Shown here: positions 1 to 64,000 of the stretch, piece after piece | Layout: every line of letters begins with the position of its first letter | Position numbering within the stretch: the first letter of the stretch is position 1 | Assembly (NCBI GenBank): GCA_902623075.1 | Contig: CACNSD010000004.1 | Location: 1-64,000 of the forward strand | From: an uncultured Pelagibacteraceae bacterium | Lineage (GTDB): Bacteria > Pseudomonadota > Alphaproteobacteria > Pelagibacterales > Pelagibacteraceae | Length of the DNA: 64,000 bases | Direction of reading: 5' to 3' | Notes under the pieces: generated by a model | Databases searched by the model: none | What the model was told of the DNA's origin: nothing | What the model saw: only the letters and a program-made list of their open reading frames with translations | Program-made: the position numbers and the translations under genes

Positions 1-49
1 CATTACAGAGAAAAATTACAAAAAAATTTCAGATAAGAAAGATTATTAC

Positions 50-643
50 ATGAAAATTTTAGACAGATATATTGAGAAAGAATATGACTATATGTTTAAA
101 GACAAGCGTATTGACGATGACTTTTTTAAAGCTAAACATCCTCCATATTACAAACCTAGTGGCAGCTTGATATTATCAAAAAGTTATTACCAATCATATC
201 ATAAGGAAGCTTTAGTCTTAGACCATGTTGAGAAAGTTATAAATGAAGTTACAGAAGTTTATTCGGGAAAATATCAATTAGGAAAAAAACATGGATATGG
301 AACAATCAAATATAAAAGTGGAGATATTTATAAAGGTGAATTTAAATACGATTTGTTTGATGGGGTTGGAGAGTATATTTGGGTAGATGGTTTAAGATAC
401 AAGGGTGATTGGAAGAACGGTAAGATGAATGGAAAAGGAACATTAACACAGCCCAGCGGTGAAAAATATTCAGGAGAATTTAAAGAGGATAAAAAGCATG
501 GCAAAGGATACTACATTAATCCCAACGGTACGACTTATGAGGGTGGTTTTAAAAATGATGTGTTCCATGGACAAGGTAAATTTATTGACGCCATGGGAAA
601 AGTAATAGAAGGAACTTTTAAAGAGGGTAAATTAATTAAATAG
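50..643 (+). CDS. MORN-repeat protein
   Basis: Residues 71 to the end are MORN repeats with an exact 23-residue period: the Tyr-x-Gly-x-Phe/Tyr/Trp repeat starts fall at residues 71, 94, 117, 140 and 163, with a degenerate sixth at 186. Residues 1-70 are a charged, Tyr-rich leader with no recognisable domain, and I see no signal peptide or membrane segment. MORN repeats are known as beta-hairpin modules in membrane- or protein-associated scaffolds; no enzymatic role follows from them. The next gene starts 45 bases downstream on the same strand and matches the C-terminal half of a second MORN protein at 2809-3555. The reading frame stays open from the ATG back to the window edge, so the true start could lie further upstream; no clear ribosome binding site precedes the ATG. 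Confidence 0.8.
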   Translation: MKILDRYIEKEYDYMFKDKRIDDDFFKAKHPPYYKPSGSLILSKSYYQSYHKEALVLDHVEKVINEVTEVYSGKYQLGKKHGYGTIKYKSGDIYKGEFKYDLFDGVGEYIWVDGLRYKGDWKNGKMNGKGTLTQPSGEKYSGEFKEDKKHGKGYYINPNGTTYEGGFKNDVFHGQGKFIDAMGKVIEGTFKEGKLIK

Positions 644-688
644 TATGTTGTTAGATAAAAAAACTCTTAAAAAGGCTATGGTTGATAG

Positions 689-1276
689 ATGAAAGAATTC
701 AAATTAAATTTAGATTTTATTAGAAAAAACCTCAATTTACCTGACTTTGTAAAAGATATTTCAAAACCAATTTATAATAAAAAAGCGGGTGGTGGTGATA
801 TGTTTCTTAGTGCAATTAAACACTCTTTTAAAGGAGATAAATCATTACTTGAAAACATATATGATGAATATGATGAAAATGAAAAAAATAAAAATTTTAA
901 ATTGAAAATTAATAAATCCCAATTTGATGGCTCGTTATTATCTAAGCTTAGCAATAATTTTAAACTCGAGCATTTTTTTGATTTTGGATCTGAAAGTCAT
1001 TACCTTGTAAAATCAAAATTAAACAATAATTATCTATATATTTTTTGTCTTAGACAGCTTTTTTATAAAGAAAATAAATCAATTTATGAAAAACATGATA
1101 CTTGGGATAATTATGTTAAGGATATATTTAAGAAGAAACTAAATAAGACTCAATTTTTTGAATACATTATAAAACAAGATAAAAAAAACGGTTTATTCAT
1201 GTCCACAGAGTATGCTTACACGTCCACAAAAGGGATAGATTATTATGAATTATTTGAAAAAGGAAAATTAAAGTAA
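689..1276 (+). CDS. Unrecognised 195-aa protein, homologous to the C-terminal domain of the MORN fusion at 2809-3555
   Basis: I do not recognise a named family. The protein is soluble-looking, Lys/Asn/Phe-rich, with no signal peptide or transmembrane segment. It aligns by eye with residues about 82-230 of the MORN protein encoded at 2809-3555: both have a Leu-Asn-Leu motif near the domain start (residues 15-17 here, 92-94 there), an (Leu/Ile)-Ser-(Asn/Asp)-Asn-Phe-Lys-Leu motif (87-93 here, 159-165 there) and a Tyr-Leu-Val motif shortly after (105-107 here, 184-186 there) followed by a hydrophobic Tyr-rich strand. It follows the MORN gene at 50-643 with a 45-base gap, probably in one transcript. 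The same two modules being separate here and fused there suggests they act together. Function unknown. Confidence 0.65.
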   Translation: MKEFKLNLDFIRKNLNLPDFVKDISKPIYNKKAGGGDMFLSAIKHSFKGDKSLLENIYDEYDENEKNKNFKLKINKSQFDGSLLSKLSNNFKLEHFFDFGSESHYLVKSKLNNNYLYIFCLRQLFYKENKSIYEKHDTWDNYVKDIFKKKLNKTQFFEYIIKQDKKNGLFMSTEYAYTSTKGIDYYELFEKGKLK

Positions 1277-1284
1277 CTAGCTTT

Positions 1285-1417
1285 CAAGGAATATAGTCTG
1301 TAGTTAACAGAACTACCATATTGCCATATTAACATATTGCCTAATAATATAGATATACTCCCAAGAATACGGTCTGTAGTTAATTAACTACCATAATGCC
1401 ATATTAACATATTACCT
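1285..1417. repeat. Two imperfect direct repeats, each with a palindrome and three CATATT iterons
   Basis: Copy 1 is 1285-1342 and copy 2 is 1362-1417, about 76 bases apart and mostly identical. Each begins with an inverted repeat: GTAGTT-5 bases-AACTAC at 1300-1316 in copy 1, and the perfect 16-base palindrome GTAGTTAATTAACTAC at 1376-1391 in copy 2. Each then has three CATATT-like hexamers at an exact 8-base period (starting at 1317, 1325, 1333 and at 1392, 1400, 1408; the first in copy 2 is CATAAT). The array lies in the 276-base gap between two unknown genes. It could be a protein-binding array; no function is shown. Confidence 0.75.
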
Positions 1418-1442
1418 CATTGTAAGACTAACTAGCTAAATT

Positions 1443-1457
1443 GAGTCATACTGACTC
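1443..1457. repeat. Inverted repeat GAGTCA-TAC-TGACTC
   Basis: Six-base perfect arms around a three-base centre. Each arm also contains a GANTC site (GAGTC 1443-1447, GACTC 1453-1457), the target of the CcrM-type methyltransferase encoded at 44909-45979. It could be an operator whose methylation state changes binding; this is inference. Confidence 0.5.
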
Positions 1458-1486
1458 ACTAAATCACTATTGCTGATAAAACTTAC

Positions 1487-1525
1487 ATTAATCAATATCG
1501 TACAACTTATGTTCTATTGATTAAT
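1487..1525. repeat. Perfect 11-base inverted repeat upstream of the 1553 gene
   Basis: ATTAATCAATA at 1487-1497 is matched exactly by TATTGATTAAT at 1515-1525, separated by 17 bases. It ends 27 bases before the ATG at 1553. The spacing would suit either an RNA hairpin in a leader or a dimeric operator with half-sites nearly three helical turns apart centre to centre. No T-run follows, so it is not a typical intrinsic terminator. Confidence 0.6.
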
Positions 1526-1552
1526 AATTTTCAAAGACTAATAGAATGTTAA

Positions 1553-2254
1553 ATGAAACAAGAAATAAATAGATTTACAGCTTATACAAACTGCCCTCCA
1601 GGGGAATACGATGCCATATTAAATAAATCTGATATTAAAAAATATCCAAAAGGTGAAAGAGAAATACTTACCTTTTTAATACTTGGAGATAATGGGCTGC
1701 CACTTACAAACAATAAAGATGAAGCATATTATTCAGTAATTGTTTGCAATAAAAGTAAAGGTGAAAGTCCAAAAAGTAAAATTAGTAAAATCAAAAATAC
1801 AATGTTATCTAAAGAAGAATATGATCCAATTACTTGTAGATTGGGTCTACCAGACATAAGCAACTTTTATGGAAGAAAATTTACAGTCAGAGTTGCAAAT
1901 AAAGATGATTATCTTACCTTTATTACACATATAAAGAGACCCAGAGATAATAATTGGGAGTTAATTGAAGGAAAGTATGACGGGAATTTAAATGTAAAAA
2001 AGAATTTAAAATTATTTTTATTAGAGTTTGAAACAAAGTTAAGACCTATTGAAAGAGGGGGTTATAGAGAGATTGTTGAGTATCTTAGTGATTTAAATAT
2101 GCCTTTTATAGATAAGGATAGAACATTTACAGGACAATTCAATGACCAAAAATACAAATTGTTATCAGATTATAATCAAAGATTATCAAAAACATATTTT
2201 AAAAAAATTATAAAGTTTATCAAATCAAGAGAGCTTTCTGATTTGGGATACTGA
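1553..2254 (+). CDS. Unrecognised 233-aa protein
   Basis: I do not recognise this protein with confidence. Residues about 12-55 (Cys-Pro-Pro-Gly-Glu-Tyr, a Lys-rich turn, then alternating hydrophobic residues and Gly-x-x-Gly-x-Pro-Leu) have the look of the beta-barrel start of phage or plasmid single-strand-DNA-binding-like proteins such as DUF669, but this is only a resemblance. The C-terminal 90 residues are helical and Lys-rich. There is no signal peptide or membrane segment. The gene stands alone: 276 bases of repeat-rich DNA lie upstream and 197 non-coding bases separate it from the oppositely oriented rpsT. No ribosome binding site is visible before the ATG. The isolated setting suggests an accessory gene. 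Confidence 0.6.
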   Translation: MKQEINRFTAYTNCPPGEYDAILNKSDIKKYPKGEREILTFLILGDNGLPLTNNKDEAYYSVIVCNKSKGESPKSKISKIKNTMLSKEEYDPITCRLGLPDISNFYGRKFTVRVANKDDYLTFITHIKRPRDNNWELIEGKYDGNLNVKKNLKLFLLEFETKLRPIERGGYREIVEYLSDLNMPFIDKDRTFTGQFNDQKYKLLSDYNQRLSKTYFKKIIKFIKSRELSDLGY

Positions 2255-2329
2255 AATTTGGGACATTGAAATTTTGTACTATTTTTCTTTTTGTTAACCA
2301 GAATTTTTTAAAATCACAGGACAATAACT

Positions 2330-2364
2330 AGAATATAAGTGGTTAACAGTTAACCAAATATTCT
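2330..2364. repeat. Nested inverted repeat in the 2255-2451 gap
   Basis: The core is GGTTAAC-A-GTTAACC at 2341-2355. It is flanked by AGAATAT at 2330-2336 and ATATTCT at 2358-2364, giving two stacked arms with a 4/2-base asymmetric internal loop. GTTAAC also occurs at 2293-2298. It lies between the convergent 233-aa gene and rpsT. No T-run follows on either strand, so I read it as a possible operator or structured RNA, not a terminator. Confidence 0.55.
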
Positions 2365-2382
2365 GAGTATAAGTATACATAT

Positions 2383-2409
2383 CCTATACCCTGTACCCCC
2401 ATGGCCCCC
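2383..2409. other. C/G-run tract with regular 4-base spacers (possible G-quadruplex on the minus strand)
   Basis: On the plus strand the runs are CC, CCC, CCCCC and CCCCC separated by exactly four bases each time (TATA, TGTA, ATGG). On the minus strand this reads as four G-runs. It lies 43-69 bases past the rpsT stop codon in the direction of rpsT transcription. Such a tract stands out in this AT-rich sequence. It could stall polymerase or fold in the rpsT 3' RNA; this is inference. Confidence 0.5.
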
Positions 2410-2451
2410 GCAGTGGTTTACAAAATATTAATTTAAACTTTGATTAAATAA

Positions 2452-2712
2452 TTAAATTGCTGATATCTTTTTTGTAATTCTGGAAACGTTTCTAGATGCA
2501 TTTTGTTTTTTAATTATTCCAGTTTTAGCAATTTTCATAAGCTCCGAGTTTAATTTTGGTAAAAATTTTAAAGCCTCGTCCTTCTTTTTTGCATCGATTA
2601 ATGCATTCATTTTTTTTAATGCATTTCTAAATCTGCTTTTTCTAGCTTTATTAACAGCAGTTTGCTTGGATATTCTTCGAATTCTCTTAATTGCTGATTT
2701 AGTATTTGCCAT
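2452..2712 (-). CDS. rpsT: 30S ribosomal protein S20
   Basis: Small, basic 86-residue protein, the usual S20 size. The start Met-Ala-Asn-Thr-Lys-Ser-Ala-x-Lys-Arg and the Lys/Arg-rich helical body match the family. S20 is a primary 16S rRNA binding protein of the small subunit. The ATG at 2712 is fixed by the conserved N-terminus. A sigma-70-like promoter ends only 8 bases before this ATG, so the mRNA should be almost leaderless. The gene stands alone among accessory genes: a MORN gene lies behind its promoter on the same strand and an unknown gene faces it. Confidence 0.97.
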   Translation of the reverse strand: MANTKSAIKRIRRISKQTAVNKARKSRFRNALKKMNALIDAKKKDEALKFLPKLNSELMKIAKTGIIKKQNASRNVSRITKKISAI

Positions 2713-2720
2713 GTGCAGTT

Positions 2721-2749
2721 GGTATAACTTGGTAAATTAAGATGGTCAA
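2721..2749 (-). promoter_or_regulatory. rpsT promoter
   Basis: On the minus strand: -35 TTGACC (2744-2749), a 17-base spacer, -10 TATACC (2721-2726). The expected transcription start (6-8 bases past the -10 box) is 1-3 bases before the rpsT ATG, leaving no room for a Shine-Dalgarno site. Confidence 0.6.
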
Positions 2750-2808
2750 TAAAATACGTTTTTTTTTGCTATATATAATTTTATCTCAATTCCTGAGGAA
2801 ATCTCAAA

Positions 2809-3555
2809 TCAATCGTATTTACCTTGATTAGCAACATATTTTTTCCAAACTTTATTTTTTCTAGTTTTTATGTAGTCTAGTGCTTGCTTTTTATCTTTAA
2901 ACTTTTTGTGAGAATAATATCCATCGTTTGTGTAATCATACCCTTGATAAATTAAAACATAATACATCTTGTTTATTTTAGAACTTATAACTTGATGTAC
3001 CAAATACTGTCTTTTTTCCTCATATTTATCAAAAATATCCTCAACAAAGTTTATTTTAATTAATTTAAAATTATCAGATATCATTGGTAAAAATTTTCCT
3101 GATGAAAATTCATCGTCAAATTTTTTATACATTTTTTTGTTTTCAAGAATTTCGTGAAATAAAACATCGCTATTATTTATTTTAGTACTACATGCCTCTA
3201 ATAAATTATAAAATATATCATTTTCATTACCCCAATCTCGAAAATTTTTATTTAAATGACTAATAAATTTTTTTAAATTGAGATGGTTTTGTAAATATTT
3301 TAAGTCGATGTTTTCATTTGCAATTCTATAAGTTTGAGATTTAAATTTGCCTTTAGACCAAACTGCTGACAGTTCTTCTCCACTAGCGTCTAAAAAAGTT
3401 CCTTTTCCATGCTTTTTATCATTTTCCCAATTACCAAAATACACCGAACCGTCTTTCCAAGTGTATGTTCCAAAACCATGTTTTTTATCTTTTTTTATTT
3501 CACCATGGTATTTATCACCATTGGTATAATTTATTGTTTGAAGTTTTTTCTTCAT
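2809..3555 (-). CDS. MORN-repeat protein fused to the 195-aa partner domain
   Basis: Residues about 10-70 hold two clear MORN repeats (Tyr16, Tyr39) and a degenerate third near residue 62, again with a 23-residue period. Residues about 82-230 form a second domain that matches the separate protein encoded at 689-1276 (Leu-Asn-Leu at 92-94, Ile-Ser-Asp-Asn-Phe-Lys-Leu at 159-165, Tyr-Leu-Val at 184-186). There is no signal peptide. It is the last of three co-directional minus-strand genes, 8 bases after the stop of the 311-aa gene. Function unknown; the domain fusion ties the MORN scaffold to this partner domain. Confidence 0.8.
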   Translation of the reverse strand: MKKKLQTINYTNGDKYHGEIKKDKKHGFGTYTWKDGSVYFGNWENDKKHGKGTFLDASGEELSAVWSKGKFKSQTYRIANENIDLKYLQNHLNLKKFISHLNKNFRDWGNENDIFYNLLEACSTKINNSDVLFHEILENKKMYKKFDDEFSSGKFLPMISDNFKLIKINFVEDIFDKYEEKRQYLVHQVISSKINKMYYVLIYQGYDYTNDGYYSHKKFKDKKQALDYIKTRKNKVWKKYVANQGKYD

Positions 3556-3563
3556 AATTAAGT

Positions 3564-4499
3564 TTACACTGCTTTTAAATAATACCCATGTAGAAAACCG
3601 TATAAATCTACATTCGTTTTGAAACTTTCAATTTCAGGTGCATCAGGATCATAATTAGAAAGTTCTAAAATTTCTTTCATTTCCTTAGCCAAAGGTTGTC
3701 GTGATCTCCATTCTTCCATCCATTTACGTTGCTCTTCGGAAGTTTTTTTTCTTTTATAAATATCTTTTGAATCAGTATGGTATTTTGCATAATAAGCTGC
3801 ATACCAGTCTACATCCTTTACTAAGCTTTCAACTTTATAAACCTCAAACTTATCTGAGGATAATTGATCAAGATGAAAATCATAACAATATTCAGTTGTG
3901 GGGTGATCTGCATTAATAAAGCCAATTTTTTCATCTTCATAAATTTTATGTAATTGATCGTATACTTTGCTTGTAGGTTTTGAGTAATCCACTTCAACTT
4001 CTTTTTCAGAGTAAAATTGAACCTTATCTTTTGTTTCCATAAATAAAATTTTTTTTGATGGAAAACTTAAAGTAAATAACGGTTTATTTTCTAGAGATTT
4101 TTCAATCAAACTATTAATGATTGTGATGTGTTCTTTTTCGAAAAAACATTTTGGTCTTTGAAAGTAGGGAGTGGTAGTTGCCCCACCATGATCAATATAA
4201 TACCCATCTATTTCTAAGTACTCCTTACCTTTAGCGTAAGAGTCGAACACTGGATACCAGCCTAATCCCCCATTATTAAGTGTGAAACAACTAACTGTTT
4301 TTCCTATTATATTATCAACTTCATTTACAAAACCTTCGGGCTCACCTTCCCTTTCACCATCAATATTATAAAAATATTCTGTATAAGCATCTCCAGCTTT
4401 TATTTTATCAATTAAGAAATGAGCATCACCAATTGCTAAAGACAGTCCATAGATATGAACGTTAGTATGCCATTGAAGGTTTTTATTATGAGCTTTCAT
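3564..4499 (-). CDS. Unrecognised 311-aa protein
   Basis: I do not recognise this protein. It is rich in Tyr, Trp, His and acidic residues, with no signal peptide or membrane segment. A central stretch near residues 94-112 has Asp-Gly-Tyr-Tyr-Ile-Asp-His-Gly-Gly-Ala followed by three Thr. Residues about 240-275 form a charged helix. Its ATG directly follows the TAA of the upstream 328-aa gene with no base between, which implies translational coupling and linked function. The next gene downstream is the MORN fusion at 2809-3555. Confidence 0.7.
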   Translation of the reverse strand: MKAHNKNLQWHTNVHIYGLSLAIGDAHFLIDKIKAGDAYTEYFYNIDGEREGEPEGFVNEVDNIIGKTVSCFTLNNGGLGWYPVFDSYAKGKEYLEIDGYYIDHGGATTTPYFQRPKCFFEKEHITIINSLIEKSLENKPLFTLSFPSKKILFMETKDKVQFYSEKEVEVDYSKPTSKVYDQLHKIYEDEKIGFINADHPTTEYCYDFHLDQLSSDKFEVYKVESLVKDVDWYAAYYAKYHTDSKDIYKRKKTSEEQRKWMEEWRSRQPLAKEMKEILELSNYDPDAPEIESFKTNVDLYGFLHGYYLKAV

Positions 4500-5486
4500 T
4501 TAAATTTCTTTATTTATTACCAATACAGCTGATGAGATCTGCTGATCGCTGCTACTATCATATTCATCAGCCTCACTTCTTATAACTGTATGATAAACGT
4601 TATAGATACCATTTTCGACCTGGCATTTAATTACATCACCAAGTCCCTTTTTCTTATTTTTTTGTTTCTTTATTAAATTTAACTCCTTTTGAAATGCTTT
4701 TAATTTTTCTTCTTCATACTCTTCAAAGGGTTTATAATAAGGATTTACTAATTCAACTTTCGCACCAGATTTCTTTAAATCTTTAACAAAATCCAAGAAT
4801 GAATAATAGGCCATGGGATATGTGAAATATACAGATTTTAAAATATTGTACTTTTGTTTTTTATCTTCATTTATTTTATACAATCCATCTAACTTAAATT
4901 TAAATGATGATTTTTCAGCAAATTTTTTTAATTTTTCTATTACTAATTTTTTATTCTTGCCTAGAGAAAATAGGTTCAAATCACGAGAATCATAATAACT
5001 TAAGCTTCTAAAGGGATTACTTTTAAGGTTATTTGATAAAGGGAAAATAGAAATACTTCCGCTAGTGACTTTGATTGATTTTACTAGGTATTTTTTATTA
5101 GTGTATTGATGATAAGAACTATAGAAGTCAAATGATCGTCTATTAATATTTGCCCAATCATGAATACAAAAGAAACCACAGGGAAGATGGTTATTTTTTT
5201 TTAAAATATCATTCAATCCTGAACCCTTCTTTTTAATTTCAACGAAAGGGTAATAATGAAAATCATCATATCCATCAAAAGTATCAGCAGTAACTGTACC
5301 GTAGGCTAAATTTAATTTTTCTATTTTTCTTTGAATACCTAATAACTTATAAGTTTCTATTAAATATTGATTTTTAATATCCAAAACATCTTCGGTGTCT
5401 CCTATAATAAGACCTTCATTTCTATCAAGAAAATTTGAAACTACTTGTCTTTGGTTAGATAAAATATTTGGGATTTTCTTTTTCAT
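4500..5486 (-). CDS. Unrecognised 328-aa protein
   Basis: I do not recognise this protein. It is soluble-looking, Lys-rich and Tyr-rich. Residues about 255-285 form a highly charged helical stretch (repeated Glu then Lys), followed by a compact C-terminal segment of about 45 residues that looks beta-rich. It heads a three-gene minus-strand unit (328-aa, 311-aa, MORN fusion), with zero spacing to the second gene. A weak promoter (TTGGAG at 5519-5524, 17 bases, GATAAC at 5496-5501) ends 9 bases before its ATG. Confidence 0.7.
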   Translation of the reverse strand: MKKKIPNILSNQRQVVSNFLDRNEGLIIGDTEDVLDIKNQYLIETYKLLGIQRKIEKLNLAYGTVTADTFDGYDDFHYYPFVEIKKKGSGLNDILKKNNHLPCGFFCIHDWANINRRSFDFYSSYHQYTNKKYLVKSIKVTSGSISIFPLSNNLKSNPFRSLSYYDSRDLNLFSLGKNKKLVIEKLKKFAEKSSFKFKLDGLYKINEDKKQKYNILKSVYFTYPMAYYSFLDFVKDLKKSGAKVELVNPYYKPFEEYEEEKLKAFQKELNLIKKQKNKKKGLGDVIKCQVENGIYNVYHTVIRSEADEYDSSSDQQISSAVLVINKEI

Positions 5487-5495
5487 TTTTTAAAT

Positions 5496-5524
5496 GTTAT
5501 CACAATGCTGCACTCATGCTCCAA
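5496..5524 (-). promoter_or_regulatory. Possible promoter of the 328-aa/311-aa/MORN unit
   Basis: Minus strand: TTGGAG, 17 bases, GATAAC, then 9 bases to the ATG. The hexamers match the consensus only moderately; the placement matches the short-leader pattern seen at rpsT and other unit heads in this window. Confidence 0.35.
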
Positions 5525-5621
5525 TGAAAAAATTTCTTGGCACAGATTCTGAAATTTGTTAGAGTAAATTTAACTTATGTTGAGTGAAATACTTTGGTTT
5601 TATTGTATTTTGTGAAATGAT

Positions 5622-5698
5622 TGGTGGGCCCGCCAGGACTCGAACCTGGGACCAATACATTATGAGTGTACTGCTCTAACCAACTGAGCTACAGGCCC
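5622..5698 (-). tRNA. tRNA with CAT anticodon (tRNA-Ile2 or elongator tRNA-Met)
   Basis: A 77-base cloverleaf with encoded CCA (complement at 5622-5624). Acceptor GGGCCTG pairs with CGGGCCC (one G-T wobble). The D-arm is GCTC-AGTTGGTTA-GAGC with the normal GG. The anticodon stem GTACA/TGTAT encloses CTCATAA, giving CAT. The T-arm CCAGG-TTCGAGT-CCTGG is canonical. CAT is shared by Met tRNAs and by lysidine-modified tRNA-Ile2. The acceptor resembles alphaproteobacterial tRNA-Ile and has C4-G69, so I lean to Ile2; the sequence alone does not settle it. Initiator tRNA is unlikely because the anticodon stem lacks three G-C pairs. Confidence 0.95.
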
Positions 5699-5757
5699 AA
5701 AGATAATCATTAGTTATACCATTTATTTTAAGTTATCAATTAAAGATAATGAAAATT

Positions 5758-5832
5758 TGGTGGGCCGTGTTGGTTACGCTCCAACTACCCCTGCAATGTC
5801 AATGCAGTACTCTACTATTGAGCTAACGGCCC
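5758..5832 (-). tRNA. tRNA-Val (GAC) with noncanonical D- and T-loops
   Basis: A 75-base cloverleaf with encoded CCA (complement at 5758-5760). Acceptor GGGCCGT pairs fully with ACGGCCC. The anticodon stem CTGCA/TGCAG encloses TTGACAT, giving GAC (Val). The variable loop has 5 bases. The D-loop is AATAGTA, lacking the usual GG pair, and the T-loop is AGCGTAA instead of TTCRANT, while the T-stem GTTGG/CCAAC is perfect. A swapped A54/T58 pair and one remaining D-loop G facing C56 might keep a variant elbow. All stems are intact, so I call it a gene and not a pseudogene. It starts 4 bases after the rpoD stop codon and may be cut from the rpoD transcript. Confidence 0.85.
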
Positions 5833-5836
5833 CAAA

Positions 5837-7660
5837 TTAACTTTCCAAGAAACTTTTTAATTGTTTTGATCTACTTGGGTGTTTAAGTTTTCGTAATGCC
5901 TTCGCTTCAATTTGTCTTATTCTTTCTCTTGTTACGGAAAACTGCAGTCCAACCTCCTCTAAAGTATGATCTGTATTCATTCCTACACCAAATCTCATTC
6001 TTAAAACTCTTTCCTCTCTTGGGGTTAAAGTTGATAGAATTTTTGTGGTAGCTTCCCCAAGATTAGATTTGATAGCTTGTTCCAAAGGAGCTAATGCTTT
6101 TGTATCTTCAATAAAATCTCCAAGACTACTGTCCTCCTCATCCCCAACTGGTTTTTCTAACGAAACTGGTTCTTTTGATATTTTTAGTACCTTTCTTACT
6201 TTGTCTAATGGCATTCTTAATTTTTGAGCTAATTCTTCAGGGGTAGCTTCTCTTCCAAATTCACTTAATATTAATCTTTGCGTTCTTACTATTTTATTAA
6301 TTGTTTCAATCATGTGAACAGGTATACGTATTGTTCTTGCTTGATCAGCAATAGATCTAGTAATCGCTTGTCTTATCCACCATGTTGCGTATGTAGAGAA
6401 TTTATATCCTCTTCTATATTCAAATTTATCCACTGCCTTCATTAATCCAATATTTCCTTCTTGAATAAGATCTAAAAATTGCAAACCTCTATTTGTATAT
6501 TTTTTTGCAATCGATATAACTAGTCTCAAGTTAGCTTCAACCATCTCTTTTTTAGCTATTCTTGATTCTTTCTCACCTTTTTGAATTCTGCTAACTAATT
6601 TTTTAAAATCAGTGACTGAAATACCCAGTTTATGACTAATTTCTATTAATCTTTCTCTTATATTTTTAAATTCTTCTTTGTTTTTTGAAAAAAATTGTTT
6701 CCAAGCTAAATTCGTATCAAGAAATTTTTTAAGATTTGGATTTATCTCGTTTCCAACATAAAATTTAATAAACTCATTCCTAGGTATTTTTTGATCCATA
6801 GCGAGTCTTAATAGATTACCTTCTAAAGATATAATCTTTTTGTTTTCTACATAATGCTTTTGGACTAGTTCTTCTAAAACAGATGGGGATAATTGAAGTG
6901 ATTTAATATTTTCTAATATATCATTAACTACTTTCTCATAACCTTTTTCTTTTGCATTTGAAAAAGTTTGAGAATTTAAAATACAATCCAATTTTTCTTT
7001 TTGATATTTAATTAATTTAGTATATTCTTTTGTTAGAGTATTTACGGTTTTAAGAACTTTGGGCTTGATTTCTGTTTCCATTGCTGCCAATGTAGGATTA
7101 AAATCGTCATCATCATCGGATGAGCCTTCTTCTTTATCAATTTCACCAGAATTTTTTTGCTTTGCGCTTGGTCCTGTAGTTTCATCTTCCATATAATTTG
7201 TGTCAATATCAATTATTTCTCTAACTAAAATTTCATCTTTTTGTAATTGCTCATTCCACTCAAAAAATTGTTGAGCCGTTATTGGGCTTTGAGAAAGTGC
7301 AATTAACATAACATCTTTTCCAGCCTCTATTCTTTTTGCGATAGCTATTTCACCTTCTCTTGATAGGAGCTCAACTCCTCCCATTTCTCTTAAATACATC
7401 CTTATCGGATCGTCACTTTTCTCGATTGTCTTACCCTCTTCTTTATTTGAATGTTCTTTTTTTCTTAGAACTTTAAAATCAGACTTTTTTTCAACAAGAG
7501 TGATATTTTCATTCAATATATGAATAAATGCTTGGGACAAATTTTCATCAGATAGATTTCTTTTTCCAAGAGACTTACTAAGCTCCTCATAAGTAATGAA
7601 ACCTCTATGGGTTCCTCTACCCATTAATCTAGCAAATGATTTTGTAATAATTCTTTCCAC
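5837..7660 (-). CDS. rpoD: RNA polymerase sigma factor RpoD (sigma-70)
   Basis: The main housekeeping sigma factor, 607 residues, close to the usual length. In order: an N-terminal region 1.1; region 1.2 ([11 protein letters not shown], near residue 85); an acidic insert with a run of Asp near 195; the conserved region 2 with the [15 protein letters not shown] core that reads and melts the -10 box; region 3; and region 4 with the helix-turn-helix [10 protein letters not shown] near the C-terminus. It lies after yqeY and dnaG on the same strand, the order common in alphaproteobacteria, with 67 bases between dnaG and rpoD. A tRNA-Val follows 4 bases after its stop. Confidence 0.98.
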
Positions 7661-7727
7661 AATAATTTGAGTTTGGAAGTCTTATATAATGTCAAATATA
7701 TAAAAATCCATTACTAATTTAGTCGGT

Positions 7728-9503
7728 TTAATTGAGATTCTGCTTTTTTTTTAGCTCTTTTAGCTCATTAAATGTAGCTTCGCTCATATCAACTGAAAAC
7801 CTCGATTCTAATTCTTGTATTCTGAACTCGAGATCATAATTCAATAAATCTCTTGAAATATCTTCTAATAGCTCAATTACTTTTTGCTCATCATTTTTCT
7901 GATTTTTAAAGATATGTTTAATTGAAGCAAATTTATTCACTTTTTCTATAAACTGATAATCTATATTTAAATCTTGGATAGAAATTTGATCATCAGATTT
8001 TAATTTTTTAATAATTGAATTGAATATTTTTTTATTCATCTCAGTAAATAGTTTAATATTTTCTATAAGATGGACATTTGCTTGTAACAAATTTAAATTA
8101 TTTAAAACCAAGTATAGTAAGGAAAATTCTTTTATTTCAACCCCAGTTAAAGACTTACTTTCATTAAAAAATTTTTTTGTACTTTCTAAAGACTTGGCTT
8201 TTTTAATATAAAAATTCTTCTTATTTTGATTAGAATGTGGGGTCAGCTCTGCAACTTTTTCTAAAAAATATTCTAACACATATTTTTTTATAAAATCATC
8301 TTTTATTGTACCAGCTATATTTCTAAGTTTTTTTTCAAAAATTGCCAGAGATGAAGGATTATTTTTTGTTTGTTTTTTATAATGATTAAAAATAAATTGA
8401 TGAATAGATATTTTGCTTTGCTTTGTAAATTCTACAAAGTTATTTTTTCCATTTTTATTTACATAGCTATCTGGATCCTCTTTATCTGGTAAGAATAAAA
8501 ATGAAATTTGTTTTTCAGGTTTTAATTCCTTTATTGAATTCTCGGCAGCTCTTAAGGCTGCTTTATAACCGCTTTCATCTCCATCAAAACAGATAATGGT
8601 ATCATCGAAAAACTGATTCAAAATTAAAATTTGTTTATCTGTCAACGAAGTCCCAAGATTTGCTACTGCATTATTAATTCCATTTTTAGATAGACCAACA
8701 ACATCCATATATCCTTCGACTAAATAAACATGGTCAATTTTGTTTGAGTGTTTCCTTGCTAAATCTAAATTATATAAATTTGATCCCTTTTTAAAAAAAG
8801 CAGTCTCTGGTGAATTAATATATTTTGCCAAATAATCTGAATTTTCAATAATTCTCCCCCCTAAAGCAATTGGTTGACCTGATATGTTATTGATTGGAAA
8901 AATTAATCGTCCCCTAAATCTTTCAATATATATTTTCTTTTTTTCATCTAAATAAAACAAGCCTGTATCGATTAAAGTTTGCTCACTATAATTTTCTTTT
9001 AATCTTTCAAAAAAATTTGGATTTTTATCAATATATCCAATTTTAAATTTTTTAACTTCTTCTTTATTTAAAGATCTTTTTTTTAAATATTCTCTTGCAA
9101 CTGAATAATTTTCATTTTTTAAAAGTTCATTATGATAAAAATTAACATACTGACTAAAAATAGATTTATACTCATTCCATTTTCTTTCTCTTTCTTCATC
9201 TTGTTTTGAAAACATATATGGCTGCATACCTGCTAGTTGAGCTAAATACTTTACAGCTTCACCAAATCTTAAATTTTGAGTTTTCATAATAAAATCAAAA
9301 ATATTGCCATGTTCAGATGTAGCAAAACAATGATAAAATTCTTTTTCATCATTAACTGTAAATGATGGTGTTTTTTCATTTTTAAAAGGTGACAAACCTA
9401 CAAATTCCTTACCTCTTTTTTTTAAGGAAACAGTTTTTGATACAACTGTTGAAACTTTTAGTCTATTTCTAATTTCATCAAGATACTCTTTTGGGTATTT
9501 CAT
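7728..9503 (-). CDS. dnaG: DNA primase
   Basis: Primase of the replication fork, 591 residues. The N-terminal zinc-ribbon domain is present but lacks most metal ligands: Ser38-Pro-Phe-Lys41 stands where Cys-Pro-Phe-His is usual, and Cys59-Phe-Ala-Thr62 where Cys-Phe-Gly-Cys is usual. The catalytic core follows, with the TOPRIM motifs Leu-Val-Glu-Gly-Tyr-Met-Asp-Val-Val near residue 265 and Phe-Asp-Gly-Asp-Glu-Ser-Gly near 308. The C-terminal 180 residues are the DnaB-interacting type, with low conservation. I recall degenerate ligands in other alphaproteobacterial DnaG proteins, so this may be a lineage trait. It overlaps the upstream yqeY stop by one base (TAATG) and precedes rpoD. Confidence 0.97.
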   Translation of the reverse strand: MKYPKEYLDEIRNRLKVSTVVSKTVSLKKRGKEFVGLSPFKNEKTPSFTVNDEKEFYHCFATSEHGNIFDFIMKTQNLRFGEAVKYLAQLAGMQPYMFSKQDEERERKWNEYKSIFSQYVNFYHNELLKNENYSVAREYLKKRSLNKEEVKKFKIGYIDKNPNFFERLKENYSEQTLIDTGLFYLDEKKKIYIERFRGRLIFPINNISGQPIALGGRIIENSDYLAKYINSPETAFFKKGSNLYNLDLARKHSNKIDHVYLVEGYMDVVGLSKNGINNAVANLGTSLTDKQILILNQFFDDTIICFDGDESGYKAALRAAENSIKELKPEKQISFLFLPDKEDPDSYVNKNGKNNFVEFTKQSKISIHQFIFNHYKKQTKNNPSSLAIFEKKLRNIAGTIKDDFIKKYVLEYFLEKVAELTPHSNQNKKNFYIKKAKSLESTKKFFNESKSLTGVEIKEFSLLYLVLNNLNLLQANVHLIENIKLFTEMNKKIFNSIIKKLKSDDQISIQDLNIDYQFIEKVNKFASIKHIFKNQKNDEQKVIELLEDISRDLLNYDLEFRIQELESRFSVDMSEATFNELKELKKKQNLN

Positions 9504-9964
9504 TATTTATTTAATAATTCTTTGATCATTGATCCTGCTTTTGAAAAATCAATTTCGTCTGCATAAGTTTTTTTTAATTCACCCATAACTTTTCCCATAT
9601 CTTTTAATGAATTTGCTCCAAGTTTTGAAATGACATCTGCACAAATTTTTTTGGTTTCCTCTTCGCTAAGCTGCTTTGGTAAGAAACTTGTTAAAATATC
9701 ATATTCATTTTGCTCTACCTCTAAAAGATCTGTTCTGTTGTTTTTTTTATAAATATCGATCGATTCGGATCGCTGTTTAACCATTTTTTTTAAAAGTTTC
9801 TTAATATCCTCATCATCGGTTTCTTTTTTATTAGGACCTGATCTATTAACAATATCCAAATCCTTAATAGAAGATAATATTAACCTATAGGTTGATATTT
9901 TATTTTTATCTTTAGATTTTAGAGCATTTTTATATTCATTTTCGATAGTCTGTTTTAATGACAT
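9503..9964 (-). CDS. yqeY: GatB/YqeY-domain protein
   Basis: A 153-residue protein of the YqeY family, which shares a helical tail domain with the GatB subunit of the tRNA amidotransferase; its own role is not firmly known. Supporting motifs are the start Leu-Lys-x-x-Ile-x-x-x-(Tyr)-Lys-x-Ala-Leu-Lys, a central Lys-Lys-Met-Val-Lys-Gln-Arg-x-Glu-Ser, and the C-terminal Asp-Met-Gly-Lys-Val-Met. It heads the yqeY-dnaG-rpoD unit and overlaps dnaG by one base. Its promoter candidate (TTGAAG, 16 bases, TAGATT) ends 8 bases before the ATG. Confidence 0.93.
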   Translation of the reverse strand: MSLKQTIENEYKNALKSKDKNKISTYRLILSSIKDLDIVNRSGPNKKETDDEDIKKLLKKMVKQRSESIDIYKKNNRTDLLEVEQNEYDILTSFLPKQLSEEETKKICADVISKLGANSLKDMGKVMGELKKTYADEIDFSKAGSMIKELLNK

Positions 9965-9972
9965 AATTTTTT

Positions 9973-10000
9973 AATCTACTTTAAAGAAAAAATTCTTCAA
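9973..10000 (-). promoter_or_regulatory. Candidate yqeY-dnaG-rpoD promoter
   Basis: Minus strand: -35 TTGAAG (9995-10000), 16 bases, -10 TAGATT (9973-9978), then 8 bases to the yqeY ATG. The transcript would be almost leaderless. Confidence 0.4.
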
Positions 10001-10004
10001 AAGA

Positions 10005-10026
10005 AAAATTGTTTTTTTACAATTTT
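10005..10026. repeat. Perfect 8-base inverted repeat between yqeY and carA
   Basis: AAAATTGT (10005-10012) and ACAATTTT (10019-10026) with a T6 loop, in the 126-base divergent gap. It abuts the yqeY -35 candidate and precedes the carA promoter candidate, so it could be a shared operator; its low complexity means chance is possible. Confidence 0.35.
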
Positions 10027-10040
10027 ATATTAGATCTCTG

Positions 10041-10069
10041 TTGCGGTAATAAAGCAATTATTGTATTAA
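10041..10069 (+). promoter_or_regulatory. Candidate carAB promoter
   Basis: TTGCGG (10041-10046), 17 bases, TATTAA (10064-10069). The start of transcription would fall near 10075-10077, about 15 bases before the carA TTG and about 4 bases before a four-codon ATG ORF (10080-10094) whose TGA overlaps that TTG. Confidence 0.35.
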
Positions 10070-10090
10070 CCTTTAACTCATGAGTTGTAA

Positions 10091-11287
10091 TTGATCAAAA
10101 AAGCAAAAAAAACTAACTCAAAAATAAAATTTCAAGTCAATACAGGCGTTTTAGTTCTCGAAAATAAAAAGGTGTTTAAAGGAATTGGAATTGGATACCA
10201 AGGAGAAGCCACTGGTGAAGTTTGTTTTAATACATCTCTAACGGGCTATCAGGAAATCATTTCTGATCCATCATATGCAGGTCAAATAATTAACTTTACC
10301 TTTCCTCACATTGGAAACGTTGGAACCAATAAAGAAGATCATGAGTCTGATAAAATATGGGCTAAAGGGGTAATATTAAACTCTGAAATTACCGATCCCT
10401 CAAACTATAGGTCATTTCTACATTTAGATGCTTGGCTAAAAAAAAATAAAATTGTTGGAATCACAGGCTTAGATACAAGAAGTCTTACAAACTTTATAAG
10501 AGATAATGGAGCTCCTAAAGGGACTGTTGCTTTCACAAAAAATGGAAAATTTAATATCAGCAAACTTGTTAATACTACAATAAAATGGAGTGGATTAAAG
10601 AACTTAGACCTTGCAAAAACAGTTACAACTCAAAAAAATTACATATGGAAAGGCTTTAAAACCTGGAAAAAAGAAACTGGATTTAAAAAAAATAAAAAAA
10701 ATACATTTCATGTAGTTGCAATTGACTATGGAATTAAAAAAAATATTTTACGATATTTTTCTGATTTTGATTGTAAAGTAAGCGTTGTTTCCTGCAATAC
10801 AACAGCCGAAGAAATTTTAGCTCTTAAACCAAATGGTATATTTTTATCAAATGGGCCTGGTGATCCTGCGGCTACTGGAAAATATGCAATAGGAACTCTC
10901 AGGGAATTGATAAAAAATAAGTTACCTGTATTTGGCATCTGCCTAGGTCATCAACTTCTTGCTTTAGCCCTCGGTGGCAAAACAAAAAAAATGAAATTAG
11001 GTCATAGAGGTGCAAATCACCCAGTAAAAAATTTAGTTCAAGATAATGTTGAAATCACCAGCCAAAACCATGGTTTTGAAGTAATGAAAGAAAATTTACC
11101 AAAAAATATTGAAATAACTCATAAATCTTTATTTGATAATAGTATTGAAGGTATAAAATTAAAAAACAAACCTGTTTTTTCAGTGCAGTATCACCCTGAG
11201 TCGAACCCTGGTCCACAAGATAGTGTCTATTTGTTTAAAGAATTTATTAACAGTATGAAAAAAAATGCCCAAAAGAAAAGATATTAA
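10091..11287 (+). CDS. carA: Carbamoyl phosphate synthase small subunit (glutaminase)
   Basis: Releases ammonia from glutamine for carbamoyl phosphate, which feeds pyrimidine and arginine synthesis. The N-terminal CarA domain has [14 protein letters not shown]. The class I amidotransferase domain has the nucleophile in Gly-Ile-Cys-Leu-Gly-His (Cys284) and the His-Pro-Glu of the catalytic triad near the C-terminus. The length of 398 is normal. The start is TTG: an in-frame stop lies directly upstream (10088-10090) and no in-frame ATG occurs before the conserved region. It overlaps carB by 23 bases. Confidence 0.97.
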
Positions 11288-14200
11288 GAAAATATTAGTA
11301 GTAGGTGCTGGCCCAATAATAATAGGCCAAGCTTGTGAGTTTGATTATTCTGGTACTCAAGCATGCAAAGCTCTAAAAGACGAGGGGTATAAAGTAGTTT
11401 TAATAAACTCAAATCCAGCAACAATTATGACAGATCCAGATGTTGCAGATAAAACCTACATTGAGCCTATAACATTACTTGTTTTAGAAAAAATTCTTAA
11501 AAAAGAAAAACCGGATGCGATTTTACCGACGATGGGAGGTCAGACGGCACTTAATCTTGCAATGGAAGCTGAAAAAAAAGGAATTTTAAAAAAATACAAA
11601 ATTGAATTAATTGGTGCAAATTCGAAAGCAATTTCCAATGCTGAAGATAGGAAAAAATTTAGAAAAAATATGATAGATATTGGTTTAGATTTACCAAAAT
11701 CTGAAATTGTAAATAGTAACAACCAGGCTGCAAAAGTATTAAGAAAAATTGGTTTACCAGCAATCATAAGACCTGCATTTACATTGGGTGGGCTTGGAGG
11801 GGGAATTGCTAAAAATAAAAAAGATTATTTCAAAATCATAAAAAATGGATTGCACGAGTCACCTGTAAGCCAAGTTCTTGTTGAAGAGTGTTTAGAGGGA
11901 TGGAAAGAATTTGAAATGGAAGTTGTTAGAGATAAGAAAGATAATTGTATTATTATTTGCTCTATAGAAAATGTCGACCCGATGGGTATCCATACTGGTG
12001 ACTCTGTAACTGTAGCCCCAGCACTTACATTGACTGATAAGGAATATCAAGTAATGAGAAATGCGTCTATTGCCTGTCTTAGAAAAATTGGAGTTGAAAC
12101 TGGTGGATCAAATGTACAGTTTGCAATAAATCCTAAAAATGGACGAATGGTTGTGATAGAAATGAATCCTCGTGTATCCAGATCTTCTGCTCTAGCTTCT
12201 AAAGCAACTGGTTTCCCAATTGCAAAAGTTGCCGCAAAGCTTGCTGTTGGTTATACGTTGGATGAATTAAAAAACGAAATAACTAAGGTTACTCCTGCCT
12301 CTTTTGAACCGACCATAGATTATGTAGTAACTAAAATTCCTAGATTTACTTTTGAAAAATTTTCAACATCTCCAGCCACGTTAGGAACTTCTATGAAATC
12401 AGTTGGTGAAGCAATGGCCATTGGTAGAAACTTCAAAGAATCTCTTCAAAAAGCATTAGTATCCTTAGAGACTGGTTTTTCGGGATTAGATAGAATATTC
12501 AATCTAAACAAAAAACAAATAGAAAAAAAACTTAAAGAAAATATCCCAAATAAATTACTCCTTGTTGCAGAAGCAATTCGTAAGAAAATTAATTTAAAAA
12601 GAATTTATGCTTTATCAAAAATTGACCCATGGTTTTTAGAGCAAATAAAAGAAATAGTAGACAATGAACTAAAAATTAAAATGAAAGGTTTGCCTAAAAA
12701 TTTTGTTGAATTCAATAGAATAAAATCTATAGGTTTCTCTGACAAAAAACTTTCCGAACTTACTAAAATTTCAGAGAAGATTATTAGAAAAAAAAGAACT
12801 GCACTAAAAATCTTACCTGTATATAAAAAAGTCGATACCTGCGCTGCAGAATTTAAATCCTTCACACCTTATATGTATTCAACATATCAACGAAATTTCT
12901 CAATTAATTCAGAGTGTGAAGCAAATCCGTCACTAAGAAAAAAAATAATTATTTTAGGTGGTGGTCCTAATAGGATTGGTCAAGGTATTGAGTTTGACTA
13001 TTGCTGTTGTCAGGCAAGTTTTTCCCTAAAAAAAAGAGGTTTTGAGACGATAATGGTTAACTGCAACCCAGAAACAGTTTCAACAGATTATGACACAAGT
13101 GATAGACTTTACTTTGAACCACTAATTGAGGAATACGTTTTTAATATAATTAAAAAAGAGCAAGAAAAGGGAAATCTCCTTGGGATTATTGCTCAATTTG
13201 GTGGGCAAACTCCCATACGACTTGCAAAATTTTTACATGATAACAATCTTCCTATTTTAGGAACACAATATACCTCAATTGATTTAGCTGAAGATAGAGA
13301 TCGATTTCGAAATTTATTAAATAAACTTAAATTAAAACAAGCGGAGAGTGGAATTGCTAAAACGTTTAAACAAGCAATTAATATCTCAGAAAAAATTGGC
13401 TTGCCACTAATGGTAAGACCATCTTATGTGCTTGGAGGAAGAGCTATGGAGATTGTATATGAAAAAAATCAACTTAAAAAATTTGTAGAAGAGGCTTTTA
13501 AAGCAGCCGATGATAATCCTATTTTAATCGATAAATTTATTAATCAGGCAATGGAAGTTGATGTTGACGCAATCTCTGATGGAAAACAAGTGCATGTTGC
13601 TGGAATCATGCAGCATATAGAAGAAGCTGGTATTCACTCAGGAGACTCTGCATGCAGTTTACCGCCAGTGTCTATAAAACCCTACTTAATTAAAGAAATC
13701 GAAAATCAAACCAAAAAACTTGCGCTTGCTCTTAAAGTAAAAGGCTTCATGAATATTCAATATGCAATAAAAAAAGATAAAATTTATGTGATTGAGGTTA
13801 ACCCAAGAGCAAGTAGAACGGTACCATTTGTATCTAAAGCAAAAGGTTTACCACTAGCAAAGATTGCATCAAGAGTAATGGCTGGTGAAAAATTATCAAA
13901 ATTTAATTTGAAAGATAAATCTAAAGGAATGTACGCAGTTAAAGAGGCTGTGTTTCCTTTTAATAAATTTCCAAATAGTGATCTACTTTTAGGTCCAGAA
14001 ATGAAGTCCACTGGTGAGGTAATGGGCTTTGACAAAAATTTTGGAATGGCATTTGCTAAAAGTCAAATAGCAGCATCAAATTCATTACCTAAAGACGGTC
14101 TAGCATTTATTTCTCTCAAAAACTCGCACAAAGATGAAGGAATAGATTTAGCTAAAGAACTTATTAAATTAAAATTCACCTTATGTGCAACTAAAGGAAC

Positions 14201-14489
14201 TGCTGATTATATTAGAAAGCACGGCATGAAATGTAGAATCATTAATAAAGTAAGCACTGGTTCTCCACATATAGTTGATGTATTAGACGCAAAAAAAATT
14301 GCATTAGTAATAAATACAGGAGGTGGAAATAAAGCTTATCGAATAAGTGATGCAATCGCTTTAAGAAGAGCTACATTAAAAAATAAAGTTCCATATTGTA
14401 CAAATATGTCAACTGCTTATGCTTGTTTAGAAGCAATTAAGTCTTTGAAAAAAAATAAATTGGAAGTTAATTCTCTTCAAGATTTTTAA
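11265..14489 (+). CDS. carB: Carbamoyl phosphate synthase large subunit
   Basis: The synthetase subunit, 1074 residues, full length. Two homologous ATP-grasp halves are visible (first starting near residue 1, second near residue 560, each opening with a Gly-rich Gly-x-Gly-Pro motif and Gly-Gln-x-x-Glu-Phe-Asp-Tyr). The first uses bicarbonate and ammonia, the second phosphorylates carbamate. The C-terminal 130 residues form the MGS-like allosteric domain. The ATG lies inside the carA end, so the two subunits are translationally coupled. The stop overlaps the stop of the convergent oxygenase-like gene by 4 bases. Confidence 0.98.
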
Positions 14490-15151
14490 GAGTTTACTTT
14501 CCAATCAGTTTCAAAAGTTACATAATTTACTTGAATACATCGTCTTTCTTTAACAATAGTTTTTTTTTCCATTCCATGCCAAGTTCTAGGTCCACTAGTA
14601 AAGAAATAACCATAATTATTTTTGTAGGGAACTGTTTTTACTTTTTCTAATTTGTCGTTGTAAAAATCAGTACCTAAATCTTCAGCTTCATTAGCATTAT
14701 TAACAAAGATTAAACCAGACATAAGTTTTTCTTTGATATCACAATGTGGTTTGAGCCAAAAACCCTCTCGGTCACAGATTACCTCTAGCCTAACAAAGGA
14801 ATTAGACAAATCTCTATTAATCATTTTTGAAATAACTTCATATGTTTCTTTAGATTGAAGTTCATTTATAAATTTTACTAAATGTGGAAAATTTGGTGCA
14901 TTATCTTTATTAACAAAACACCTAAATTTTATTGCCTCTCCACCAGATGCTATACCCTCTCTAAACTCTGCAGCACCACCGTCGATAGCTCTTGTTCCAT
15001 CGTAAGAAAGGTTATGTTTGCTGACATCTGGAATATCAGCTTTAATTATTTCCTCTATTGCTCCCTCTGTCAAAGCATTTTCATATTCCCAATGATCAAA
15101 AGGAAATTCAAATTTTTTGGATTTATTTAATATAGAATTTAAAAACGACAT
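14486..15151 (-). CDS. 2-oxoglutarate/Fe(II) oxygenase-like protein
   Basis: A 221-residue protein with the facial triad of the 2OG-Fe(II) oxygenase superfamily: His136-x-Asp138, then His192 in Thr-Trp-His-Gly-Met-Glu, and Arg203/Arg204 placed to bind 2-oxoglutarate. The middle carries a hydrophobic strand (Leu-Met-Ser-Gly-Leu-Ile-Phe-Val). No signal peptide. The substrate is not apparent. It shares one base with the end of the ELM1-like gene upstream, so the two are likely co-translated, which hints at a role on a cell-surface or glycan-related substrate; that is inference. Its stop overlaps the carB stop. Confidence 0.7.
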
Positions 15152-16095
15152 TATGAAAAAATTTTGTTTTTTATAATTTCTGCTACTCTATTAGTTTCAT
15201 CTAACTTTTCATAGTTCCAATTTTCCACTTCTTCACCTAAATTTCTTATAATTTTTAGCTCTCTAAATAAATTTCTAAATCTTTGGAATCTAATATCATT
15301 TTTTCTTGGTAAAATATTTGCTACATAAATTGGTTTCCCCGTTAAAGCTGCCTCTGAAATCATTGAACTTGAATCGCAAGTTACTACTATATTTTCTGCA
15401 ATTCCAAGGGCTGATAAATATGCTTTTTTATCAACCTCCATAAAAATAGTATGATTTTCGCCAAAAAATTCTTTAGCGTAATGAATAGTGTTGATTGGAG
15501 TTCTCATTGAGGGAATTACAACCAATTGAAAATCGTATTTTTTTATCAATTTATATAGACTAGTAAAAATATGTTTCATATTCTTAGTTGAATAATCGTA
15601 ATACTTAGTTGGTCCACCCATAATTAAAGTCCAAATTTTTCTTCCATCATTTTTAATAAATGAATTTAAATAATTCCTACTCTCATCAATTTCACTTTGA
15701 GTAAGATAATGAATAGCACCTTTTGTTGTAATTACGTTTTGACCATCTAAATCGTCATGTTCTGGAGCAACAATCAAATCAAAATGATTTAAATTTACTT
15801 TTGGATCTTGAATGTGGATATTAAATATCTTTTTATTTGAAGTTTTTTTTAAATGAATTGATGGTATTACACTTTTTCTTCCACAAGATATAATTACATC
15901 AAACTCATCTAGAATAATTTTTTTATAAACGTCTTGAGAAATAGGAGTTAACTTTGGAGGAATCGCTTTCCAAAAACTTTTTAGTTCAACTGTATGGTGT
16001 GTGAAATCTAAATCTAAAGCTTTAGCTAAACCTTCTACTTGGCTTATCATGCCATGCATTCCTTGGGTTAATAAAATACCTTTTAATTTAGACAT
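15151..16095 (-). CDS. ELM1/DUF1022-family protein (GT-B-like)
   Basis: Matches the ELM1-like (formerly DUF1022) family: an early His-Gly-Met-x-Ser-Gln-x-Glu-Gly-Leu-Ala, Ser-Cys-Gly-Arg-Lys-Ser near residue 90, His-Ile-Gln-Asp-Pro-Lys, Val-Ala-Pro-Glu-His-Asp-Asp-Leu, and Cys-Asp-Ser-Ser-Ser-Met-Ile-Ser-Glu-Ala near 240. The family is related in fold to nucleotide-sugar glycosyltransferases; in plants a member affects mitochondrial fission, while the bacterial role is unclear. Length 314 is typical. It is followed without a gap by the 2OG oxygenase-like gene and is divergent from trxB across 21 bases. Confidence 0.85.
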   Translation of the reverse strand: MSKLKGILLTQGMHGMISQVEGLAKALDLDFTHHTVELKSFWKAIPPKLTPISQDVYKKIILDEFDVIISCGRKSVIPSIHLKKTSNKKIFNIHIQDPKVNLNHFDLIVAPEHDDLDGQNVITTKGAIHYLTQSEIDESRNYLNSFIKNDGRKIWTLIMGGPTKYYDYSTKNMKHIFTSLYKLIKKYDFQLVVIPSMRTPINTIHYAKEFFGENHTIFMEVDKKAYLSALGIAENIVVTCDSSSMISEAALTGKPIYVANILPRKNDIRFQRFRNLFRELKIIRNLGEEVENWNYEKLDETNRVAEIIKNKIFS

Positions 16096-16116
16096 TAATC
16101 ACTATATAGCTTTCAT

Positions 16117-17061
16117 ATGAGTCAAAATCCAACTAAACACACAAAAGTGTTAATAATTGGATCCGGTCCAGCTGGATATACTGCTGCAGTCTATGCTGCT
16201 AGAGCGATGCTGAACCCTATTTTAGTTTATGGATCTGAACCAGGTGGGCAATTAACTACAACAACTGATGTTGAAAATTATCCAGGATTTTCTGAAGTAA
16301 TTCAAGGTCCATGGTTAATGGATCAAATGAAAGAACAAGCAAAAGCAGTTGGAACTGAAATGATTGAAGACCATATTGGATCTGTAAATTTAAAAAGTTC
16401 ACCCTTCGAAGCAATTGGAGATAGTGGTCAGAAATATACTGCTGACAGTATTATTATATCTACCGGAGCTCAGGCTAGATGGCTAAATTTAGATTCAGAA
16501 CAAGAGTTTAGAGGCTTTGGAGTTTCAGCATGTGCTACGTGTGATGGTTTCTTTTTTAAAGACAAGGAAGTGGCTGTAGTAGGTGGTGGAAATGCTGCAG
16601 TTGAGGAGGCAATGTTTCTTACAAAGTTTGCCTCAAAAGTAAAATTAATTCACAGAAGAGATAGTCTAAGAGCTGAAAAAATGCTCCAAAAAAAATTAAT
16701 GGAAAATAAAAAAATAGAAATTATATGGGATTCGGTTGTGGAGGATGTGATTGGCGATAAAGACCCTAAAAATGTTAAGGGTTTAAAAATTAAAAATGTA
16801 AAAACAAATAATGTAGAAGAATTAAAACTAGATGGAGTTTTTATAGCGATTGGTCATGACCCTGCAACAAAACTTTTTAAAGATCAATTAGAAATGGACA
16901 CCGAAGGTTATCTAATAACTAAACCTGACTCTACCGAAACAAATGTTCCTGGTGTTTACGCAGCTGGAGATGTTAAAGATAAAACTTTTAGACAAGCAGT
17001 AACTGCTGCTGGTATGGGTTGTATGGCTGCCCTTGAAGCTGAAAAATTTTTATCCCACTAA
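16117..17061 (+). CDS. trxB: Thioredoxin-disulfide reductase
   Basis: Reduces thioredoxin with NADPH. The FAD-binding Gly-x-Gly-x-x-Gly motif is at about residues 15-20, the redox pair Cys139-Ala-Thr-Cys142 is in the usual place, the NADPH-binding Gly-Gly-Gly-Asn-Ala-Ala follows near 157, and the C-terminal Ala-Ala-Gly-Asp-Val closes the FAD domain. 314 residues, normal. It is a single gene; its 3' end overlaps the convergent oxidoreductase gene by 12 bases. Confidence 0.97.
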   Translation: MSQNPTKHTKVLIIGSGPAGYTAAVYAARAMLNPILVYGSEPGGQLTTTTDVENYPGFSEVIQGPWLMDQMKEQAKAVGTEMIEDHIGSVNLKSSPFEAIGDSGQKYTADSIIISTGAQARWLNLDSEQEFRGFGVSACATCDGFFFKDKEVAVVGGGNAAVEEAMFLTKFASKVKLIHRRDSLRAEKMLQKKLMENKKIEIIWDSVVEDVIGDKDPKNVKGLKIKNVKTNNVEELKLDGVFIAIGHDPATKLFKDQLEMDTEGYLITKPDSTETNVPGVYAAGDVKDKTFRQAVTAAGMGCMAALEAEKFLSH

Positions 17062-17703
17062 ATTAGAAATTTCGTTAGATTCAAAAACACTTTGATCAAT
17101 ATTTTCGTTAGCCAATTTTATCATTGCCCTAGCTACTATTTCTGACTGAATTGGTCTCATTTTTCTAAAAGGCCCAATTAATATTGGAGTTAAGAGTTTA
17201 AATATTATTATTCCAAATTTTTCACCAATCCTTTCTTCTTGTCTTTCTCCTAATAAAAATGATGGTCTCATAATCCCAATTTTATCAAAATTTAAATTTT
17301 TAATTTCTTCTTCAACCAAACCTTTTAATTTTAAATATTCGCCAGAACTTTTTGGATTTGCGTATCCAGAGGAAACAAAAAAGAATGATTTAACTAAATT
17401 AGATTTTGCTATTTGAGCAATTTCTTTAGGAATATCTAGCTCAATTTTTTGATATTCATTTTTATTGGGTGATTTTTTCTTAGTCGTACCAATACAAAAA
17501 AAACAATCATCTCCTTTAATATCTTCAGCATGTTTATTTAAATTATTAAAATCAGTATTTATTATTTCAATCTTTGAATTATTGATCCCTGTGAATGAAC
17601 GGACAAATAATTTAATTTTTGAATAATTTGAATTTTGAATTAGATAATTAAGAACATGTGCTCCAACTAGGCCTGTTGAACCAAATAATAAGGCAGTTTT
17701 CAC
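17050..17703 (-). CDS. NAD(P)-binding Rossmann protein, HTATIP2/TIP30-like
   Basis: A 217-residue short atypical SDR. The N-terminal Gly-Ser-Thr-Gly-Leu-Val-Gly binds the dinucleotide, followed by Phe-Val-Arg-Ser; the middle has Cys-Phe-Phe-Cys-Ile-Gly-Thr-Thr and the active-site-like Ser-Ser-x-Tyr region (Phe-Val-Ser-Ser-Gly-Tyr-Ala). C-terminal Arg-Pro-Ser-Phe-Leu-Leu-Gly-Glu-Arg is typical of TIP30-like proteins. The substrate is unknown. It follows aspC with a 6-base gap on the same strand. Confidence 0.8.
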   Translation of the reverse strand: MKTALLFGSTGLVGAHVLNYLIQNSNYSKIKLFVRSFTGINNSKIEIINTDFNNLNKHAEDIKGDDCFFCIGTTKKKSPNKNEYQKIELDIPKEIAQIAKSNLVKSFFFVSSGYANPKSSGEYLKLKGLVEEEIKNLNFDKIGIMRPSFLLGERQEERIGEKFGIIIFKLLTPILIGPFRKMRPIQSEIVARAMIKLANENIDQSVFESNEISNLVG

Positions 17704-17709
17704 TCTTAA

Positions 17710-21086
<3,377 letters not shown>

Positions 21087-21105
<19 letters not shown>

Positions 21106-21842
21106 TAATTACTGGTGGCGCAACTAGGATAGGTGCTGCAATTGCAAAAAAATTATCTGGTCCAAATAAAGAAATATTGATTCATTATAATAAATCAAAG
21201 TCTAAAGCAGAAAAATTAAAAAAAGATTTATCTAAAAATGGAACTAAAGTTTATTTAGCAAAGGGAGATTTAAGTAAAGAAACAGATGTAAATAAAATTG
21301 TAAAATTCGCAAAATCAAAATTAAAATATTTTGATTGTCTAATAAATAATGCTTCTCTATTTGAAAACGATAAGCTAGAAAACTTTACAACTGATAGCTG
21401 GGGACATCACTTAAGAACAAATTTAAGAACACCAGCTTTATTATCAAAAGAATTTGCAAAAAATATAAAAGGTAAGAATAACAATATAATTAATCTAATT
21501 GATCAAAGAGTTTTCAAACTTACTCCATATTTCTTTTCTTATACAATAAGCAAAACTGGGCTATATACTTTAACAAAGACTAGTGCGATGAGCTTAGCAC
21601 CAAATATAAGAGTGAATGGAATTGCTCCAGGTCCAACAATAAAGAACAGCAGACAATCTGAGAAACATTTTAAAAAGCAATACATGGCTACTCCACTTAA
21701 AAGACAAGTAGATGTGGAACAAATCTGTAATGCTGTTGACTTTTTTATAAAAAATCGATCTATTACTGGACAAGTTTTAGCTATTGATAGTGGTCAAAAT
21801 CTAAATTGGCAAACGCCAGATATAATGGGAGGAAAAGAATGA
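21087..21842 (+). CDS. SDR oxidoreductase, pteridine-reductase-like (FolM type)
   Basis: A 251-residue short-chain dehydrogenase. The cofactor motif is Thr9-Gly-Gly-Ala-Thr-Arg-Ile-Gly16; the Arg in this loop is typical of NADPH-dependent pteridine reductases. The active site has Tyr152-x-x-x-Lys156 with Asp139, not Ser, 13 residues before the Tyr, as in pteridine reductase PTR1. The usual Asn-Asn-Ala-Ser is at 87-90. Dihydroneopterin aldolase lies two genes downstream, which supports a role in folate or pterin reduction. A fatty-acid reductase role is a less likely alternative. Its stop overlaps the next start (ATGA). Confidence 0.8.
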
Positions 21843-22792
21843 GAAAATTTTTAGTAATTATAATGCTTAGTTTAATATTAAGTGGTAGTGCCTATGCAAA
21901 TAAAGAAAGTATAAAAAAAGATGGTTTTGTAATACCAACAAATAAATGGAAAGACAAAATTAAAATTAACGAAAATTTTCAAGTAAATAATCCTAAAGAT
22001 AAAATAATCATAATATACAATCATGGTTCAGATGGAAACGATGTAAAACTGAAAGGTTGCTTCTGGAGGTCAGAGCTTAGAAATTGGGCTCAGCTAGCTG
22101 GCGATAAAATAAATGGCAAAGAAATCATGGTTTATATTCACTGCCAAGGTCAACTAGAAGGTGATTTAGGTGCTAAGTTAGGAAAAGTAGGAATGTGGAT
22201 GAAAAAATGGGAAGGACCATATCCAGGAACTTCAAAAATGGATCGAAGAGTTGAGGGTAATTTAGAAGTTATTAAAAAATTTGTTAAAATGGGAGTACCA
22301 AAGAAACAAATTTTTATGTCGGGTCACTCTTGTGGAGGATGGGCAACACTAAGATTAACAGCAGAACACATGGAAGAAGTAGGTGGAGGTATATCATTAA
22401 TGCCAGCATGTTTTTGGAATTTATCAAAAAAATATAAAGTAAAAAAAGTTGGCTATGGAAAAGCTATGGAAAAATTTCATAAAAAATATCCTGGTATGGC
22501 TCAATGGAGACAAGATCAAATTGACATAATTAAAAAAGGAAATGCACCAGTTTTAATTTTTACACATCCTATGGATAAATTTGAAGGATTAACATCTGAT
22601 TGGATGGATGATGTTCCAAACTTTAAGAGAGTTGTAATTTCTGAAAAGAAAACAGTTAATGGAAAAAAATGTAAATTGGCAGGATCAAATTGGGAAGAGC
22701 CAGTAAAAAATTTTCATTTAATAGATTTTGCTGATTGTTTTATGCAGTATCACCCTATGATCAAAGAGTACATTGCTTCAAGACTAAAATAA
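21839..22792 (+). CDS. Exported alpha/beta-hydrolase-like protein
   Basis: From the ATG at 21839 it begins with a signal peptide (Met-Arg-Lys, a run of Leu/Ile/Val, then Ser-Ala-Tyr-Ala and Asn). The nucleophile elbow Gly-His-Ser-Cys-Gly-Gly lies near residue 161, an oxyanion-type strand Ile-Ile-Tyr-Asn-His-Gly-Ser near 60, and Asp and His candidates follow in the C-terminal half. The substrate is unknown; the dienelactone-hydrolase-like group is the nearest I can name. A GGAGG-like site precedes this ATG, so I prefer it to the longer frame from 21806. It sits between the pteridine-reductase-like gene and folB, directly abutting folB. Confidence 0.75.
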   Translation: MRKFLVIIMLSLILSGSAYANKESIKKDGFVIPTNKWKDKIKINENFQVNNPKDKIIIIYNHGSDGNDVKLKGCFWRSELRNWAQLAGDKINGKEIMVYIHCQGQLEGDLGAKLGKVGMWMKKWEGPYPGTSKMDRRVEGNLEVIKKFVKMGVPKKQIFMSGHSCGGWATLRLTAEHMEEVGGGISLMPACFWNLSKKYKVKKVGYGKAMEKFHKKYPGMAQWRQDQIDIIKKGNAPVLIFTHPMDKFEGLTSDWMDDVPNFKRVVISEKKTVNGKKCKLAGSNWEEPVKNFHLIDFADCFMQYHPMIKEYIASRLK

Positions 22793-23218
22793 ATGAAAAA
22801 AAATAATTTAAAAATTGTCAAAATAGATAAAAATAAAACTTTATTTAATTATGAAAAAAAAGTTTTAATTAAAGAATTAATATTAGATTTAAAGCTTGGC
22901 TACTTTGACTTCGAAAAAGAAAAATCTCAGAAGGTAAAATTTAATATTGAAGTAAACTATGAAGATAAAAAACCTTCTAATGATAAAGATTTAAAAACAA
23001 TTGTGAATTATGCAAAAATTGTAAAATTAATTAAAAAACTAGTGAAAAATAAACATTATAATTTTTTAGAAACCTTAGCCGAAGACGTCTTTGATGAACT
23101 ATTCAAAGACAAAAGGATTGACAAAATAAGTCTTCAAATTGAAAAACTTGAGATAATGAAAGACTGCTCTGCTGTAGGTATTCAAATTTCCAAAAAGAGA
23201 AGTCATGTTAAGTCCTGA
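22793..23218 (+). CDS. folB: Dihydroneopterin aldolase
   Basis: Cleaves dihydroneopterin to 6-hydroxymethyl-dihydropterin and glycolaldehyde in folate synthesis. The FolB/FolX core is visible from about residue 25: Leu-x-Leu-x-x-Gly-Tyr-Phe-Asp-Phe-Glu, Val-Asn-Tyr-Ala-x-Ile-Val near 72, and Asn-Phe-Leu-Glu-Thr-Leu-Ala-Glu near 89 with the pterin-anchoring Glu. It carries about 20 extra N-terminal residues. No gap after the hydrolase gene; overlaps uvrC by 14 bases. Confidence 0.88.
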
Positions 23219-25040
23219 AAAAGGTAAAGAAGTTATCAAAAAAGAATTACCTTTAATTCCCAAATTACCTGGAGTTTACAGAATGCTGAATTCTGATAAT
23301 GAGATTTTATACGTAGGTAAGGCAAAGAATCTTCCAAATAGATTGAAAAGTTATGTATCAGAAAAAAATCATATAATCCGAACAGAAAGAATGTTATCTC
23401 AAACAAAAAAACTTGAGATAACCACTACTACAAATGAGAGTGAAGCTCTACTTCTTGAAGCAAATTTAATTAAAAAACATAAACCAAAATTTAATATTTT
23501 ATTAAAGGACGACAAATCTTTTCCATATATTTTTATTTCTGATCATGAATTTCCAAGAATAGAAAGGCATAGAGGTGCTAAAAATAGACCAGGTAAATAT
23601 TATGGACCTTTTGCGAGTTCATTAGCAGTTAATATGGCAATTAAAACCATTCAAAGAATATTTCTTTTAAGATCTTGCACAGACAAACAAGTAGAGGCAG
23701 GTGATAAAACTTGCTTCAATTATTTTTTAAAAAGATGTGCAGGACCATGTGGTGGAAAAATAAATAAAAACGATTATGCAAAGTTAGTCGAGGCTGCAGA
23801 TGAATTTTTAAGTAAAGGAAAATCAAGAAAAATACAAAAAACACTTTCTCAACAAATGGAAGAAGCTAGTGAAGAGCTCGATTTTGAAAAAGCAGCAATT
23901 ATGAGAGACAAAATCAAATCTCTAAATATTATTCAATCTTCATTAACAATAAGCGAGGCAAATCTCATAGAAGCTGACGTTATAGCAGGATACAAAGAAT
24001 CAGGAAAAACTTGTATTCAAGTATTTTTTTATAGATCAAAACAAAATTGGGGTAATCAGGCTTTTTTTCCAAAACATGACCCAGATGAAACTTTGAGCGA
24101 TATACTAAATTCTTTTGTTGCACAATTTTACGAAAATAAAGCTGTTCCAAGTTCAGTAATTTTAAGTGAGGATATCAAAGAAAGAAAATTAATAGAAAAA
24201 ACTTTAACTAAAAAAGAAAATAAAAGTATTAATTTATCGACTGCTAAAAAAGGCTCTAAACTAAGAGTGATAAATCTCGCAATTAAAAATGCTAAGGATA
24301 GTTTAAATAGAAAATTATATGAAAGCCAAAATAATAGAAATTTATTAGATGAAATTTCAAAAAAATTCAAACTAGACAATACAATAAGCATCATCGAAGT
24401 TTATGACAATAGTCATATTCAGGGCACAAATAGTGTCGGAGCATTAATAACCTACGGCGAGGAAGGATTTATCAAAAAAAGGTATAGAAAATTTAATATA
24501 AAAACAGAAAAATTTAAACAAGATGACTATGGAATGATTAAAGAAGTTTTAGAAAGAAGGTTTAAAAGAGCAATCCAAGAAAAAGGAAATTTTTTAACAT
24601 TCCCAGATTTAGTTTTAATTGATGGTGGAAAAGGACAATACTCATCAGCTAGAGAAACAATGAATGATTTAGGATTGAATGAAATACCGGTAATTGCCAT
24701 TGCAAAAGGTAAATACAGAAACAGTGGTAATGAAACATTTTTTCACAATGGAAAGGAATATAAATTCGCTAAAAATGATCCATCCTTGTTCTTTTTACAA
24801 AGAATTAGAGATGAAGCACACCGATTTGCAATAAGTGCTCATAGAGCAAAAAGGAAGAAAGGGATTAGTAAATCACTTTTAGATCAAATTCAGGGTATTG
24901 GATCTGTTAGAAAAAGAGCTCTTTTAAACCATTTTGGATCTGCTCGATCGGTTGAATCTGCAAGTCTAGATGAAATTAAATCCGTCGAAGGTGTTGAAGA
25001 AAAAGTTGCAAAAAAGATATATAACTTTTTTCATGAATAA
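23205..25040 (+). CDS. uvrC: UvrABC system protein C
   Basis: Dual-incision nuclease of excision repair, 611 residues. The N-terminal GIY-YIG nuclease domain has Gly-Val-Tyr-Arg-Met and Leu-Tyr-Val-Gly-Lys-Ala-Lys-Asn-Leu. A Cys-rich segment (Cys-Phe-Asn-Tyr-x5-Cys-x-Gly-Pro-Cys) lies near 170-180 as in many UvrC proteins. A UVR domain near 210-240 contacts UvrB. The RNase-H-like second nuclease has Glu-Val-Tyr-Asp-Asn-Ser-His near 400, and tandem helix-hairpin-helix motifs end the protein. Normal length. Confidence 0.98.
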
Positions 25041-25042
25041 TT

Positions 25043-25627
25043 ATGCTTAAAAAAATTCCAAACATATTGACTATTGGGCGGATAATAATAGTCCCTTTTT
25101 TTGTATTAGCTTTTTATTTACCTGGTTTTTACGGGGATCTTACAGCATTAATATTATTTACAGTTGCATCATTTACAGATTTTTTAGATGGTATGTTAGC
25201 CAGAATGTTTGGGGTAGAATCAAAGCTAGGTGAATTGTTAGATCCCATAGCTGATAAAATTATTATTGCTACTGCACTAATACTCTTAGTTATGGATGGA
25301 ACTATAAGAAACTATGAAGTGATTGCAGCAATTATAATTCTTACAAGAGAAATTTTAATTTCAGGTCTGAGAGAATTTTTAGCAAAGGGGAAAATAAAAC
25401 TTCCTGTCTCAAATCTTGCAAAACTTAAAACAGTATTACAAATGATATCTATAGCTCTTTTATTATCTGGAGATACTGGAAATAAAATAATTGATTTCCA
25501 AGACTATAACGCTCAAACAATAGGAATAATTCTTTTATGGTTATCTGCAGGATTAACACTTTTTACTGGATATGAATATATGCGAAAAGGCATTGATCAC
25601 GCTATGTCTGAAGATAGTAAAGATTAA
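25043..25627 (+). CDS. pgsA: CDP-diacylglycerol-glycerol-3-phosphate 3-phosphatidyltransferase
   Basis: Membrane enzyme making phosphatidylglycerol phosphate. The CDP-alcohol phosphotransferase signature Asp-Gly-x2-Ala-Arg-x8-Gly-x3-Asp-x3-Asp is complete near residues 48-71. Several hydrophobic helices span the 194 residues. Starts 2 bases after the uvrC stop; its TAA overlaps the ilvE stop by 4 bases (TTAA). Confidence 0.96.
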   Translation: MLKKIPNILTIGRIIIVPFFVLAFYLPGFYGDLTALILFTVASFTDFLDGMLARMFGVESKLGELLDPIADKIIIATALILLVMDGTIRNYEVIAAIIILTREILISGLREFLAKGKIKLPVSNLAKLKTVLQMISIALLLSGDTGNKIIDFQDYNAQTIGIILLWLSAGLTLFTGYEYMRKGIDHAMSEDSKD

Positions 25628-26505
25628 GCTGCTTTTCTTTTTCTAACTAATTTCTGATAGCTTTCATTTAAGTCAATAATAGTTTCACAAACTTTAAATT
25701 GGTTTTCAGCTATGCAGGATACTGGCGTTACCTCTGCTGCAGTCCCAGTTAAAAAACATCCAACAAAATTTGGGAGTTCAGTTGGGCTTATTTTTCTTTC
25801 ATGAACTTTTATATTTTTTGATTTTGCTATTTCAATTACCGTTCTTCTTGTGATACCATCTAAAAAAGAGTCTGGTATTGGTGTATGAATTTCACCATTT
25901 TTATCTTTAAAAAAAATATTTGCTCCAGTTGCTTCAGCAACATTCCCTTCGTGATCTAACATTAAAGAATCTGTATATCCTTGCTTTTCTGCCTCATGTT
26001 TTGAGAGAGTACAAATCATGTATAACCCAGATGCTTTTGTATCCCACGGTATTGTATTTGGCGCTGGTCTTCTCCAATTTGAAATATTTAATCTTATTCC
26101 CTCTACTTTGAGTTTAGGATCAAAATATGATCCCCATTCCCATGTTGCAATCGCAACATGTATTTTTGTTTGTTGCGCAGAAATAGCCATCATCTCACTA
26201 CCTCTCCAAGCAACAGGTCTTACATAACCATTTTCTACTTTTTGGGTTGCAATAATTTTATTTGATGCATTATTGATTTCATCTTCCGTATATGGAATTT
26301 CAAAACCCATTCTTTTAGCAGAATGAAAAAATCTAGCTGTGTGCTCTTCTAATTTGAAAATTGAACCATCATAAACTCTCTCACCTTCAAATACACAACT
26401 AGCATAATGCATACCATGACTTAAAACATGCAGTTTTACATCAGCCCAATCAACTAATTCGTTGTTGTACCATATTTTTCCAGATCTTTTATCGTAAGGT
26501 ATCAT
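25624..26505 (-). CDS. ilvE: Branched-chain amino acid aminotransferase
   Basis: Fold-type IV PLP transaminase, 293 residues. It has the start Tyr-Asp-Lys-Arg-Ser-Gly-Lys-Ile-Trp, the motif Phe-Glu-Gly-Glu-Arg-Val-Tyr, the PLP-lysine segment Trp-Asp-Thr-Lys-Ala-Ser-Gly, and Gly-Asn-Val-Ala-Glu-Ala-Thr-Gly-Ala-Asn-Ile-Phe. Final step of Leu, Ile and Val synthesis. It is divergent from the petP-like gene and has a good promoter in the gap. Confidence 0.96.
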   Translation of the reverse strand: MIPYDKRSGKIWYNNELVDWADVKLHVLSHGMHYASCVFEGERVYDGSIFKLEEHTARFFHSAKRMGFEIPYTEDEINNASNKIIATQKVENGYVRPVAWRGSEMMAISAQQTKIHVAIATWEWGSYFDPKLKVEGIRLNISNWRRPAPNTIPWDTKASGLYMICTLSKHEAEKQGYTDSLMLDHEGNVAEATGANIFFKDKNGEIHTPIPDSFLDGITRRTVIEIAKSKNIKVHERKISPTELPNFVGCFLTGTAAEVTPVSCIAENQFKVCETIIDLNESYQKLVRKRKAA

Positions 26506-26534
26506 GTGTGAAAATTTTTTTAATTTATAACTGA

Positions 26535-26563
26535 AAAATATCTTTGTATCTTTAATATGTCAA
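26535..26563 (-). promoter_or_regulatory. ilvE promoter
   Basis: Minus strand: perfect -35 TTGACA (26558-26563), 17 bases, -10 TATTTT (26535-26540), about 23 bases of leader before the ATG. The -35 box abuts TATAAC (26564-26569) on the plus strand, a -10 candidate for the divergent petP-like gene 9 bases before its ATG. Confidence 0.5.
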
Positions 26564-26578
26564 TATAACTTACCTATT

Positions 26579-27016
26579 ATGAAAGAACTTTTATATTTAA
26601 AAGATGACCAGCTTAAAGATCTAATTGAAAAATTATTTGTAAGTTACAGAGAAACCTTTTCTGACTCTAAGAAAATATTAGACAGATATTCAATTGGTTT
26701 AGCACACCATAAGGTCATTCATTTATTGTCAATGTATGAGGGTATCTCAATCTCTGAGCTGTTAAAGAAATTAAAAGTAACAAAACAAAGCTTAAATCGT
26801 GTTCTCAAAGATTTAATTAAACTTGAAATAGTCATGTTTAAAAAAGATGACCAGGACACAAGAGTAAAACATATTTTTCTCAATGATAAAGGCAAAAAAA
26901 TTTTTAATGAAATATTTAATTTACAAAAAAAAAGAATTTATAATGCTTTACTAAATTCAAGCTCTGAAGAAGTTATAAATTTTGATACTGTACTAAATAA
27001 AATAATTAATGGATAA
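26579..27016 (+). CDS. petP: MarR-family transcription regulator, PetP-like
   Basis: A 145-residue winged-helix protein: helix-turn-helix Ile-Ser-Glu-Leu-Leu-Lys-Lys-Leu-Lys-Val-Thr-Lys-Gln-Ser near residues 55-70 and the wing Lys-Lys-Asp-Asp-Gln-Asp-Thr-Arg near 90. Its gene overlaps that of an OmpR-type response regulator by 8 bases. This MarR-plus-OmpR pair is the layout of petP-petR in Rhodobacter, which control cytochrome bc1 synthesis. The bc1 operon lies about 8 kb downstream here. The assignment to PetP rests on family and layout, not on residue-level proof. Confidence 0.7.
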   Translation: MKELLYLKDDQLKDLIEKLFVSYRETFSDSKKILDRYSIGLAHHKVIHLLSMYEGISISELLKKLKVTKQSLNRVLKDLIKLEIVMFKKDDQDTRVKHIFLNDKGKKIFNEIFNLQKKRIYNALLNSSSEEVINFDTVLNKIING

Positions 27017-27686
27017 ATTTATTGCACATATATTAGTAGTAGATGATGATGATGGAATTAGGTCTCTTGTAAAGAAATATTTAAATGAAAATAATTTCTT
27101 GGTCACTACTTCAGAAAATTCAGAAAATGCGTTAGAGAAAATAAAAATAATAAAGTTCGATTTAATAGTCTTGGATATTATGATGCCTGGAAAAAGTGGG
27201 CTTGAATTTTTAAAAGAAAATAAAAAAAAAATAAAAACGCCAGTAATACTTCTGACTGCTAAAGGTGAAGCAAATGAAAGAATTGAAGGGTTAGAGATTG
27301 GTGCCGATGATTATTTACCAAAACCATTTGAACCAAAAGAATTGATTCTAAGAATAAGAAACATATTGAATAAAACTATTAAAAAAGATCAGAAAAGAGT
27401 TATAGAATTTGAAAATTTGAAAATTGATTTGAATAAACTTTTAATATTTAAAAATAATAAAGAGTTTAAGATTAATGCAACTGAAAAGACAATTTTAGAA
27501 AAAATGATTAATAACCCCGGTAAAACATTTTCTAGGGAAGATATTGGTCAATTAATTAATTTAAATAAAGAAAGATCAATAGATGTTATTATTACTCGTC
27601 TTAGAAAAAAGATTGAAATTGATCCAAAAAATCCAAAATTTTTACAAACAATAAGAGGTGTAGGATATGTTCTCTGGATTGAGTGA
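27009..27686 (+). CDS. petR: OmpR-family response regulator, PetR-like
   Basis: A 225-residue two-domain regulator. The receiver has the acidic cluster Asp-Asp-Asp-Asp near residue 12, the phospho-acceptor Asp in Ile-Val-Leu-Asp-Ile-Met-Met-Pro near 57, and Lys in Pro-Lys-Pro-Phe-Glu-Pro near 107. The C-terminal OmpR-type winged helix ends with Thr-Ile-Arg-Gly-Val-Gly-Tyr. The gene overlaps petP upstream by 8 bases and the histidine kinase downstream by 20, so the three are one unit. Confidence 0.88.
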   Translation: MDKFIAHILVVDDDDGIRSLVKKYLNENNFLVTTSENSENALEKIKIIKFDLIVLDIMMPGKSGLEFLKENKKKIKTPVILLTAKGEANERIEGLEIGADDYLPKPFEPKELILRIRNILNKTIKKDQKRVIEFENLKIDLNKLLIFKNNKEFKINATEKTILEKMINNPGKTFSREDIGQLINLNKERSIDVIITRLRKKIEIDPKNPKFLQTIRGVGYVLWIE

Positions 27687-28986
27687 TTACTTTAAAAAAA
27701 TATTACCAAAAAGATTATTTTATAGAGCACTTCTTATTGTTGCTATTCCAGTTTTGGTTCTACAACTGGTAATTACAATTGTTTTTTTTGATAGCCTTTG
27801 GATCAAAACAAACAAAGGTATGACAAGAACTTTGGTAAATGAAATTAGCACATTTATTGAAGCCTATGGAAGTGAGCAAGAAAACAAACAAGAATTGCTA
27901 GATCTTTTTTCTATATTTTTAGATTTAAATATTGAATTCACCAGTAACGAAAAATTACAAAATACAGATAATGAAAGATGGTTTAGTCCTATAGATAGAA
28001 CTTTAAGAAGAGAGCTTAAATCTAAATTTGGGTTGGATCAGTATTGGTTTAATACAACAAGTTATAAAGAATTAATTGATTTAAGAATTAAATATGAAGA
28101 AGGTTATTTTAAATTTTTAGTTCCTAAAGATAGAGTCACAAGTTCCTCAGCAAGAATATTTGCGCTTTGGATCACAGTGCCCGCAATTATAATGGTGATA
28201 ATTTCTCTTATATTTTTGAAAAATCAAACTAGACCAATCACAAACCTAGCACGTGCAGCAGAAAGATTCGGTAAAGGAGAAAGTGTTGAAGAGTTCAAAC
28301 CCTCAGGTGCACTTGAGATAAGGCAGGCAGGACATGAATTTGATAAAATGAGAAAGAGAATTGAAAGACATATAAATCAAAGAACGGAAATGCTGTCTGG
28401 TATAAGTCATGATTTAAGAACACCATTAACAAGAATGAAATTACAACTTGCTTTTATTAAAGATAAAGAAACAGTTGAAAAACTAACTGAAGATATCGAT
28501 GAAATGGAAAAAATGTTGAATGAATATCTACAATTTACTAGTTCATCTTATATTGAGAAAGATGAAATGTTCAACCTATCTGAATTAATTTCTGAGGTTA
28601 TTGAAAAGTATAATAATGAAAATATTTCAAAAAATTTAATTCCGAGAATTTACTTTAATGGAAGAAAAAATTTAATTAATAGATGTCTGAATAATTTAAT
28701 TGATAATGCTATAAAATATGCGAACAAAGTTGAAATTTGCTTAAATAAGAAAAATTCAAACTTGTTTATTATTATTGACGATGATGGTCCTGGGATACCA
28801 AAAAATGAGTATGAAAATGTATTTAAACCTTTTTATAAAATAGATAAGGGTCGAGCAGAAACAAAATCAAGTGTTGGTCTTGGTTTATCAATTTCATCAG
28901 ACATTATCAAATCTCATGGAGGAAATATAATGTTGGAAAAATCAAAAATGGATGGTCTAAGAGTTAAGGTTTTCTTACCTTTTTAA
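27667..28986 (+). CDS. Membrane sensor histidine kinase (EnvZ-like)
   Basis: A 439-residue kinase. One membrane helix lies near residues 19-41 and a second near 165-186, enclosing a periplasmic segment of about 120 residues; a HAMP domain (Pro-Ile-Thr-Asn-Leu-Ala-Arg-Ala-Ala-Glu-Arg) follows. The phospho-acceptor is in Ser-His-Asp-Leu-Arg-Thr-Pro-Leu-Thr-Arg near 248. The ATP-binding N, G1 and G2 boxes (Asn-Leu-Ile-Asp-Asn-Ala, Asp-Asp-Gly-Pro-Gly-Ile-Pro, Gly-Leu-Gly-Leu-Ser) are complete. It most likely phosphorylates the PetR-like regulator encoded just upstream. Confidence 0.93.
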   Translation: MFSGLSDYFKKILPKRLFYRALLIVAIPVLVLQLVITIVFFDSLWIKTNKGMTRTLVNEISTFIEAYGSEQENKQELLDLFSIFLDLNIEFTSNEKLQNTDNERWFSPIDRTLRRELKSKFGLDQYWFNTTSYKELIDLRIKYEEGYFKFLVPKDRVTSSSARIFALWITVPAIIMVIISLIFLKNQTRPITNLARAAERFGKGESVEEFKPSGALEIRQAGHEFDKMRKRIERHINQRTEMLSGISHDLRTPLTRMKLQLAFIKDKETVEKLTEDIDEMEKMLNEYLQFTSSSYIEKDEMFNLSELISEVIEKYNNENISKNLIPRIYFNGRKNLINRCLNNLIDNAIKYANKVEICLNKKNSNLFIIIDDDGPGIPKNEYENVFKPFYKIDKGRAETKSSVGLGLSISSDIIKSHGGNIMLEKSKMDGLRVKVFLPF

Positions 28987-29212
28987 CTTTTTTATTTTTT
29001 TTCTCAACTTTATTTATTTTATTTTCAAGATTCTCAACACGTTTTGAGAGTACTTCGAACTCATCTTTACTTGTAAGTTTCATTTTAAAAACAAACTCAT
29101 CTCTTTTAGATTTTAAGATATTAAATAGTTCTGTAGTTAAATCTTTTGAAGATACTATTCCCTGCTCTATTAATTTAGCAAACTTATCAATTATAAATTT
29201 AGAATTTTTCAT
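28964..29212 (-). CDS. ubiK: UbiK/BMFP-family accessory protein
   Basis: A small helical protein with a Lys-rich C-terminal tail and a coiled coil (Val-Leu-Ser-Lys-Arg-Val-Glu-Asn-Leu-Glu-x-Lys-Ile) typical of the YqiC/UbiK family, which assists ubiquinone synthesis and can associate with membranes. I chose the second Met (29212; Met-Lys-Asn-Ser-Lys); an in-frame ATG at 29227 would add five residues. Its 3' end overlaps that of the histidine kinase by 23 bases. Confidence 0.72.
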   Translation of the reverse strand: MKNSKFIIDKFAKLIEQGIVSSKDLTTELFNILKSKRDEFVFKMKLTSKDEFEVLSKRVENLENKINKVEKKNKKVKKVRKP

Positions 29213-29244
29213 ATTTAAGATATACATTATAAGTATTATTAAAA

Positions 29245-30015
29245 ATGTTCATTAATAATTTTGACCCAGTAGCTTTTGAAATATTTTCTTTAGAAATCAG
29301 ATGGTATTCTTTAGCTTATATATTTGGGATTATATTAGGTTGGATACTCGCTAAAAAATTATTTATCCAAGACATAGAAATCAAAAATAAATTTGATGAT
29401 TATTTAACTTATTTGATTATAGGTATAATTTTAGGAGGAAGGCTTGGTTATATTTTTATTTATAATTTAAGTTTTTATGTAAGCAACCCATTAGATATTT
29501 TTAAATTTTGGCAAGGTGGAATGTCGTTCCATGGTGGTTTAATTGGAGTTATTTTTGCAACTATATTTTTTGCTAAAAAAAATAATCAAAACCCATTTTT
29601 GTACATGGATATTATCGCTTTAGTAGCTCCAGTAGGATTATTTTTTGGACGAATAGCAAACTTTATAAATTCAGAGTTATACGGAACTATAACTAATGTC
29701 CCTTGGGCAGTAACATTTATTCAGATAGATAATCTTCCTAGACATCCCTCACAATTATACGAAGCAATATTAGAAGGTTTATTTCTATTTTTATTATTAA
29801 TTTATTTTAGAAAAAAATTTTCAAATAAACCTGGTGTAATTTCAGGATTATTTTTAATCATTTACTCAATCTTCAGATTTATTGTTGAATTTTATAGAGT
29901 ACCAGATGAACAACTTGGTTACATATTTTTAAATTTTACAATGGGGCAAGTGATAAGCTTGATATTTATACTATTAGGATCAATTTTAATTTATTTCAAA
30001 AATGAAAGTCGCTAA
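29245..30015 (+). CDS. lgt: Phosphatidylglycerol-prolipoprotein diacylglyceryl transferase
   Basis: Inner-membrane enzyme that transfers diacylglycerol to lipoprotein cysteines. 256 residues with about seven hydrophobic segments. Motifs: Gly-Gly-Arg-Leu-Gly-Tyr near 64, the His in Met-Ser-Phe-His-Gly-Gly near 96, and the family signature Gly-Arg-Ile-Ala-Asn-Phe-Ile-Asn-Ser-Glu near 134. The end overlaps the next gene by 14 bases. Confidence 0.96.
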   Translation: MFINNFDPVAFEIFSLEIRWYSLAYIFGIILGWILAKKLFIQDIEIKNKFDDYLTYLIIGIILGGRLGYIFIYNLSFYVSNPLDIFKFWQGGMSFHGGLIGVIFATIFFAKKNNQNPFLYMDIIALVAPVGLFFGRIANFINSELYGTITNVPWAVTFIQIDNLPRHPSQLYEAILEGLFLFLLLIYFRKKFSNKPGVISGLFLIIYSIFRFIVEFYRVPDEQLGYIFLNFTMGQVISLIFILLGSILIYFKNESR

Positions 30016-31054
30016 AACAAATTATTTACCATTAGACGAATTTATAAATATAGCTCTTTACGATAAGGATAAAGGTTATTACATGAAAAAGAGTCCCTTT
30101 GGTAAGGATGGAGACTTTATCACTGCTCCTAATATTACAAGATTATTTTCAGAAATACTTGCAATTTGGATAATCACTTTTTGGAAAAGTATAGGCTCTC
30201 CAAAACAATTTAATTTACTAGAACTAGGAGCTGGAAATGGTGAAATGATGAAAGTGATAAACGAGACACTTGTGAATTTTCCTGAGTGTTACAATGCCTG
30301 CAGTTTTGTAATTCATGAAAAAAGCAATTTTTTAATAAATATGCAAAAAAAAAATTTAAATTCTAAAAAATTTTCATGGATAAAAAATATAGAAAAACTA
30401 AATAAAAACCCAACGATTTTTTTAGCTAATGAATTCTTTGATGCCATCCCAATCAAACAATTTTTTAAAAAAAATGATTATTGGTTCGAAAGATTTGTGA
30501 ATTTAAGTAACCCCATAAAAGCTGAGTTTAATGAAGAAAAAATTAATATAGAAAATATTGAAAAACACTTAAATTTTGCAATATCAAAAAATCAAAAAGT
30601 TATAGAATATTCACCTGATACATTTAAATATTTAAGAACGATTTGTGAGTTAATACAAAAAAATGATGGTGGGATGTTAGTTATTGATTATGGTTATGCA
30701 GACAGCAAAATGCGTGAAACTCTTCAGGCGGTAAATAATCACAAATATTCAAACATTTTGGAGAATATTGGAGACACAGATATTACTTACAATATAAACT
30801 TTCATTCTTTTGAAAAATTTATAAATCAGTTTGAAAAAATTAATTCAATTTTTACAAATCAAAAAAAATTTTTAACAAACATGGGTATTCTTCAAAGGGC
30901 GGAAATAATCAGTAAAAATATACCCTTTTCTAAAAAAGCAGATTTATTTTATAGAGTAAGACGCTTGATAGATGATAAACAAATGGGTGAATTATTCAAA
31001 GTCATGCTAATAAAAAATAAGAAAAATAATTTTAAAACAGGTTTTAAAAATTGA
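30002..31054 (+). CDS. SAM-dependent methyltransferase, MidA/NDUFAF7 family
   Basis: A 350-residue protein. Residues near 36-43 have Phe-Gly-Lys-Asp-Gly-Asp-Phe-Ile-Thr-Ala-Pro, then the SAM motif Leu-Glu-Leu-Gly-Ala-Gly-Asn-Gly, and later Ala-Asn-Glu-Phe-Phe-Asp-Ala-Ile-Pro and Asp-Tyr-Gly-Tyr. The mitochondrial homologue methylates an arginine of complex I; a similar role is likely here but inferred. It overlaps lgt before it and the laccase-domain gene after it. Confidence 0.9.
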   Translation: MKVAKTNYLPLDEFINIALYDKDKGYYMKKSPFGKDGDFITAPNITRLFSEILAIWIITFWKSIGSPKQFNLLELGAGNGEMMKVINETLVNFPECYNACSFVIHEKSNFLINMQKKNLNSKKFSWIKNIEKLNKNPTIFLANEFFDAIPIKQFFKKNDYWFERFVNLSNPIKAEFNEEKINIENIEKHLNFAISKNQKVIEYSPDTFKYLRTICELIQKNDGGMLVIDYGYADSKMRETLQAVNNHKYSNILENIGDTDITYNINFHSFEKFINQFEKINSIFTNQKKFLTNMGILQRAEIISKNIPFSKKADLFYRVRRLIDDKQMGELFKVMLIKNKKNNFKTGFKN

Positions 31055-31809
31055 TAAAGTCAAAAAAACTCTCTAAAATTAAAACTATTAAACATGGTTT
31101 TTTTAATAAGATTGGTGGTAAATCAAAAAAAATTTATAAAAGTTTAAACTGTGGTCCTGGTTCTAAAGACAATCCATCAGATGTTAAAAAAAATTTACAA
31201 ATAGTTAAAAAAAAGATTAAAAACACTGCTAAAAGTATTTTTTTACTTCATCAAATACACAGTAATAAGTTTATTTATGTAAATGAAAAAAATAGATTTA
31301 AAACAAAACCAAAAGCAGACGCAGTAATTACAAACCAAAAAAACACGCCTATTGGTGTTTTGACTGCGGACTGTGTGCCAATTTTAATTTGTGATGAAAG
31401 AACAAAATTAGTTGCAGCAATTCATGCTGGGTGGAAAGGTGCATATAAGGGTATAATTAGTAAGGTAATCCAATTCATGATCAAAAAAGGATCTAATCCT
31501 GGAAATATTACTGCAGCTATCGGACCTGCTATCTCAGCTAAAAATTATGAAGTCAAAGAAGATTTTAAAAGAAAATTTATTAAAAAGGATAAAAAAAATA
31601 ATAAATTTTTTAAAATTAAGTACAAAAAGCTTTATTTTGATTTACCTAAATATGTAAAATCTTGTCTTTTAAAGAATAAAATAAAAAATATTGAATCTAT
31701 TAATATTGATACTTTTGATATTAATAATAATTTTTTTAGTGCGAGAAGAGCATTAAAACTAAATCATGATGATTATGGTAGAAATATTTCAATAATTATG
31801 GTTAATTAG
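31051..31809 (+). CDS. pgeF: Peptidoglycan editing factor PgeF (laccase-domain/YfiH family)
   Basis: A 252-residue protein of the family once called polyphenol oxidase. Motifs: Lys-His-Gly-Phe-Phe near the N-terminus, the metal-site residues in Leu-Thr-Ala-Asp-Cys-Val-Pro-Ile and Ile-His-Ala-Gly-Trp-Lys-Gly near 110-130, and Ala-Ile-Gly-Pro-Ala-Ile-Ser. The start is TTG overlapping the TGA of the preceding gene (TTGA); no ATG occurs before the conserved His-Gly-Phe-Phe. In E. coli the protein prevents wrong amino acids entering peptidoglycan. Confidence 0.9.
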
Positions 31810-31817
31810 ATTTTTTA

Positions 31818-32750
31818 ATGAAATTATTATCCGGAAATAGCAATAAACCCCTCAGCAACAAAATTGCTAAATATTTAAAATCTAAATTAGTTAATTCTAG
31901 TATTAGAAATTTTTCTGATGGAGAAATTTATGTTGAGATTAATGAAAATATCAGAGGAAATAGTATATTTTTAATTCAATCTATTTCATCTCCTGCAAAT
32001 GATAACTTAATGGAGCTACTTCTTTGTATTGATGCGCTCAAAAGATCCTCTGCAAAGAATATAACTGCTGTAGTACCTTATTTCGGTTATGCAAGACAAG
32101 ATAGAAAAGTTGCACCAAGAACATCAATTTCTGCAAAACTCGTATCAAATCTAATCACTAAGGCAGGAGCAGATAGAGTTGTAACTGTTGATTTACATGC
32201 GGGGCAAATACAGGGATTTTTTGATATTCCTGTTGATAACTTGTTTGCAACCCCTATTTTTGCAAGACATGTAAAAAAAAAGATAAAAAGTAAAAATCTA
32301 ATTTGTGTAGCTCCAGATGTGGGTGGCACAGAACGAGCTAGGGCGCTTGGAAAAATTTTAAATGTTGGGTTAGCTATAGTAGATAAAAGGAGACCAAAAC
32401 CAGGTCAATCTCAAGTAATGAATATAGTTGGAGATGTCAAAGGTAAAACATGTATTATTGTTGATGATATAATTGATTCTGGTGGAACAATAGTAAACGC
32501 AGCAAAAGCTCTAAAGGATCGAGGTGCTAGAGAGGTTTATGTTTATATAACTCATGGTGTTCTTAGTGGGGAGGCTGTAAAAAAAATAAAAAATTCAGTA
32601 ATTAAAAATTTAGTAATAACTGATACAATCGATAACGTTAACAGAATTAAAGGTACAAAAAACATTGAGGTTCTGTCAATTTCAAGCCTAATGGGCGAAG
32701 CTATTAAAAGAATATCTAATTCAACCTCTGTATCCGATTTATTTAAATAA
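31818..32750 (+). CDS. prs: Ribose-phosphate pyrophosphokinase
   Basis: Makes PRPP for nucleotide, His and Trp synthesis. 310 residues. Motifs: Phe-Ser-Asp-Gly-Glu near 36, Tyr-Ala-Arg-Gln-Asp-Arg, [12 protein letters not shown], the PRPP loop [10 protein letters not shown] near 215. An 8-base gap separates it from pgeF. Confidence 0.97.
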
Positions 32751-32755
32751 AAACC

Positions 32756-32776
32756 TTGAGTTATTAGGTAACTTAA
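32756..32776 (+). other. Hairpin between prs and rplY
   Basis: TTGAGTTA (32756-32763), a 5-base loop and TAACTTAA (32769-32776) form an 8-pair RNA stem with one G-U pair, starting 6 bases after the prs stop. No T-run follows at once (T5 only at 32790-32794). It coincides with the rplY -35 candidate, so it may equally be chance overlap of promoter sequence. Confidence 0.35.
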
Positions 32777-32784
32777 GCTAAAAG
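32756..32784 (+). promoter_or_regulatory. Candidate rplY promoter
   Basis: TTGAGT (32756-32761), 17 bases, TAAAAG (32779-32784), then 10 bases to the rplY ATG. Predicted leader of about 3-5 bases and no Shine-Dalgarno site. Confidence 0.4.
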
Positions 32785-32794
32785 CCTTGTTTTT

Positions 32795-33511
32795 ATGAAT
32801 TCACTAGAAGCTAATATCAGAAATACTAATACAAAAGGTGAACTCAATTCACTTAGGAACAATGGTAATGTGCCAGCAATAATTTATGGTGGTGAGGCTC
32901 AAAACGATAAAATTTATATATCTAAAAAAGTACTTAAGTCATTAATTGAAAAAGAAAACTTTTTATCAAGTATAATTACTTTAAATATTGATGGCAAAAC
33001 TCAAAAGGTTCTTCCAAGAGAAATTAAATATGACATTATTTCAGATGAGCCAATACATGTAGACTTTTTAAGGATAGTTACAGGTGTAAAAGTCAGAATT
33101 GAAGTTCCTGTAAAATTTTTAAATCATGAAAAATCTCCTGGGTTGAAAAGAGGTGGAGTTTTAAACATAGTAAGAAGAAAAGTTGAACTAAAATGTCCGA
33201 GTGAAAAAATTCCTGAAAACCTTGTTATAGATCTTGATGGAGTTGATATTGGAGAGAGCTTTAAGATTTCTTCTATAAATCTTGACAGTGAGGTTACTCC
33301 TACTATTCAAGGAAGAGATTTCGTTATTGCAACTCTCGCAGCTCCAACTGTTATGAAAGAACCAGAAAAACCAGCAGAGGCTGAGGGAGCTGAAGGTGAA
33401 GAAGGTGCCGAAGGAGCTGAAGCAGCGGCAGCTGAAGGTGGTGACAAATCAGCTGCAGAAGGTGATAAAAAAGAAGGTGAAGACAAAAAACCTGCTGAAG
33501 AAAAAAAATAA
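32795..33511 (+). CDS. rplY: 50S ribosomal protein L25 (Ctc form)
   Basis: 5S-rRNA-binding protein of the longer TL5/Ctc type, 238 residues. The N-terminal domain has Gly-x-Val-Pro-Ala-Ile-Ile-Tyr-Gly-Gly and His-Val-Asp-Phe-Leu-Arg near 91-96; the C-terminal beta domain follows with Val-Pro-Val-Lys-Phe. The last 50 residues are a low-complexity Ala/Glu/Gly/Lys tail that is likely disordered. pth and ychF follow on the same strand, a common bacterial order. Confidence 0.96.
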   Translation: MNSLEANIRNTNTKGELNSLRNNGNVPAIIYGGEAQNDKIYISKKVLKSLIEKENFLSSIITLNIDGKTQKVLPREIKYDIISDEPIHVDFLRIVTGVKVRIEVPVKFLNHEKSPGLKRGGVLNIVRRKVELKCPSEKIPENLVIDLDGVDIGESFKISSINLDSEVTPTIQGRDFVIATLAAPTVMKEPEKPAEAEGAEGEEGAEGAEAAAAEGGDKSAAEGDKKEGEDKKPAEEKK

Positions 33512-33552
33512 GTTATTTAAAATTGAATTTTATCCTCCAATATTAATATTTT

Positions 33553-34113
33553 ATGCTTCTACTTGTAGGATTAGGTAATCCAACCCCAGACAGTGAAAAC
33601 AATAGGCATAATGTTGGTTTCAAAATTATAGATGCAATAAATAAAAAATTTGGACTTTCAAAACAAAAACCAAAATTTAAAGGGCTTCTTACTACTGGAA
33701 ATGTAGGAGAACAGAAAGTTTATGCAATAAAACCTCTTACATTTATGAATAATTCTGGAATTTGTATTAGAGAATTAATTGAATATTTTAAAATAGATTC
33801 TGAAGATGTAATAGTTTTTCATGATGACTTAGACATAGAGTTTGGAAAAATAAAAGCTAAAATTGGTGGGTCTGATGCAGGACACAACGGTATTGCATCA
33901 ATTGACAAGTTTATTGGTAAAGATTACTCAAGAGTACGAATAGGAATTGGAAAACCAAAAGATAAGATGGAAGTAAGTGATTTTGTTCTTCAAAACTTCG
34001 ATGATGATGAAATAATTAGGTTAGAAAAAATTACAAATAATATCACTGATTCTATTTCAATACTTATAGATAAAAAATTAGATTTATTTTCTAGCACAGT
34101 AAATAATAAATAA
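33553..34113 (+). CDS. pth: Peptidyl-tRNA hydrolase
   Basis: Frees tRNA from peptidyl-tRNA that falls off ribosomes. 186 residues. Motifs: Gly-Leu-Gly-Asn-Pro, Asn-Arg-His-Asn-Val-Gly with the catalytic His near residue 20, Pro-Leu-Thr-Phe-Met-Asn-Asn-Ser-Gly, and His-Asp-Asp-Leu-Asp. The stop overlaps the ychF start by one base. Confidence 0.97.
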   Translation: MLLLVGLGNPTPDSENNRHNVGFKIIDAINKKFGLSKQKPKFKGLLTTGNVGEQKVYAIKPLTFMNNSGICIRELIEYFKIDSEDVIVFHDDLDIEFGKIKAKIGGSDAGHNGIASIDKFIGKDYSRVRIGIGKPKDKMEVSDFVLQNFDDDEIIRLEKITNNITDSISILIDKKLDLFSSTVNNK

Positions 34114-35186
34114 TGAGTTTAAAATGTGGAATTGTTGGTTTACCTAATGTGGGTAAATCTACGCTATTCAATGCTCTGACTAATTCAAGTAAAGCTCAAG
34201 CAGCTAATTTTCCATTTTGTACAATAGATCCAAATGTTGGAGTGGTACCCGTTCCTGATGAAAGATTAAGTAGATTGTCAGAAGTTTCAAGATCAAAAAA
34301 AACGATTAATACAACTATTTCATTTGTAGATATAGCTGGGCTTGTTAAAGGAGCATCTAAAGGTGAAGGACTAGGTAATAAATTTCTGGCTCACATAAGA
34401 GAAGTTGATGCAGTAATTCATATGATTAGATGCTTCGACTCAGACGATATTCAAAATGTTAATCCAGATGTTGATCCTATAAGAGATCTTGAAATCATTG
34501 AAACTGAGATGATGTTGGCAGATATAGAATCTATTCAAAAAAGACTTGAGAAAAATAATAAAAAAAATATTGATGAAGATCAGCTTAAAATTTTAAAGAT
34601 TGCATTAGACTGCATTAATAATGATAAAGATATATCTATACTAAAATCTCAATTTGATACAAAACAACTTAATCAAAGTGGCCTTTTATCAATAAAACCA
34701 AAGATTTTTGTTTGTAATGTTGATGAGCAAAGTTTACAGGATGGAAATAAATATACTAAAATCTTTATTGAAAAATTTGGAAAAGATAACACTCTGATAG
34801 TTTCTGCCGACATAGAAAACCAAATAAATGAATTGGCAGAAGATGAAAAAAAAAATTATATGGATATGATTGGTTTAAAAGATACAGGTCTAAGTATGTT
34901 AATTCAAAAAGGCTATAAAATATTAGAACTTGATACGTATTTTACTTCTGGACCTGAAGAAACAAGAGCTTGGACTATACCAAAGAACTGCTCTGCTCCT
35001 AAAGCTGCTGGAGAAATTCATACAGATTTCGAAAAAGGTTTTATTAGAGCTGAAACCATATCATATGAGGATTTCATTACTTATAATGGATGGGTTACTT
35101 CAAAAGAAAATGGTAAAATGAGGTTAGAGGGAAAAGATTATATTGTAAAAGACGGAGATGTTTTAAACTTCAGATTCAATACGTGA
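34113..35186 (+). CDS. ychF: Redox-regulated ATPase/GTP-binding protein YchF
   Basis: Universally conserved Obg-family P-loop protein, 357 residues. Walker A Gly-Leu-Pro-Asn-Val-Gly-Lys-Ser-Thr at 9-17, switch II Asp-Ile-Ala-Gly-Leu-Val-Lys-Gly-Ala-Ser-Lys-Gly-Glu-Gly-Leu-Gly, and the C-terminal TGS-like domain with Phe-Ile-Arg-Ala-Glu. Known to prefer ATP and to bind ribosomes. The 3' end overlaps the convergent cytochrome c1 gene by 24 bases. Confidence 0.97.
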   Translation: MSLKCGIVGLPNVGKSTLFNALTNSSKAQAANFPFCTIDPNVGVVPVPDERLSRLSEVSRSKKTINTTISFVDIAGLVKGASKGEGLGNKFLAHIREVDAVIHMIRCFDSDDIQNVNPDVDPIRDLEIIETEMMLADIESIQKRLEKNNKKNIDEDQLKILKIALDCINNDKDISILKSQFDTKQLNQSGLLSIKPKIFVCNVDEQSLQDGNKYTKIFIEKFGKDNTLIVSADIENQINELAEDEKKNYMDMIGLKDTGLSMLIQKGYKILELDTYFTSGPEETRAWTIPKNCSAPKAAGEIHTDFEKGFIRAETISYEDFITYNGWVTSKENGKMRLEGKDYIVKDGDVLNFRFNT

Positions 35187-35942
35187 CCAGATCTTTTTCA
35201 TGCTGAAGTAAACTAAAGTAGTCAGAATTATTAAATAAATTATTGCCTTAAAACCCATTCTATGTCTAGCTTCTAAGTGAGGTTCAGCCGCCCACATTAA
35301 AAAAGTAGTAACATCTTTTGACATCTGTTCAACACTAGCCGTTGTTCCATCGCCGTACTCTATTATTCCATCTGAAAGAGGTGCTGACATTTTAATTTTA
35401 TTACCGTACATATATTTATTATAATGAACTCCCTCATCTAAAATCATACCAGCTGGTGCTGTTTCATATCCTTGTAATAAAGAGTAAATGTAGTCTACTC
35501 CACCACCTCTAGCCTTTACTAAAACAGACATATCTGGAGGATATGCACCACCATTTGCAGCTTGAGCAGCCTTTTCATTTTCATAAGGCATAACAAATTT
35601 ATCTGATAGTTTTGCAGGTCTAGTAAACATTTCACCATCCGCATTAGGTCCATCTACGACTTCAAATGAGGCAGCAATCGCTTTAGCTTGTTCTACTGAA
35701 AACTCAGGACCACCCTTCTCTGATAAGTTTCTATAACTAAGATATTTCATGGAATGACAAGCTGCGCATACCTCGGTATAAACTTGATAACCTCTTTGAA
35801 GAGAAGCTCTGTCAAATTTTCCGAATAGACCTTTAAAACTCCAGTCTGTCTTTAAATAATCAACTTTTTCTGCAGCTAACGAATGGGAAAAAATAGAGAG
35901 AATTAATCCTAAAATTGAACAAAATTTTATAAAAGTTTTCAC
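35163..35942 (-). CDS. petC: Cytochrome c1 (complex III)
   Basis: Heme-c subunit of the bc1 complex. Signal peptide to about residue 23, heme site Cys59-Ala-Ala-Cys62-His63, Met-Pro-Tyr-Glu-Asn region, and one C-terminal membrane anchor near 235-252. 259 residues, normal. Last gene of petA-petB-petC, 1 base after petB. Transfers electrons from the Rieske centre to a soluble or membrane cytochrome c on the periplasmic side. Confidence 0.97.
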   Translation of the reverse strand: MKTFIKFCSILGLILSIFSHSLAAEKVDYLKTDWSFKGLFGKFDRASLQRGYQVYTEVCAACHSMKYLSYRNLSEKGGPEFSVEQAKAIAASFEVVDGPNADGEMFTRPAKLSDKFVMPYENEKAAQAANGGAYPPDMSVLVKARGGGVDYIYSLLQGYETAPAGMILDEGVHYNKYMYGNKIKMSAPLSDGIIEYGDGTTASVEQMSKDVTTFLMWAAEPHLEARHRMGFKAIIYLIILTTLVYFSMKKIWSRIESEV

Positions 35943-35943
35943 C

Positions 35944-37206
35944 TTATTCTATTTTACTTTCCTTTTGTTTTGCCATAGCAAGATTTGGGTTCCCTCCCAA
36001 AACTGGTTCGGTAATACTTAGTGGAATTGGTATAGTTTTTTCTTTAAAACCTAAAATAGGTAATATCACTAAAAAATGAAGAAAATAGTATGCAGTCGCA
36101 ACTCTAGCTATTAATAAGTAAAGCCCCTCTGCTGGCATTGCTCCCACATAACCTAAAATCAAAACATCAGCAACAAGTATCCAATAAAATTGTCTGTACA
36201 AAGGTCTAAATACTGCAGATCTTATTTTAGATGTATCTAACCAGGGTAAAACTGCTAAAATTAAAATTGCAGATAACATTGCAACAACACCTAACAATTT
36301 GTCTGGAACAGATCTCAATATCGCATAGAACGGTAATAGGTACCATTCAGGTACGATATGTGCAGGTGTTACCATTGGATTAGCTTCAATATAATTATCA
36401 GCATGCCCTAAAATATTTGGTGAATAAAATACAAAGAAAGCAAATACAATCATAAACATTAACAAAGCAAAACCATCTTTAATGACTATATATGGATGGA
36501 ATGGTACCGTATCTTTTGAAGGTTTTTTAATGTCTATACCAACTGGATTATTATTACCAGGAACATGTAATGCCCAAATATGCAAAACAACTAAACCTAA
36601 AATTAAAAATGGAATTAAATAATGTAAGGTAAAAAATCTTGTTAAAGTTGGATTATCAACTGAATATCCTCCCCACAACCAAGTCACAATACCTTCACCT
36701 ACAAGAGGAATAGCACTGAATAAATTAGTTATAACTGTTGCACCCCAAAAGCTCATTTGTCCCCATGGTAGCACGTATCCCATAAATGCAGCGGCCATCA
36801 TTAATAAGTAAATAATTATACCAAGTATCCATATAATTTCTCTTGGTGATTTATACGATCCATAAAATAAAGATCTAAATATATGAATGTATACTGCTAA
36901 GAAAAACATTGATGCACCATTTGCATGAATATATCTAATTAACCAACCATAATTTACATCACGCATAATATGTTCAACACTCTCAAATGCCATATCTGCA
37001 TGGGCAATATAATGCATAGCTAAAGTTAACCCTGTTACTATTTGAGTAATTAAGCAGAAAGTTAAAATTCCTCCAAACGTCCACCAGTAATTCAAATTTT
37101 TAGGTGTAGGATAATCAGTTAGATGGTTTGCAAGAGTTAATAGTGGTAGTCGATCATTAAACCACTGACCTACTTTTGATTTTGGTTTATATTCGTGTTC
37201 ACTCAT
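35944..37206 (-). CDS. petB: Cytochrome b (complex III)
   Basis: Eight-helix membrane subunit with two b hemes, 420 residues. The paired heme-ligand His residues lie in helices B and D (His in Ala-Met-His-Tyr-Ile, Arg-Tyr-Ile-His-Ala-Asn-Gly-Ala, and His-Tyr-Leu-Ile-Pro-Phe through Val-Val-Leu-His). The Qo-site motif Pro-Glu-Trp-Tyr is present near 290. It lies 8 bases after petA. Confidence 0.98.
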
Positions 37207-37214
37207 TTAATTTT

Positions 37215-37724
37215 CTATCCAATTTTAATAGTGTTAGCGTTAACAAATTCATATTTAGGTATTTCCATATTCCAAGGTGCTGGTCCTTTTCTAATTCTTC
37301 CTGAGGTATCATAATGAGATCCATGACATGGACAGAACCACCCATTATAATCTCCTTTATCGTTTAAGGGTACACACCCTAAGTGTGTGCATACACCTAA
37401 CATCACAAGCCATTCTGGATTTTTTGCCCTATCTTCATCTTTCTCAGGATGAATTAAGTCCTCCATCTTAACTGATCGTGCTTCGTCTATTTCATCTTGG
37501 GTTCTTCTTCTAATAAAAACTGGTTTACCTCTCCATAAAACTGTTATTGTATTTCCGGGGTTAACAGAACTCACATCAACTTCCGTACTAGCTAATGCTT
37601 TAACAGAAGCATCAGGGTTCATTTGATCAATCATTGGCCACACAACTGCAGCAGCACCAACAGCTCCTACAGCTGTAGTAGCAGTAAATAAAAAATCTCT
37701 TCTTTTTGTTTTCTTTTCAGACAC
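37215..37724 (-). CDS. petA: Ubiquinol-cytochrome c reductase iron-sulfur subunit (Rieske)
   Basis: Rieske subunit of complex III, 169 residues. A twin-arginine motif (Arg8-Arg9-Asp-Phe-Leu) precedes the single N-terminal membrane helix, so export is by Tat. The cluster ligands are in Cys-Thr-His-Leu-Gly-Cys and Cys-Pro-Cys-His-Gly-Ser. The start codon is GTG at 37722-37724. It heads petABC and is divergent from trmL across 92 bases that hold a 16-base palindrome. Confidence 0.97.
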
Positions 37725-37770
37725 TTTTAGTAGCTTTAATACTTATCACTTTTTGGTTTAAAACAGTTAA

Positions 37771-37786
37771 TATATGAATTCATATA
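37771..37786. promoter_or_regulatory. Perfect 16-base palindrome in the petA/trmL gap
   Basis: TATATGAATTCATATA. It overlaps a plus-strand -10 candidate TATAAT (37783-37788) for trmL and a minus-strand -10 candidate TATATT (37769-37774) for petABC, so a dimer bound here could control both units. The PetR-like regulator is a possible but untested ligand. Confidence 0.5.
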
Positions 37787-37816
37787 ATATAAAATAATTA
37801 TTTTACTACTGAAAGA

Positions 37817-38290
37817 ATGACACATAATTCAACAAATTTAGTACCTAAAATAGCTTTGTATGAGCCTGATATTCCCCAGAATACTGCTGCAATCATTAGA
37901 ACTTGTGCTTGCTTAGGTGCTAAATTAGAAATAATTGAACCATGTGGCTTTCTATTATCAGACAAACGCTTTAAAAGAGTGGTTATGGACTATATGGAAT
38001 ATAGTCGAATAGAGTTTTATCAAAGTTCAGAAAAATTTTTTGAGGCAAAAAAGAAACAAAGAATCATATTGATGACAACAAAGGGTTCAATAAACTATAC
38101 GAATTTTAAATTTAAACCTGGTGATACTATTTTGTTTGGAAGAGAAAGTGCTGGAGTACCTGAAAAAGTTCATAAAATAATTAAAAATCGTTTAAAAATA
38201 CCAATGAATAACCAAGTTAGATCTCTTAATATATCATCATCTGTTGCCATTGTTTTGGCAGAAAGTTTACGTCAAATAAAATTAATATAA
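37817..38290 (+). CDS. trmL: tRNA (cytidine/uridine-34-2'-O)-methyltransferase
   Basis: SPOUT-class methyltransferase, 157 residues, of the short single-domain TrmL type. Motifs: Ala-Leu-Tyr-x-Pro-Asp-Ile-Pro-Gln-Asn near the N-terminus, Phe-Gly-Arg-Glu-Ser-Ala-Gly-Val-Pro near 113, and the knot Ile-Pro-Met-x-x-x-Val-Arg-Ser-Leu-Asn-Ile-Ser-Ser-Ser. Modifies the wobble base of certain tRNAs. hemF follows after one base. Confidence 0.95.
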   Translation: MTHNSTNLVPKIALYEPDIPQNTAAIIRTCACLGAKLEIIEPCGFLLSDKRFKRVVMDYMEYSRIEFYQSSEKFFEAKKKQRIILMTTKGSINYTNFKFKPGDTILFGRESAGVPEKVHKIIKNRLKIPMNNQVRSLNISSSVAIVLAESLRQIKLI

Positions 38291-38291
38291 A

Positions 38292-39119
38292 ATGGATATT
38301 TCTATTAAAAAAGACTTAGCAAGTAATTGGTTTGAGCTATTACAAAATGCAATATGCGAAGACATTTTAAATATCGAAAAGAACAAAGTAAATTTTCAAT
38401 CAACTTCTTGGAAAAGAAGTAGTAAAAAAGATGAAGGTGGTGGTGAATATAGAATTCTAAAAAATGGAAAAATTTTTGAAAAAGTAGGAGTAAATTTTTC
38501 AAAAGTTTATGGAAAATTTCCTAAACAATTTCAAAAGAATATACCAGGTGCAAGTAAGAATCCTACATTTTGGGCATCGGGAATATCAATAGTTATGCAT
38601 ATGCAAAATCCTCATATTCCTGCGATGCATTTTAATACTAGATTTATTTGTACAACAAAAAATTGGTTTGGTGGAGGAATGGATGTAACACCAGCAATTA
38701 AAGATGAAAAAGAGGAGAAAAATTTTCATAAAATCTTAAAAGCAATGTGCGATAGACATAATAAAAAATATTATAAAAAATATAAAAAATGGTGTGATGA
38801 ATACTTTTATTTACCTCACAGGAATGAGGCAAGGGGCATAGGTGGAATCTTTTTTGATTATAAAAATGATAATTTTGAAAATGACTTTAAATTTGTAAGA
38901 GATGTTGGAGTTACATTTCAAATCCTATTTAATGAGATAATTAAGAAAAAAATAAAAAGAAAATGGACATTAAAAGATAAAGAGTCCCAGTACATTAAAA
39001 GAGGTCGATACACAGAATTTAATTTACTCTATGATAGAGGAACAAAATTTGGTCTTCAAACTGGTGGTAATATCGAGGGAATTTTAATGTCATTACCTCC
39101 GATTGCAAAATGGAAATAA
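38292..39119 (+). CDS. hemF: Oxygen-dependent coproporphyrinogen III oxidase
   Basis: Heme pathway enzyme that decarboxylates coproporphyrinogen III using O2. 275 residues. Motifs: Gly-Gly-Gly near residue 50, Pro-Ala-Met-His-Phe-Asn-Thr-Arg, [10 protein letters not shown] near 128, Arg-Gly-Ile-Gly-Gly-Ile-Phe-Phe-Asp, and the C-terminal Leu-x-Tyr-Asp-Arg-Gly-Thr-Lys-Phe-Gly-Leu. The aerobic form fits a surface-ocean lifestyle. Confidence 0.97.
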
Positions 39120-39123
39120 GAAA

Positions 39124-39600
39124 ATGGATAAAGAACCAATAACATTAAACGGATTAAATAAACTGAAGGAAGAGTTAATTTTTTTGAAAGAAAAAAAAAG
39201 ACCTGAAATTGTAGCTGCAATTGCAGAAGCAAGATCACATGGCGACCTTAAAGAAAATGCTGAATATCATGCGGCTAAAGAGGAACAATCTCACAACGAG
39301 GGAAGAATTAACGAAATAAACGACATTATTGCAAGAGCAAATGTTATCGATGTTACAAAATTAAACAATGAAGGAAAAGTAATTTTTGGATCAACAGTTT
39401 ATTTAGAGGATCTTGATACTGGTGAAAAAATTAATTATAAAATTGTTGGAAGAGATGAAGCAGATTTAAAACAAAAACTAATTTTTTTTCAATCACCTAT
39501 TGGCAAAGGTTTAATTGGAAAAAATAAAAGCGATCTAGTCGAAATAAATACGCCCTCTGGTGTAAAAAATTTTGAAATTAAAGACGTTAAATATATTTAA
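39124..39600 (+). CDS. greA: Transcription elongation factor GreA
   Basis: Rescues backtracked RNA polymerase. The N-terminal coiled coil (Leu-Lys-Glu-Glu-Leu-x3-Lys-x3-Arg-Pro) with the acidic tip Asp-Leu-Lys-Glu-Asn-Ala-Glu-Tyr, and the C-terminal FKBP-like domain with Gly-Lys-Gly-Leu-Ile-Gly-Lys, are present. I start at 39124 (Met-Asp-Lys-Glu-Pro-Ile-Thr), 4 bases after hemF; a longer frame from 39103 adds seven residues not typical of GreA. The TAA overlaps the cca stop by 4 bases (TTAA). Confidence 0.96.
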
Positions 39601-40871
39601 CTTTTCACTATTTGTTGTACTTGCATATCTGAAATTTGAAATCCGTTTTGAACCCAAGTTTCTTCGATCCTTTTTAATTTATTACCCAAAGTCTTACCCT
39701 CGGGAATTTGAAATTTAGACATTAACAAATCAGCCCCTATCGGCAAAGTTGGAACTTCTTTTTTTTTGTAAGTATCCATTAATATAATGAGTTTTTTTTC
39801 TACTGTATTTGAGGTAAAAATTTTAAAATTAATTATATCTATTACAGCCTGTCGCCCATTATAATAAAAGAATTTATTCAAATTTTTCTCTGTAAAGTTT
39901 TTTAGGGTTACTTTTTCTTTATAAAAAAGATCTATCAATTTTAATCTTTTCTGATCTTTTTTAGAGATTTTGAATTTATAAAGAAAATAATCAGTATTAT
40001 CAGTCCCATCAATCACTAAAAGCGCGATTAAGAATATAAAGTCAATTTTTAAAAAATTTTCTACAGCATAAGAATTTTGTTTTTTAAAATTTTTAATATT
40101 CTTTAATTGAGGGAAAATTATTTCTATTAGTTCTGAACTTTCTTTATCTTTGAACAATTTTAAAAATCCATTTGAACTAGTTATTTTTTTTAGTTCATCA
40201 ATTAACCTTTCAGATGATATATTTGAAATTCCATCAATATTTTTTTTTATATTTTTTATTATTTCTGGCTTGTGCTTATGATTTGAGTAATTTAAATAAA
40301 ATCTTACATACCTTAAGATACGTAAATAATCCTCTTGAATTCTTTTTTCTACATCTCCAATAAAATTAATATAACCTTCCTCTAAATCTTTTTTACCGTT
40401 AAATGGATCAAATAAATTACCATCGCCATCTGCATAAATTGAATTAATAGTAAAATCCCTTCTAGAAGCATCTTCCTTCCAATCTAAAGAGAATTCTACT
40501 TCAGCATGTCTTCCATCAGTTGAGACGTCCTTCCTTAAAGAAGTAATTTCATATTTATATTCGTCAATTGTTGCAGTTACAGTTCCGTGTTCGATTCCTG
40601 TTTCGTAATAACTTATTTTTTTGTTTTTAAGAGCTTCACAAACTTCTAGAGGGGTTAAATTTGTTGCTAAGTCAATATCATCAACCTTTTCTTTCTTTAT
40701 CACCTTTCTTACGCACCCACCTACATATCTAATTTCGCTTTTCTCTGAAAAATTATTAATTGCTTCAAAAATTTTATTTGCGGGTGTTGTTGATGTAATT
40801 TGTTTTAAATTTTGACTAATATAATCAAGATTTTTTGACCGGGAAAAAAATTTATCTAAAAAATTTTTCAT
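39597..40871 (-). CDS. cca: tRNA nucleotidyltransferase / poly(A) polymerase family (CCA-adding)
   Basis: Class II nucleotidyltransferase, 424 residues. Motifs: Arg-Tyr-Val-Gly-Gly-Cys-Val-Arg-Lys near 50, the metal site Asp-Ile-Asp-Leu-Ala near 67, Arg-Arg-Asp-Phe-Thr-Ile-Asn-Ser near 136, and [11 protein letters not shown] near 183. Most tRNAs here already encode CCA, so the enzyme mainly repairs ends; poly(A) addition is an alternative activity in the family. tRNA-Gln lies 3 bases upstream on the same strand. Confidence 0.93.
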
Positions 40872-40874
40872 AAG

Positions 40875-40948
40875 TGGCTGGGGCGCTAGGATTCGAACCT
40901 AGGATGCAGGTACCAAAAACCCGTGCCTTACCGCTTGGCTACGCCCCA
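40875..40948 (-). tRNA. tRNA-Gln (TTG)
   Basis: A 74-base cloverleaf with encoded CCA. Acceptor TGGGGCG/CGCCCCA, anticodon loop TTTTGGT (anticodon TTG), discriminator G and the weak first pair typical of glutamine tRNA, and canonical T-loop TTCGAAT. It directly precedes cca. Confidence 0.96.
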
Positions 40949-40981
40949 ATACTAGCTTCCTATAACATAAAAATATAAAAT

Positions 40982-41827
40982 TCATATAGTTTTTGCTGTA
41001 ACACACCAATAATTTTTATATTTTCTTTTAAATTTAGCTTTTGCCAATTTACAACTCTTTAATGAATTATAATAGGCAACAATTGTTGATCCTGAACCAG
41101 TCATTCTTACAAATAATGGATTATTTATACTTTCTAAAAACAACTTTATTTTTTTAAGTTTTGGATATTTTTTTAATGCTATTGTTTCAAGGGCATTTTG
41201 TTGATCAATCAAATATTTTACTCCAAACATGTTTTTTTTAGGTTTGTTATATTTTGATTTTGTATACTTTCGTACAGCAGAGTATATTTTTTTAGTTGAG
41301 CACCCAAAATCAGGCTTTACTAAAGTAGAGTAATATTTTGGAGTATTATAAATCTTTTTAATTCTGCCACCTGATGACAACACACAGCTCGATGAAATGG
41401 TCCCTAAAATAACATCAGAACCAACCAAGTCACAGATACTTCGAGTTTTTTGATGATCAGGATTAATAATTTTTTTTCTAACTAGATAATTAAACACACT
41501 AGCTGCATTCATCGATCCCCCACCCAACCCAGCTTCTTGGGGAATTAATTTTTTAATTTTAACTTTGAATTTTTTATTTTTTAATAAATTTTCTTTATCT
41601 AATATTTGAAATAATTTTTGAACAGTATTTTTTTTTCCAATTTTTTTTGAAAACTCTCCATAAAAAGAAATATGGTGTTTTTTTCCATTATGTTGATTGA
41701 TTGAAATAACATCATGAAGATCTATGAAACCAATTATACTTTCAATTTTATGTAAAACGTTTTTTTTCCCAGTAATATTTAAAGCTAAATTTAGCTTTGC
41801 ATTAGATTTTATTTTATTAATTTTCAT
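40982..41827 (-). CDS. ispE: 4-diphosphocytidyl-2-C-methyl-D-erythritol kinase
   Basis: GHMP kinase of the MEP isoprenoid pathway, 281 residues. Motifs: Ala-Lys-Leu-Asn-Leu-Ala-Leu near the N-terminus, the ATP loop Pro-x-Glu-Ala-Gly-Leu-Gly-Gly-Gly-Ser-Met-Asn-Ala-Ala near 90-105, and the C-terminal Met-Thr-Gly-Ser-Gly-Ser-Thr. It follows the TPR gene with no gap. Supplies precursors to the carotenoid genes at 54142-58441, together with ispH. Confidence 0.95.
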   Translation of the reverse strand: MKINKIKSNAKLNLALNITGKKNVLHKIESIIGFIDLHDVISINQHNGKKHHISFYGEFSKKIGKKNTVQKLFQILDKENLLKNKKFKVKIKKLIPQEAGLGGGSMNAASVFNYLVRKKIINPDHQKTRSICDLVGSDVILGTISSSCVLSSGGRIKKIYNTPKYYSTLVKPDFGCSTKKIYSAVRKYTKSKYNKPKKNMFGVKYLIDQQNALETIALKKYPKLKKIKLFLESINNPLFVRMTGSGSTIVAYYNSLKSCKLAKAKFKRKYKNYWCVTAKTI

Positions 41828-43513
41828 TTAGGAATTTATAAGACCCTCAATTACTTTAATATTGATTTTTTCTCTCATATCCTCTTCGGTATCTTCAAAA
41901 GTTAATACGTTCTTCCAAAAATATCTTGCTTGAATTTTTCGATTTAATTTCCATAAAATGTCACCATAATGATCATTCACGATTGGGTCATCTGGCATTA
42001 ATTCTACTGCTCTTTTTAAATACTTTTCTGCTTCTAAATAATCTTCTATTAAATAATAAGCCCATCCAATTGAATCAATAATATATGGATCATTGCTTTT
42101 TAAATCATATGCTCTTTTCAACATATCCATTGCTTCATTAATTTTATAATCACGCTCTAACCAAGAGTAAGCAAGGTAATTTAAAATATACGCATCGCTA
42201 GGATCAATTCTAAGTGCATGTAGTAAATCTTCATCTGACTTTACATAATTACCCATTCTTTCATAGCTTCCACCTCTACGATACAATACATCTGATTTAA
42301 TAAGTGAATTGTCATCCAGTGTTAAAATAATTTCTGTATAACGATCTATTGCCTTTTCATAATTTTTAGAATTTTTATAAAAATTAGCTAAATCAAAAAT
42401 CATTTTAATATTAGGATTTTCAATTTTATTAAATTTTAAATCTATGTATTTAATTCCATTTTCATAATCCTGCTCTTCAATAATTATTTGGGCTTCTTTT
42501 TTTACTCTAAACCAATAATAAAATTCATCTTTTTTTTTAAAGTTATTTAAGATCCTTTGTACTTTATCAAATTCACCATTAAGATAAAAATTTTCTGCAA
42601 CCAATGACAGATTAAATTCAAACTTAGGATTTAAATAGTTAGATAAATTTAAATAAAAATTTGATTTCTCAAAATTATCCTGAGAAGAATAAAGATTAGA
42701 GATTAAAAATAAAAACTCACTTACAAGATCATTATGATCTTTGCATGAAAAAATTTTTCCAAAATCATCGAATTTTTCTTTGTCTACCCAACTTTTACTT
42801 TGTGAAAGTAAAAGTGTTGAATTTATATAATCAATTTGTTCAACAACTAATCTTGCTTCATTTAATTTATTGTTATCAATTAAATAATTAAGATAAAAGA
42901 AAATGTATCTTGAATAGTCGCCTTGTTGATTATTTATTAAATTAAGAAAAAATGATGAAGTTCTTTTATCTTGAATATAACATCTTTGGAATGTCTCGGC
43001 TATAAGAGACAGGTTTCCAAAATTTTTTTTGTTATCTAATATTTTTTTATTTTTAAATGTATAAATGTACTGTTTTAGAGTTTCAAATATAACTAGGTTT
43101 ATCCTATCTTCATCTTGAAATTTTAAACTTTCTGTTAAATATTCATCAGCTTTTTTAAAATTATTTTTCTTTAAACTGTCAATTATTAAAATTATATAAG
43201 CATCATAAAAATCTGAGTTAGATTTATTTGTGTTGTTATTTAGTATGTTAATTGCTTGAGGTACTTTGTTATCTAAAACTAAAGAGTTAACATATCTTTT
43301 TAAATAACTGTCATGTTTGTTAATTAATACTTTGGTTAAGTTAAAAAATTTTAAAGCTTCAGAATTATCTTGATTTTCAAATGCAACAATTCCAGAAAAA
43401 TAATTTGATAAATCTCTTGAGTTGAAATCATTAAAAGTAGCACTTTTAGAATACAAAGGTGTCTGATAAGATATGAATATTAATAGTACTAATTTTAAAA
43501 ATTTTAGAAACAT
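41828..43513 (-). CDS. Exported TPR-repeat protein
   Basis: A 561-residue protein with an N-terminal signal peptide (about residues 1-22, hydrophobic, ending near Ser-Lys-Ser). Tetratricopeptide repeats are clearest from about 395 to 545, for example Ala-Tyr-Ile-Leu-Asn-Tyr-Leu-Ala-Tyr-Ser-Trp and Ile-Asp-Ser-Ile-Gly-Trp-Ala-Tyr. Likely a periplasmic or outer-membrane-associated scaffold; partner unknown. It sits directly before ispE, an order I recall from other alphaproteobacteria. Its promoter candidate (TTGATT 43543-43548, 17 bases, TAGTAT 43520-43525) is only 6 bases before the ATG. Confidence 0.85.
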   Translation of the reverse strand: MFLKFLKLVLLIFISYQTPLYSKSATFNDFNSRDLSNYFSGIVAFENQDNSEALKFFNLTKVLINKHDSYLKRYVNSLVLDNKVPQAINILNNNTNKSNSDFYDAYIILIIDSLKKNNFKKADEYLTESLKFQDEDRINLVIFETLKQYIYTFKNKKILDNKKNFGNLSLIAETFQRCYIQDKRTSSFFLNLINNQQGDYSRYIFFYLNYLIDNNKLNEARLVVEQIDYINSTLLLSQSKSWVDKEKFDDFGKIFSCKDHNDLVSEFLFLISNLYSSQDNFEKSNFYLNLSNYLNPKFEFNLSLVAENFYLNGEFDKVQRILNNFKKKDEFYYWFRVKKEAQIIIEEQDYENGIKYIDLKFNKIENPNIKMIFDLANFYKNSKNYEKAIDRYTEIILTLDDNSLIKSDVLYRRGGSYERMGNYVKSDEDLLHALRIDPSDAYILNYLAYSWLERDYKINEAMDMLKRAYDLKSNDPYIIDSIGWAYYLIEDYLEAEKYLKRAVELMPDDPIVNDHYGDILWKLNRKIQARYFWKNVLTFEDTEEDMREKINIKVIEGLINS

Positions 43514-43519
43514 GTGACC

Positions 43520-43548
43520 ATACTATGACTAAAAAAGTGATAAATCAA
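43520..43548 (-). promoter_or_regulatory. Candidate promoter of the TPR-ispE unit, inside the divergent gene
   Basis: TTGATT (43543-43548), 17 bases, TAGTAT (43520-43525) on the minus strand, 6 bases before the ATG at 43513. Most of it lies within the first codons of the divergent glycosylase gene that starts at 43525. Confidence 0.3.
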
Positions 43549-44244
43549 AATACCAAATTAAACCAAGAACTAATTAATACTATTGAACCGAAATTTATAT
43601 TTGCTGATAAGCCAATAAATAGATTTAATATTTTGGAAACGAACAATGGCACTCTGCAAATTAATAAAGAAGAATTACTAAAAAATTTAAAAGATCAAAT
43701 AAATTCAATTGAAAATTGTAAATTGAAAGAAAATTCAAACAAAATTATTTTAGGTGAGGGAAATATAAATAGCCCTTTAATGTTAATTGGAGAGTCTCCT
43801 GGGGCTGAAGAAGAAAAATTGGGTGTCCCATTTAGAGGTGAAGTGGGCGAACTTCTTAACAAAATGCTTATAGCCATCAATATTAAGAGACAAAATATTT
43901 ACACTAGTTATGCAATCAATTTTAGACCACCTGATGACAGAAAACCAACTTCCACTGAAATTAAAAGATACTCAGTATTTTTAAAGGAGCATATATCGAT
44001 TATAAATCCAAAGATTATTGTTTTGATGGGTAGTTCGGCAATGGAGGCTATAACAGGAATAAGCGAAAAAATAACTACTGAAAGAGGACATTGGAAGGAA
44101 GTGATTTTAAAAAATAAAACATTCCCTTTAATGATAACTTTTAATCCATCTTATTTAATCCGATTTCCAGAAAATAAAAAACACTCATGGGAAGATTTAA
44201 AAAAAATTAGAGACAAAATTAAAGATCTAAAGTTAAAAATTTGA
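43525..44244 (+). CDS. Uracil-DNA glycosylase, family 4-like, lacking Fe-S ligands
   Basis: A 239-residue member of the UDG superfamily. Motif 1 is Gly89-Glu-Ser-Pro-Gly-Ala-Glu-Glu, followed by Gly-Val-Pro-Phe-Arg-Gly-Glu; Arg-Pro-Pro is at 134-136; motif 2 is Thr-Phe-Asn-Pro-Ser-Tyr-Leu at 205-211, with Asn where His is usual. Family-4 enzymes carry an iron-sulfur cluster on four Cys. Here the whole protein has one Cys (65): Phe133 stands at the usual Cys-Arg-Pro-Pro position and Tyr149 at the fourth ligand. The first 60 residues are an unconserved leader. It overlaps rnhB by one base. Confidence 0.85.
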   Translation: MTKKVINQNTKLNQELINTIEPKFIFADKPINRFNILETNNGTLQINKEELLKNLKDQINSIENCKLKENSNKIILGEGNINSPLMLIGESPGAEEEKLGVPFRGEVGELLNKMLIAINIKRQNIYTSYAINFRPPDDRKPTSTEIKRYSVFLKEHISIINPKIIVLMGSSAMEAITGISEKITTERGHWKEVILKNKTFPLMITFNPSYLIRFPENKKHSWEDLKKIRDKIKDLKLKI

Positions 44245-44804
44245 TGAAGGTGATTGCTGGGGTTGATGAGGTTGGCAGAGGAAGTTTGATTGGGCCTGTT
44301 TTTGCTTCAGCAGTAATTTTAAAAAAATCAATTAATCCTAAATTATTAAAAGATTCAAAATCATTAAGTAGAAAAGAGAGAGAGTATCTATGTACATATA
44401 TAAAAAAAAATTCTACTTGGTCTATAGGCAAAGCTTCTGTCAGAGAAATAGAAAAATTGAACATACTACAAGCAAGTTTGCTAGCTATGAAAAGAGCTAT
44501 CAAAAAACTTAAGAAAAAACCAACACACGTTCTGATAGATGGAAACAAAACTCCAGAATTAAAAAATTATAATTTAAAATCAGTTATAAAAGGAGATAAA
44601 AAAGTCCCTTCTATTTCGGCAGCCTCTATAATTGCAAAAGTATCAAGAGATAAATTTATAACTACGTTATCAAAAATAAATAAAGGATACGACTGGGATA
44701 AAAACTTTGGGTACGGAACAAGACAGCATCTAAAAGCATTAAAAAAATTAGGTATTACCAAACATCATAGAAAAACTTTTTCACCAATATCTAAAATAAA
44801 TTAA
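44244..44804 (+). CDS. rnhB: Ribonuclease HII
   Basis: Removes ribonucleotides from DNA, 186 residues. Active-site Asp8-Glu9 in Gly-Val-Asp-Glu-Val-Gly-Arg-Gly, Asp in Asp-Ser-Lys-x-Leu-Ser, Val-Leu-Ile-Asp-Gly-Asn, and Ser-Ile-Ser-Ala-Ala-Ser-Ile-Ile-Ala-Lys-Val-x-Arg-Asp. I start at the ATG at 44244, overlapping the glycosylase TGA, and not at the TTG one codon earlier. Confidence 0.96.
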   Translation: MKVIAGVDEVGRGSLIGPVFASAVILKKSINPKLLKDSKSLSRKEREYLCTYIKKNSTWSIGKASVREIEKLNILQASLLAMKRAIKKLKKKPTHVLIDGNKTPELKNYNLKSVIKGDKKVPSISAASIIAKVSRDKFITTLSKINKGYDWDKNFGYGTRQHLKALKKLGITKHHRKTFSPISKIN

Positions 44805-44843
44805 TACTATATCTAGTTACCACCTAATTCAGAAACACTAATC

Positions 44844-44896
44844 GAATCCAAATTTTTCAATCTGAGGTTGACCATAGAATCCATTTGGAGTCTAAT
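44844..44896 (+). promoter_or_regulatory. ccrM promoter with three GANTC sites
   Basis: -35 TTGACC (44868-44873), 17 bases, -10 TCTAAT (44891-44896), then 12 bases to the ATG. GANTC sites lie at 44844-44848 (upstream of -35), 44877-44881 (inside the spacer) and 44888-44892 (overlapping the first two -10 bases). In Caulobacter the ccrM promoter also carries GANTC sites whose methylation affects expression, so self-control is plausible here. Confidence 0.6.
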
Positions 44897-44908
44897 TAAT
44901 CTTTACAA

Positions 44909-45979
44909 ATGAAAACTGATTTTAAAAATAAAATAATTAATGGAGATAGTCTTGAGGAATTAAAAAAAATTCCACGTGAAACATTTGATTTAATTTTTGC
45001 TGATCCACCTTACAACTTACAATTAAAAAGTGAATTAACAAGACCGGATAGATCAAAAGTAAGTGCAGTAAATGATAAGTGGGATCAATTTGCAAATTTT
45101 AAAAAATATGATCATTTCACTTATGCATGGCTTAGTGAATGTAAAAGAATTTTAAAAAAAGATGGAGCAATATGGGTTATAGGAAGTTATCATAATATTT
45201 TTAGAGTTGGAACAGCAATCCAAAATTTAGGATTCTGGATTTTAAACGATGTCATTTGGAATAAAAATAATCCAATGCCTAACTTTAGAGGAACACGTTT
45301 TACTAACGCTCATGAAACTTTAATATGGGCATCTAAAAGTGAAAAATCTAAATACACATTCAATTATCAATCTTTAAAATGTTTAAATGATGATTTACAA
45401 ATGAGATCTAATTGGGATCTTCCAATATGCAATGGTTCTGAAAGACTTAAAAAGGATGGAAAAAAAATTCACTCTACACAAAAACCAGAAGCATTATTAC
45501 ATAGAATTTTACTAGCTACATCTAATAAAAATGACCTCATACTTGATCCTTTTTTAGGATCAGGAACAACAGCTACGGTAGCAAAAAAACTAGGAAGAAA
45601 TTATTTTGGAATAGAAAAAGAAAAAAATTATTTTAAAGCTGCTAAGCAACGATTAAAGAATACAAAACCTATTGAGGACGATTTGTTAGATACGCTTAAA
45701 AATAATAGATCAAAACCAAGAATTCCTTTTGGTTCACTAGTAGAGCTTGGAATAATTAAACCTGGAACAAATATTTTTGATAATAAGAAAAAAATAACAG
45801 CCAGAATTATGGCTGATGGTAGTATAAAACATAATCAAGCAGAGGGATCTATACACAAAGTTGCGGCTACTATTTTAGGAGCTGAAAGTTGCAATGGATG
45901 GACTTTTTGGCACTATGATATCAATGGAAGAACCTATCCAATAAATCATCTAAGACAAAGATTAATTTCTAAAAACTAA
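44909..45979 (+). CDS. ccrM: Adenine DNA methyltransferase, CcrM type (GANTC)
   Basis: Beta-class N6-adenine methyltransferase, 356 residues. Catalytic Asp-Pro-Pro-Tyr-Asn-Leu near residues 31-36, the SAM motif Asp-Pro-Phe-Leu-Gly-Ser-Gly-Thr-Thr near 212, and the C-terminal CcrM-type domain of about 90 residues (Gly-x-Ile-x-Pro-Gly-x3-Phe, Ala-Asp-Gly-Ser-Ile). No restriction gene is next to it. CcrM marks newly replicated DNA and times transcription in alphaproteobacteria. Its TAA overlaps the TAG of the convergent flavoprotein gene by 4 bases. Confidence 0.95.
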   Translation: MKTDFKNKIINGDSLEELKKIPRETFDLIFADPPYNLQLKSELTRPDRSKVSAVNDKWDQFANFKKYDHFTYAWLSECKRILKKDGAIWVIGSYHNIFRVGTAIQNLGFWILNDVIWNKNNPMPNFRGTRFTNAHETLIWASKSEKSKYTFNYQSLKCLNDDLQMRSNWDLPICNGSERLKKDGKKIHSTQKPEALLHRILLATSNKNDLILDPFLGSGTTATVAKKLGRNYFGIEKEKNYFKAAKQRLKNTKPIEDDLLDTLKNNRSKPRIPFGSLVELGIIKPGTNIFDNKKKITARIMADGSIKHNQAEGSIHKVAATILGAESCNGWTFWHYDINGRTYPINHLRQRLISKN

Positions 45980-47121
45980 TTTTTATAAATTTTACCTAAA
46001 TAACTTTCTAAAAAATTTTCATTTTTAACTAAATATTTCATTAAAATATTTCTGAAAAAAGTCATCACTGGATTTGATAAATGAAAAGCAAATTGATTAA
46101 AATTAGATCTACGATTAATCATTTTTACTCTTTTTGTTCTCATATAAAAAAAATCATTATTATTTAATATGCTTTCATATAATTCGTGAGCTCCTTCAAT
46201 TGATTGTGAAGCACCCTGAGCAAATGAAGGAGGAAACGTAAAAAAAGCATCACCTATTAAAAAAGTATTATTTGCTGGTTTGATAAAATTTTTACTTACG
46301 AAAACTGGAAATAATTTAATATTTTGGATTTTTTCAAAAATCATTTTGGGGATTTTTTTTGATAATTTGTTTTTAATATTTTCTATAAAATAATTTTCGT
46401 CAAAAAGTTTATGATTTTTTTGCTCATTTGAATTTAATTTGTATTTTAATATTCCAATAAAATTTAAATTCTCATATTTATCTAAAGGATAAACTACGTA
46501 ATGAAAATCTGATCCTAAAAATAATGAAATATTTTCATCGCATATATTTTGATGATTTTCCTTTGATATATTACCTCTAATAGCAATAAAATTATTATAA
46601 ATTGCATTAGATTTATTCGCAGAAATTAGTGACCTACCTTTAGAAAATACTCCATCAGAAATAATTAAATAATCACATGTTTTTTTTTCTCCATTATTAA
46701 ATGTTAGATTTGTAATATCTTTTCCATATTCTATTTGATTAATACTATAGTTATATTTGATTATTTCATCTCCAAGTCCGTCTATCAAAAACTGAAACAA
46801 TTTTGATCTTTTTAATGCTGTATATTTGCAATTTTCTAAATTAAATTTTGAAATTTCCAAATCACAAATTTTTTTTGAATTTTTTAGATCATAAAAATCA
46901 ATTTTCTTAGGATGAAACTTTTCCTCCTCTGTTAATGAGTCAAAACCTATTTTATTTAAATGTGCTACACTATTTACTGATAACTGTATTCCATATCCCT
47001 CATTACTTCCTATTAAATTTTTTTTTTCGTAAATTGTAACTTTATAATCTTTGTTACCTTTAAATAAATTCGCTAAATACAAACCTGAAATACCCGCTCC
47101 TATAATTGCGACGCTTTTCAT
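45976..47121 (-). CDS. FAD-dependent aromatic monooxygenase, group A
   Basis: A 381-residue flavoprotein. Gly-Ala-Gly-Ile-Ser-Gly binds FAD at 8-13, the Asp-Gly motif (Ile-Ser-Asp-Gly-Val-Phe-Ser) is near 157, and Gly-Asp-Ala near 290 completes the set; Ala-Gln-Gly-Ala-Ser-Gln-Ser-Ile-Glu-Gly follows. This is the UbiH/p-hydroxybenzoate or salicylate hydroxylase superfamily. A ubiquinone hydroxylase is a possible role but the substrate cannot be read from the sequence. It overlaps the mutY stop by 4 bases. Confidence 0.85.
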   Translation of the reverse strand: MKSVAIIGAGISGLYLANLFKGNKDYKVTIYEKKNLIGSNEGYGIQLSVNSVAHLNKIGFDSLTEEEKFHPKKIDFYDLKNSKKICDLEISKFNLENCKYTALKRSKLFQFLIDGLGDEIIKYNYSINQIEYGKDITNLTFNNGEKKTCDYLIISDGVFSKGRSLISANKSNAIYNNFIAIRGNISKENHQNICDENISLFLGSDFHYVVYPLDKYENLNFIGILKYKLNSNEQKNHKLFDENYFIENIKNKLSKKIPKMIFEKIQNIKLFPVFVSKNFIKPANNTFLIGDAFFTFPPSFAQGASQSIEGAHELYESILNNNDFFYMRTKRVKMINRRSNFNQFAFHLSNPVMTFFRNILMKYLVKNENFLESYLGKIYKN

Positions 47122-48101
47122 TTATGATTTTCTAAATAATTTACAATCTTTTTTGTAAAAGTAGGCAAAGTGTAATTATGTAAATTTTTAGGGTCTATCC
47201 AATTTTGTGTGGTTACTGGTTTAACTTCATTATTATATTCTACTTTAATATTCATATTCATATTTGATAATTTGATATTTAGATCCTTATTAAAATTTTT
47301 TGGTTTGATAATTTCTTGCATAGGAAAAATATCAAAATTTTTTAAAAAATTAAATTCAGTATTTTTAATTAATAAATATTTTTGATTTTTTTTAAAAACT
47401 TTAAGAAGATAATACTTATCTTTATTTTTTTTCTTTATTTTATTTAAAACAAAATCTTTCTTTTTAAGAGATATGCACTTGACTGATATTGGACATTGAT
47501 CACAATTTGGATTAATAGGCTTACAAATTAACGCTCCAAGTTCCATTAAAGCTTGGGCATAATCACTTGATCTTGTTGTCAAACCAAATATTTTTTTTTC
47601 TTCATGCAAGTTTTCTTTCGTAATTTGATGTTCTTTTTTCAAGTACAAATACCTCTTGAGAACTCTCTCAATATTTCCATCTAAAGGAATATATGGTTTA
47701 TTAAAAGCTATAGCTGAAATTGCGCTAGCCGTATAATCGCCGATACCTGGTAATGATTTTAATTCTAAAAAATTACTTGGTATATTTTTATTAAAATCTT
47801 TGATTACAACTTGAGCTGTTTTTTTTAGATTTCTTACTCTTGAATAATAACCTAAACCCTCCCACAATTTTACTAATTTTTGATCATCAAAAGTTGCTAG
47901 TGTTTCTAGATCTGGAATATTTTTAATAAATTTTTTAAAATAAGGTATTACAGTAGCAACCTGTGTTTGCTGTAACATAAACTCACTTACCAAAGTATAA
48001 TATTGTTTTTTTTTACTAGAAACTTGTTTTCTCCAAGGTAGCGTTCGCTTATTAATATCATACCAATTAAGAATTTTATTTGCTATTATCTGATTATTCA
48101 T
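47118..48101 (-). CDS. mutY: A/G-specific adenine DNA glycosylase
   Basis: Removes A mispaired with 8-oxoG. Motifs: helix-hairpin-helix Leu-Pro-Gly-Ile-Gly-Asp-Tyr-Thr-Ala, catalytic Asp in Pro-Leu-Asp-Gly-Asn, and a complete iron-sulfur loop Cys-x6-Cys-x2-Cys-x5-Cys, in contrast to the ligand-poor glycosylase at 43525. The C-terminal Nudix-like domain is present but weak. I start at 48101 (Met-Asn-Asn-Gln); a longer frame from 48146 would add 15 residues and overlap the divergent gene. 327 residues. Confidence 0.95.
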   Translation of the reverse strand: MNNQIIANKILNWYDINKRTLPWRKQVSSKKKQYYTLVSEFMLQQTQVATVIPYFKKFIKNIPDLETLATFDDQKLVKLWEGLGYYSRVRNLKKTAQVVIKDFNKNIPSNFLELKSLPGIGDYTASAISAIAFNKPYIPLDGNIERVLKRYLYLKKEHQITKENLHEEKKIFGLTTRSSDYAQALMELGALICKPINPNCDQCPISVKCISLKKKDFVLNKIKKKNKDKYYLLKVFKKNQKYLLIKNTEFNFLKNFDIFPMQEIIKPKNFNKDLNIKLSNMNMNIKVEYNNEVKPVTTQNWIDPKNLHNYTLPTFTKKIVNYLENHK

Positions 48102-48590
48102 ATGCCATCTAAAAATAATATTAAGCAGAGAAGCCAGTCCATTCAAGGGCTAAGATCTTTTAAAGACACTTTGCCAAAAAATGTTAAAAAAATTATTAAT
48201 AAAAAAGGTCAAATTTATTCAGAAACTCTCAGTAACTGGAAATACATAGTAGGAGTTGAACTTTTTAACGTCTGTTACCCAAAAACATTCAAAAACTCAA
48301 ATAGATTCGGTGTCAGCACTCTTGTAGTAATGGTTAAAAGAGGACACGAGGTAGACATGGAGTATTCTAAGAAAGATATTATCAATAATATGAACAATTA
48401 TTTTGGATATTCTGTCGTTGAAAAAATAAAATTAGTAACTTTTGACGATCACCAGAAAATATCTTTAGAAAATGAGAAAAATACTAAAAATGTGTCAATA
48501 AATAAATATAAAAAAAGGCTTAATGATGTTAAGAACGACAAAATTAAAAAATCATTAATAGAACTAACAAAAGTTTTTAGAAAAAAATGA
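48102..48590 (+). CDS. DUF721 / DciA-like protein
   Basis: A 162-residue basic protein of the DUF721 type: Trp-Lys-Tyr-Ile-Val-Gly near residue 46, then alternating hydrophobic strands (Thr-Leu-Val-Val-Met-Val) and a short helix before Val-Glu-Lys-Ile-Lys. DUF721 includes DciA, which loads the replicative helicase DnaB. The C-terminal 50 residues are Lys-rich. Its ATG abuts the mutY start (CATATG), and its stop overlaps the dsbA-like start (ATGA). The order mutY-DUF721-dsbA-smc is familiar in alphaproteobacteria. Confidence 0.75.
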   Translation: MPSKNNIKQRSQSIQGLRSFKDTLPKNVKKIINKKGQIYSETLSNWKYIVGVELFNVCYPKTFKNSNRFGVSTLVVMVKRGHEVDMEYSKKDIINNMNNYFGYSVVEKIKLVTFDDHQKISLENEKNTKNVSINKYKKRLNDVKNDKIKKSLIELTKVFRKK

Positions 48591-49165
48591 AAAAAATTTT
48601 TTTTATATTTCTTATTTTTATTTGTGCTTCTTCAAGTGCCTATTCTAAAGAAATTAAAAGAATAATTGTTGGAAATATAGATGCCAAAATTTCGATAATT
48701 GCCTTTGAGTCAATGACTTGCAGTCATTGTGCAGATTTTCATAAAAAAGTGTTTCCTAAACTTAAAGAGGAATATCTTGATACGGGACTCGCAAAAATCG
48801 AATTTAGACATTTCCCATTAGATTTAGCAGCACTTAATGCATCAAAAGTTTCTCAATGTAAAAATGACGGAAATTCAGATATCTTGGAAAGCTTATACGC
48901 TAATCAACAAAAATGGGTCAAAGGAAGTTCAATACAAGAGGCAAATAAAAATCTTCAAAAATTTTTAAAAAGTGAGGGATTTAGTATTGATTTTGAAAGT
49001 TGTATAAATAATCAGGAAATTGAGGATTTTGTGTTAAACGATCGAATCGATGGAGCAAAAAACTTCAAAGTGAACGCAACTCCTACGATAATTATCAATA
49101 AAGAAAAATTTGAAGAAACTCTAAATTATAAAAATTTAAAAAAAGCGCTAGAAAAACTGATATAA
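48587..49165 (+). CDS. DsbA-family thiol-disulfide protein
   Basis: A 192-residue periplasmic protein with a signal peptide (about 1-20). The redox pair is Cys45-Ser-His-Cys48 in a thioredoxin fold, and the cis-Pro loop is Asn-Ala-Thr-Pro-Thr-Ile-Ile. Likely oxidises or isomerises disulfides in exported proteins; no DsbB partner is in the window. smc follows after 8 bases. Confidence 0.9.
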   Translation: MKKIFFIFLIFICASSSAYSKEIKRIIVGNIDAKISIIAFESMTCSHCADFHKKVFPKLKEEYLDTGLAKIEFRHFPLDLAALNASKVSQCKNDGNSDILESLYANQQKWVKGSSIQEANKNLQKFLKSEGFSIDFESCINNQEIEDFVLNDRIDGAKNFKVNATPTIIINKEKFEETLNYKNLKKALEKLI

Positions 49166-49173
49166 GTTAGTGC

Positions 49174-51747
49174 ATGGAGTTTAAAAAAATCCAATTAAAC
49201 GGATTTAAATCTTTTGCTGAAAAAACCAACTTCTTAATTGAAGATGGTCTTACTGGTATTGTGGGTCCTAACGGCTGTGGAAAATCTAACATTGTAGAGT
49301 CTTTAAGATGGGTAATGGGAGAGACTTCGGCAAAAAGTATGCGTGGATCTGGTATGGAGGATGTTATATTTTCAGGAACATCTAATAAAGCATCAAAAAA
49401 TATTGCAGAAGTATCAATCGAAGTTGAAAACAAAGATAAAGAAGGTCCTATCCAATACCGTGAAACTGAACAAATACAAGTCAGAAGAAAAATAGAAAAA
49501 GATAAAGGATCTAAATTTTACATTAATGATAAAGAAGTAAGAGCAAGAGATGCGCAAATGTTTTTTGCAGATCTTTCAACTGGTGCACACTCTCCATCTA
49601 TGATTAGCCAAGGAAGAATAGGCGCATTGGTAACTGCGAAACCAACAGATAGACGGGCTATTTTAGAAGAAGCTGCAGGAATATCTGGTTTACATGTTAG
49701 AAGACATGAGGCTGAATTAAGATTAGGTGCGGCTGAGAATAATTTAAAAAGAGCAGATGAACTAAGAAGACAGCAAGAAAAACAGTTGGCAAATCTTCAA
49801 AAGCAAGCTGAAGAGGCAACAAAGTACAAACTAATTTCAGATCAAATTAAAAAAATTGAAGCAGGTTTGTATTATTTAAAATTATTAGAAATAGACAAAG
49901 AAATTAGAATAGAAAATGAAATTAATACTGAGGCCGAAGGAGAAGTAGAAGGATTTAATAATAAAATATCTGAATTAGAAAATTCAATTAAAACTTTTAC
50001 AGATAAAGTAAATCCATTGAGAGAAAAAAATATAGAAAATTTATCAAGGATACAAAGACTTAATCTAGAACTTCAAAGTTTAGATGAAGAAAATACAAGA
50101 ATTCAAGATGAGATAGAAAGCATCAAAAAATCAATTCAAACACTTGATGATGATATCACGAGAGAAAAAGGAATTATTATAGACGCTAACTCAAACGAAA
50201 AAAGATTGAAGGAAGAAAAAACTGAATTAATTGAGACAGATTCGAAGTATTTTGAAACAGAAAAATTATCAAATGAAGAATTAGAAAGTGCAAAAAATAA
50301 ACTTAAAGAAGAACAAAAAGCTATTGATGAAGTTGTAAACAGTTTAGCAGATGAAACTGTAAATATAAGTGTTGGTCCAATAAGAAACGTAAAAAATACA
50401 ATATCCAAGGTAAAAGAATTAATAGATAGTAATGAAATAAATCAAGCAGTAACACTTCTAGATAGATGCAACATGGAGCTAGATAGTTTTTTAAATGATT
50501 TAAAAAATGAGAGATCTAGAGGCGAGTTATTAGGAGTAAGTGAAAAATCAGAAAATATAAAATTACTCCAAGAAAAATATGCTGATGCATATAGTAAAAA
50601 CCAATCAATTAAAAATGAGTCTATAAAAAGAAATGAAAGAATTAAAACCATTGAAACAGAAATTGAAAGTTGGATAAATTTATTAACCAACTCAGAAAAA
50701 ATGGTTAGTGAATTAACACAAAGAAAAGAAAAATTATCAAAACAATTAAGTGATTTAGAAAACCAGCCTAGAGCGCAGGCAGAAAGAAAAGGTCAAATTT
50801 CAGAAAATTTAAGAATTTCAGATAAAGAAAAAATTGATAATGAAGCGATTATAGATGAAACAGATCAAAAAATTGAAATGTTAAGAACACAATTAAATGA
50901 GATACAAGAACAGTCAATTCAAATTAGAGAAAGAAAAGCAAGCTCAGGAGCTACAATTGAAGGTCTGCAAAAAAGAAAAAATGATCTCCTTGATAGAATT
51001 AGTTCTGAGCTAAATTTGAATGAAGATAATATTTTAGACAATTCAAATTTAAACGGAGTAGAAGAACTTCCAAATCCAGTTGATCAAGAAGATGCTTTGG
51101 ACAAGAAAAAACAAGAAAGAGAAAAATTAGGATCTGTAAATTTAAAAGCAGATGAAGAAACAAGTAAATATGAAGAAGAGATAAAAAAAATGGAACAGGA
51201 TCGTGCTGACCTTGTTACTGCTATTGTGAAACTGAAAGATAGCATCAATGAACTTAATCAAAAAGGAAGGGAAAGATTGACTGAAGCTTTTGAAAAAGTT
51301 AATAGAAAATTTAATGAAGTTTATACAAAACTTTTCAATGGTGGAAGTGCCAAATTAGAATTGGTTGACTCTGATGATCCACTTGAAGCAGGTTTAGAAA
51401 TGTTAGTTAGTCCCCCAGGAAAAAGACTTCAATCTATAACTTTGTTATCTGGGGGGGAACAAGCACTGACTGCCCTCTCATTAATCTTTGCAGTATTTTT
51501 AACAAACCCTTCACCTATATGTGTTTTAGATGAGGTTGATGCACCACTTGACGATGCTAACGTAACAAGATTTTGTAGTCTACTTGAGGAACTAATAAAA
51601 ATAACCAATACCAAATTCATAATTGTAACTCATCATGCTTTAACTATGTCAAAAATGAACAGACTATATGGGGTCACTATGCCTCAAAAAGGAATTAGTC
51701 AACTTGTAGCTGTTGATTTACAAAAAGCAGAAAGTATGGTTGCTTAA
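49174..51747 (+). CDS. smc: Chromosome-partition ATPase SMC, short form
   Basis: SMC/condensin ATPase. Walker A Gly31-Pro-Asn-Gly-Cys-Gly-Lys-Ser-Asn39, the signature Leu758-Ser-Gly-Gly-Glu762, and Walker B Val-Leu-Asp-Glu-Val-Asp-Ala near 785. Between about 165 and 690 it is nearly all coiled coil. At 857 residues it is about 300 shorter than most bacterial SMC proteins, and I cannot find the Gly-rich hinge domain that normally splits the coils; the non-coil stretch near 375-425 is short. Both ATPase heads look complete, so this is not a broken gene. It follows dsbA and precedes atpI. Confidence 0.93.
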   Translation: MEFKKIQLNGFKSFAEKTNFLIEDGLTGIVGPNGCGKSNIVESLRWVMGETSAKSMRGSGMEDVIFSGTSNKASKNIAEVSIEVENKDKEGPIQYRETEQIQVRRKIEKDKGSKFYINDKEVRARDAQMFFADLSTGAHSPSMISQGRIGALVTAKPTDRRAILEEAAGISGLHVRRHEAELRLGAAENNLKRADELRRQQEKQLANLQKQAEEATKYKLISDQIKKIEAGLYYLKLLEIDKEIRIENEINTEAEGEVEGFNNKISELENSIKTFTDKVNPLREKNIENLSRIQRLNLELQSLDEENTRIQDEIESIKKSIQTLDDDITREKGIIIDANSNEKRLKEEKTELIETDSKYFETEKLSNEELESAKNKLKEEQKAIDEVVNSLADETVNISVGPIRNVKNTISKVKELIDSNEINQAVTLLDRCNMELDSFLNDLKNERSRGELLGVSEKSENIKLLQEKYADAYSKNQSIKNESIKRNERIKTIETEIESWINLLTNSEKMVSELTQRKEKLSKQLSDLENQPRAQAERKGQISENLRISDKEKIDNEAIIDETDQKIEMLRTQLNEIQEQSIQIRERKASSGATIEGLQKRKNDLLDRISSELNLNEDNILDNSNLNGVEELPNPVDQEDALDKKKQEREKLGSVNLKADEETSKYEEEIKKMEQDRADLVTAIVKLKDSINELNQKGRERLTEAFEKVNRKFNEVYTKLFNGGSAKLELVDSDDPLEAGLEMLVSPPGKRLQSITLLSGGEQALTALSLIFAVFLTNPSPICVLDEVDAPLDDANVTRFCSLLEELIKITNTKFIIVTHHALTMSKMNRLYGVTMPQKGISQLVAVDLQKAESMVA

Positions 51748-51756
51748 ACCAAATAA

Positions 51757-52032
51757 ATGCCAAAAGACCCTTTCAAAACTCGCTTAGAGATTGCAAAAAA
51801 TAAGATTTCAAAGAAAAATCTCTACAATAAGAAGAATGACCCCTCGCCTATAGGCACTGCATTCAAATTGAGCACAGAACTAGTCTCTGCAGTGGCCGTG
51901 GGTACAATTATTGGGTTTATTTTTGACAAGACCTTTGGTACTAAACCCTGGTTTATATTAATATTTTTTTTTGTGGGAGTAGTTGCTGGAATAACAAATG
52001 TGATTAGATCTGCAAAAAAAATGCAAAAATAA
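51757..52032 (+). CDS. atpI: ATP synthase assembly protein AtpI/AtpZ family
   Basis: A 91-residue membrane protein with a charged N-terminus and two helices (about 40-58 and 66-83) joined by Phe-Asp-Lys-x-Phe-Gly-Thr-Lys-Pro-Trp, typical of the AtpI/AtpZ family that helps assemble the c-ring. It heads the Fo gene set, 8 bases before atpB. Confidence 0.85.
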   Translation: MPKDPFKTRLEIAKNKISKKNLYNKKNDPSPIGTAFKLSTELVSAVAVGTIIGFIFDKTFGTKPWFILIFFFVGVVAGITNVIRSAKKMQK

Positions 52033-52040
52033 TAAGTACT

Positions 52041-52775
52041 ATGGCAGCAAATCCTATGTCCCAATTCAACGTTTATAGAATTGGACCAGAAATTAAAGTT
52101 GGAGCATTCGATATATCTTTTACGAACGCAAGTTTGTTTATGATTTTAAGTACTGTATCTATTTTGTTAATCTTTAATTTAGGATCAAAAAAAAATTCAG
52201 TACTACCAAACAAAATTCAGTTATTAGCAGAACTTAGCTATACCTTTGTATCCAAAATGATTAGCGATACAGCTGGATCAAAAGCTAAACCATACTTTGC
52301 ATTTATATTTTCTCTATTCATGTTTGTATTATTTTGCAACATGTTTGGAATGATACCTTATACTTTCACCGTAACTAGTCATATAATTGTAACATTTGTA
52401 CTTGCAGCATTTATATTTATTGGGGTGACTGTAATTGGCTTTATTAAGCATGGATTTGGATATTTAAAATTATTTGTCCCAAGTGGAGTACCTGCAGTTT
52501 TACTCCCATTGATTGTTGTTATAGAAATTATTTCTTATTTGAGTAGACCGATAAGTTTATCAGTTAGATTGTTCGCTAATATGATGGCTGGTCATACAAT
52601 GATGAAAGTTTTCGGAGGCTTTGTAATTAGTCTTGGAATAGTCGGTGGATGGCTTCCACTAAGTTTTTCGGTTGCTTTAACAGGTTTGGAGATCTTAGTT
52701 GCTTTTCTTCAAGCTTATGTTTTTGCAATCTTAACCTGCATCTATTTAAATGATGCATTAAATTTACACCATTAA
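52041..52775 (+). CDS. atpB: ATP synthase Fo subunit a
   Basis: Proton-channel subunit, 244 residues with about six membrane helices. The essential Arg is in Ser-Leu-Ser-Val-Arg-Leu-Phe-Ala-Asn-Met near 177, and the C-terminal helix has the Leu-Gln-Ala-Tyr-Val-Phe motif. Fo genes stand here without F1 genes, as in other alphaproteobacteria. Confidence 0.97.
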   Translation: MAANPMSQFNVYRIGPEIKVGAFDISFTNASLFMILSTVSILLIFNLGSKKNSVLPNKIQLLAELSYTFVSKMISDTAGSKAKPYFAFIFSLFMFVLFCNMFGMIPYTFTVTSHIIVTFVLAAFIFIGVTVIGFIKHGFGYLKLFVPSGVPAVLLPLIVVIEIISYLSRPISLSVRLFANMMAGHTMMKVFGGFVISLGIVGGWLPLSFSVALTGLEILVAFLQAYVFAILTCIYLNDALNLHH

Positions 52776-52780
52776 TAACA

Positions 52781-52787
52781 GAGGAGG
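52781..52787 (+). promoter_or_regulatory. Strong Shine-Dalgarno site of atpE
   Basis: GAGGAGG, 5 bases before the ATG at 52793. Most genes here have weak or no such site, so this marks high translation, in keeping with the 10-17 copies of subunit c per enzyme. Confidence 0.75.
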
Positions 52788-52792
52788 ATATA

Positions 52793-53020
52793 ATGGAATT
52801 AGAAGCAGCAAAAATGATCGGAGCAGGTTTAGCAGCAATTGCTTTAGCTGGAGCCGGTGTTGGTATCGGAATAATTTTTGGAAATTATTTGTCTGGTGCG
52901 ATGAGAAATCCATCTGCAGCGCAAAAACAATTTCCTAACTTGCTTTTAGGTTTCGCACTTGCAGAAGCCACAGGGTTATTTGGATTGGTAGTTGCGTTAA
53001 TCATTCTCTTTGCTTTTTAA
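52793..53020 (+). CDS. atpE: ATP synthase Fo subunit c
   Basis: A 75-residue hairpin of two membrane helices. Gly-rich helix 1 (Ala-Gly-Ala-Gly-Val-Gly-Ile-Gly), polar loop Arg-Asn-Pro, and the proton-carrying Glu in helix 2 (Ala-Leu-Ala-Glu-Ala-Thr-Gly-Leu). I see no extra sodium-binding Gln/Ser pattern, so a proton ring is likely. Confidence 0.97.
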   Translation: MELEAAKMIGAGLAAIALAGAGVGIGIIFGNYLSGAMRNPSAAQKQFPNLLLGFALAEATGLFGLVVALIILFAF

Positions 53021-53024
53021 ATTG

Positions 53025-53615
53025 ATGGTTAAAAAAATATATTTTCAGTCAATATTTTTTAGCTTCTTTTTTATCAAAGAATCTTTTGCTGCTGAAAGTG
53101 GAGGAATGCCTCAATTAAATCCAGAGTTTTGGATTTCTCAAATTTTTTGGCTAATACTTACTTTTGGTATTATGTATTTAGTTTTATCTAAATTAATACT
53201 ACCAAAAATTAGTGGTAACTTAGAGTCGAGAAAATCTCAAATATTAGAAAATATTGAGGCTGCTGAGAAACAGAGAGAAGATAGTGATGCAAAGCTAAAA
53301 GAATATGATGAAATTATATCTAAAAGCAAACTTGAGGCTAATAGTATTTTCAATCAATCCAGAGAAAAAGCGATAAAAGACATTAGTGCAAAAAGACAAA
53401 TTCTTGACAAGCAAATTGATAGTGAAATCGCTGAAGCTGAAAAAGAAATAGATTTATTGAGAAGAAGTGCGCCAAATAAAATAAATCAGATAGCCATTGA
53501 GACTTCATCTGAGTTATTACAAAAACTTATAGGTACAGAAGTAAATAATAGCAGTATATCTGCAATTGTTGAAGATCTATCTAAAAGAAATGGAGATAAA
53601 TACTATGGCAATTGA
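53025..53615 (+). CDS. atpF': ATP synthase Fo subunit b'
   Basis: Peripheral-stalk subunit of 196 residues: a hydrophobic N-terminus that may be a cleaved signal, Met-Pro-Gln-Leu-Asn-Pro-Glu-Phe-Trp, one membrane helix near 43-60 and a long charged coiled coil. I start at the ATG at 53025; a TTG frame from 53010 lies inside atpE. It overlaps the b gene by 11 bases. Paired b' and b subunits are typical of alphaproteobacteria. Confidence 0.92.
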   Translation: MVKKIYFQSIFFSFFFIKESFAAESGGMPQLNPEFWISQIFWLILTFGIMYLVLSKLILPKISGNLESRKSQILENIEAAEKQREDSDAKLKEYDEIISKSKLEANSIFNQSREKAIKDISAKRQILDKQIDSEIAEAEKEIDLLRRSAPNKINQIAIETSSELLQKLIGTEVNNSSISAIVEDLSKRNGDKYYGN

Positions 53616-54102
53616 TGCAACATTTTGGGTAGCCGTATCATTTATTATTTTTTTTGGAGTTTTAATTTATTTTAAGATCCCTCAAAAAGTTTCTGAAATT
53701 TTAGATAAAATGATATCCGACATTAAAAGTGAAATTGATGAAAGTGAAAAACTAAGGACTGAAGCAAAAACGCTGTTGGAAAACTCACAAAAAAAATTAG
53801 ATACAGCTCAGTCTGTTAGCAACGAAATTATTGAGAATGCCAAAAAAGATGCTGACAGATTGATAATTGAAATGAATGATAAGTTTCATAAATCATCAGA
53901 AATTAAAAAAAATTTAGCTGAAAATAAAATAAGTCAGATGAAAGAAACTGCTATAAAGGAAATTAAGGATGTATCTATAAAGATTGCTGTGGACTCGGTT
54001 AAAAAAATAATAACTACATCTGTGGACAAGTCAAAGTTAGACTCTGTGTTTCAAAAAAATTTAGATGAAACTAAAGAAGAGTTAAAAAAAATTAACTCAT
54101 AA
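53605..54102 (+). CDS. atpF: ATP synthase Fo subunit b
   Basis: Second stalk subunit, 165 residues: Met-Ala-Ile-Asp-Ala-Thr-Phe-Trp-Val-Ala, a membrane helix near 7-25, then coiled coil. The start at 53605 gives the typical N-terminus; the longer frame from 53566 lies within the b' gene. The retinal cluster follows after 39 bases. Confidence 0.93.
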   Translation: MAIDATFWVAVSFIIFFGVLIYFKIPQKVSEILDKMISDIKSEIDESEKLRTEAKTLLENSQKKLDTAQSVSNEIIENAKKDADRLIIEMNDKFHKSSEIKKNLAENKISQMKETAIKEIKDVSIKIAVDSVKKIITTSVDKSKLDSVFQKNLDETKEELKKINS

Positions 54103-54127
54103 TACACTTACAATTTTCTAAAAAAGC

Positions 54128-54133
54128 TATAAA
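54128..54133 (+). promoter_or_regulatory. Possible -10 box for the retinal cluster
   Basis: TATAAA, 8 bases before the crtI ATG in the 39-base gap after atpF. No good -35 box at the right distance; if used, crtI mRNA would be nearly leaderless. Read-through from the atp genes is an alternative. Confidence 0.25.
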
Positions 54134-54141
54134 TTAATATA

Positions 54142-55602
54142 ATGAACTCTATAGTCATCGGATCAGGATTTGGTGGAATTGCAGCAGCTCTAAGACTTAA
54201 GGTAAAAGGGCATAAAGTAAAATTAATTGAAAAACATCCAGACCTAGGCGGTAGAGCTAGAGTTTTTAAAAGAAATGGATTTATATATGATGCTGGACCA
54301 ACAGTAATTACCGCACCTTATTTAATTAATGAGTTGTTTGAGTTATTCAACAAAGATCCAAAAAATTATATAGAGCTAACCCCACTTAAAATTTGGTACC
54401 AATTTATTTTTGAGGATAAAACCAAATTTAACTATTCTGGCGACGAAAATGAAATGAAAGATCAAATTAAGAAGCTTAGCAATGAAGATGTAAATGGATA
54501 CGAAAAATTAGTTAATTTCACAAAAAAAATATTTGATAAAGGTTTTTCAGAACTCGCAGATGTACCATTTAACAAACCTTTTGTAATGATGCAGCAATTA
54601 CCTGCTCTTCTGAAACTTAAAAGCTATAAGTCAGTTTACTCATTAGTTTCATCTTTTATAAAAAATGAAAAGCTAAGAAGAATGCTTAGCATGCATCCTT
54701 TACTAGTTGGGGGAAATCCTTTTACTACTACTTCTATTTATGGATTAATTCTTTTTTTAGAAAAAAAATGGGGCATACATTATTCAATTGGAGGAACAGG
54801 AAATATAATTAAAGGTTTTGAAAAGTTAATGAATGAGGTCGGTATTGAAATAATAAAAAATAGTGAAGTAACAGAAATCATTACAAAGAATAATAAGATA
54901 AGTGGTGTAAAATTAAATAATGAACATCTAATTGATGCTGATAATGTTATTTGTAATGCAGATCCACCAGCATTTTATGAAAAAATGTTAAACAAAAGCA
55001 ACAGAAGTTCAATGTTGTTTAATTGGAAAAAAAATCGAATGGAATATTCAATGGGTTTATTTGTTTACTATTTTGGTACAAAAAAAGTTTATGAAAATGT
55101 TGAACACCATACAATAAAGTTTGGAGACAAGTATAAAGAACATCTTGATGATATATTTGATAAGAAAAAGTTAAATAATGATATCAGCTATTATCTTCAT
55201 AGACCCACAGCAACTGATAAAACAATGGCCCCAGAAGGAAATGATTGTTTTTATGTTTTGGTGCCTGTTCCTAACAATCAGTCAAAAATTAATTGGGAAA
55301 TTGAGGGTGAAAAAATGAAAAATCTTGTAATTAATAAAATGGAAAAGGATTTAATGCCAGATCTTAAGAACAATATAATTGAAGATTTTTTTCTTACACC
55401 TGACTATTTCGAAAAAGAATTAAATACAAAATTTGGATCAGGGTTTTCAATTCAACCTAAATTTACACAATCTGCATACTTCAGATTTCATAATAAATCT
55501 GAGGTATTTGATGGTTTGTACTTTGTTGGCGCAGGTACACATCCAGGTGCTGGGGTTCCCGGTGTTCTCTCATCTGCGAAAGTTTTAGATAAATTATTTT
55601 AA
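54142..55602 (+). CDS. crtI: Phytoene desaturase
   Basis: CrtI-type desaturase that turns phytoene into lycopene. 486 residues. N-terminal FAD motif Ile-Gly-Ser-Gly-Phe-Gly-Gly-Ile, Gly-Gly-Arg-Ala-Arg-Val-Phe near 31, and the C-terminal Phe-Val-Gly-Ala-Gly-Thr-His-Pro-Gly-Ala-Gly-Val-Pro-Gly signature. First of crtI-crtB-crtY-blh; its TAA overlaps the crtB ATG by one base. Confidence 0.96.
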   Translation: MNSIVIGSGFGGIAAALRLKVKGHKVKLIEKHPDLGGRARVFKRNGFIYDAGPTVITAPYLINELFELFNKDPKNYIELTPLKIWYQFIFEDKTKFNYSGDENEMKDQIKKLSNEDVNGYEKLVNFTKKIFDKGFSELADVPFNKPFVMMQQLPALLKLKSYKSVYSLVSSFIKNEKLRRMLSMHPLLVGGNPFTTTSIYGLILFLEKKWGIHYSIGGTGNIIKGFEKLMNEVGIEIIKNSEVTEIITKNNKISGVKLNNEHLIDADNVICNADPPAFYEKMLNKSNRSSMLFNWKKNRMEYSMGLFVYYFGTKKVYENVEHHTIKFGDKYKEHLDDIFDKKKLNNDISYYLHRPTATDKTMAPEGNDCFYVLVPVPNNQSKINWEIEGEKMKNLVINKMEKDLMPDLKNNIIEDFFLTPDYFEKELNTKFGSGFSIQPKFTQSAYFRFHNKSEVFDGLYFVGAGTHPGAGVPGVLSSAKVLDKLF

Positions 55603-56453
55603 TGTTATCTAAGAATTATTTAGCTGTTTACGCAAAATCATTTAACTGGGCGGGTTTTTTTTTACCAAAAAAAACCTATAAAAGATGCTCTATGCTTTAT
55701 GATTTTTGTAGAGTAGCAGATAATATTGCTGATGATGAAAATGAAATTGAAGTAAAAAAAAATAATTTCATTAAATTTAGAAATAACTTTATAAATAAAA
55801 ATTATGATGACCCAATAATTAAAAATATGTGGGATTTAATGAATGAATTCAATATTTCAAGAAAAATTGTAGATGATTTACTTGAAGGTATTAATTCTGA
55901 TATCAAAGAAGTCGTTAAACTAAATTCAAAAAAAGAAGTATTAATATATTCCTATAGAGTGGCTGGTACTGTTGGGTTGATGATGGCTAAAATATTACAT
56001 GTAAGTAAAAGAACATCTTTAAAATCTGCTATTGATCTGGGAATTGCAATGCAACTAACGAATATTTCTCGAGATGTTGTCGAGGATAAAAAAAATAATA
56101 GATCATATATAAATGAAAGTTTTGAAGATATAGAGACTACAATCAAACTTTCAGAGAAATTTTATGATAACTCTTTCTACTCAATAAAAGAAATACCAAT
56201 TACATTCAGATTTTCTATTCTAGTTGCAAGAAGAATTTATAGAAAAATAGGATATAATATTCTAAATAAAAAAAACTTAGAGAATTATAAAAAATCAGGG
56301 AAAATTTATGTTTCAAAAATAGAGAAAATAATTGAAACTTTTTTTTCTGTTTTTGATTTAATTAAATTATCACTTATAAGTAAGAACGATAATAACATTG
56401 AACATGATCATGATTTGATTAATGAAGAAATAAATTTAGATGAAAGAATTTGA
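55602..56453 (+). CDS. crtB: Phytoene synthase
   Basis: Joins two geranylgeranyl diphosphates into phytoene. 283 residues. First acidic motif in Tyr-Asp-Phe-Cys-Arg-Val-Ala-Asp-Asn-Ile-Ala-Asp-Asp near 31-43 and second in Asn-Ile-Ser-Arg-Asp-Val-Val-Glu-Asp near 152-160, both for Mg-diphosphate binding. Overlaps crtY by 14 bases. Confidence 0.95.
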   Translation: MLSKNYLAVYAKSFNWAGFFLPKKTYKRCSMLYDFCRVADNIADDENEIEVKKNNFIKFRNNFINKNYDDPIIKNMWDLMNEFNISRKIVDDLLEGINSDIKEVVKLNSKKEVLIYSYRVAGTVGLMMAKILHVSKRTSLKSAIDLGIAMQLTNISRDVVEDKKNNRSYINESFEDIETTIKLSEKFYDNSFYSIKEIPITFRFSILVARRIYRKIGYNILNKKNLENYKKSGKIYVSKIEKIIETFFSVFDLIKLSLISKNDNNIEHDHDLINEEINLDERI

Positions 56454-57504
56454 TTACATAATTATAGGTGGGGGTTGCTCAGGTCTCTCTTTAGCTTATG
56501 AGCTTGAAATTTTTGACAAATTAAAAGATAAGACTTTAGCAATCATTGAGCCAAGAGAAGATTATAAAAGAGATAAAACTTGGTCTTTTTGGAATGTTTT
56601 TTCTCATAACTTTGAAGACTGTGTTAAAAAAAGCTGGAATAATTTTACAATAAATACTCCAAATGAAACCAAATATATAGATTGTTCCTCTACTCCTTAT
56701 GAGACAATTGACAGTGGTTTATTTTATGAAAAAATACTTTCAAGATTGAAATTAAACAAAAATATTCACTTCTTTAAAAATATAAATGAAGTAGATGCAA
56801 CAAATTCATTTAGATTTAACAGTGTCACAAAAACTGAAAATACGCAAAATGAGTTATGGCAACACTTTTGTGGAGTCGAAATAGAGACTGATAAAGATTT
56901 TTTTGATGAAGAAATCTTTAATTTAATGGATTTTGCATGTGATCAAAGAAATAAGGTCCATTTTTTTTATACACTACCATTTACAAAAAGAAATGCATTA
57001 ATTGAAACCACATGGATATCAGATCTTAATGATGGAAAACTAAAAGATTATGATAATCAAATTGATGATTATTTAAGTAAACACTTAAATATAAGAAATT
57101 GTAAAATAAATTATAAGGAAACAGGTGCAATCCCACTTTTTAGACAAAATAATAAAAAAAAATTGAACGAAATTTATATAGGTGCGGCAGGAGACATGAC
57201 TAGATTAAGTACAGGCTACACTTTCTTAAATATTCAAGAACATAGTAGATATATAAGAGAAAATATTGAAAATATTAAAAATGTTAACCTATATAAAATA
57301 CAAAGCAAATACGATTTTTTAGATAAAATTTTGTTAAAAGTTCTAAAAAATAATTCAGCTGAAATGGGTAATATATTTTTTAAGGTTTTTAATTCTAAAT
57401 CAAAAACAGCAATTAATTTTTTATCAAATAAAAGTAATTTTTTTGAAGATTTAGAAATTATCCAAAAAATGCCAAAATGGAAATTTCTTAAAGAAATTAT
57501 TTAA
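56440..57504 (+). CDS. crtY: Lycopene beta-cyclase
   Basis: CrtY-type cyclase making beta-carotene from lycopene. 354 residues. N-terminal dinucleotide motif Ile-Gly-Gly-Gly-Cys-Ser-Gly-Leu-Ser, Lys-Thr-Trp-Ser-Phe-Trp near 48, and Gly-Ala-Ala-Gly-Asp-Met-Thr-Arg-x-Ser-Thr-Gly-Tyr near 248-260. blh follows after one base. Confidence 0.94.
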   Translation: MKEFDYIIIGGGCSGLSLAYELEIFDKLKDKTLAIIEPREDYKRDKTWSFWNVFSHNFEDCVKKSWNNFTINTPNETKYIDCSSTPYETIDSGLFYEKILSRLKLNKNIHFFKNINEVDATNSFRFNSVTKTENTQNELWQHFCGVEIETDKDFFDEEIFNLMDFACDQRNKVHFFYTLPFTKRNALIETTWISDLNDGKLKDYDNQIDDYLSKHLNIRNCKINYKETGAIPLFRQNNKKKLNEIYIGAAGDMTRLSTGYTFLNIQEHSRYIRENIENIKNVNLYKIQSKYDFLDKILLKVLKNNSAEMGNIFFKVFNSKSKTAINFLSNKSNFFEDLEIIQKMPKWKFLKEII

Positions 57505-57505
57505 T

Positions 57506-58441
57506 ATGAGTCATAATATTAAAAAAATAAATTTAAATCATTCATTTATTTTTTTCTTTACTGTAAATATTTTCTCTATTTTAATTTTTAAATTTAATAA
57601 TACAAATTTTTCAACAATTTTATGTTTATTTCTTATTTTAACAATTGGTGTATCTCATGGTTCCCTAGATCACATAAAAGGAAAAAAGCTTTTAGAATTA
57701 TTTAATATTCAGCATACTTATCTTTTTTACTTATTCTATATTCTAATATCTTTAGGGATTATTTTTACTTGGATTCTCCTTCCATCAATAACTTTAATTT
57801 TATTTTTAATAGTTGCTTCTTACCATTTTGGTAAAGAGGACACAGAATTTTTAGTTGTAAACAAATCTTATTTGACTGAAATTTTGTTTTTTTTTAAAGG
57901 TTTTTTAATCATTCTAGCTCCATTATATTTTCACTTTCAAGATACAATTAATATTTTTAAACTGTTGCTAATTGATAACGAAGTTTTTTACTCTATTCTT
58001 AGCTTTATTGAAGCCAATAAAATTATTGAAATTGGAATTTTTGTTAGTACCCTATCCAGTATTTTATTATTCTTAAATAAATTTGAGTTAATAAAGTTTT
58101 CAATTTTTTTAGACTTCTTCTCAATAATAATTTTAAATTATTATTTACCCCCCCTTGTAGCATTCACTATTTACTTTTGTTTTTTACACTCAATCAGACA
58201 TTCAATTTCCCTAGCTGTAGAGCTAGATGGCAATAGTCTAATAAATGGGTTTAAAATATTTGTGAAAAAGGCTATTCCACTGACAATTTTAACAGGTGTA
58301 TTTTGCTTAATAAGCCTTTATTTATTAAATAGTGGGAATAATTTAAATAGCTCAATATTAAAAGTAATATTTATAGGTTTGGCGTCTTTAACCTTTCCAC
58401 ATATATTGCTGGAATATTTATTAGAGAAGAATGAAAAATAA
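57506..58441 (+). CDS. blh: Beta-carotene 15,15'-dioxygenase (Brp/Blh family)
   Basis: Membrane oxygenase that splits beta-carotene into two retinals. 311 residues with about eight hydrophobic helices. His-bearing motifs: Gly-Val-Ser-His-Gly-Ser-Leu-Asp-His near 50, Ser-Tyr-His-Phe-Gly-Lys-Glu-Asp near 104-111, Leu-His-Ser-Ile-Arg-His near 226-231, and Phe-Pro-His-Ile-Leu-Leu-Glu near the end. Blh pairs with proteorhodopsin in marine bacteria; the rhodopsin gene is not in this window. Confidence 0.94.
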   Translation: MSHNIKKINLNHSFIFFFTVNIFSILIFKFNNTNFSTILCLFLILTIGVSHGSLDHIKGKKLLELFNIQHTYLFYLFYILISLGIIFTWILLPSITLILFLIVASYHFGKEDTEFLVVNKSYLTEILFFFKGFLIILAPLYFHFQDTINIFKLLLIDNEVFYSILSFIEANKIIEIGIFVSTLSSILLFLNKFELIKFSIFLDFFSIIILNYYLPPLVAFTIYFCFLHSIRHSISLAVELDGNSLINGFKIFVKKAIPLTILTGVFCLISLYLLNSGNNLNSSILKVIFIGLASLTFPHILLEYLLEKNEK

Positions 58442-59375
58442 AGAATTGAAAATACTATTATCTGCACCAAGGGGCTTCTGTGCTGGTGTGGAAAGAGCAA
58501 TAGAAATTGTAGAAAAATCTATTCAAAAATACGGAGCCCCAGTGTATGTCCGTCATGAGATAGTACACAATAAACATGTTGTTGATAATTTAAAAAGTAA
58601 AGGGGCAGTATTTGTGGAAGAACTTGAGGAAATAGAAGACAAGTCAAGACCTGTAATTTTTTCAGCTCATGGTGTTCCTAAACAAATACCAGAGGATGCA
58701 AGTAATTATGAAATGACTTACGTTGACGCGACTTGCCCTTTAGTATCTAAAGTTCACAGAGAAGCAGAAAATCTCTTTAAGTTAGGATATCATATTATTT
58801 TAATTGGTCACAAAAATCATCCAGAAGTAATTGGAACTATGGGTCAGCTTAAGGAAGGATCAATAGATCTTATACAAAATGAAAACGAAGCAAAAAATTA
58901 CCAAATAGATAAAGATAAAAAGATTGCTTATATTACCCAGACCACATTATCGGTTGATGATACAAAAGAAATAATAAATATTTTGAAAAGCAAATTTCCA
59001 AGTCTTAAAGAACCTATGAAAGAAGATATTTGTTACGCAACTACAAACAGACAAATGGCTGTTAAAGAAATTGCTAAAAATTGTGATATGTTTTTTGTTA
59101 TTGGTAGTAGAAATTCTTCAAATTCAGTGAGATTGGTTGAGGTAGCGAAAAAATCTGGTTGTGAAAATGCGCATTTAATACATTCTGAAAGTAAAATACC
59201 TTTTGAGGAAATAGAAAATTGTAAAACTATTGGTATTTCATCTGGTGCCTCTGCTCCAGAAATTTTAGTCAAAAATTTTATTAATGAATTAAAAAATAAT
59301 TTTTCTGTAACAATCGATGAAATAGAGATTATTAAAGAAAATGTAGTTTTCAAAGTTCCTAATAAACTCAATTAA
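58431..59375 (+). CDS. ispH: 4-hydroxy-3-methylbut-2-enyl diphosphate reductase
   Basis: Last MEP-pathway enzyme; 314 residues, Fe-S protein. The three cluster Cys are in Pro-Arg-Gly-Phe-Cys-Ala-Gly-Val near 17, Asp-Ala-Thr-Cys-Pro-Leu-Val near 101 and Asp-Ile-Cys-Tyr-Ala-Thr-Thr-Asn near 200. It overlaps blh by 11 bases, which places isoprenoid supply in line with the retinal genes. Confidence 0.97.
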   Translation: MKNKELKILLSAPRGFCAGVERAIEIVEKSIQKYGAPVYVRHEIVHNKHVVDNLKSKGAVFVEELEEIEDKSRPVIFSAHGVPKQIPEDASNYEMTYVDATCPLVSKVHREAENLFKLGYHIILIGHKNHPEVIGTMGQLKEGSIDLIQNENEAKNYQIDKDKKIAYITQTTLSVDDTKEIINILKSKFPSLKEPMKEDICYATTNRQMAVKEIAKNCDMFFVIGSRNSSNSVRLVEVAKKSGCENAHLIHSESKIPFEEIENCKTIGISSGASAPEILVKNFINELKNNFSVTIDEIEIIKENVVFKVPNKLN

Positions 59376-60341
59376 ATGGCTGTCTATACCAAGATAAGTA
59401 AAAGGGATATCTCAATAATAAATAATAATTTCAATATTGAAAAAATAGTAAGTTTTCATGGAATTAAAAAGGGTATTGAGAACACAAATTATTTACTTAA
59501 ATCTAGAAATAAAAAATATATTTTAACAATATTTGAAAAAAGAGTTTCTAAAAAAGATATTCCTTTTTTTATGGAATTAATGGATATTTTAAATAAATCT
59601 AGAATAAGTTGCCCTAAACCACTGAAAACCTATAACAAAGATTATCTAATTAAATTAAAGAATAAAAGTGCTTGCATCGTTTCATTTTTAGAGGGTAAAG
59701 ACAAAAAATTATTAAATAATATTGATTGCTATGCAGTAGGAAAATCTATTGCAAAAATGCACCTTATTACAAAGAAAATAAAATTAGTTAGAAAAAATTC
59801 AATGGGAATTAATAACTTGGACCCATTATTAGACAGCATTAAGTTTAAATCAAGAGAAACATCAAATTTGAAAATCTTTTTAAAAAATAATTTGAAAAAT
59901 ATTAGAAAAACCTGGCCAAAAAAATTACCAGAAGGAATTATTCATGGTGATTTATTCATAGACAATATTTTCTTTAAAAACAATAAACTATCAGGAATAA
60001 TTGATTTTTATTTTGCAGCAAAAGACTACTTTATGTACGAAATCGCTATTTGTGTTAATGCGTTATGCTTCGAGCTTAAAAACAAAAAATTTGTAATGAA
60101 TAAAAAAAAAATAAAAAGTTTAATTAAAGGATACGAAAGTATAAAGAAAATATCTTTAAAAGAGAAGGAGTCTCTGAATACTTTGTGTAAGGGGGCTGCA
60201 ATTAGATATCTATTAACTAGGCTTTATGACTTCTCGAATACACCAAAAACAGCTTTAATTAAAATCAAAGACCCTAATGAATATTATCAAAAACTACTTA
60301 CACATAATAATTTAAATTCGTTTGAGGACTATTTGAATTAA
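59376..60341 (+). CDS. thrB: Homoserine kinase (APH-fold type)
   Basis: Phosphorylates homoserine for threonine synthesis. 321 residues, of the aminoglycoside-phosphotransferase fold used by alphaproteobacteria, not the GHMP type. Catalytic His-Gly-Asp-Leu-Phe-x-Asp-Asn near 191-198 and Ile-Asp-Phe-Tyr-Phe-Ala near 209. It abuts ispH and overlaps rnhA by one base. thrC lies 900 bases downstream on the other strand. Confidence 0.92.
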   Translation: MAVYTKISKRDISIINNNFNIEKIVSFHGIKKGIENTNYLLKSRNKKYILTIFEKRVSKKDIPFFMELMDILNKSRISCPKPLKTYNKDYLIKLKNKSACIVSFLEGKDKKLLNNIDCYAVGKSIAKMHLITKKIKLVRKNSMGINNLDPLLDSIKFKSRETSNLKIFLKNNLKNIRKTWPKKLPEGIIHGDLFIDNIFFKNNKLSGIIDFYFAAKDYFMYEIAICVNALCFELKNKKFVMNKKKIKSLIKGYESIKKISLKEKESLNTLCKGAAIRYLLTRLYDFSNTPKTALIKIKDPNEYYQKLLTHNNLNSFEDYLN

Positions 60342-60766
60342 TGATTACAATTTATACAGATGGCTCCTGTTTAAAAAATCCTGGTAGCGGAGGCTGGGCT
60401 GCAATAATTCATGAAAATAATAATAAAAAAATAATTAGTGGAAATGAAAAAAATACAACAAACAATAGGATGGAACTATTAGCTCCAATAAATGCTTTAA
60501 GAGAAATCAAGTCTGGTCCCAAAATAAAAATTTATACAGATTCTCAATATGTAAAAAACGGGATAACTGAATGGATTAATACATGGTTGAACAACGATTG
60601 GAAAACATCAAAAAAAGAGGATGTAAAAAATAAAGATTTGTGGATTGAATTATATAATTTGACCAAATTTTTTGATATCCAATGGATCTGGGTAAAAGCC
60701 CATGATGGAAATCCTTTAAATGAAGAGGTTGATTTATTAGCTAAAAGAGCTGCTAATTCAGATTAA
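60341..60766 (+). CDS. rnhA: Ribonuclease HI
   Basis: Cuts RNA in RNA-DNA hybrids. 141 residues. Active-site Asp in Tyr-Thr-Asp-Gly-Ser, Glu in Asn-Arg-Met-Glu-Leu, Asp in Tyr-Thr-Asp-Ser-Gln-Tyr, and the C-terminal His in Lys-Ala-His-Asp-Gly-Asn with Glu-Glu-Val-Asp. Overlaps the convergent peroxiredoxin gene by 9 bases. Confidence 0.96.
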   Translation: MITIYTDGSCLKNPGSGGWAAIIHENNNKKIISGNEKNTTNNRMELLAPINALREIKSGPKIKIYTDSQYVKNGITEWINTWLNNDWKTSKKEDVKNKDLWIELYNLTKFFDIQWIWVKAHDGNPLNEEVDLLAKRAANSD

Positions 60767-61243
60767 TTTAATAAAATTTTCTGCCGCTGAAATTTCACAA
60801 GTTCCTGTGTCTTTCTCCTCTTGTAGTTTAATTACTCTCATATTGTCTACGAACATAGTGTATCTATTTGATCTTATCCCTAACCCTCTTCCACTTTTGT
60901 CTACATCTGCACCTATACTTTTTATGAAATTTAAAAAGGGATCTCCTAACATTATAATTTTATTATCAACATTATTTTCTTTCCCCCAGGCTTTCATAAC
61001 AAATGGATCATTAGCGGATAGACAAATTATATGATCTACTCCTTTCTCTTTAAATTTATCATACATATTAATATAACTAGGTAGATGTTTTTTAGAACAT
61101 ACTGACGTATACGCACCCGGTACACCAAATAAAATTACTTTCTTATTTTTAAAAAAATCTTCAATATTTTTTTTTGTTGGTTCTCCTGAATCAATTATAA
61201 AAACTTCAGAATTTGGTAATAAATCATTTTCCTTTATTTTCAT
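60758..61243 (-). CDS. Peroxiredoxin, Prx5 type
   Basis: A 161-residue thiol peroxidase. The peroxidatic Cys49 is in Val-Pro-Gly-Ala-Tyr-Thr-Ser-Val-Cys-Ser-Lys-Lys-His-Leu-Pro, a Prx5/redoxin signature; Ser-Ala-Asn-Asp-Pro-Phe-Val-Met near 93 supports this. Removes peroxides using glutathione or thioredoxin; trxB is at 16117. One base overlaps the thrC stop upstream. Confidence 0.93.
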   Translation of the reverse strand: MKIKENDLLPNSEVFIIDSGEPTKKNIEDFFKNKKVILFGVPGAYTSVCSKKHLPSYINMYDKFKEKGVDHIICLSANDPFVMKAWGKENNVDNKIIMLGDPFLNFIKSIGADVDKSGRGLGIRSNRYTMFVDNMRVIKLQEEKDTGTCEISAAENFIKLI

Positions 61244-62622
61244 TATAGTCTGTCTTTTATATGTTTTTTTATCTTTTCAACATCATTTTCAATGACTTCG
61301 TATTTCTCTTTTTTATCTAAAATAAACATAAGCTCACTTGGTAAATCAGCTTTAGTTTTTATTGCTTTAAAAATAGCATCAGGAAACTTAGAAGGATGTG
61401 CTGTACCAAGCACAATATTATTTCCACTTAAATTATGCTTATCAAATGCACCATATCCAATCGCTGTATGCGGGTCGAGCACAATATTAAATTGTTTATA
61501 AACAGAATTTATTATTTCTAAAGTCTCTTTTTCACTCATTCTTGCAGATAAAAAATTTTCATTTATTTTAGTAAGTTTTTTACTGTCTAATGAATAATTT
61601 CCAATCTCTTTAATATTCTTCATATCCTGTGATGTTTGAACATCATCTTCATTGTTTAAGTCAAATATAAGTCTTTCAAAGTTACTTGCTATTTGTATAT
61701 CCATACTAGGAGATATAGTTTCACAAACTTTTTTTGCTTGATAACTACCTTCTGATATTGCTCTATGCAATATATCGTTTTGATTAGTTGCTACTATTAG
61801 CTTATTTATTGGTAGACCTAATTTTTTGGCTAAATATCCGGCATAAATATCGCCAAAATTTCCAGTTGGAACGGAAAAATTAGTTGGGCGATCTTCATGC
61901 TTAACCAAGAAATAACTGTAAAAATAATAAACGCTCTGAGCAATAATTCTTGCCCAATTAATTGAATTAACTCCCGACATATTTATTTGATTAGAAAAAT
62001 TTTTATCAGAGAACATGGATTTTACTAAATTTTGACAATCATCAAAATTACCCTTTACAGCTATATTAAAAACGTTTTCAAATTTTCCAGTTGTCATTAA
62101 TTTTCTTTGAACTGAGGAAACCCGATTATCTGGATGAAGCACAAATATATTTAAATTTTTTTTGCCTTTTATCGCATCTATTGCAGCTGCACCTGTATCT
62201 CCAGAAGTTGCGACTACAATATTAATTTTTTGATTTTCATTGTTTAAATAATATTCGTAAAAATTTCCTAAAAGTTGCATTGCAATATCTTTAAAGGCTA
62301 GAGTTGGTCCATGGAATAATTCTAATACAGATTTGTCACCTATTTGGATCAAATCAACTACATTATCTTTTCTAAAAGCAGAGTAAGATTTATCAATAAT
62401 TTTTCTTAGATCATTCTCAGACATAAAATTGCCAATAAAAGGATAAATAATTTTTTTTGCTAAATCTGAGTAATTAAGTTTTTTAAAATCTTTTATTTCA
62501 TCCTCACTAAATTTTATTAACGATTTTGGAATAAATAGACCTCCATCATCTGCAAGTCCTTTGACAAAAACTTCTTTAAATTCAAAGGTTTTTGAGGTGT
62601 CTCTTGTACTTATATATTTCAT
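61243..62622 (-). CDS. thrC: Threonine synthase
   Basis: PLP enzyme making threonine from phosphohomoserine. 459 residues, the longer gammaproteobacterial/fungal type. N-terminal Tyr-Ile-Ser-Thr-Arg-Asp, PLP lysine in Gly-Pro-Thr-Leu-Ala-Phe-Lys-Asp near 113, Ala-Thr-Ser-Gly-Asp-Thr-Gly-Ala-Ala near 143, and Val-Pro-Thr-Gly-Asn-Phe-Gly near 250. It abuts the SURF1 gene upstream. Confidence 0.96.
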   Translation of the reverse strand: MKYISTRDTSKTFEFKEVFVKGLADDGGLFIPKSLIKFSEDEIKDFKKLNYSDLAKKIIYPFIGNFMSENDLRKIIDKSYSAFRKDNVVDLIQIGDKSVLELFHGPTLAFKDIAMQLLGNFYEYYLNNENQKINIVVATSGDTGAAAIDAIKGKKNLNIFVLHPDNRVSSVQRKLMTTGKFENVFNIAVKGNFDDCQNLVKSMFSDKNFSNQINMSGVNSINWARIIAQSVYYFYSYFLVKHEDRPTNFSVPTGNFGDIYAGYLAKKLGLPINKLIVATNQNDILHRAISEGSYQAKKVCETISPSMDIQIASNFERLIFDLNNEDDVQTSQDMKNIKEIGNYSLDSKKLTKINENFLSARMSEKETLEIINSVYKQFNIVLDPHTAIGYGAFDKHNLSGNNIVLGTAHPSKFPDAIFKAIKTKADLPSELMFILDKKEKYEVIENDVEKIKKHIKDRL

Positions 62623-63276
62623 CTAATAGTTTTTTTTTCTAAAATATAAATATATTAAAAGAATTGAAATCGCCATAGAAAACCAAGTTATTGCATACTT
62701 CTTGTGATTGTTTGATATTTTGGCTGTTATGACTTTTGGCTTTGGAACTTTATAATCTCCACCTAGATAGATAATATATTTAGAAAATTTTTTACCAGTA
62801 AATTTAAAAATATCCTCTCTATTTAAAGTAAACCAGTAATTCTTTTCTAAATCATTTTTGGGCTTAAATGAACTATATTTTGGTTGAAGCAATATTGTAC
62901 CAATAACTTCATTTTGATTAATTAAATTAATTTCTGGCAGATCTTTTTTTTCGAACGGTATCCATCCTCTATTTATTAAATAATTTTCATTATTAATTTT
63001 TATAGAATTTATTACTTCAAATCCAGGTTTTCCGGTGTCATTTAAATTATATAAATAAATTTGTTTATCAAAATCAATTTCTCCAGAAGTTTTAATTCTT
63101 AAATAATTTTTTTTTTCCGAATTTGTCAATTCTACTGGATCATTTTTTAAAGAATTTTCAATTTGATTAATTAAATCTAATTTCCAGTTTAATCTATAGA
63201 GCTGCCAAAAACCTAATGACAACAAAACTGTAATTATAAAATATACAAATACTGAAAATAAATACTTGTTTTTCAA
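62623..63276 (-). CDS. SURF1-family cytochrome oxidase assembly protein
   Basis: A 217-residue protein with one membrane helix at each end (about 8-24 and 193-212) around a periplasmic domain. Leu-Gly-Phe-Trp-Gln-Leu-Tyr-Arg-Leu near 21 and Asn-Arg-Gly-Trp-Ile-Pro near 103 are SURF1 signatures. It aids heme a insertion into cytochrome oxidase and sits 9 bases after coxC. Confidence 0.93.
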   Translation of the reverse strand: MKNKYLFSVFVYFIITVLLSLGFWQLYRLNWKLDLINQIENSLKNDPVELTNSEKKNYLRIKTSGEIDFDKQIYLYNLNDTGKPGFEVINSIKINNENYLINRGWIPFEKKDLPEINLINQNEVIGTILLQPKYSSFKPKNDLEKNYWFTLNREDIFKFTGKKFSKYIIYLGGDYKVPKPKVITAKISNNHKKYAITWFSMAISILLIYLYFRKKNY

Positions 63277-63285
63277 AGTTTATTT

Positions 63286-64000
63286 CTAACTTCCCCAAAT
63301 ATAAATAGCAGCAAATAAGAATAGCCAAACGACATCAACGAAATGCCAATACCAAGCTGCGGCTTCAAATCCAAAGTGATGATCTTTTGTAAAATGACCT
63401 AGTTTTCCTCTCCACAAACAAACAGCTAGAAATATTGTTCCAACTATGACGTGAAAACCGTGAAAACCTGTTGCCATATAAAATACAGCTCCATATATAT
63501 GACCTGAATAATCAAAGGTTGCATGATGATATTCGTAAGCTTGTAACAATGTAAAAAAGAAACCTAAAATAACAGTAGCTGTTAATCCTTGAACAAAACT
63601 TTTTCGATCATCTTCAAGCAAAGCATGATGAGCCCAGGTAACTGTGGTTCCTGATAAAAGCAAAACTAAAGTATTTATCAAAGGAATATCCCATGGATCA
63701 AATGTTTCTATATCTTTAGGTGGCCAAACATTTCCAACAAATTCATTTGGAAATAAACTAATATCAAAATATGCCCAAAACCATGCAACAAAAAACATTA
63801 CTTCTGACGCTATAAAAAGCGTCATTCCATATCTGTGATGAATTTGTACAACAGGTGTGTGGTGCCCTTGATGCTCAGCTTCTATCACAACATCTCTAAA
63901 CCACATATAAGCGCAATATATTAGTAATGCTAAACCAAGATACATTCCCCAGGACACATCGTTATGCATGTAAAAGATAGATCCTATAGCTAACACCAGG
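63286..64000 (-). CDS. coxC: Cytochrome c oxidase subunit III, 5' part outside the window
   Basis: The visible part holds five to six membrane helices of subunit III. Motifs: Phe-Arg-Asp-Val-Val-Ile-Glu-Ala near 40, Ser-Glu-Val-Met-Phe-Phe near 65, Trp-Ala-His-His-Ala-Leu, and the C-terminal [15 protein letters not shown]. The usual N-terminus is missing, the first visible Met-like codon is GTG and the frame stays open to the edge, so the gene continues beyond 64000. Confidence 0.96.

Follow-up and report, generated by a model that had tools for sequence, protein, structure and literature searches.

A probable alternative A18/G55 elbow contact in a probably functional tRNA-Val(GAC) of Pelagibacteraceae

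The tRNA-Val(GAC) gene found in a 64,000-nucleotide stretch of DNA (the window) from an uncultured Pelagibacteraceae bacterium most likely encodes a functional elongator tRNA whose elbow is held by an alternative tertiary contact; from its sequence and those of its relatives, this reading is given a probability of roughly 0.78. The canonical G18·Ψ55 contact is changed to A18·G55 and the canonical T54·A58 to A54·U58. The canonical G19-C56 pair is retained, so that the elbow has been re-paired and not lost. The relevant features of the window are the following.

5758..5832, minus strand: tRNA-Val(GAC) gene with encoded CCA (ARAGORN, Rfam RF00005, fold and conservation)
5813..5819, minus strand: D-loop AATAGTA, with A18 at 5816, G19 at 5815 and A15 at 5818 (sequence; key bases invariant in divergent copies)
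5774..5780, minus strand: T-loop AGCGTAA, with A54 at 5780, G55 at 5779, C56 at 5778, G57 at 5777 and U58 at 5776 (sequence; no change at positions 54-58 or 60 among the 7 distinct variants)
5786, minus strand: A48, the Levitt position facing A15, a non-canonical A-A combination (sequence)
5837..7660, minus strand: rpoD, primary sigma factor, directly upstream of the tRNA-Val gene (ORF)
5622..5698, minus strand: CAU tRNA with a canonical elbow, internal control (ARAGORN)
40875..40948, minus strand: tRNA-Gln(UUG) with a canonical elbow, internal control (ARAGORN)

The gene is recognized by the Rfam model RF00005 at 5758-5832 on the minus strand with a score of 53.6 bits (cut-off 29), in agreement with the ARAGORN call. 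Its sequence, read 5' to 3', is GGGCCGT TA GCTC AATAGTA GAGT A CTGCA TTGACAT TGCAG GGGTA GTTGG AGCGTAA CCAAC ACGGCCC ACCA. The minimum-free-energy fold is the cloverleaf (-28.6 kcal/mol, z -3.3), with a single G10-U25 wobble. The four paired stems and the encoded CCA had been recognized already in the sequence-only reading of the window. Other characteristics of a functional tRNA are a 7-bp acceptor stem, U8/A14 and an Rfam score above the curated cut-off. The valine identity bases A35, C36, and A73 are present.

The 5' end of the tRNA lies 4 nt past the rpoD stop codon (window 5832-5839), and the tRNA is therefore probably processed from the rpoD transcript. In most members of the genus the tail of rpoD is located 0-21 nt upstream of tRNA-Val, so that the rpoD mRNA may owe its 3' end to RNase P cleavage. 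Genes other than rpoD occupy the upstream position in several genomes. The neighboring CAU tRNA has a 3' partial copy elsewhere in the genome (L019, G000:C14:5096-5153), a pattern typical of integration into a tRNA gene. The window also contains a bablM sRNA (71.8 bits in Rfam) at 44844-44912 on the plus strand, and two predicted proteins, at 50-643 (plus strand) and 2809-3555 (minus strand), with repeated YxGxxxxxxxGxG-type (MORN-like) motifs recognized by eye.

In tRNA numbering, the D-loop comprises A14, A15, U16, A18, G19, U20, and A21, and the T-loop A54, G55, C56, G57, U58, A59, and A60. The D-loop had been described as devoid of G18-G19; G18 is indeed gone, but G19 is still there, as is C56, with which it pairs. 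The proposed swap of positions 54 and 58 to A54/U58 is confirmed by the sequence, as is the joint change of the contact partners in the two loops, A18 with G55. The two other tRNAs of the window have canonical elbows, as had been stated, but non-canonical elbows occur elsewhere in the genome. Nor is tRNA-Val(GAC) a single odd tRNA, since the A18/G55 combination is shared by Phe, Thr(GGT), and His(GTG) tRNAs in the same or related genomes, and by many viral and some other bacterial tRNAs.

The altered elbow is a conserved character of the genus. The same 75 nt were found in 38 of the 60 other sampled genomes of the genus (about 38 species), two further genomes differ by one base, and others are more divergent. 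Among the 7 distinct tRNA-Val variants, A18, G19, A54 to U58, and A60 are all fixed, and the loops vary only at positions 16 and 59; the divergent variants that keep the elbow bases include L203 and G133, both of a sister-genus type. Compensatory changes occur at 11 of the 21 stem pairs, the acceptor, anticodon, and T stems being altered on both strands of the pair, and 100% of the cells remain paired. Near-identity within the genus, compensated stems, unbroken pairing, and a fixed elbow rule out a sequencing error and a decaying copy or pseudogene. The presence of canonical loops at this locus in relatives had been expected to signal such artifacts. One relative, G037, does carry canonical loops in a tRNA-Val gene otherwise nearly identical to the variant, but it is the sole case seen within the genus, where the large majority have the variant.

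Other tRNAs of these bacteria have undergone similar changes. The only tRNA-Phe of the window's genome, tRNA-Phe(GAA), is of the A18/G55 form (D-loop AGGAGTA, T-loop TGCGAAT), and its tRNA-Thr(GGT) carries G54 and G58 together with a 4-nt variable loop (L017, G000:C2:46950-47130). In the complete genome G012 the Phe, Val(GAC), and Thr(GGT) tRNAs have A18/G55, and the remaining tRNAs have G18/U55. As tRNA-Phe(GAA) is the sole Phe tRNA found in this 100% complete genome, the A18/G55 elbow must work in translation, and tRNA-Val(GAC) itself is probably active as well; a tRNA-Val(UAC) is also present in the genus. In the tRNA-Phe variants, too, the stem changes are fully compensated and the elbow bases do not vary. 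Ten Pelagibacteraceae contigs encode tRNA-His(GUG) with A18/G55, in three 54/58 forms (AGCGTAA, GGCAGAA, and TGCAATT). The tRNA-Thr(GGT) is unusually variable across SAR11; in L197, L216, and L251 it has the T-loop TTAGATT, with A56, and the D-loop TAGTGTTA, perhaps forming a U19-A56 pair.

The distribution of the variant was assessed by pattern scans, which detect only tRNAs with a GCTC/GAG D-stem and an encoded CCA. A pattern requiring G55 and allowing G or A at position 18 matched in 55 of 117 genomes of the SAR11 order, and all the G55 tRNAs thus detected carried A18; G18 did not occur among them. These matches were confined to the window's genus (g1), genera g8 and g9, and one genome of g7, while the same scan gave no G55 match in 53 genomes of the family f2. 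The tRNA-Phe is canonical in the sister genera g5, g6, g7, and g10-g12 and in f2, where seen, and canonical loops are found in the SAR11 genera outside the g1/g8/g9 clade and in the other alphaproteobacteria sampled. In a class-level sample (240 genomes of 202 genera), A18 in this D-arm type was observed only in the window's genus. In bacteria and archaea at large (one genome per species), most of the matches listed belong to Pelagibacteraceae and a minority to Nostoc, Verrucomicrobia, Chloroflexi, Omnitrophota, Clostridia, and CPR groups. The exceptional g7 genome (G155) carries a g1-type tRNA-Val on an 11-kb contig, with adjoining genes other than rpoD (L103, G155:C26); this copy possibly represents contamination or transfer. 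Arrays of about 10-14 tRNAs, many of them non-canonical, occur at the loci L204, L152, L163, and L209, on contigs placed in Verrucomicrobia and other groups. Near the array of L204 lies a gene for a TROVE (Ro60-like) protein.

The coupling of positions 18 and 55 is best seen in viral tRNAs. Pattern scans of the viral collection revealed A18/G55 in at least 120 stretches, with many anticodons; complete scans for the mixed states yielded 4 stretches with G18/G55 and 12 with A18/U55, of which several make poor tRNAs. A structural scanner that is blind to the loops and uses fixed registers detected 710 tRNAs in viral contigs; reversed controls gave none. After removal of the pattern-selected tRNAs, 584 with G or A at 18 and U or G at 55 remained, spanning over 30 anticodons: 506 G18/U55, 74 A18/G55, 2 A18/U55, and 2 G18/G55, some of the few mixed calls being register-ambiguous (Fisher p 6e-89, computed without correction for relatedness). 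The scanned contigs were those picked for a listed elbow state, and the coupling is therefore informative but the frequencies are not. Altogether the A18/G55 viral tRNAs have 34 anticodons, and all 165 carry a purine at position 57. At 54/58 they have U-A, G-G or A-U, the window tRNA belonging to the A-U class; a viral tRNA-Val(GAC) on L309 has the same T-loop, AGCGTAA. Two viral contigs are almost wholly of the variant type (12 of 13 and 10 of 11 detected tRNAs). Many of the G54/G58 forms were missed by ARAGORN and recovered by the loop-blind scan, so that tRNAs of the A18/G55 type may be under-annotated.

The cultured phages DLP_6, Atu_ph07, DSS3_MAL1, and Kenrey are similar to one viral A18/G55 tRNA-Gly, but their examined tRNAs are G18/U55; none of these phages showed the trait. 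Stenotrophomonas phage DLP_6 (L391) has tRNAs with the T-loops ATCGTTA, ATCGTTC, and ATCGATA at 8549-8621, 12803-12873, and 14052-14122, with normal U55. The 54/58 change is thus possible without the 18/55 change.

The clade carrying the variant appears to have lost the Ψ55 synthase TruB. A search with the profile TIGR00431 found no TruB in the 57 sampled genomes of the three variant-bearing genera (49/49 of g1 and 8/8 of g8 and g9). Outside these genera it was found in 49 of 60 genomes (7/7 of g5-g7 and 42/53 of f2), the f2 genomes without a match being mostly incomplete assemblies, which weakens the absence calls. Over all 117 genomes, 54 have the variant and no TruB, one (G155) has both, 48 have TruB and no variant, and 14 have neither. 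The gene order infB-rbfA-truB-rpsO-pnp is present in G105; in G012, G103, and G148 rbfA is followed directly by rpsO (with 7 nt between the two in G012). This clean junction indicates that truB was deleted rather than missed by the search. The loss was probably a single event in the clade, and the correlation between TruB and the variant does not represent independent trials. For TrmA and TrmFO, the 15 genomes tested gave no match above the cut-off, only sub-threshold matches to related families. The suggestion that TrmA and TruB would have no T54/T55 target holds insofar as tRNA-Val can receive neither T54 nor Ψ55, but no gene for TruB, TrmA, or TrmFO was found in this genome. TruB requires a GUUYRANYC T-arm (PMC7912444), and G55 tRNAs are thus no substrates anyway. 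Outside SAR11, TruB is present in 9 of 15 tested genomes carrying an A18/G55 tRNA, in several of which such tRNAs sit in multi-tRNA arrays; all 4 CPR genomes whose tRNA-His is A18/G55 gave no match.

Normally, U55 forms the U-turn of the elbow and G18 intercalates between positions 57 and 58 and bonds to Ψ55 (PMC4810234). Many T-loops of rRNAs and riboswitches are of the UGNRA type, in which an A from outside commonly joins the G to form a composite GNRA tetraloop (PMC2258182), and the FMN riboswitch contains a split GNRA with an intercalating A between the triloop residues (PMC12550061). By analogy, in tRNA-Val the turn would be made by G55-C56-R57, with A18 of the D-loop intercalating to supply the fourth base and complete a composite GNRA tetraloop. 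A18 takes the place of G18, and G55 that of U55 (Ψ55); G19-C56 is kept as the outer pair, which the ribosome, RNase P, and others recognize. A GNRA-like geometry, in which the intercalated A would adopt a sheared G-A arrangement, is most likely in view of the sequence coupling and the riboswitch and rRNA precedents, and would explain the association of G55 with A18 and of U55 with G18. Such an elbow could not be modified to T54-Ψ55 and presumably has no need of Ψ55. The switch would have taken place in several SAR11 tRNAs (Val, Phe, Thr-GGT, and His) within the clade that lost truB, and the loss of Ψ55 may have favored it. Most tRNAs of the TruB-less genomes remain G18/U55, so this loss does not force the switch.

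With the canonical bacterial elongator, tRNA-Val shares the cloverleaf, U8/A14, G19-C56, a purine at 57, the 7-nt T-loop, and CCA, whereas A18-G55, A54-U58 (in place of the trans Watson-Crick/Hoogsteen pair U54-A58), A15-A48, and the impossibility of T54 or Ψ55 set it apart. The UGNRA T-loop, or type R1 lonepair triloop (PMC2258182), resembles it in having G at the second and a purine at the fourth position (G55 and G57 in Val) and an A supplied from elsewhere; as expected for that motif, the outside A covaries with the G. SAR11 Phe (UGCGA) and SAR11 Thr (UGCAA) match the UGNRA consensus exactly, the outside A being A18. The closing U-A is present in Phe and Thr, but is A-U in Val and G-G in some others, and Val fits the consensus incompletely. 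In the open-access literature no description of a UGNRA-type T-loop in a tRNA elbow was found, nor any paper dealing with A18 and G55 together in tRNAs. Mitochondrial type II tRNAs likewise lack G18-G19 and the T-Ψ-C consensus (PMC7609411), and the sequence-only reading had likened tRNA-Val to mitochondrial tRNAs; this likeness fails, because type II tRNAs lose the D/T contact, whereas SAR11 Val has a specific replacement under selection. Elbow loss of the mitochondrial type is ruled out by the coupled, conserved 18/55 and the kept 19-56. Like Val, tRNA-Pyl is functional without T-Ψ-C and G18-G19 motifs, but its short D-loop, lack of G19-C56, and long anticodon stem have no counterpart in Val. 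The eukaryotic initiator tRNA has A54 in common with Val, but is not an elongator and keeps A58 and the G18 contact.

It is unlikely that the elbow simply drifted, near-neutrally and with no alternative fold selected, after truB was lost from a streamlined genome. Relaxed constraint would accord with the lack of all T54 and Ψ55 enzymes and with the other elbow changes in SAR11, such as G54/G58 in Thr(GGT), or A56 with a different D-loop in L197, L216, and L251. However, drift predicts mixed 18/55 states, of which almost none are seen; the elbow loops rank with the best conserved columns, and the coupled swap recurs in unrelated genomes, many of them with TruB, and in viral contigs. Replacement of the native Val, Phe, and His genes by phage-derived ones is improbable to a slightly greater degree. 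The frequency of A18/G55 tRNAs in viral contigs and the T-loop shared with L309 could be read in its favor, but the window tRNA has no similar phage record by BLAST, the canonical tRNA-Val of G037 is the same as the variant in the acceptor stem, D-stem, and anticodon arm, and the canonical Phe of sister genera has the same anticodon arm as the variant Phe. These shared arms point to a change within the existing genes.

That the gene is a decaying or non-translational tRNA-like element, such as a regulatory structure ending the rpoD mRNA, is very improbable, in spite of its start so close to the rpoD stop and the possible dispensability of GAC in a genus having Val(UAC). It is contradicted by the perfect cloverleaf with its CCA, by the compensated stem changes, and by the near-identity of the gene throughout the genus, as well as by the upstream context, which varies among genomes, and by the same elbow in the essential tRNA-Phe. 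A functional tRNA-Val with a re-paired elbow thus remains the preferred reading.

Ψ55 and its contact with G18 have been called universally conserved in reviews (PMC4810234, PMC7912444). Tentatively, and with somewhat less than even confidence, A18-G55 could be regarded as a second general way of building the elbow of bacterial and phage tRNAs: a composite GNRA stable without Ψ55 and T54 would let truB-losing lineages shift essential tRNAs one by one and let phage tRNAs fold regardless of the modification enzymes of the host. A very abundant group of ocean bacteria appears to live without a Ψ55 synthase and to rely on a different elbow in at least one essential tRNA (Phe), and the A18/G55 swap is also found in many viral tRNAs. 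The long-standing question of the role of Ψ55 and G18, and of their possible substitutes, thereby becomes directly testable.
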